A stretch of 22,937 nucleotides of DNA, taken from positions 1 to 22,937 of the IMG/VR virus record IMGVR_UViG_3300037087_000149; one strand, given 5' to 3'. The first letter of the stretch is position 1. The number at the start of each line of letters is the position of its first letter. Positions 1-22,937 of this stretch are shown here, one piece after another. Below the pieces are notes generated by a model that was given only the letters and a program-made list of their open reading frames with translations, did no database searches and was not told where the DNA came from. The stretch comes from a virus. A program made the translations under genes and the position numbers.

Positions 1-149
1 ACGTCGGCATGTCAATCCCGCTTTCTGATGGTGGGCCTGACGACGGCGCGCTCCGTCATCAAGCCCTGGACGATCCCTGGCAGGGTGCCATCGCGATTAC
101 CCCGCCGTCGGGTGGGAGGGGGCGCCCGCTCTGGCGCCCCCGGTCAGTG
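1..149 (-). other. Gap downstream of capsid gene, with possible start of next gene at the edge
   Basis: Beyond the capsid stop the minus strand holds a hairpin (118-141) and then about 100 bases without a convincing gene. An ATG at 10-8, preceded by the purine-rich AAAGCGGGA, would begin a protein (M-P-T...) that leaves the window; in lambda order a head-completion gene would be expected here. Two tiny frames, ATG at 91 and ATG at 59, lie in between and are chained by a TGATG junction, but they are only 10 and 15 codons long and I do not call them genes. The call of a gene start at 10 is inference from three codons. Confidence 0.3.
118..141 (-). terminator. GC hairpin after major capsid gene
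   Basis: GGGGGCGCC (118-126) pairs perfectly with GGCGCCCCC (133-141) around a 6-base loop, 8 bases past the capsid stop codon. There is no U-run on the minus-strand transcript, so it may be an mRNA 3'-end stabiliser or processing site rather than a true intrinsic terminator. Confidence 0.5.
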
Positions 150-1136
150 TCACGGCCCCGGCGGCGTCGGCGGCGCCACGATGTCCGTGATGAGATAGCC
201 GAGGTCCGGCGCGGTGATGACCTCCGCCAGGGACTCGCCGACGCGGACGCGCACGCCGCCGCGCATCCCGATGTCGTTGTCGGGGATGCTGCCGGCGATC
301 CGCATGCCCCACTGCGCGCTGAACCCGAACGTGGTGCCGTTCTGGGTCGTGGCCAGCGGGTTGCTGTAGATCAGCGCCAGGGCGTTGCCCCACACGCGCT
401 GCAGGTTCGGCGGATGGCCCTTCCGCGCGACGTTGACCCAGCCCTCGCCGATGAGGATCTGATCCAGCTCGAACAGCTGGGCCAGGAAGGTGAGGGGCAC
501 GATGCCGGAGTCGCCCGCCGTCCCGTTGAACGCGTTCACGATCTTCGGGTGCCGCGTGAGCGTGCTGGCGACGACGCGCCCCATGACCAGCTTGTTGCCG
601 CGCATGATCATGGAATCCAGCGCCCCCTGGATGACCCCGATCGGATCGGAGTGCTCGAAGTCGCTGAAGCACTCCTCGTCCTCGAGGGAGTCCTTGTTGT
701 TGGTGCCGTAGTTGGCCGGGTCGAACACCTTGGCCGCCACCCGCACCTCGCGATCGAGCGCGATCAGGTCGGTGAGGTATTCGGTGCTCCTGCCCAACGG
801 GTCGCCGAGCGCGGGGTTGTTCCGCGCGTTCTCGATGTCAGCGTTCGGCACCGGATCGTCGAGCGCGTGGTCCCGGGTGCTGTCCGCGACCTCCTCGCCC
901 GTGAATTCGACCTTGTTGGGCTGGGACGTCCGTCCCACCCGCGTGTCGGGGACGGTGAAGCCGTTCTCGACCGCCAGCTTGAAGTACTTGAACTCCTGCG
1001 CGCCCACGGTGGTGCGCGGCAGGACGTCGTCCGCGATCAGCCGCTTGTTGCGGTACGCGATCGTGATGGCGGTCAGATACGGCACAATCGGAAACGGTGC
1101 GTGTCCCATCGGCGTGATGTAGGGTGGTGATGCCAT
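150..1136 (-). CDS. Major capsid protein, lambda gpE family
   Basis: A 328-residue protein that should form the icosahedral shell; lambda gpE is 341 residues. The chain begins MASPPYITP, and the N-terminal third carries the run of hydrophobic and basic residues (YLTAITIAYRNKRLIADDVLP) seen near the N terminus of gpE-type and related capsid proteins. The C-terminal half (around GMRIAGSIPDNDIGMRGG) resembles the A-domain end of this fold. A longer frame opens at 1166, but ATG at 1136 follows the strong AGGGAGAGAG ribosome site, so I chose it. It lies immediately downstream of the decoration gene, the D-E order of lambda. Family assignment rests on sequence resemblance plus position. Confidence 0.88.
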   Translation of the reverse strand: MASPPYITPMGHAPFPIVPYLTAITIAYRNKRLIADDVLPRTTVGAQEFKYFKLAVENGFTVPDTRVGRTSQPNKVEFTGEEVADSTRDHALDDPVPNADIENARNNPALGDPLGRSTEYLTDLIALDREVRVAAKVFDPANYGTNNKDSLEDEECFSDFEHSDPIGVIQGALDSMIMRGNKLVMGRVVASTLTRHPKIVNAFNGTAGDSGIVPLTFLAQLFELDQILIGEGWVNVARKGHPPNLQRVWGNALALIYSNPLATTQNGTTFGFSAQWGMRIAGSIPDNDIGMRGGVRVRVGESLAEVITAPDLGYLITDIVAPPTPPGP

Positions 1137-1173
1137 CGGTTCTCTCTCTCCCTTCGCTGCTCTCACTCAGGTT

Positions 1174-1199
1174 GAGCAGGCGCCCGAAGGCGCCTGCTC
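1174..1199 (-). other. Perfect 11-bp hairpin with UUCG loop between decoration and capsid genes
   Basis: GAGCAGGCGCC (1174-1184) and GGCGCCTGCTC (1189-1199) are exact inverted repeats. On the minus-strand transcript the four-base loop is UUCG closed by C-G, the unusually stable cUUCGg tetraloop. It sits 21 bases past the decoration stop and about 37 bases before the capsid start. No U-run follows. It is likely an mRNA stability element, processing site or partial terminator. Confidence 0.7.
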
Positions 1200-1220
1200 T
1201 CGCACGTGGCCGGCGCCTCG

Positions 1221-1616
1221 TTAGACCCCGGGGTCCTCTGCCGCGGGCGTCGTGATCAGCCCCGGCAGCACGAGGACATCGATCACGTCACCGACGATTC
1301 CGTCCTCGACAGCCATCGCGATCACGCGGCCGGACACGCCCGCGGGTGGCCCGGCGAGCAGCCCCTGCCCAGATGGACCGGCGGCGATGAAATCTCCGAC
1401 CCCGACCGGGCCGGCCAATTTCAGCGGCGTGATGCCGCTCAACACGACGTCAATCGGCTGGCCGGCCTTGCTGCCGACGATCGTGGTGATGCCGATCGGC
1501 TTGGCATCACCGCTAACAGCCGCTGTGACGGTCCCGGCCCCTGCCCCGCGCGCGACGATGACCAACGCGGCGGTGTCGATCTCCGCGTCGTAGTTCTTGA
1601 TGATCGGCTGTCCCAT
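1221..1616 (-). CDS. Head decoration protein, DUF2190 / gpD-like
   Basis: A 131-residue protein rich in Gly, Ala, Val and Ile, with repeated short beta-strand patterns and the motif pair GPVGVGDFIAAGP ... GRVIAMAVEDGIVGDVIDVLVLPG. This is the usual look of DUF2190 capsid cement proteins that bind the outside of the expanded head. It occupies the gpD slot between the protease/scaffold gene and the major capsid gene. The frame extends to 1673, but ATG at 1616 follows GGAGGGAAAGGA closely and matches the conserved N terminus (MGQPIIKNYD). A hairpin lies on each side, at 1653-1683 and 1174-1199, suggesting separate control of its mRNA dosage. Confidence 0.82.
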   Translation of the reverse strand: MGQPIIKNYDAEIDTAALVIVARGAGAGTVTAAVSGDAKPIGITTIVGSKAGQPIDVVLSGITPLKLAGPVGVGDFIAAGPSGQGLLAGPPAGVSGRVIAMAVEDGIVGDVIDVLVLPGLITTPAAEDPGV

Positions 1617-1652
1617 AGTCCTTTCCCTCCGCTCCTTCTTGAGTTCTAGATT

Positions 1653-1683
1653 CCCGAGGTCTCCCGCGGCCATAGGCCTCGGG
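1653..1683 (-). other. Hairpin directly after protease/scaffold stop
   Basis: CCCGAGG (1653-1659) and CCTCGGG (1677-1683) pair exactly, and one G-T wobble extends the stem to 9 bp. The stem begins at the base next to the TAG stop of the protease/scaffold gene (1684-1686). No U-run follows, so it is a candidate RNA-stability or termination element upstream of the decoration gene. Confidence 0.45.
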
Positions 1684-2187
1684 CTACTTCTGCTGCGCCA
1701 TCACGTGCGCCACGGCGTCCGTGGTCGAGATGACGTTGCCGACCTTCGCCTGCTCGACCTGGTACTGACGCGCCAGCTGCGCGACCTTGGCCGGGTCGGC
1801 ATCCTTCGTCTTGGTGTCGGCCTGCGTGCCCTCGGACGCCGGCGCCGGCTTCGGCGCATCCGTCTTCAGGTCCGTGGCCACCTGCGCCAGCTTCCCCTTC
1901 TCGGCCGCCAGGATGCGCTGCGCGGCCTCCGGTCCGGTGGTCTTGCCATCGGCCTTCAGCTCCGCGATCAGCTTCTCGTGGCCCGGCATGGCGTTCGCTT
2001 CGACCGCCAGGATCCGGTCCCGCTCCGTCTTCGCCGCGGCCTGCACCTTGGCGTCGACGTCGGTCTGCGCCGCCGTCTTCCCCGCCGCGTTCCCCTTCGC
2101 CTCCGCCGCCGTGACCGCCGCGGTCACCGCCGCGTCGACGGCTTCCTGGGTCGCGCACGCGGCGCCCAGAATGAGCACCTTGTCCAT
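1684..2187 (-). CDS. Nested scaffold protein (Nu3-like), internal start in the protease gene
   Basis: The same frame as the protease restarts at ATG 2187 (residue 299, sequence HMDKVLILG), and AAGGGAGA lies about seven bases upstream, as good as any ribosome site in the window. The product would be 167 residues: a short hydrophobic start, then an Ala/Lys/Glu/Asp-rich, mostly helical chain with a long middle rich in KTAAQTDVDAKVQAAAK-type sequence, and a basic C terminus ending VMAQQK. Lambda makes its scaffold Nu3 the same way, from an in-frame start inside gene C. The start site and its Shine-Dalgarno are seen directly; scaffold function is inferred from composition, position and the lambda precedent. 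Confidence 0.72.
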   Translation of the reverse strand: MDKVLILGAACATQEAVDAAVTAAVTAAEAKGNAAGKTAAQTDVDAKVQAAAKTERDRILAVEANAMPGHEKLIAELKADGKTTGPEAAQRILAAEKGKLAQVATDLKTDAPKPAPASEGTQADTKTKDADPAKVAQLARQYQVEQAKVGNVISTTDAVAHVMAQQK

Positions 2188-3081
2188 GTGACTGTCTCCC
2201 TTCAAACCGGGCGCGGGCGCGCCCACGGTGTTGGCCCCAGCCGCGCGCTGTTTCAGCAGCGCCACAACCGCGGGCACGGTCGCTACGTCGTCCACGAGGC
2301 CGGCGGTGATCGCCTTCCGTCCCAGGAACACGCGACCATCCGCCATGTCCTTGAGCACGGTCTCCGGATCGCTGCCGCGGTTCGCCGCCACTTCGTTCAC
2401 GAACACGGTGTAAATGTGGTCCGTCACCTCCTTGATCGCATCAAAGCCTTCGCGGGTCAGCGGCGCGTGCTCGCTCGCGATGCGCTTGTAGGCGCCCGAC
2501 GTGATCTCCGTCACTTTCAGGCCGGCCCGTCGCTCGGCCTCGCTGCGGTCGACGTGGGCGGCCACGACGCCGATGCTCCCGACCACGGTGGTGTCGTCCG
2601 TGATGAAGAGGTTGCCCTTGCCGACGGCGCTGCCAATCCAGTACGCGCCGCTCGCCATTCGCCCGTCGGCGATCGCGGCCATGGGCTTCTGCGTCGCCGC
2701 GTTACGGACCACCTGCGCGGCGGCCTGCGTGCCGTCCACGGTGCCGCCCGGCGAGTCAATCACGAGCAGCAGACTCTTCACGCCCTCGTCGGCCAGGGCC
2801 GCCTGAATGTCCCGCTGCAGCAGCTGCGTGCTCACCCCGCCGCTGATGCGCGTGAACAGATTCGCGCGCTTGGTGATGACGCCTTCAATCGGGATGGTTG
2901 CCACGCCGTCCTCGACGGTGTACCCCTGGGGCTCGTTCTTGAGCGGCTTGCCCAGCGAGGCTTCAAGGGCGTCGAGGTCGACCGTCTCCCCGCGGAGGTG
3001 CCGGTCGTAGATCTCGCAGATGGTGCGGAGCGACTCGGGCGTGATCGCCCAGGGGCTCGTGAGCACGTCCAGCGCGTTCAT
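1684..3081 (-). CDS. Head maturation protease, S49 family (lambda gpC-like), with scaffold domain
   Basis: A 465-residue protein whose N-terminal 270 residues are an SppA/S49 serine protease. It has IDSPGG at 108-113, the nucleophile Ser144 in GRMASGAYWIG, VGSIGV at 167-172, and Lys199 in ITSGAYK as the probable general base of the Ser-Lys dyad. From about residue 299 the chain turns into an Ala/Lys/Glu-rich, probably helical region typical of scaffolding domains. It should cleave scaffold and portal or capsid tails during prohead maturation, as gpC does. Its ATG overlaps the portal stop by four bases (ATGA), so the two are likely translationally coupled. An internal start at 2187 can make the scaffold domain alone. 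Confidence 0.93.
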   Translation of the reverse strand: MNALDVLTSPWAITPESLRTICEIYDRHLRGETVDLDALEASLGKPLKNEPQGYTVEDGVATIPIEGVITKRANLFTRISGGVSTQLLQRDIQAALADEGVKSLLLVIDSPGGTVDGTQAAAQVVRNAATQKPMAAIADGRMASGAYWIGSAVGKGNLFITDDTTVVGSIGVVAAHVDRSEAERRAGLKVTEITSGAYKRIASEHAPLTREGFDAIKEVTDHIYTVFVNEVAANRGSDPETVLKDMADGRVFLGRKAITAGLVDDVATVPAVVALLKQRAAGANTVGAPAPGLKGDSHMDKVLILGAACATQEAVDAAVTAAVTAAEAKGNAAGKTAAQTDVDAKVQAAAKTERDRILAVEANAMPGHEKLIAELKADGKTTGPEAAQRILAAEKGKLAQVATDLKTDAPKPAPASEGTQADTKTKDADPAKVAQLARQYQVEQAKVGNVISTTDAVAHVMAQQK

Positions 3082-4817
3082 GCGTTGCCGCTCCCTTCGT
3101 TCTCGAGGTCGCCCTTTTCCTGGTCGCTGCCGCCGTCGTTCGGCGGCTGGGGGTCCGGCGCCTGGCTACCCGCCGCGCCCGCTGCTGGTGTCGCTGGCGC
3201 CACGCCTTCCAGGCCGTCACGCTGGCGCATCTGCTTCTCGCGCACCTGCTGCGCGTGCACCTCTTCCCAGACCTGGCCGGTGAGTTCCATCGTCTCTTTC
3301 GCCAGCGAGGACACGCCCATGTCCACGCGCGCCTGGGCGGCGTTGACTTCCTTGAGGGGATCCACGCTGCCGGCCGCGTCGCCAATCCACTCGGCGCCGA
3401 GATAGGCCCGGCGGAGGCCGGGATCCGCGAAATATCCGGGCGCGGCCACGCGCCCGATCGCGACCGCTTCGTCCATCCAGGCTTCATAGGACGGCTGGCA
3501 GAAGCCGGCCGCCAGCCACTGACGCCGCCAGGTGTAGAACTTCCACGCCTCGAGGAGCGCCGCGCGCGCGGCCGAGTAGCTGGCGGTGAAGTGCTTCACC
3601 AGGACTTCGAAGGGCAACCCGAGGGCGACGCCGATCTGCCGGAGCACGGCCTGCACGAAGGGCTCGAAGGCCGTATTCGGCCGGTTCGGGTTGGCGAACT
3701 GCACGTCATCGCCGTCCGCCAAATCCAAGATCGCGCCGTTGCCCAAGGCCAATGGTCGGTCGCTGCAGGTGCTCGGCACGCCGGGCGCGACCGTGCCGGC
3801 GATCGTCGCCGCCGCCGCCTGCGAGACGTTCAGCCCCTCGCCGTTCGGCGTCTTCACGAACACGGTAAACAGGCTGCTCACCACGGCCGCCATGATCTCG
3901 GCCTCGGTGTAGCGCCCGAGCTGTTTCAAGTGCTCAATCACCGGGGCCAGATAGGGCACGCCACGGCTCTGGTCCGGCCGCAAGCGGTCGAAGAGGTGGA
4001 GCACGTTCTGACGCCCCGTCTTCTCGCCGAAGGCCGCGTACCGGTCGGTGACGTAGTCGGTGAGCCCCGTCAGGCTGCCCGGGTGCTCACGCAGGATGTG
4101 GTAGGCGACGGGCGCGCCGACGGTATCCTTCTCGACGCCGGCCCAGAGGCGGTTCGTCGAGCCGCTGATCACGTACCCGTCCGGCCAGCTGTTCGGATTC
4201 GCGACCCGATCGGCTTCGATGATCTGGACGCGCAGGGCATAGGGCATCCCCGGCGCCGGCAGCATCGGCAATACCGCGAAGACGTCACCGGATTCGAGGG
4301 CACTGCGAAACGCCAGATTCTGGAGGCCGTAGAAATTCTGCGTGCGGGTCACGTCGCACAAGGGGGTTTCCGCCCAGACCCGGAATTCGCGTTCCGTCGT
4401 CGCCGCCCACTCGGCGGCCTGCTCAGGCGTCATCCCGAGCGCCTTGGCGTCGGGCTTCGCCTGCAGCGCCAGCCCCGTGCCCACGACGTTCTGGACGACC
4501 GTCCCCACCGCCCCCGTCGCCAACGGTTCATTCCGCAACAGGTCCCGGCTGCGATCGCGGAGCACCGGGATGTCGGGGAGGGTGTCGCTGTCGGCGCTGC
4601 CCTGCCAGGTCGTTGCCCATCCGGCCGTCGTGCGGCGATCGAGCTTCGCGCCTTGGTAGCCGCCGTAGCCGCCCCCGAGCCACCCACTCGCGATCGCCTG
4701 GACGGCCCGCGCGCGCATCCGCACGGCGCCGCGCGCCGGGTCGAAGTAGTTGACCAGGCGGTCCATCAGGTTGGGCTTGAGCGACTCGGCAACGGCCGCG
4801 CGGAGATCCCCGCTCAT
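3078..4817 (-). CDS. Portal protein, lambda gpB family
   Basis: A 579-residue protein (lambda gpB is 533) that should form the ring at the head vertex through which DNA enters and leaves. Recognisable gpB-type segments are the N-terminal RLVNYFDPARGAVRMRARA, the block RDLLRNEPLATGAVGTVVQNVVGTGL, the YLAPVIEHLKQLGRYTEAEIMAA helix and FEVLVKHFTASYSAARAALLEAWK. The last 60 residues are a low-complexity Pro/Gly/Asp tail. The frame runs back to 4880, but ATG 4817 forms an ATGA overlap with the upstream small gene and gives the conserved start, so I chose it. It also overlaps the protease gene by four bases at its end. Confidence 0.94.
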   Translation of the reverse strand: MSGDLRAAVAESLKPNLMDRLVNYFDPARGAVRMRARAVQAIASGWLGGGYGGYQGAKLDRRTTAGWATTWQGSADSDTLPDIPVLRDRSRDLLRNEPLATGAVGTVVQNVVGTGLALQAKPDAKALGMTPEQAAEWAATTEREFRVWAETPLCDVTRTQNFYGLQNLAFRSALESGDVFAVLPMLPAPGMPYALRVQIIEADRVANPNSWPDGYVISGSTNRLWAGVEKDTVGAPVAYHILREHPGSLTGLTDYVTDRYAAFGEKTGRQNVLHLFDRLRPDQSRGVPYLAPVIEHLKQLGRYTEAEIMAAVVSSLFTVFVKTPNGEGLNVSQAAAATIAGTVAPGVPSTCSDRPLALGNGAILDLADGDDVQFANPNRPNTAFEPFVQAVLRQIGVALGLPFEVLVKHFTASYSAARAALLEAWKFYTWRRQWLAAGFCQPSYEAWMDEAVAIGRVAAPGYFADPGLRRAYLGAEWIGDAAGSVDPLKEVNAAQARVDMGVSSLAKETMELTGQVWEEVHAQQVREKQMRQRDGLEGVAPATPAAGAAGSQAPDPQPPNDGGSDQEKGDLENEGSGNA

Positions 4818-5029
4818 AGCGGCACCACGTAGCGCAGGCGGATCCCGCCACGGTCCAGCCGCTTGCACTGTTTGTCCCAATAGTCGATGTTGAGCCGGAT
4901 CTGCTCGGCGTCAGCGCGCGTGTAAGTGCGCCCCTGGTAGGTCCAGGCCTGGTTCGCGGCGACCTTCGCGTCCGCCTCGAGCCACAGCGCCAGTTGCGTT
5001 TCCGCGTGTTCCAGGGTCAACCCAGCCAT
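4814..5029 (-). CDS. Small head-tail joining protein, DUF6148 / gpW-like
   Basis: A 71-residue protein, MAGLTLEHAETQL..., with the pattern of DUF6148: an N-terminal helix, the motif YQGRTYTRADAEQIR, then YWDKQC and RGGIRLR near the end. It sits exactly where lambda has W (68 residues, head-tail joining), between TerL and portal, and its stop overlaps the portal start (ATGA). A GTG at 5041 would add four residues; neither start has a strong ribosome site, so the choice of ATG 5029 rests on the conserved N terminus. The joining role is inferred from position and size. Confidence 0.85.
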   Translation of the reverse strand: MAGLTLEHAETQLALWLEADAKVAANQAWTYQGRTYTRADAEQIRLNIDYWDKQCKRLDRGGIRLRYVVPL

Positions 5030-5090
5030 GATGCCGGGCACAGTAACGCGTCAGGCGGCTCCCTGGGAATGTCACCTTTTACCCGACATG

Positions 5091-5110
5091 TGCGCGCATC
5101 CGCGCGCGCA
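5091..5110 (-). other. Hairpin after terminase large subunit
   Basis: TGCGCGC (5091-5097) and GCGCGCA (5104-5110) form a 7-bp stem with a 6-base loop, 18 bases past the TerL stop, within the 99-base gap before the gpW-like gene. There is no U-run. The alternating GC makes it less certain than the other hairpins. Confidence 0.35.
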
Positions 5111-5128
5111 GCGGGTCGAGCGCAGGGC

Positions 5129-7294
5129 TTAGAGCTTGATGCCTTCCGAGATGATGCGATGGCCCGCAGGGCGCGGAGGCGGCGCCGCCGCGGCGGTCGA
5201 GGACTGCCCCTGGCTGCTCTTCCCGGCCTGGTGCACGAGCTCGAGCAGCCGATCGAGGCCGCGGTAGCCCACGGGATCGATGAAGTTCTGGAGGATGAAG
5301 AGCCCGCCGTGGGCGTACACGGTCAGGTCCAGGGTTTCATTTCTGGCGTGGGTGCTCACGTAGTGTTGGTACATGCGCCGCGTGCGCCGGTTGCGCTCCG
5401 TGATCTTCTTCTCGCTCGTGAGCTGGTTCAGATACTCCTCGGTGACCCAGTCGGGCAGATGATGGTACCCGGGCCGCGGCCTCCCGTCCGGCGAGGGCGG
5501 GATGCCGAGGCGGGAGAAGATACGATCCTTGGCGGCCACGGTCGCGATGTTCCACAAGCGGATCGTCTCTTTCTTCGCGGTGCCCTGCGACGCGAGCCCC
5601 GGCCGCGACAGAAACTCCACGCCCTTGCAGGCGTAGATCCGCCGTTGGGGAATCTGCCGCGGCAGCACGTACTCATAGACCGCGTCCGTCTGGTCCCCTG
5701 AGTCCACGAGGCAGATCGCCGGCCGGAGAATCGCGCCCGACTCGTGGCGCCATTCGCGCAACAAAAACTTATCCAGTTCGGCCCACACGCTGATCCCCGT
5801 ATTCGGATCGACGGCCACGCCCGCGTCGCCCCAGAACACTTCATACGCGATCAGCCAGCTCTCTTCCCCTGGACCGAAGCCGGTCACCTGGGCCTCGATG
5901 CGTCCGCCGCCGGCCGCCTGCACGTCGGCGGTGGCCACGAGGACGCAACAGCGGTCGGGCACGACGTAGTTCTGCCAGTGCTGCGCCACGCTGGCGCCGG
6001 CGGGCGCGAGCGGGTATTTCTCGAGGCGAGCCAGCAGGGCGTGCGCGTCGAGCTTGTCGGTGCCGCCTTCGTCCCAGGCCTCGCCGAGCCGCAGGTTGAT
6101 GAAGGCTTTCAGTTTCTCGGGGTTGTCCTGGGCCTCGTGCCATTCCTGCGCGAGTGCGCTCCAGACGCTGCTTTTCCACGGCGAGTAGAGCGCGTTGATC
6201 GCGAAGCCCGCCACGATGTAGCCCTCGACGTCGCGCCGATCGGGGAAGCGCGCGCGCCACTCCCCCGCGTCGAGCATCTGCTGCTTGAACTTCTCGTCAA
6301 TCCCCTGCTCACATTTCGCGCAGTGGTACCGGATCGTCCCCGGCACCGGCGCGCCCTGCGCGTCCTTGTCCCAGCGCAGGCGGTAGGCGCCCGTCCCAAA
6401 GATGCCCTGGTATGTCGGCGCGTCCTCAGGGTTGAGAAATTCGCCGAGATCGCGCCACACCAGCGGCTGCATGAACCCGCAGTGCGGACACGGTACCCAG
6501 TAGAACCGCTGATCGGAGCGGAGAAATGCGTTATCCGATTCACTCAGGCCTTTCGGCTTCGCCGGCGTGCCCCCGAGCAGGATTTTCGCGTCTTCGTAGG
6601 TGTCCGTCCGGCGCCTGGCGATCTCGATGGGGCTACCCTCGCCGTCGACGTCGAGATCGTAGCCGTCGATCTCATCGCAGATCAGCACCCGAATCGGATC
6701 CGATCGCAGGGTCTTGGCGGCGCTCGCGAATGCGAAGCGCAGAAACCCGCCGTCGAATTCCTTGAGCAGCAGCGTGTTCCCGGCCTTACGCGCGTTGGCC
6801 GGCCGGATCTTCCGCGCCAGCGCCGGGCAGTCCGCGATGAGCGGGGCAATCCGCTTCTTCGAGTACTCCTCGGCCGAGGTTTTCGAGGGCTGCACAAACA
6901 GGATGGGGCTGGGATCCGCGTCGATGTAGTAGCCGGCGATCGCATTGAGCATCGCCGACCACCCGACCTGCGTGCTCTTCCGGAAAATCACCTCGCGCAC
7001 GAGCGGATCCCAGAGCGCGTCGAAGATGCCGCCCTGGTAGGACTCGGTTCGCCACTCCCCGGGCCGACTACTGGTGCCCTTTCGGAGGGTGAGGTTTCTT
7101 TCGGCCCACTCGCCGATTCGGACGTCGGGTGGCGGCGCGAGCAGCGCGGCGAGTTCGAAGTCTGCGCGCTCGAGCGCGGCCTGCGCCTCCGGCGTCAGGT
7201 CCGCCCACGCCGCCGCCTGCACCAGGAACCCCGCCGGATACTGGTCCGTCGACGGTCCCAGCGCGGCGCTCTTCATCACGACCGCTTGGTCCAT
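5129..7294 (-). CDS. Terminase large subunit, lambda gpA family
   Basis: A 721-residue DNA-packaging motor and nuclease (lambda gpA is 641). The ATPase part has a deviant Walker A at about 105-113 (RKSTQVGWS) and Walker B VLICDE at 203-208. A zinc-knuckle follows: Cys269-x2-Cys272 and Cys325-x2-Cys328. The C-terminal nuclease has Asp457 in ATADVQ and Asp531 in LVDSGDQTD as probable metal ligands. ATG at 7294 has a GGGGGAG tract upstream. A TGA lies three bases before this ATG in the same frame, exactly where a normal TerS would be expected to stop. The open TerS frame instead overlaps TerL by about 230 bases (see findings). Confidence 0.96.
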   Translation of the reverse strand: MDQAVVMKSAALGPSTDQYPAGFLVQAAAWADLTPEAQAALERADFELAALLAPPPDVRIGEWAERNLTLRKGTSSRPGEWRTESYQGGIFDALWDPLVREVIFRKSTQVGWSAMLNAIAGYYIDADPSPILFVQPSKTSAEEYSKKRIAPLIADCPALARKIRPANARKAGNTLLLKEFDGGFLRFAFASAAKTLRSDPIRVLICDEIDGYDLDVDGEGSPIEIARRRTDTYEDAKILLGGTPAKPKGLSESDNAFLRSDQRFYWVPCPHCGFMQPLVWRDLGEFLNPEDAPTYQGIFGTGAYRLRWDKDAQGAPVPGTIRYHCAKCEQGIDEKFKQQMLDAGEWRARFPDRRDVEGYIVAGFAINALYSPWKSSVWSALAQEWHEAQDNPEKLKAFINLRLGEAWDEGGTDKLDAHALLARLEKYPLAPAGASVAQHWQNYVVPDRCCVLVATADVQAAGGGRIEAQVTGFGPGEESWLIAYEVFWGDAGVAVDPNTGISVWAELDKFLLREWRHESGAILRPAICLVDSGDQTDAVYEYVLPRQIPQRRIYACKGVEFLSRPGLASQGTAKKETIRLWNIATVAAKDRIFSRLGIPPSPDGRPRPGYHHLPDWVTEEYLNQLTSEKKITERNRRTRRMYQHYVSTHARNETLDLTVYAHGGLFILQNFIDPVGYRGLDRLLELVHQAGKSSQGQSSTAAAAPPPRPAGHRIISEGIKL

Positions 7295-7742
7295 GTATCA
7301 GGTGCTCCCCCCGCGCCAGGCTCGCCAGGATCTCGCAGACCGCCTTGTGCAGGCGCAGTCGCAGCTCCGCACGCTCGAGCCCTTCGAGCCGCGGCGCGAT
7401 CTTCGTCGCCAGGCCGAGGAAGTTCTGGCGCACCGGATTGAACTGCTCGGCCACGTGCCGGCGGTAGGTGTCGATCGGGATGAGTTGCCCGCGCTTTTCC
7501 GCCAGCTCTAGTTCTTTCGTGTCCGCGGTGGCTCGCCGTTCCCGCGTCTGCTCATATTCCAGATCGCCGGCCCGGTCCGTTGCGTCTTTCACGGCCGCTT
7601 GAAGGCGAGCTCCGTACCATCGCCAGCAGGCCATGCCCGGGTAGGTCCCGTGGCCGGCTTTCGGCATCCCTTCCTTGGCGTAGAGCTGCACCTGGCGCTC
7701 CGAGCACCCGAATTCCAGGGCGATCCGCCCCACGTCGACCAT
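7068..7742 (-). CDS. Terminase small subunit, Nu1-like; 3' part probably out of frame
   Basis: The N terminus reads MVDVGRIALEFGCSERQVQLYAKEG, a winged-helix DNA-recognition motif aligning with lambda Nu1 (MEVNKKQLADIFGASIRTIQ...). It then has a helical RRATADTKELELAEKRGQLI segment like Nu1 SEADA/LKNA. It should bind cos/pac DNA and recruit TerL. ATG 7742 follows AGAGG at good spacing; longer starts exist at 7766 and at 7847 (GTG). Nu1-like sequence ends near ...EILASLARG. The remaining 73 or so residues lie over TerL in another frame and look random (Arg/Gly/Pro rich). Removing one G from the G6 run at 7307-7312 would end the gene at TGA 7300-7298, giving 147 residues. Confidence 0.85.
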   Translation of the reverse strand: MVDVGRIALEFGCSERQVQLYAKEGMPKAGHGTYPGMACWRWYGARLQAAVKDATDRAGDLEYEQTRERRATADTKELELAEKRGQLIPIDTYRRHVAEQFNPVRQNFLGLATKIAPRLEGLERAELRLRLHKAVCEILASLARGEHLIHGPSGRDEERRAGTVDGPVSGGVPGAGGGVGGPDAGGAGRARARRLRTRRAARAATRRPNRRVGRKKPHPPKGHQ

Positions 7743-7973
7743 CAGATCCTCTGCCGCCGGAGCCATGCGTTGATCCGAAACCGAAACGACTTGTTTTGTC
7801 CGTTTGTGTTGCCCACCCCCGGAGTCGCCGTCACCCGCGACGCTCACACCCGCTGGGAGGACCCGCTCGCTCGACCTCTGGGGCTCTGGCCTCCGTGGCC
7901 GACGTCACCCGCCGCGCCCAACTGCCGCGTTCTCGTGCGCCTCTCATTCATGTCCTGCCTGCGTTCGCGTGCA

Positions 7974-8002
7974 CGGTAGCCCCTGCGCGTACTCGCCGTC
8001 AA
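7974..8002 (-). promoter_or_regulatory. Possible late-operon promoter upstream of terminase
   Basis: On the minus strand TTGACG (8002-7997) is followed after 17 bases by CTACCG (7979-7974). The -35-like hexamer is near consensus; the -10-like hexamer is poor, as expected for an activated phage promoter or a chance match. It lies in the only sizeable gap upstream of the packaging genes. Confidence 0.3.
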
Positions 8003-8007
8003 TGTTC

Positions 8008-8019
8008 ATCTAACTAGAT
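8008..8019. promoter_or_regulatory. Short inverted repeat upstream of possible late promoter
   Basis: ATCTA-AC-TAGAT is a perfect 5-bp inverted repeat in an AT-rich patch, unlike the surrounding GC-rich sequence, 5 bases upstream of the TTGACG. It could be an operator or activator site. Support is position and symmetry only. Confidence 0.25.
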
Positions 8020-8040
8020 AGACAGCCATGCACATGAAAG

Positions 8041-8068
8041 GCGCCCTCACTCTGAATAGATCGGGCGC
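8041..8068 (-). terminator. Hairpin after ASCH gene, possible early-operon terminator
   Basis: GCGCCC (8041-8046) pairs with GGGCGC (8063-8068) across a 16-base loop, starting three bases past the ASCH stop. The minus-strand transcript continues CUUUC, a very short U-run. It is a weak intrinsic terminator candidate at the boundary of the early and late regions. Confidence 0.35.
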
Positions 8069-8071
8069 TCT

Positions 8072-8692
8072 TCATTGTGCTGGCGTTCGTGCGTTCTCAT
8101 CGACCAGGGTTCGCTTTGCCTCGTTCTCTGCCGCGTCACGATGGAGCGCGTCGACCCGGGCACGGTTGATCGTTCTGTCGATCTGCGAGGCAACGTCATC
8201 GGGCACGGTCCACAGGCGACGTGCGCCTTTGCATTGGAGTGGTTCAGGCAATGGGCGCACGTCGGCGAGTAGCCAGGCGAATCGACCTCCCGTGTAGTCG
8301 CCGAAGGCTGCCTCTTGCTCCGTGAGCGTAAAGGCGACAGGTGAACCCAGGTAGGACAGGGCACCACGCCCCACGTAGTTCAACACGTCACCTGTGGGGC
8401 AGACGTCCACGAGTCGCGCGATCGCAACGATCGCACCACGTGGCATCAGGAACCGTTCTTCAGAGAGTCCCAATTCAGCGTCTGGGTAGAGTGCGCCGCC
8501 CTTGTAGAGCACATCCCGAAAGGGCGGATCGAAGCAGAGCGCGCGGCAGTCGCGCGGGAATCCCTTCGCCGCGTGGATGGCGATCAGTCCCCGGTGGGGC
8601 GTTGACCAGGAGCGGGTTTCAATCCGTTTCTGCCCGATCGCCACGAGTGTGGCCCACGGTTGCGTCAGTGTCAGCGCCTTCAGCGTGCTCAT
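8072..8692 (-). CDS. ASCH-domain protein
   Basis: A 206-residue protein opening MSTLKALTLTQPWATLVAIGQKRIETRSW, the classic start of phage ASCH proteins (PUA-like beta barrel). It continues HRGLIAIHAAKGF and, farther on, GAIVAIARLVDVCP and AFGDYTGGRFAWLLADVRPLPEPL. ASCH domains bind nucleic acid, and some act on modified nucleosides or RNA; the substrate here is unknown. The frame runs back to 8938, but ATG 8692 has AAAGGAG at ideal spacing and starts the domain. It is the last gene before the late packaging operon. Confidence 0.9.
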   Translation of the reverse strand: MSTLKALTLTQPWATLVAIGQKRIETRSWSTPHRGLIAIHAAKGFPRDCRALCFDPPFRDVLYKGGALYPDAELGLSEERFLMPRGAIVAIARLVDVCPTGDVLNYVGRGALSYLGSPVAFTLTEQEAAFGDYTGGRFAWLLADVRPLPEPLQCKGARRLWTVPDDVASQIDRTINRARVDALHRDAAENEAKRTLVDENARTPAQ

Positions 8693-8709
8693 GCGATTGG
8701 CTCCTTTCG

Positions 8710-8725
8710 GCGCGGCGCGCCGCGC
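8710..8725. other. 16-bp perfect GC palindrome in a gene gap
   Basis: GCGCGGCGCGCCGCGC is its own reverse complement and lies in the 80-base gap between the zinc-protein stop (8773) and the ASCH ribosome site (about 8702). It could fold as an mRNA hairpin or be a protein site; in DNA this rich in GC a chance palindrome of this size is less likely but possible. Confidence 0.4.
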
Positions 8726-8772
8726 TTCTGTGAATCCGCCGCCCCTCTGATGATGACAACGCGCCAGGGGCT

Positions 8773-9291
8773 CTATGGGTGCGGCGTTCGCTCTGTCGCC
8801 GCCTCCGCCAGCCTGGCTCGGCATGCGGCGAGGTCGGACTCCAGTGCTCTCATCGGATGATGTGAACACGTTCGGATGTGGTCTGTGAGCGCCCCATCCC
8901 CTCGCCTCGGGGTACCGGCCGGGTAGGTCTGCCCGCAATAGGCACAGGTCACCTCGGTCGACCGAGCCAATAGGTCGTTGTATCGCTTGGCCGCGTCCTC
9001 CCCAAATCGTCGCGCCTCATCCCGTTTGGACTCGACCTGCTCGGCGCGAATGCCCAGCAACCGCACGCCCTCGGGTAGCGAGACGTTCTCGCTCTTGAAC
9101 GTTCGCAGCGTCTCCCCGATGACCAGCGCCTGCTGCACGAGGCGTTCCGTGTCCACCCGCTCGGCGGCACCGTTCCACTGGCGGATTCGCCCACACTTCC
9201 GGCACGTGAGGTAGTCGCTACCACCTCGCAGGTAGTCGTGACCGTAGCGCAGGCCACACCAGAGCTTCCGCAGCCAGCCCAAACCAGCCAT
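8773..9291 (-). CDS. Zinc-binding phage protein with two Cys/His motifs
   Basis: A 172-residue protein of unknown function. The N-terminal motif has Cys12, His18, Cys30 and Cys33 (W-C-x4-GH ... LTCRKCGRIRQW), a ribbon seen on many small phage proteins. A helical, charged middle follows. A second motif near the C terminus, CAYCGQTYPAGTP ... ALTDHIRTCSHHPM, looks like a C2HC-type finger and is a familiar phage signature. ATG 9291 follows AAGGAGAAG and overlaps the upstream stop (TGATG), indicating coupling. The conserved fingers suggest nucleic-acid or protein binding, but no activity can be named. Confidence 0.85.
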   Translation of the reverse strand: MAGLGWLRKLWCGLRYGHDYLRGGSDYLTCRKCGRIRQWNGAAERVDTERLVQQALVIGETLRTFKSENVSLPEGVRLLGIRAEQVESKRDEARRFGEDAAKRYNDLLARSTEVTCAYCGQTYPAGTPRRGDGALTDHIRTCSHHPMRALESDLAACRARLAEAATERTPHP

Positions 9292-9539
9292 CACTTCTCC
9301 TTGTCCTGCCCCTCGACAGGGGACAGCGGCTCGCCGAGAAACACCGATCCCTCATCTGGATAGTCGCTGTCGAAGACGTAGAGTCCCTCACCGCTGTGGG
9401 CCCCTGCTCCGCATTTAATGACGGTGACGGTGGCATCGGGCTCGCTGTCGTCCTTGTCGATGAAGACCTTGACCGCATCGACTAGCCGCTCAATCTCGAG
9501 CAGGGTGAAGTCGATTTGCGCCGCTGGCTTGTCAACCAC
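9291..9539 (-). CDS. Small hypothetical protein, GTG start
   Basis: An 82-residue acidic protein (MVDKPAAQIDFTLLEIERLVDAVKVFIDKDD ...). The frame extends to 9575, but GTG 9539 has AAAGGAGAG at seven bases, the best ribosome site here, while the earlier ATG has none. The first half is predicted helical and amphipathic; the second half has TVTVIKCGAGAHSGEGLYVFDSDYPDEG, probably strands. No family recognised. Its stop overlaps the start of the zinc protein (TGATG). A small hairpin (GGGCG-CTG-CGCCC, 9556-9568) lies just upstream of the ribosome site. Confidence 0.75.
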   Translation of the reverse strand: MVDKPAAQIDFTLLEIERLVDAVKVFIDKDDSEPDATVTVIKCGAGAHSGEGLYVFDSDYPDEGSVFLGEPLSPVEGQDKEK

Positions 9540-9585
9540 GGTCTCTCTCCTTTCTGGGCGCAGCGCCCCCGTCACATGGATGAAC

Positions 9586-9855
9586 CTATCCGTTCACCGC
9601 TTTCAACGCGCGCGTCGCCCGCTGCGAGCGTGAGGCTTCCGATTCGGCGCCCGCGTCGATCGGCAGGAAGTTGGTGCTGCGCACGGCGCCCGTCACCTTC
9701 AGGAAGTCGACCTCGACCTTCGCCGAGTCCACGATCACCTTCGCGACGGTGGCCACCGTCCGCGCGCGATCGAGGTCCATCGGCGTCTCCGGGTCCTTCA
9801 AGGCCTCGAGCGTTTCGAAGAGGTGGTTACACAGATCGTCGATCTTGTTCTTCAT
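9586..9855 (-). CDS. Small helical hypothetical phage protein
   Basis: An 89-residue protein, MKNKIDDLCNHLFETLEALKDPETPMDLDRARTVATVAKVIVDSAKVEVDFLKVTG. This is a conserved-looking phage family of unknown role, all helical up to residue 56 and then a short polar tail. ATG 9855 follows GGAGGAG. The start and ribosome site lie inside the last codons of the HNH gene (29-base overlap), so translation probably depends on or competes with that of the HNH gene. Confidence 0.82.
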   Translation of the reverse strand: MKNKIDDLCNHLFETLEALKDPETPMDLDRARTVATVAKVIVDSAKVEVDFLKVTGAVRSTNFLPIDAGAESEASRSQRATRALKAVNG

Positions 9856-10522
9856 GCGCGGATCTCCTCCGGATCGAGTTCTTCAACGCACCCAGCAGCT
9901 GGATGGTCCGCGCCAGCGGCTTCGGCAAGTTGTGCATCGTGTTCCGCGCCATCAGGGCGCGACGGGTAATCAGTTCGAGATTGTCGAGGCGAATGTCGCC
10001 CTTGTCGCCGTTGCGGAAGGCGAGCGCGTGCCCACTCGGCATCGGTCCATGGACCGACTCCCACAGGACCAGATGGACGGCACGCCAGCGCCGCTGGCGC
10101 GGCAAGCCGTCATTGATCTTCCGTTCAAGATAGCCGTCCTTGCTCACCCGTTCGGTGCCATTCGGCGTCCACCGTTTCAGGGCCACGCCGTGACGCTCGC
10201 CGCGCTTGAACTGCGTCTCGCGCATCCGGCCGCGAAACCATCCCGGACGGCGGAGGCCTTTGTTGGCTGGCGCGTGGCCCTTCGGAAACCGCGTCCTGGC
10301 GCCGACCTGGTCGCCCCGCCGAAGCCGGCACGCGTGCGGTCCCGCGAGGTAGGCCGCGCTCTTCGTCAGCCCGAGCGATCGGGCCCGGTGGTAGGTGGCC
10401 GTCAGCGACCGTCGCAGGCGCCCGGCCAGCGCGCGCGTGGGCGTGTTCGGGTAGGCGAGGCGCAGGCTCTCGTCGTCCTCGGCACTCCACAGCCGTTTGC
10501 CCGCGCGGAATCGGTCAGGCAC
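9827..10522 (-). CDS. HNH endonuclease with SANT/Myb-like and NUMOD-like segments
   Basis: A 231-residue predicted homing-type nuclease. Residues 11-54 (LWSAEDDESLRLAY ...) resemble a SANT/Myb DNA-binding helix set. Residues 75-115 carry the KGHAPANKGL and TQFKRG repeats common between such domains and HNH. The HNH_3 core is about 147-187: WRAVHLVLWE, then GHALAFRNGDKGDIRLDNLELITR. GTG 10522 starts eight bases inside the end of the ParB gene, with AAGGGG upstream. Free-standing HNH genes are mobile in phages; its tight overlap with both neighbours is unusual for a recent insertion. Confidence 0.92.
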   Translation of the reverse strand: MPDRFRAGKRLWSAEDDESLRLAYPNTPTRALAGRLRRSLTATYHRARSLGLTKSAAYLAGPHACRLRRGDQVGARTRFPKGHAPANKGLRRPGWFRGRMRETQFKRGERHGVALKRWTPNGTERVSKDGYLERKINDGLPRQRRWRAVHLVLWESVHGPMPSGHALAFRNGDKGDIRLDNLELITRRALMARNTMHNLPKPLARTIQLLGALKNSIRRRSAHEEQDRRSV

Positions 10523-12320
10523 GCCGACGCCCCTTGCCCTTCTTGCCGCTCGCCGTCTTCGCGGGCTTCTTTCCCGCCGATTTCCTCACCGGCGCCGGCT
10601 TCTCGTTTTCGACACAGGAGGTGCAGAGCGTTCGGCCGGCGTCGGCCCATCCGCATCCCTCGGGACACGGGTCGTGTTCGGTGCACCCGCAGACGCGGCA
10701 GGTCCCGGGCTTCGGTTTGGCGGCCTTGCCTCCCGTCTTCGCGCGCGTGACCGTCTTCCCTGGCTTCGCGGCCGCGAGCTTCTTGCTGGCCTTCTCCTCA
10801 GCCGCGGCCCGGAGCGGCCGCTCGATCGCTTTCACGTCAACCTTCAGCCGCGCCGCGGCCGCCAACAGCGCCTTCCGGCTGCCGCCGTCGGCGCCGGCGT
10901 AGGCGTAGTAGGCCACCGTCGCGTCCGGTCCGAGGGTCGCCGCGACCAGCAGCTGCGCGATCTCCCGCTCCGGCGCCTCCGCCAGTCGCTTCAGCGCGAC
11001 ACCTCGGTAGTCGAGGCTTCCCAAGGTCTTCTTCGGCAGCACCCAGCCGAGCGCCGCCCAGACCGCCTTCCAGTCGTCGTGCGTGACGCGCTTGGCCATG
11101 GCGATCGCGACCTCACGGAAGTCGAGGTCCTTGAGCTTGCCCGTGGCCGCCACAATCGCCGTCAGGATGGCCCGCCGGATCTTGGTCTCGAGTTCGGCGG
11201 CGCGCGCCTTGGCCTTCTCGCCGGTGTTTCGCCGCTGGCTGGACGCCGCGTTCTGCCGTTCCCATTTCTCCGCGTGTACCTCGCAGGCCTTCCCGGCCGT
11301 GCAGATCGTTTTGACCGAGCCGATCGGCCCTCGGTCGCTGTCGACCACGACGGCCTGGACGGTGTGCGGGCACTTCTTCTTGGCGGCATCGCGGTACTGT
11401 TCGCGGACAAGCACGCCGCCGAGCTTCTTCTTGTCCTGGGGACTGAGGTAGTAGCGCTCCGAGATCCGCGCGGCCGTCGACCCGTCTGCCTCGAGCGTCG
11501 CCAGCGTGCGGTCCAGATGGGCCTGCAGCTTCGCGTGGTAGCAGTTCGGGTCGGTGCAGGTATCGCCCTTCGCGACGTCGGGGAAGAGCGCCGGCGCATT
11601 CCCCGTGCGCTTCGGGCAGGTCCGGCAGGCGCCGGCCGCCGGCACCAGCGTGTCGTCATCCTTCTTGAACGGCGCCGCGTGCAGGTCCAGCTGCAGGTGG
11701 TCGTTGATCCATGCGGCCAGGTCCCTGACCGATCGCGCGTGGCGCTGGCCCTCCTTGGTCGGATCGCCGTAGTTGTGGAGGAAGCATTGCTCGAGGGCCG
11801 CCTTCTGGTCCGCCGGCTGCAGCCTGGCGAGCAGGATCGCGTGCGCGGCGGTCAGTTCATTCGAGAGGAAGGCCTTCCGGGCCGCCGGGCCGAGGTCGAT
11901 CAGCTTGAGGCGCTGGTAGACGTAGGTCACGCTCTTGCCCACCTTGGCGGCGATCGCCTCGACCTCGTAGTGCGCCCGATCCATCAGCGCCCGGTAGCCG
12001 TTGGCTTCCTCGAGCGGATGCACGTCCTGGCGTTGGAGGTTGTCGATCACCATGAGCTCCAGCGCCTGCGTGTCGTCGAGGGTGCGGACGGTCACGGGCA
12101 CCTCGGTCAGGCCGGCGGCCTCCGCGGCCCGGCGCCGGCGGTGGCCCGCGATGATCTCGTGGTGCCCGTCGACGGGCCGCACGAGCAGCGGGTTGAGGAC
12201 GCCGTTGGCCTTGATGCTCGCCGTCAGATCCGCCAGGGCTCCGACGTCGTAGTGCTGCCGGGGGTTGAGCGGCGATTCCTTGAGCGACGTGATCGGCAAT
12301 GTCGACGTTTCATGTTCCAC
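10515..12320 (-). CDS. ParB-like protein with C-terminal zinc region
   Basis: A 601-residue member of the ParB/RepB/Spo0J family. Residues 8-78 are the ParB N-terminal domain with GHRRRRA at 59-65 (the CTP-binding box II region of ParB proteins). NLQRQDVHPLEEA at 94-106 leads to a helix-turn-helix near 120-140 (VEAIAAKVGKSVTYVYQRLKL). The central region holds CRTCP and CTDPNCYH clusters, and the C terminus holds CRVCGCTEHDPCPEGCGW ... LCTSC followed by a Lys/Arg-rich tail. GTG 12320 is preceded by AAAGGAG. No ParA is seen, so partition is doubtful; silencing, nuclease or regulatory roles are possible. Confidence 0.93.
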   Translation of the reverse strand: MEHETSTLPITSLKESPLNPRQHYDVGALADLTASIKANGVLNPLLVRPVDGHHEIIAGHRRRRAAEAAGLTEVPVTVRTLDDTQALELMVIDNLQRQDVHPLEEANGYRALMDRAHYEVEAIAAKVGKSVTYVYQRLKLIDLGPAARKAFLSNELTAAHAILLARLQPADQKAALEQCFLHNYGDPTKEGQRHARSVRDLAAWINDHLQLDLHAAPFKKDDDTLVPAAGACRTCPKRTGNAPALFPDVAKGDTCTDPNCYHAKLQAHLDRTLATLEADGSTAARISERYYLSPQDKKKLGGVLVREQYRDAAKKKCPHTVQAVVVDSDRGPIGSVKTICTAGKACEVHAEKWERQNAASSQRRNTGEKAKARAAELETKIRRAILTAIVAATGKLKDLDFREVAIAMAKRVTHDDWKAVWAALGWVLPKKTLGSLDYRGVALKRLAEAPEREIAQLLVAATLGPDATVAYYAYAGADGGSRKALLAAAARLKVDVKAIERPLRAAAEEKASKKLAAAKPGKTVTRAKTGGKAAKPKPGTCRVCGCTEHDPCPEGCGWADAGRTLCTSCVENEKPAPVRKSAGKKPAKTASGKKGKGRRRA

Positions 12321-12525
12321 CGAGGACTCCTTTCATGTTCGAGCCCGCGCCGGCGGACGCGATCGCCGCCGGGTCCAATTTTCTGACGGCGTACCGACTC
12401 GTGATGACGCGGTGGCCGTCGTTGAATTCCACCAGCACGCTGTTCATGCGGCCGTGCGCGAGCACCCGACAGGCTTGCCCGTTCCGCTCGGGCAGCCTCT
12501 TCCGCCACATCCACCGGTGCGTCAC
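12310..12525 (-). CDS. Small beta-rich hypothetical phage protein
   Basis: A 71-residue protein with WMWRKRLPERNGQACRVLAHGRMNSVLVEFNDGHRVITSRYAVRKLD, a compact pattern (short beta barrel-like, SH3-type in appearance) that I have seen on other phage genomes without a known role. GTG 12525 overlaps the upstream stop (GTGA); ATG 12510 is the alternative. Its 3' end overlaps the ParB start by 11 bases, so the three genes are tightly linked. Coding status is well supported by the protein-like pattern; function unknown. Confidence 0.75.
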   Translation of the reverse strand: MTHRWMWRKRLPERNGQACRVLAHGRMNSVLVEFNDGHRVITSRYAVRKLDPAAIASAGAGSNMKGVLGGT

Positions 12526-12914
12526 GCCGTCCGCCGTTCTTTCTGGATCCAGTGACGGGGCTTGGTCGCCTTCAACCTCTCGAGCTGGAGCCTGAGACGC
12601 AGCGCCTTCCGGGTGTAGCGCTCGGCCCGGTCCGCGCGGCCGTTCCTGATGGCGCGCATCAGGCAGTACGTCGCGTTGTCGGCGAGGCGGCCGAGGCGCG
12701 TCCGGTTGGCCTCGTAGGAGGCCCAGGCCGGGTTCTCGCGCAGTCCACGGTTGCGCGTCCAGGCCTTCGCCGGCCGGTCTGCCCCTGGCGCCATCGCTTC
12801 GTCTTCGATGGCCGGGGCGAGCGAGCTGCGCCAGGGCTGGGGCGGCAGGAGCGGGCCACCGCGCCAGACGCACTCGAGGTCGTAGCCTTGCGCGACCAAC
12901 TCAGCGTCCACCAT
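12522..12914 (-). CDS. Hypothetical protein, basic helical C-terminal half
   Basis: A 130-residue protein not assigned to a family. After a short opening (MVDAELVAQGYDLECVWRGG) and a Pro-rich stretch, residues 60-130 are helix-forming and strongly basic (NRTRLGRLADNATYCLMRAIRNGRADRAERYTRKALRLRLQLERLKATKPRHW), suggesting nucleic-acid contact. ATG 12914 follows GTGGGGA; the frame runs to 12968 without a better start. It overlaps the upstream gene by 14 bases and the downstream gene by four (GTGA). Confidence 0.7.
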   Translation of the reverse strand: MVDAELVAQGYDLECVWRGGPLLPPQPWRSSLAPAIEDEAMAPGADRPAKAWTRNRGLRENPAWASYEANRTRLGRLADNATYCLMRAIRNGRADRAERYTRKALRLRLQLERLKATKPRHWIQKERRTA

Positions 12915-13107
12915 CGTGTCCCCACTTTCGATACTGCCCGCTGGCCGGGTCCCATGACGTCGGGCCATCCCATCCGCGTGACAGGTTCTGGCGCGCGTGA
13001 AACCGCAGCGAGGACTCCACGCGGCGCCGCGGTGCGGGCGCGGTCAGGAGCTCCACGGCACGACGCGCGCACCGCTTCACCGCCAGCCAGGCCGGGGGGG
13101 GGGTCAT
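12901..13107 (-). CDS. Small basic hypothetical protein beginning in a C10 tract
   Basis: A 68-residue protein, MTPPPAWLAVKRCARRAVELLTAPAPRRRV ..., basic and poorly conserved-looking. ATG 13107 overlaps the upstream stop (ATGA). Codons 2-5 are built on a run of ten C (13094-13103 on the plus strand as G), which could slip and switch the frame. No family recognised. Spacing and overlaps on both sides support a real gene, but the protein itself gives little support, so confidence is moderate. Confidence 0.55.
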   Translation of the reverse strand: MTPPPAWLAVKRCARRAVELLTAPAPRRRVESSLRFHARQNLSRGWDGPTSWDPASGQYRKWGHDGGR

Positions 13108-13307
13108 ACGGTGCGCTCCCGGCTGCCGGCCACGTCGTGGAATCGGATCGGGGAGAAGTCGCACCGTTCCCGCTCAGGCCACGAGTAGCCGAGCGCCGCG
13201 CAGTGCCTGATCTGTCGGCAGTCCTCACAGGTTCGCCCGTCGGGAAGGGCCATGGCATCCTCGGCGAGCTGGCGAACGGTGGGCGGCGATGAAGGGGCGG
13301 CGGTCAC
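13104..13307 (-). CDS. Small Cys-rich phage protein
   Basis: A 67-residue protein with the spaced cysteines CEDCRQIRHC ... ERCDFSPIRF, a pattern that recurs in small phage proteins (C-x2-C-x5-C ... C-x-F/W-x-P-x-R-F) and probably binds zinc. GTG 13307 overlaps the DUF5131 stop (GTGA); the longer frame to 13532 is only the shadow of that gene. It also overlaps the next start by four bases (ATGA). It may cooperate with the DUF5131 enzyme, judged only from coupling. Confidence 0.75.
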   Translation of the reverse strand: MTAAPSSPPTVRQLAEDAMALPDGRTCEDCRQIRHCAALGYSWPERERCDFSPIRFHDVAGSRERTV

Positions 13308-14215
13308 GGTCTCACCTCCGGCATCTGCCGCACACGCAAGTCTTCGGGCCACTCGGCGGGATCGCCGCCCTTCGAGTCCTTGATCCAGAAGCCGACGTTG
13401 ATCAGGGCCGTTGGAAAGTCGCGGGCCTCGGGCAGGAACCCGATCGGCCGCGCGCCGACCTGTTTCACAAACGCCGGGACGTCGGCCGCCTGGCATTGGC
13501 TCACGATCGACCGAACCCACGCGACGTCGCACGGCCGGGCCGCCACTCCGCTCTCGCCGCCGACGATCACCCAGCTCAGAATGTCGTTATGCGGGGGCTC
13601 ATCGAATCCGCTGGCCAGGTAGATCGAGAGGTCGATCGGCTCGAGTAGCGGCTCGGCGCTCACGAACCGATGCGCCGCCGGCGTCTGGAGCAGGATCGGG
13701 ATCCGTTCGTCGGCCGTCGCCTGGTTCTCGACGCTCACGCCCAGCCAGACATTGGGAAGCGGCCACCGATCTGCGTCGCCGACGATGATGCCGGTTCCCC
13801 CATAGGCGCGCTCCGGTTCCGAGCCATCGTGTGTGATCCACCCGAGGCCGCCGCCGTTTCCACACCGGCTGAGCCAAGCGAGCATCCTCTCGGGTCGCTT
13901 CGTCAGCACCTGGAACGTGTGGCCGGGCGCCAGTCGCATCCTCTCAAAGACTCGCCCAATGAAGGCGTCGGGCACGTCCGAATGGAAGAGGTCGCTCATC
14001 GAATTGACGAACACGCGCCGCGGCTTCCGCCAGTGCAGCGGCACGTCGAGTCGCGAGGGGTGACAGCGGACGTCAGTGAACGCGCGCCCTTTCCATGGCC
14101 CCATCTGCCGATGCGCGAACGTCGCGGCGTAGCAGTGCGCGCAGCCGGCGCTCACCTTCGTGCAGCCGTCCACCGGGTTCCAGGTTTCATCGGTCCACTC
14201 AATCTTGCTGCTCAT
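13304..14215 (-). CDS. DUF5131 / phage Gp37-Gp68 family protein
   Basis: A 303-residue protein opening MSSKIEWTDETWNPVDGCTKVSAGCAHCYA, with Cys18, Cys25 and Cys28 (C-x6-C-x2-C), the three-Cys signature of this family. Downstream are PRRVFVNSMSDLFHSDVP, FQVLTKRPERM, NVWLGVSVENQ and SWVIVGGESG, all hallmark blocks. The family is thought to be related to radical-SAM enzymes, but no reaction is established. ATG 14215 overlaps the upstream zinc protein stop (ATGA), which fixes the start. I see no TcmP-type partner in the window. Confidence 0.94.
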   Translation of the reverse strand: MSSKIEWTDETWNPVDGCTKVSAGCAHCYAATFAHRQMGPWKGRAFTDVRCHPSRLDVPLHWRKPRRVFVNSMSDLFHSDVPDAFIGRVFERMRLAPGHTFQVLTKRPERMLAWLSRCGNGGGLGWITHDGSEPERAYGGTGIIVGDADRWPLPNVWLGVSVENQATADERIPILLQTPAAHRFVSAEPLLEPIDLSIYLASGFDEPPHNDILSWVIVGGESGVAARPCDVAWVRSIVSQCQAADVPAFVKQVGARPIGFLPEARDFPTALINVGFWIKDSKGGDPAEWPEDLRVRQMPEVRP

Positions 14216-14643
14216 ACCGGACGCTCCGCGTTCCTGCCGGCGTCGTAGCCGCGGCGCAGGATGGTCTCGACGTCCACACCCAGGGCGGCCAGCGCGCGGA
14301 AGGATCGGTGCATGACCGGATCCGCGTTCACGTTCCGCCGGTACCGCTTGACCCACTCTTCAAAGTTCAGCAGGCCGAGGCGCCGGCTCGCGGCGACCGA
14401 CGGCGACGATCCCAGGGCGCGGGTCACCATGGCGCCGATTCGGGTGGCGGCGTACTCCGTGAGGTGCGCTCGATCCCGATCGGTCCAGTCGATCACCTCG
14501 CCCCGCGCCCGCCGGGCCCAACAGATGCTGCAGTCGCAGATCGGACGGGGCAAGCCGGCTCGATGGCCGCACTGCGGGCAGGCCTTCTGCGGACGTCCCC
14601 CGTCGTCGACGATTTCCCGGCCACACCAACGACATTTCAACAT
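14212..14643 (-). CDS. Zinc-ribbon hypothetical protein upstream of DUF5131
   Basis: A 143-residue protein: MLKCRWCGREIVDDGGRPQKACPQCGHR forms a classic four-Cys zinc ribbon (two C-x2-C knuckles), followed by CDCSIC. The rest is helical and charged, with FEEWVKRYRRNVNADPVMHRSFRALAALGVDVETILRRGYDAGR. ATG 14643 follows AAAGGAAGAG. It is coupled by ATGA to the DUF5131 gene, so a shared role (for example cluster delivery or substrate binding) is possible but unproven. Confidence 0.83.
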   Translation of the reverse strand: MLKCRWCGREIVDDGGRPQKACPQCGHRAGLPRPICDCSICWARRARGEVIDWTDRDRAHLTEYAATRIGAMVTRALGSSPSVAASRRLGLLNFEEWVKRYRRNVNADPVMHRSFRALAALGVDVETILRRGYDAGRNAERPV

Positions 14644-14676
14644 CGGCTCTTCCTTTCGGTCCGGCCCCTGGGCGCC

Positions 14677-14704
14677 GCGAGCCCACCCACCGCGGCGGGC
14701 TCGC
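14677..14704 (-). other. Hairpin after DUF2303 gene
   Basis: GCGAGCCC (14677-14684) and GGGCTCGC (14697-14704) pair perfectly over a 12-base loop, 15 bases past the DUF2303 stop. It occupies most of the 76-base gap before the zinc-ribbon gene. No U-run; a possible attenuator or mRNA boundary within the early region. Confidence 0.45.
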
Positions 14705-14719
14705 AGCTACCCGGCGCAC

Positions 14720-15550
14720 TCAGCTTCCGGTGACGGCCCCCATGAACACGTCGAGGCCGGTCTGCGCCTTGACGAAGTCGACCACGGATTCGAACGCCGC
14801 CTTGAGGTAGTCGTCGGGCCGGAGCAGGTCGAACCAGATCGCCAGCTTGCCGTCCTGCATGCGGTACCGGAGCCGCGCGTCCACCCGGTAGGGCTCGACG
14901 CCCTCGACGGGCGCCAGGCCGAGCACGAACTTCTCAGGGATCGTCAGCGTGCCCTTCTGCGAGGTGCCGGCGCCTTCCTCGACGTAGCTGAACTGGTGCT
15001 GACCGTCGTTCAGCCGGATCGCCGACGAGAAGAAGACCGCCCGCTTGACCTCGAAGTTCTTGGCCATCTCGAGCAGCGTGGCGCCATCCGGGGAGGCGAT
15101 GTCCACCAGGTTGTCTTCGATGAACGAGGCGAAGGTCACCTGGTCCATGCGCTTGCCGTTGGTCTTCGTCCAGCGCTCCCAGGCGTCGGAGGCCCGGAGG
15201 CCGAGCGTGGCGGCGTGACTACACCATCGGGGCGTGTCCCTATCGACGTGGTAATCGAGAAAGCCGACGATCTTCAGGGCGGCGCGGTCGGCAAAGAGCC
15301 GCGTCCCGTCGTCCTTGAAGGCGAGCAGGTACTTGGCGAAGCTCGCCGCCTCGTAGCACGTCAGGGCGGCCCGGATGCGGCTCGGCGCGGCGCCGTAGTT
15401 CTCCAGCGACTTGAGGCTGGCCCTCTCGGGGATGAGGGCATACTGGTGCGGCCCCGCGACGGTGCGCGGCTCGGCGACGAACTGGCCGGCCTGGAACGGG
15501 TCACCCGGCACGACGACGGACCCGGCGACGCTCGGAAGATGTTCAGCCAT
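14720..15550 (-). CDS. DUF2303 (YfdQ-like) family protein
   Basis: A 276-residue protein matching the YfdQ/DUF2303 pattern: ASLKSLENYGAAPSRIRAALTCYEAASFAKYLLAFKDDGTRLFAD, then VGFLDYH and FSYVEEGAGTSQKGTLTIPEKFVLGLAPVEGVEPYRVDARLRYRMQDGKLAIWFDLLRPD. Such genes are common in phage early regions, and their function is unknown. ATG 15550 lies eight bases inside the end of the 115-residue gene, with AAAGGACC upstream. The pairing with that small gene recurs in other phages, which suggests a joint role. Confidence 0.9.
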   Translation of the reverse strand: MAEHLPSVAGSVVVPGDPFQAGQFVAEPRTVAGPHQYALIPERASLKSLENYGAAPSRIRAALTCYEAASFAKYLLAFKDDGTRLFADRAALKIVGFLDYHVDRDTPRWCSHAATLGLRASDAWERWTKTNGKRMDQVTFASFIEDNLVDIASPDGATLLEMAKNFEVKRAVFFSSAIRLNDGQHQFSYVEEGAGTSQKGTLTIPEKFVLGLAPVEGVEPYRVDARLRYRMQDGKLAIWFDLLRPDDYLKAAFESVVDFVKAQTGLDVFMGAVTGS

Positions 15551-15890
15551 TGGAGACTTGGTCCTTTCCCCGACTCGGGTGGTCGAGGACGCGCAGGCCC
15601 TCGAGTTCCGGCTGCCGCGGGTCGTTCCGCTGCAGCTCGTTGTTGGTGGTGGCGTAGAAGACGGTGGTCGCGCGCTCGAGCACGGGAGCCGTCACCTTGA
15701 TCGCGTCGAGGATCATCAGGGTGTTCGTGTCGCCCTTGCTCGCCGGCTTCACCGTCAGCACGTACGACAATTTCCCCGGGCGGCCCGTCTCTCGCACGGA
15801 CGCCACGAGTGCGGTGACCTCGTCGCTCAGCTCGTCGAGACTGACGCCGCGCCGGATCTCGCGCAGCGTGTCGATGAATCGTTCGGCCAT
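15543..15890 (-). CDS. Small conserved phage protein paired with DUF2303
   Basis: A 115-residue protein: MAERFIDTLREIRRGVSLDELSDEVTALVASVRETGRPGKLSYVLTVKPASKGDTNTLMILDAIKVTAPV, then TTVFYATTNNELQRNDPRQPELEGLRVLD. This strand-rich, compact pattern is one I recognise from genes next to DUF2303 in other phages; role unknown. ATG 15890 follows AAAGGAC. Its stop overlaps the DUF2303 start by eight bases. Confidence 0.85.
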   Translation of the reverse strand: MAERFIDTLREIRRGVSLDELSDEVTALVASVRETGRPGKLSYVLTVKPASKGDTNTLMILDAIKVTAPVLERATTVFYATTNNELQRNDPRQPELEGLRVLDHPSRGKDQVSNG

Positions 15891-15923
15891 CTGCTCTGTC
15901 CTTTCGTTGGTGGTGTATGGTCG

Positions 15924-16634
15924 TTACCGGAAGCGGCTATAGAACTTCGTGAAGTAGAGCGTGAACTTCTGCTGCAGGTTCTGACTCGCGATCGAGACGA
16001 AGTCCAGATTCGCGGGCAGCCGCTTGATCTGACTCGGGGCCATCAGCTTGTACAGAAGCTTGACCATCCTCGAGCGTTGCCGCCGGCCGGTGCCCACCGT
16101 CTTCGTCCGGTTGCCGCGGCGTGAGGTCTTGGACAGCTGCGCGATGCGCTGAAACACGCCGATATTCGGAATTAGAAACGTCCCGTTCTCGCCCTTCCAC
16201 TGCTCTTTCCCCGTGGCGGTCACGTGCTTCTTGAACTTCATCTTCTGAAACGTGAATTCGCCCGGGATGGTGGACATCTCAGAGGGCCGCGCTTCGCTGC
16301 CCGTGATCGGCACCGCGACGTTCTTGCCCTTGAAGGGCTCGCGCGCGCCGCCTTTTTCGAAGATGCCCAGCAGCACGCGCGTTTTGCTGTCGATCCCGAT
16401 CTCCACGAACGGGATGCCCTGGCGCGCGCTGCTGAATTGGAAGATCTTGATCAGCCGGTACATGAAGCCCGCTTTGCGCAGGTGGTACGTCTGGTCGAGG
16501 TGCACGCGCTCGGCGGTCTGCACGTCCTTGGCGACCGCATTCAGGGCCTGAGACGTCGAGTACGCCAGGTTCTTCGCCTCGCGCAGCGTGCGAGCCGTCA
16601 GGGCGCTCGGGTCGATCTGGACATCGAAGCGCAT
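15924..16634 (-). CDS. Putative minor tail / tail-completion protein, gpZ-like
   Basis: A 236-residue basic protein. The segment SQALNAVAKDVQTAERVHLDQTYHLRKAGFMYRLIKI, then GIDSKTRVLLGIFEKGGAREPFKGKNVAVPI, has the layout of lambda gpZ and other tail-completion proteins (helix, then a strand set with a GG turn before an IAVP-type end). This is a family-level resemblance, not a firm match. It lies among early genes, far from any tail cluster, which is unexpected. The C terminus is Lys/Arg rich, so a DNA-binding role is also possible. ATG 16634 follows GGGGAGG. Confidence 0.78.
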   Translation of the reverse strand: MRFDVQIDPSALTARTLREAKNLAYSTSQALNAVAKDVQTAERVHLDQTYHLRKAGFMYRLIKIFQFSSARQGIPFVEIGIDSKTRVLLGIFEKGGAREPFKGKNVAVPITGSEARPSEMSTIPGEFTFQKMKFKKHVTATGKEQWKGENGTFLIPNIGVFQRIAQLSKTSRRGNRTKTVGTGRRQRSRMVKLLYKLMAPSQIKRLPANLDFVSIASQNLQQKFTLYFTKFYSRFR

Positions 16635-16638
16635 CGGG

Positions 16639-17121
16639 TTACCTCCCCACCAGGCGAGGCCCGCGTGAGCCGTTCACGGGCCCGGGATGCTGGTGCGTCC
16701 GCGCCCATTTCTCGGCGTTGTGCACGCGGTGGCCGTCCGCCCGGGTGCGCATGACCGCCGTCGCGACGTTCATCCCGAAGAGGAACTTGAATTCCTTCGG
16801 GGTGATCTGCTGGACGTAGCCACACTGTGGGCACATCTTCCCGGGCTCCCCGTTCGGCAGCAGCGTGCCCCGGATGGGATGCCCCAGGCGGGCGCAACGC
16901 GCCACGAGGCGCAGCCGGCGGCGGGCATTGAATCGCTGCCAGACCCGGTAGCCGCCGAGCCGCCGGTCCGGCCATCCCCAGACCAGCCGCCGCTGGGACC
17001 AGAGCCCACCGGCGACGAACCGCGGCCGCGTGAGGCAGCCCCAAAGGAAGCCAAAGGCGATCCCGATCGCCGTCCACCACCTCGCCATTCCCCGCCGCCC
17101 CGTTCCGCTCACTGCGTGCAT
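16639..17121 (-). CDS. Membrane-anchored zinc-ribbon protein
   Basis: A 160-residue protein. Residues 13-30 (ARWWTAIGIAFGFLWGCL) form one likely transmembrane helix with positive residues following it, so the bulk should be cytoplasmic. The soluble part is very basic and carries Cys76, His81, Cys97 and Cys100 (C-x4-H ... CPQCGY), a ribbon like that of the 172-residue protein at 8773-9291. ATG 17121 has GGGAGGA at good spacing; the frame runs to 17178 without a better site. Function unknown; it may be a membrane-linked effector or modulator. Confidence 0.75.
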   Translation of the reverse strand: MHAVSGTGRRGMARWWTAIGIAFGFLWGCLTRPRFVAGGLWSQRRLVWGWPDRRLGGYRVWQRFNARRRLRLVARCARLGHPIRGTLLPNGEPGKMCPQCGYVQQITPKEFKFLFGMNVATAVMRTRADGHRVHNAEKWARTHQHPGPVNGSRGPRLVGR

Positions 17122-17159
17122 GTCCAGTTCCTCCCGATTGCGATTCGCCACCCGGCCGT

Positions 17160-17912
17160 TCACACGCCAGCTCCCCACCGCGACTCCGGGTCACCCACCG
17201 GCGGGGGGACTCCGGTGAGGCTGCCGCTGTCGAAGGCGCGCGTCGCCCTGGTCAGGTCCCGGTGCCGCTGGATGTAGGCCTGTTCGGCCTGTGCGTAGTC
17301 GCCGGGCAGTAGCGTGGGGAGGCTGTCCGCCAGCGCGGTGAACGGGGCACAGGCGCAGCGGTCGCGCGCGCCGGCGTTCATCAGGTCGCGTTGCTCCACC
17401 CAGAGCATCACGCGATCGGCGACGGTCACCAGGTAGGGCTCCCGGAGGAGCAGGCCGAAGTGCCGACAGACGCAGGCCATCATCCGTCGCTCGGCCTCGA
17501 GGTAGGCCGTCCCCAGCCCCTCGGCGTGCTTGATCGGATGCGGGAGATCCACCAGGAGGTATTCGGAATCGTCGTGATGGAGGCCCCAGAGCGCGAGCGC
17601 CATGATGCCCAGGTCCCCGTGCTCCGCCATCAGGCTGCGACAGGTGCAGGCGCCGACCTGGCCGAGGGGAAGGCAGTCCGGCGCGTGCGGCACCGGGCCA
17701 TGCAGGCCTCGCGCCAGCTGCTCCACCAGGTGCGAGACGCGCCCCGCGTGCTCGGCGACGCTGTAGGGCACGGTCGTGTGCCCGTTGAACCGGTTGATCC
17801 GCGCCAGCGCGTGCGCCACGTCGACCAAGTCGATGTCTTCGGGCCGCGGGTCGAGCGGCCAGACGTACCGCCCCGAGTAGGTGCGGAAGGATTCGTTGCG
17901 AGTGCCCCTCAT
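17160..17912 (-). CDS. HD-domain phosphohydrolase with a Cys-containing insertion
   Basis: A 250-residue HD-superfamily enzyme. His55 in SVAEHAGRV, His112/His113 with Asp114 in GLHHDDSEYLLVDLPHPIK, and a later Asp in VADRVMLWVE provide the H...HD...D metal set. YfbR-like members act on nucleotides, so dNTP or nucleotide turnover for phage replication is plausible. Residues about 70-95 are an insertion with Cys80, Cys89 and Cys91 that I do not recognise from the family. A further Cys pair (CAC near 185) is also present. ATG 17912 follows CAGGAG and sits 20 bases past the helicase-loader stop. Confidence 0.9.
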   Translation of the reverse strand: MRGTRNESFRTYSGRYVWPLDPRPEDIDLVDVAHALARINRFNGHTTVPYSVAEHAGRVSHLVEQLARGLHGPVPHAPDCLPLGQVGACTCRSLMAEHGDLGIMALALWGLHHDDSEYLLVDLPHPIKHAEGLGTAYLEAERRMMACVCRHFGLLLREPYLVTVADRVMLWVEQRDLMNAGARDRCACAPFTALADSLPTLLPGDYAQAEQAYIQRHRDLTRATRAFDSGSLTGVPPPVGDPESRWGAGV

Positions 17913-17931
17913 GCCGTGCTCCTGTCGTCGG

Positions 17932-18699
17932 TCAGATCGCGGGCCGTTCGGATGGCCAGTCGAAGGCGATGAACTTCCCGCCGGATTCGCGGAGGCGGTC
18001 GACGGCCCGCTCGCCGAGATACCGCTGCAGGTCGTCCCGGTCGACGTTGCCGATGATGACCGTGGGCTTCAGGTCCAGGTACCGCGTGTCGAGGACCTTG
18101 AAGAGTTCGACCACTTCGCCCTCGGTGCCGTACTGCACGCCCACCTCGTCCAGCACGAGCAGGTCGACGCTCGTGTAGTCGGCCAGCGCGTCCGCTTCCC
18201 GGCGATCGGCGTCTTTCCGCCAGGTCGCGCGGATCGCTTCGATGAGTTCGAAGGCGCGCACGTAGCGGCCGGAACGGCCGTCCGCGATCACGCGCTTCAG
18301 GATGGCGAGCGCCAGGTGGGTCTTCCCGGTGCCTGGCTGGCCGGCGAAGAGCAGACACCGCCCCTCGGCCCCGTGCACGGCGAAGCGCTCCGCGTAGTCC
18401 GTCGCCGTGAGGAGCGCGATCCGCTGCTCGCGCGTCGTCGCCCGGTAGTCTTCAAACCGCTTGCCCATGAACCGGAGCGGCACGCCGGCACGTTCCAGCC
18501 GGCGCAGGGCTCGAGCGCGCACGTCGGCCGCCTTGCGCTCGGTTTCCCGTTCGGCCAGGCAGCTCGGGCACCCGCTCCAGTCGACCGTGTCGAAGAGCCA
18601 CAGGCTCCGCGACGTGTAGGCGCCGTGCCGGGCGCAAGAGGCCTCGCGGCTCTCGCTGCCCGCCATCAGGTGCCGTGCCATCTCGCCGAGTGAGGTCAT
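17932..18699 (-). CDS. DnaC-type helicase loader ATPase
   Basis: A 255-residue AAA+ protein. Walker A is GQPGTGKT at 120-127, Walker B LLVLDE at 180-185, a sensor at IIGNVD 215-220 and a likely arginine finger near Arg235 (RAVDRLRESGG). The N terminus carries Cys22 and the Cys44-x2-Cys47 knuckle, as in IstB/DnaC-like phage loaders that contact helicase or initiator. It should load the host DnaB on the origin melted by the initiator, whose gene is immediately upstream and coupled by ATGA. No phage helicase gene is visible, which fits use of the host helicase. Confidence 0.93.
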   Translation of the reverse strand: MTSLGEMARHLMAGSESREASCARHGAYTSRSLWLFDTVDWSGCPSCLAERETERKAADVRARALRRLERAGVPLRFMGKRFEDYRATTREQRIALLTATDYAERFAVHGAEGRCLLFAGQPGTGKTHLALAILKRVIADGRSGRYVRAFELIEAIRATWRKDADRREADALADYTSVDLLVLDEVGVQYGTEGEVVELFKVLDTRYLDLKPTVIIGNVDRDDLQRYLGERAVDRLRESGGKFIAFDWPSERPAI

Positions 18700-19571
18700 A
18701 TCCGGTAGGTCCCATCCGCCAGTTGTTCCGCGCCGCTCGTGACGTCCTTGACGTGCCGCGCCGGCGGCCCGGGCGAGGCGCGGCCCAGGCTCGGCCGCGG
18801 GGTGTCCTGGGCCCGCTTCAGCCAGTTCACGGCGAACCGCAGGATGCCGTCTTTGGTTTTACGGTTCTTCGGGGAGGCCTCGAGCCAGCCGGCCATGGCG
18901 AGCACTTCTCGGGGGACGTCGACGCCGGGGTATTGCAGCGTCCAGCGCTCGATCTGGGCCGTGGTGATGACGAAGACCGACCCGCCAGCAACCGGCAAGG
19001 CTGTGAACCCGACCGGCTGGGCCGGTTCAGGCGCGAACAGCAGGTCGCGCGCGGGCGGTACTTCTACTACTACTTGTGAAGTACTCTCTGAAGTACTCTC
19101 TTTACTAGATGCTCGATTTTCACCATCGGTTGTCGGCTTTTCACCATCGGTTGTCGGCTTTTCACCATCGGTGAGCGGGTTTTCACCATGGGTGCTGCCA
19201 CCATCGGTTGTCGGGTTTTCACCATGGGTCACCGGCGCGTCGGCGTAGGCGGCGATCGCCTCTGAGAGCGCGTCCAGGTCCACCCGGTACCAGAGCTGGC
19301 GGCTCAGCCCGCGCCGCTCTTCCTGCCAGAATCGACAGGTCCGCAACTTGGCCCGGGCGGTCCGCTGTTCCTCCCGGGTCAGGCAGGTTTCGGCCGTCCA
19401 ATCGATGTGGGTCTTGAAGAACCAACCGTCGCCGGACGGCAGGCGCTCGGCCCAATAGACCGCCTGGCTGAGCATGAGGCCGGCGTTTGCCCCGCCCACC
19501 AGGTGGCCGAGCGTCGGGTGGAACGCCACGGGGCGCACCAGGAGAGCCTTGACCGTGTCTCTCAATCGCAT
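18696..19571 (-). CDS. Replication initiation protein, winged-helix N-terminal domain
   Basis: A 291-residue protein. Residues 1-110 (RLRDTVKALLVRPVAFHPTLGHLVG ... FKTHIDWTAETCLTREEQRTARAKLRTCRFW) are a winged-helix DNA-binding domain of phage initiators. A repetitive linker follows, built from THGENP and TDGEKPT units, then Ser/Thr-rich sequence. The C-terminal third (ITTAQIERWTLQYPGVDVPREVLAMAGWL ... LRFAVNWLKRAQ) resembles the loader-binding part of such proteins. ATG 19571 is inside the end of the DUF1064 gene, with GGAAAG upstream; the frame to 19751 is shadow. The linker DNA is the iteron array described separately, so the gene would encode its own target, as lambda O does. Confidence 0.9.
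   Translation of the reverse strand: MRLRDTVKALLVRPVAFHPTLGHLVGGANAGLMLSQAVYWAERLPSGDGWFFKTHIDWTAETCLTREEQRTARAKLRTCRFWQEERRGLSRQLWYRVDLDALSEAIAAYADAPVTHGENPTTDGGSTHGENPLTDGEKPTTDGEKPTTDGENRASSKESTSESTSQVVVEVPPARDLLFAPEPAQPVGFTALPVAGGSVFVITTAQIERWTLQYPGVDVPREVLAMAGWLEASPKNRKTKDGILRFAVNWLKRAQDTPRPSLGRASPGPPARHVKDVTSGAEQLADGTYRI
19061..19119. other. AT-rich tract beside the iterons, probable DNA-unwinding element
   Basis: This is the one clearly AT-rich stretch of the window, about 37 percent GC by my count against roughly two-thirds around it. It contains the direct repeat GAAGTACTCTCT twice in tandem (19078-19089, 19090-19101) and a CTACTACTACT run. It lies immediately next to the iteron array, as the melting region does at lambda ori. 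It also codes for a Ser/Thr linker, and there is no protein-level reason for it to be AT-rich. Confidence 0.6.
19117..19236. repeat. Iteron array in the initiator gene, probable replication origin
   Basis: Six copies of CACCATSGGT occur at 19121, 19142, 19163, 19184, 19199 and 19220, spaced 21, 21, 21, 15 and 21 bases apart. The first two full 21-base units are identical, and most copies carry TTTT just before the core. The core contains ACC...GGT symmetry. It codes for heptapeptide-like TDGEKPT repeats. Tandem initiator sites inside the initiator gene next to an AT-rich tract is the lambda ori plan. Binding by the encoded protein is inferred. Confidence 0.75.
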
Positions 19572-19930
19572 ATGTCTTTCCGTTCCCACCCGCGCTTCGT
19601 CCGCTGGTACCGCACGAACCGAAACTGGGGATAGAGCCGCGCCGCCGCGACGAGCTTCACCGCCGCGTCCTCGGTGATGTAGGGGCCCTTCACCTCGTGC
19701 ACCTCGAGCGAGCGATCGGCGAGCTGCACGAGGAAGTCGGGCGCGTACCACATCTGCCGGCCGTCCGGGGTCTTGCCGATGAAGAGTTTCAGGACCTGGA
19801 ACCCGACCGACAGGATCTCGCCGGCCTTCTGCTGCCAGCAGAGCGTGGTGTAGTGCGCGGCTTCCGTCCGGTTCATCGTGCCGGCCGGGAGGTGGCCCAG
19901 GGCAAGGAAGCTGGCCGGGATGCCGCTCAT
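19562..19930 (-). CDS. DUF1064 nuclease-like protein (PD-(D/E)XK type)
   Basis: A 122-residue protein with the DUF1064 signature: MNRTEAAHYTTL near 19-30, YAPDFLVQLADRSLEVHEVKG at 62-82, then a helix ending YPQFRFVRYQR. Asp65 with Glu79-x-Lys81 fits the PD-(D/E)XK nuclease site. Phages of this group carry it among recombination genes, where a Holliday-junction or branched-DNA endonuclease role is likely. The start overlaps the upstream stop (ATGA); the frame to 20128 is shadow. Confidence 0.88.
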   Translation of the reverse strand: MSGIPASFLALGHLPAGTMNRTEAAHYTTLCWQQKAGEILSVGFQVLKLFIGKTPDGRQMWYAPDFLVQLADRSLEVHEVKGPYITEDAAVKLVAAARLYPQFRFVRYQRTKRGWERKDICD

Positions 19931-20595
19931 AGCCGCCCCTGTGCCCGTGCTGGTGCCGCCGGCGCCTTCGGTGGTGGGCGCCGGGCCTTCCGCGTGGCCA
20001 GCGCGCCCGCCAGGGCGCTGCTGCGCGATTCCTTGGGGAGGGCGCGAGGCGGCGGTATTGGGACGGGCGCGGCCGCCGATGTCGCCCGGTCCGCCTCGCC
20101 GAGGGTACGCTCGACGGCCTCCATGCACTCGGCCACCAGATCCGCCGGTAGGAGGCGCAGCCCGAGTTGCCGCACGACCACCGAGGTCAACTGCGCTTCC
20201 CTCGCCGCCAGATCGTCCTCTGTCGCCGTGACTTGGAGGACCTGTCCCCAGGCCGTCGCCTGGGCGCCGATCACGCGCTCGCGCGGGCCAGCCTTCGCGC
20301 GCTCGACGATCTTCTCAATGGGAACTTCCCGCGAGTACTCGGCGCCGCCCTCGAGGTCCGCGACGACGACGCGGACCGTCCGGGTCTTCGTGGTATCGGT
20401 GACGATGACGGAGTCGATGCGCACGTTCCCCCAGCGCGCCAGCGCGGCCTCCACGAACTTCACCGAGGCGCGCGTGACCGTGTCGCCGCTGCCGTCCTCC
20501 ATCGGCTTCGTGTACCGAGCCAGGCGGGCGAAGGTCGGCCGCCGGCAGTCGGCCAGCAACTTGGCGCGCGCCTGGTCTTCATGGCGCGGGGTCAT
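19927..20595 (-). CDS. Conserved phage protein, putative recombination partner of the exonuclease
   Basis: A 222-residue protein. Its core (RASVKFVEAALARWGNVRIDSVIVTD ... TVRVVVADLEGGAEYSREVPIEKIVERAKA ... ATEDDLAAREAQLTSVVVRQLGLRLLPADLVAECMEAV) belongs to a phage family often found beside exonuclease genes. The FAE/FVEAAxRAWGN pattern recalls single-strand annealing proteins, but no family annotation is certain. The C terminus from about 165 is low-complexity Pro/Ala/Lys/Arg, like an unstructured tail. It is coupled by ATGA to both neighbours, within the exonuclease operon. A single-strand annealing role is inferred from position and that pattern. Confidence 0.85.
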   Translation of the reverse strand: MTPRHEDQARAKLLADCRRPTFARLARYTKPMEDGSGDTVTRASVKFVEAALARWGNVRIDSVIVTDTTKTRTVRVVVADLEGGAEYSREVPIEKIVERAKAGPRERVIGAQATAWGQVLQVTATEDDLAAREAQLTSVVVRQLGLRLLPADLVAECMEAVERTLGEADRATSAAAPVPIPPPRALPKESRSSALAGALATRKARRPPPKAPAAPARAQGRL

Positions 20596-20843
20596 TCACT
20601 CGGCTCCGTTGATGCTGGCGGGACCACGACCAGATCCCCGGGGCGTTCGAGCGAGTTGATCCCGTCGCGACCCGCGATGTAGCGCATGGCCCCGTACCAA
20701 GCCAGCAGACCGACGAGATCGCGGAACCGCAGCAGCACCTGCGTGTCGTCGCTCCGCTCGCCGGCAAATGGCGGAGACTCCCTGGAGAAAATGAATCGCC
20801 GCGCCGCGTCGTACTGCTCGGCGGTCACATCTGTGCCTTTCAT
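20592..20843 (-). CDS. Small hypothetical protein between exonuclease and recombination partner
   Basis: An 83-residue protein, MKGTDVTAEQYDAARRFIFSRESPPFAGERSDDTQVLLRFRDLVGLLAWYGAMRYIAGRDG ..., with a helical middle containing one hydrophobic patch (LVGLLAWYGAMRYIAG) too short and broken for a clear transmembrane helix. No family recognised. Four-base overlaps on both sides (ATGA with the exonuclease stop and ATGA with the next start) make it very likely a real operon member; it may modulate the exonuclease. Confidence 0.78.
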   Translation of the reverse strand: MKGTDVTAEQYDAARRFIFSRESPPFAGERSDDTQVLLRFRDLVGLLAWYGAMRYIAGRDGINSLERPGDLVVVPPASTEPSE

Positions 20844-21877
20844 GCCGTGGCCTTTCGAGTCCACCAGCCCCGGAGGTAGGCCTGGTGCTGTTCGGTCGTG
20901 GTGAAGCGTGCAAGCTGCGCGGGCGTCGGGCGCAGAAAGCGGGCGAGGGCTTCCCAGTCCGTGACGCGCATCGGCGCCGGCCGCACCCAGCCCACGCAGC
21001 CGAAGGCGCCGCGGGCCTTGTCCGCGCTGCGTACGATTGCCGCGAGCTGGTTCCGGGCCGCGAGTTCGTCCGTCTCCGCCTGGTGGCGCCGCTGCTGCGC
21101 CTCCCGGTACTGCTCGGCCAGGTCGTTGATCCGCGCCGTGGCCGTGAGCACGACGCCCGTGCTCTTCGCGTAGGTCTTGGCGAGGTAGGCCTGCCAGCTC
21201 GAAGATCCGTCGATCGCGGGCGGGCGGCGCTTCTGCACGTGCTCGCGCCAGAACCGGACCGCCGTGTCAGTGATTTCCGTTTCGAGGGCGCGGTTGCGCT
21301 GGACCTGGTAGAGGGCCAGGTTGCCGCCGATCCGCGCGCCGGCGCCGATCAGGGCACCCACGTCCCACACCGGCACCTCGGCGACGCCCATGTAGTGCGC
21401 GCACTGGGTCAGGTAGTGCAGGGGAATCTGGTCGGTGCCCTGCTCGCCCCAGTCGTCCACCGCGTGATCGCTGGCCGTCTTCAGCTCGAGCCCCCGCGCG
21501 AGCGTCGGCATCAGGCCGTCCAGCGTGGCGAGCAGGAACGGGTGGAGGGGATGACGCACGAGAACCTGCGCCCTCGGGCCTGTCCCGAAGATCCGCACGC
21601 GCCGCTTCGGGAAGGCGCGCGCGATCGCGGCGCCGCGCAGCAGGTCCCCCTTCGCCAGGCCGTGGAGCTCGGCGTACCGGCGGGCCATCCCGTCCTCGAG
21701 GTAGGTCCCCCACCACATCGCCTCGTTCACCGGCGCCGCCTCGCCTTCCCCGATCTTGTCGAGATATACGTCCAGCGCGGTGCGCCACGGATTCAGCCCG
21801 AGGAGGGCGGCGACGTCCGTGCCGGTGATGCCCTGACGCCGCGCGGCCAGCCAGGCCGTGCGATCGCGCGCGGTCAC
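20840..21877 (-). CDS. YqaJ / lambda-exonuclease-type recombination nuclease
   Basis: A 345-residue protein. WLAARRQGITGTDVAALLGLNPW (9-31) is the conserved opening of YqaJ nucleases. Asp120 in ATLDGL, Glu131-x-Lys133 in GLELKTA, and QIPLHYLTQCAHYM (150-163) supply the PD-(D/E)XK metal site and the following glutamine motif. It should degrade one strand of linear double-stranded DNA and hand single strands to an annealing partner. The C-terminal 120 residues (from about DLAEQYREAQQRRHQAETDEL) are a helical extension. GTG 21877 overlaps the HTH gene stop (GTGA). Confidence 0.93.
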   Translation of the reverse strand: MTARDRTAWLAARRQGITGTDVAALLGLNPWRTALDVYLDKIGEGEAAPVNEAMWWGTYLEDGMARRYAELHGLAKGDLLRGAAIARAFPKRRVRIFGTGPRAQVLVRHPLHPFLLATLDGLMPTLARGLELKTASDHAVDDWGEQGTDQIPLHYLTQCAHYMGVAEVPVWDVGALIGAGARIGGNLALYQVQRNRALETEITDTAVRFWREHVQKRRPPAIDGSSSWQAYLAKTYAKSTGVVLTATARINDLAEQYREAQQRRHQAETDELAARNQLAAIVRSADKARGAFGCVGWVRPAPMRVTDWEALARFLRPTPAQLARFTTTEQHQAYLRGWWTRKATA

Positions 21878-22164
21878 TGGCGCACCTCGACACGGCGCGC
21901 CTTCGCGTCGCCGAGCACGTCGCAGAGCGTGAGCCGGATCGTGCCCCGCAGGGGCTCGAGGGCGGAGAGGGCGACGATGTCGAGGGCGTACTCCGTTCGG
22001 GGCCGCTCGCGTTTGCCCACCGGCGTCACCCAGGCGTGGACCGCGCCTCGGCTCACGCCGAGCGAGCGAGCCAGGCGCGCGATCCCGAACTGCGCCACCC
22101 AGGCCAGGAATTCGGGGGACGGGCCCGAGGGGCGGCGCCGAACTACCGGATACGAGTGCGTCAT
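21874..22164 (-). CDS. Small helix-turn-helix DNA-binding protein
   Basis: A 96-residue protein with a Cro/YdaS-like HTH at about 27-47 (GIARLARSLGVSRGAVHAWV) followed by the RPRTEYALDIVALSALEPL segment typical of these small regulators. It likely controls transcription of the recombination operon or binds its own promoter region. ATG 22164 has AGAGGA about nine bases upstream. It is coupled to the exonuclease gene by GTGA. A regulator placed inside the operon rather than divergent to it is notable, and no divergent repressor is visible. Confidence 0.85.
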   Translation of the reverse strand: MTHSYPVVRRRPSGPSPEFLAWVAQFGIARLARSLGVSRGAVHAWVTPVGKRERPRTEYALDIVALSALEPLRGTIRLTLCDVLGDAKARRVEVRQ

Positions 22165-22213
22165 CTGCGCGGATCCTCTGGGGCTGGCCCCGATCTCAGT
22201 CGTCGTCGACCCA

Positions 22214-22468
22214 TCATTCCGCCGGCGGCGCCGGCCGCATGGCCTCCGCGGCGCCCTGGCAGCGATAGCGGTGCAGGGACTCAGTGCTCACGATCTCGAC
22301 GTCGCCCTGGCGCGCCACGAGCTCGGGGGCCTCGCTGAAGGGCACCAATTTTCCCGCCACCGTCACGCACCACCAGATGGCGTCGCCGCAGTAGGGGCAG
22401 GTGGTCGCGCCCCGCGGCCGCGAGCCGCGCGCACCCGATCGCAGCAGCGCCATTTGTCGCCCAGGCAT
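22214..22468 (-). CDS. Small zinc-ribbon protein
   Basis: An 84-residue protein, MPGRQMALLRSGARGSRPRGATTCPYCGDAIWWCVTVAGKLVPFSEAPELVARQGDVEIVSTESLHRYRC. CPYC and the later C and HRYRC give a likely four-ligand zinc site around a small strand-rich fold. ATG 22468 overlaps the upstream stop (TGATG), and CGGAG lies upstream; ATG 22453 is an alternative. The family is not recognised, though small phage zinc ribbons of this shape are common. Confidence 0.78.
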   Translation of the reverse strand: MPGRQMALLRSGARGSRPRGATTCPYCGDAIWWCVTVAGKLVPFSEAPELVARQGDVEIVSTESLHRYRCQGAAEAMRPAPPAE

Positions 22469-22830
22469 CAGCGCGCTCCGCTCTCCGAACCGATCGCCTC
22501 GTTGATGGCGGGGGCGGGCGAAGCGGCCAGCGCGTAGACCACCTGGGCGTCCTCCAGCGTCCGAAAGCAGCGCCCGCGCAGCCAGGCGATGAACGCCCGG
22601 TAGCCCGGATGACCCTCGCGCTCGTAGTCGTCGACATGCCGCCACCATTTCGCCTCGGTGGGCACCGCGATCACCGGCCCGCGGCAGTGCGGGCAACAGA
22701 GCGTCTTCCGGCCGGGCTCGGCCGCAATCGAAAGCCCCGTCTCCCGGATCGACCCCCACCAGGTGCAACTCGCCCCGTGGAAGATATGCCGATCCTCCAC
22801 CGGCGGAAGTTGTCCGCGGGGCCGGCTCAT
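22468..22830 (-). CDS. Zinc-knuckle hypothetical phage protein
   Basis: A 120-residue protein with GASCTWWGSI, then LCCPHCRGPVIAVPTEAKWWRHVDDYEREGHPGYRAFIAWLRGRCFRTLEDAQVVYAL. The first Cys plus CCPHC probably form a zinc site, and the EGHPGYRAFIAWLRGRCF block is a pattern I recognise from other phages without a known role. ATG 22830 overlaps the upstream stop (ATGA), and the stop overlaps the next start, so it sits in one coupled operon with the zinc-ribbon and HTH genes. Confidence 0.82.
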   Translation of the reverse strand: MSRPRGQLPPVEDRHIFHGASCTWWGSIRETGLSIAAEPGRKTLCCPHCRGPVIAVPTEAKWWRHVDDYEREGHPGYRAFIAWLRGRCFRTLEDAQVVYALAASPAPAINEAIGSESGAR

Positions 22831-22937
22831 GACCGCGGCCTCGACGTCGAGGCCCGGCGCGCGGGCTTGAGGGCCGCGAGGTCGGGCGGCTGCGGGTAGC
22901 GCAGCCGCCCGAGTTCGGCGAGGTCCGTCAGGACCTC
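22827..22937 (-). CDS. C-terminal end of an early-operon gene (partial)
   Basis: The minus-strand frame is open from the window edge (22937) to a TGA at 22829-22827, giving the last 36 residues, VLTDLAELGRLRYPQPPDL followed by a basic Ala/Arg/Ser tail. The stop overlaps the next ATG (ATGA), the coupling used through this operon, which makes a true gene likely. Too short to identify. Confidence 0.65.
   Translation of the reverse strand, partial: EVLTDLAELGRLRYPQPPDLAALKPARRASTSRPRS

Follow-up and report, generated by a model that had tools for sequence, protein, structure and literature searches.

A probable lambda-plan replication origin inside a phage initiator gene, with a shared 12-nt repeat proposed as its opening element

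The stretch of viral DNA analysed here (the window) comprises positions 1 to 22,937 of IMG/VR record IMGVR_UViG_3300037087_000149, and its genes given below with coordinates are all on the minus strand. The gene under study (18696..19571) encodes a 291-aa protein, P0001, which matches phrog_9773 ("replication initiation O-like") at E 2.5e-33. The gene next to it encodes a DnaC-like AAA+ helicase loader (P0002, 17932..18699; phrog_50 E 2.6e-64, PF01695 IstB_IS21 E 1.5e-15), as an earlier note on this sequence had said, and is no homologue of lambda P. Directly after the loader gene comes a weak match to a YfbR-like 5'-deoxynucleotidase (17160-17912), and just upstream of the initiator is a gene (19562-19936) whose small product has a match to Holliday-junction resolvase phrog_190 / DUF1064. 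Together with a RecE-like exonuclease gene (20840-21877), the latter makes up a predicted recombination-replication cluster beside the initiator. The record also encodes a DUF5131 protein (13304-14356; PF07505, E 2.4e-82), a ParB-like protein of 601 aa (10515-12320) and a terminase.

In its AlphaFold model, P0001 has three parts: a winged-helix N-domain (aa 1-111; 19239..19571), a disordered linker (aa 112-187; 19011..19238) and a small helical C-domain (aa 190-256; 18804..19004) with three helices at 204-256. Most of residues 21-110 are modelled at a pLDDT of 90-98; values drop under 50 over most of the linker and are about 80-90 for 190-256. The modelled disordered linker coincides exactly with the position of the repeat array and other DNA elements described below, i.e., the whole proposed origin lies inside it. 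The N-domain assignment draws on the predicted fold and on Foldseek matches to winged-helix proteins, all of them weak (zero below E 0.001), including the plasmid initiators 5kbj, 4pql and 4pt7, of which we take the last two to be pSK41 Rep. Compared by sequence with solved structures, the N-domain gave no match. Pfam gave no domain match to P0001 up to E 1, RepA_N (PF06970) included, so by sequence the protein is not a RepA_N family member. Its N-domain profile match and predicted winged-helix fold place it among O/DnaD-like winged-helix phage initiators, and 39 of the 41 aligned members of its family match phrog_9773. The DNA-binding DnaT domain PF17948 is found in three of those 41 and is absent from P0001, the C-domain of which is possibly DnaT/DnaD-like. 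From the model, the winged-helix domain is the likely iteron-binding domain and the C-domain the likely contact to the loader or helicase.

The linker-coding DNA carries six exact copies of CACCATSGGT, starting on the plus strand at 19121, 19142, 19163, 19184, 19199 and 19220. Their spacings of 21, 21, 21, 15 and 21 bp are just those given in the earlier note (21 bases, once 15), and the 22,937-bp window holds no further exact copy. On the coding strand, these exact motif matches are iteron 1 (ACCCATGGTG, 19220..19229), iteron 2 (ACCGATGGTG, 19199..19208), iteron 3 (ACCCATGGTG, 19184..19193, 15 bp from iteron 2) and iterons 4 to 6 (all ACCGATGGTG; 19163..19172, 19142..19151 and 19121..19130), with iteron 6 closest to the proposed unwinding element. 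In a lambda-type origin, every repeat is an imperfect inverted repeat of about 18-19 bp. The inverted-repeat arms of the window's iteron core are only 3 bp long (ACC...GGT), while those of L004, the top match among the relatives, are 6 bp (CGGCAA...TTGCCG). Synonymous redraws of the same peptide using phage codon usage (20,000 draws) gave at most two copies vs the six observed, and GC3 is 0.34 in the linker (0.10 in its AT-rich part) vs 0.88 in the remainder of the gene. Searching other phages and viral contigs for the window iteron gave five single chance matches, none as an array in an initiator, so its conservation has no close relative to be followed in. As judged from sequence, the window origin would be a new member of the lambda plan with a unique iteron. 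Cumulative GC skew is nearly flat at 19.1 kb and makes no turn there, but the skew is uninformative on the origin, since a single strand carries nearly every predicted gene and the record may be incomplete.

Adjoining the iterons on the side of the loader gene is the lowest-GC 60-mer of the window (19063..19122, minus strand), the proposed unwinding element. Its GC is 0.367 (window mean 0.683, sd 0.062), and the next-lowest 60-mer in the 22,937 bp has a GC of 0.433. The tract contains a tandem 12-mer, with two exact copies of TGAAGTACTCTC at 19077-19088 and 19089-19100. The 12-nt repeat of the family, (C)AGAGABTACNNC, is present here in two copies. Copy 1, AGAGAGTAC(TTC) at 19093..19101 on the minus strand, has a PWM score of 15.5 bits vs a 99% shuffle limit of 10.6, and copy 2, (C)AGAGAGTAC(TTC) at 19081..19089, 12 nt from copy 1 on the same strand, scores 19.0 bits. 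The earlier note had seen here a roughly 60-base AT-rich tract with a tandem repeat, which holds true as far as it goes; the tract is not merely AT-rich, however, as a conserved 12-nt sequence, absent from lambda, sits there.

We gathered 117 homologous genes, 45 of which have non-redundant linkers. The collection was made mainly via N-domain patterns; one search also offered two window linker peptides, but its matches fell on the N-domain and two C-domain matches were excluded, so the linker played little part in the selection. The 12-nt repeat is common to 39 of the 45 homologues, with near-matches in the other six, despite their differing iterons. In the aligned tracts, for example, the window has AGAGAGTACTTC twice, while relatives have AGAGACTACTTC, AGAGATTACTAC, etc. 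Of the 45 linkers, 36 contain the core AGAGABTAC, with 78 copies between them, compared with a mean of 4.0 and a maximum of 9 in 300 synonymous-codon shuffles. Split by codon phase, the counts are 5, 3 and 70, each exceeding its null maximum (4, 1 and 7). Three further genes have the element beyond an inserted HNH-like domain. Five of the remaining six carry tandem one- or two-letter variants (e.g., AAAGATTAC or AGAGAATAC), and the sixth, L020, has a single AGAGACTAA. Neighbouring copies are 10-12 nt apart in 40 of 42 pairs, and in five genes (L004, L019, L038, L174 and L187) they are 10 or 11 nt apart, which puts each copy in a different frame from the one before.

In these relatives, the neighbouring gene is DnaB-like, DnaC-like, P-like or of family phrog_6028. 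Partner classes were sorted by PHROG counts, since the seed search mixed DnaB with DnaC proteins, and on that sorting the element is present beside 7/9 DnaB-like, 3/4 DnaC-like and 8/10 phrog_6028-type partners. The element thus travels with the initiator, not with the neighbouring gene.

The repeat extends well beyond these homologues. A scan of IMG/VR for its 22-nt tandem form found at least 120 stretches. Among the matches listed, all 134 are on the coding strand of an open frame, most are visibly in the linker of an initiator, and 85 of 93 distinct intact genes match the winged-helix profile. All 134 also share a single codon phase. The tandem form of the 12-mer therefore probably has a preference for the peptide ETTTETT too, i.e., some peptide constraint may act as well. 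A 37-nt consensus matched 55 of 50,697 phage records at E ≤ 0.1, spanning phages of Proteobacteria, Firmicutes and Cyanobacteria; their hosts are Acinetobacter, Staphylococcus, Klebsiella, Pseudomonas, Burkholderia, Erwinia, Bacillus, Geobacillus, Synechococcus, Lactobacillus, Vibrio and Xanthomonas. Matched genes with an informative annotation are nearly always replication initiators, with a few called "transcriptional regulator". The genes of Staphylococcus phage 37 and Lactobacillus mv4 have the tract and, upstream of it, repeats in several frames at 22-23 bp intervals; their N-domains are homologous to the P0001 family (hhalign 98.6% and 92.9%, respectively). Tract and repeats are arranged in this way in Geobacillus phage PT9.1 and Bacillus phage PM1 too, with weaker N-domain similarity in PT9.1 (62%). 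In the accessible literature, where subscription journals and preprints are thinly covered, searches on phage origins within initiator genes led to lambda-type, plasmid and oriC work, and we found no description of the 12-nt repeat.

We propose that this repeat is a sequence-specific strand-opening element. The alternative that survives best, which we regard as unlikely though far from negligible, accepts the origin as real but holds that the element is not specifically read, being simply a stretch that melts readily and fits a hydrophilic linker (ETTSETT) as well. It can appeal to the GC of the element, which is below that of its own gene in 36/36 cases, and to lambda, which seems to need only an AT-rich tract. 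Against this, AGAGABTAC is about 44% GC and near-invariant across phyla, and plain A/T runs, as in lambda, would melt more easily. The identical letters also recur in other frames at 10-11 nt spacing, and two control 37-mers (the same letters reversed and another rearrangement) gave 0 matches in the 50,697 phage records. As comparison between the genes shows, selection appears to act on the sequence of the element and not on AT-richness alone.

For the iterons, the corresponding question is whether DNA or peptide is conserved, and the window alone could not decide this because all six of its copies are in one reading frame. Were it a peptide repeat only, the array would have arisen by tandem duplication and would encode a flexible T[DH]GE(N/K)PT linker, with the DNA likeness left by recent duplication, and the window's spacings, all multiples of three, do give clean peptide repetition. 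The relatives are different. Forty of the 45 non-redundant homologues have a repeat array separating the winged-helix domain from the tract, and 38 of these 40 arrays use two or three reading frames. Iteron sequence varies between phages, but almost all arrays have a period of 22-23 bp. As this is not divisible by three, each copy is in another frame than its neighbour; in L004, one DNA repeat is read in all three. Array spacings of 22, 23 or 46 bp make up 89% in real linkers vs 1.9% in codon-shuffled ones, and arrays of at least three copies occur in 73% of real genes vs 0 of 450 codon shuffles. Since the iterons of relatives occupy two or three frames, the conserved thing is the DNA and not the peptide, and the linker peptide would be mainly a by-product of carrying that DNA. 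The earlier note had proposed that nucleotide conservation in relatives should exceed what the peptide needs, and these multi-frame arrays, along with the 12-nt repeat shared in three frames, bear this out. The window itself also speaks against a peptide repeat, as its linker uses rare codons (GGT 5%, GAT 22%, ACT 2%) in a gene of otherwise high GC3 and its least GC-rich 60-mer is exactly beside the array. We therefore reject the peptide-repeat explanation on the frame evidence from relatives and consider it very improbable. The window departs from its family, however, in its 21/15-bp spacing and single frame, and in this phage taken alone, selection on the peptide could have played a part.

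A further case comes from small Bacillus velezensis plasmids, of 8.4 kb in one case, which carry a roughly 180-bp piece that is 76% identical to the iteron and 12-mer part only of the phage PM1 initiator. The piece (L253:1408-1579 in plasmid pBamNAU-B3a, NC_022531.1; five similar plasmids matched) has three iterons at intervals of 23 and 22 bp as well as the 12-mers, but lacks the regions for the winged-helix and C-terminal parts. No annotated gene covers it in the plasmid gene table, which is incomplete. Because the plasmids are nearly identical in size, the capture was probably one event. The segment has the look of a phage origin captured apart from its initiator, and its retention in the absence of the protein agrees with an origin that works as DNA; perhaps it lets the plasmid use a phage's replication. 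That array and element remain joined on this plasmid, and that dozens of relatives place the array inside an initiator by replication partner genes and an opening element, leaves hardly any room for the array being an operator or partition (ParB-like) site and no origin, even though palindromic tandem sites can be operators and the window has a ParB-like gene.

The preferred reading, in which we have high confidence on the strength of the window and its 45 homologues, is a lambda-plan phage replication origin inside the initiator gene, as the earlier note had suggested. Phage lambda, with its origin in gene O and its loader gene P, likewise has iterons mid-initiator gene, an AT-rich tract on the loader side, and adjacent initiator and loader genes. 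It differs in iteron sequence and in having the P loader where the window has a DnaC-like one. Lambda's iterons are annotated at 39034, 39054, 39078 and 39101, i.e., 20-24 bp apart, and the 15-bp interval of the window is outside that range. The claimed likeness to lambda is therefore upheld in arrangement (array, loader-side tract, initiator and loader are all present). As to protein ancestry, although PHROG names the family "O-like", lambda O as a single sequence against the winged-helix N-domain profile gives an hhalign probability of 0.1%, so homology is undetectable in this one-sequence test. P0001 is closer to DnaD-like and RepA_N-type winged-helix initiators than to lambda O. The lambda tract is A-rich with no significant match to the 12-nt element; lambda O was tried as a carrier and rejected, since its best site (CAGAGAATTC, in the AT-rich region) scores 7.4 bits, below the 95% shuffle limit of 8.5. 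What appears new relative to the lambda plan is thus the sequence-specific opening element, which lambda lacks. Lambda O binds both its own iterons and single-stranded AT-rich origin DNA (PMC7466680), and by analogy this offers a lead for how the 12-mer may be read.

Two other systems are also instructive. The pSK41 Rep protein has an N-terminal DNA-binding domain, an origin-encoded central linker and a DnaD-like C-domain, with four Rep boxes centrally in the rep gene and a linker whose protein stretch is dispensable (PMC5703833). P0001 has the same three-part layout as these RepA_N initiators, with the proposed origin in linker-coding DNA, and lambda O is alike in outline; P0001 differs in its phage context and in having its own loader. 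In Bacillus, DnaD recognises a single-stranded oriC motif, the DnaD element 5'-CTACTATTACTTCTACTA-3' (PMC10201434). As with the DnaA-trio / DnaD element of Bacillus subtilis, the phage has a short repeated motif in the proposed opening region, one that in Bacillus is read single-stranded. The DnaD element CTACTATTACTTCTACTA is similar to YTACTWC within the phage repeat, and each AGAGABTAC copy has in its complement TnnT, the DnaD core motif. However, the phage unit is 12 nt long with a conserved AGAGA, and opening would depend on phage iterons. Dependence on DnaA boxes was rejected, as these are essentially absent (one DnaA-box-like site in all 45 homologous genes). We treat the resemblance as an analogy that may serve as a lead only.

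In the mechanism we envisage, the winged-helix domain would bind the six CACCATSGGT iterons as an array, and the bound array would strain the adjacent 60-bp tract so that it opens. The tract carries two copies of the 12-nt element, (C)AGAGASTACTTC, through which one opened strand would most likely be held by the initiator or by a factor common to many bacteria. To judge from gene position and family, the C-terminal domain would then recruit the DnaC-like loader encoded next door, which would place the host DnaB helicase. More broadly, we lean, if only slightly, towards the view that a single sequence-specific opening element, (C)AGAGABTACNNC every 10-12 nt, is common to phages that have O/DnaD-like winged-helix initiators and infect unrelated bacteria, embedded in the initiator gene beside phage-specific iterons. 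It would probably be read single-stranded, either by one and the same protein surface or by one universal host factor, making it a phage counterpart of the DnaA-trio / DnaD element.

In the usual description, an origin combines specific binding repeats with an AT-rich tract that has no features of its own. The two halves of the origin seem to evolve oppositely here: the binding repeats vary by phage, while the 12-nt letters of the opening tract are retained in Gram-negative, Gram-positive and cyanobacterial phages alike and beside different partner genes. Because the iterons vary and the tract is constant, recognition of the opened origin strand is directly testable with small oligonucleotides and several initiator pairs. 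The motif could also mark replication origins in many unannotated phages, such as those behind the IMG/VR stretches found by the tandem form.

Five related initiators (L027, L031, L037, L168 and L177) have a domain inserted between the winged-helix domain and the origin-coding linker, which in four matches HNH endonuclease (PF01844) and in L027 is similar without a Pfam match; the 12-mers are still downstream of the insertion, as near-matches in L177. Six other initiators (L052, L075, L092, L130, L163 and L165) have no significant match to the winged-helix profile of this family yet carry the same tandem 12-nt element, so the element may extend to more distant or unrelated initiators.
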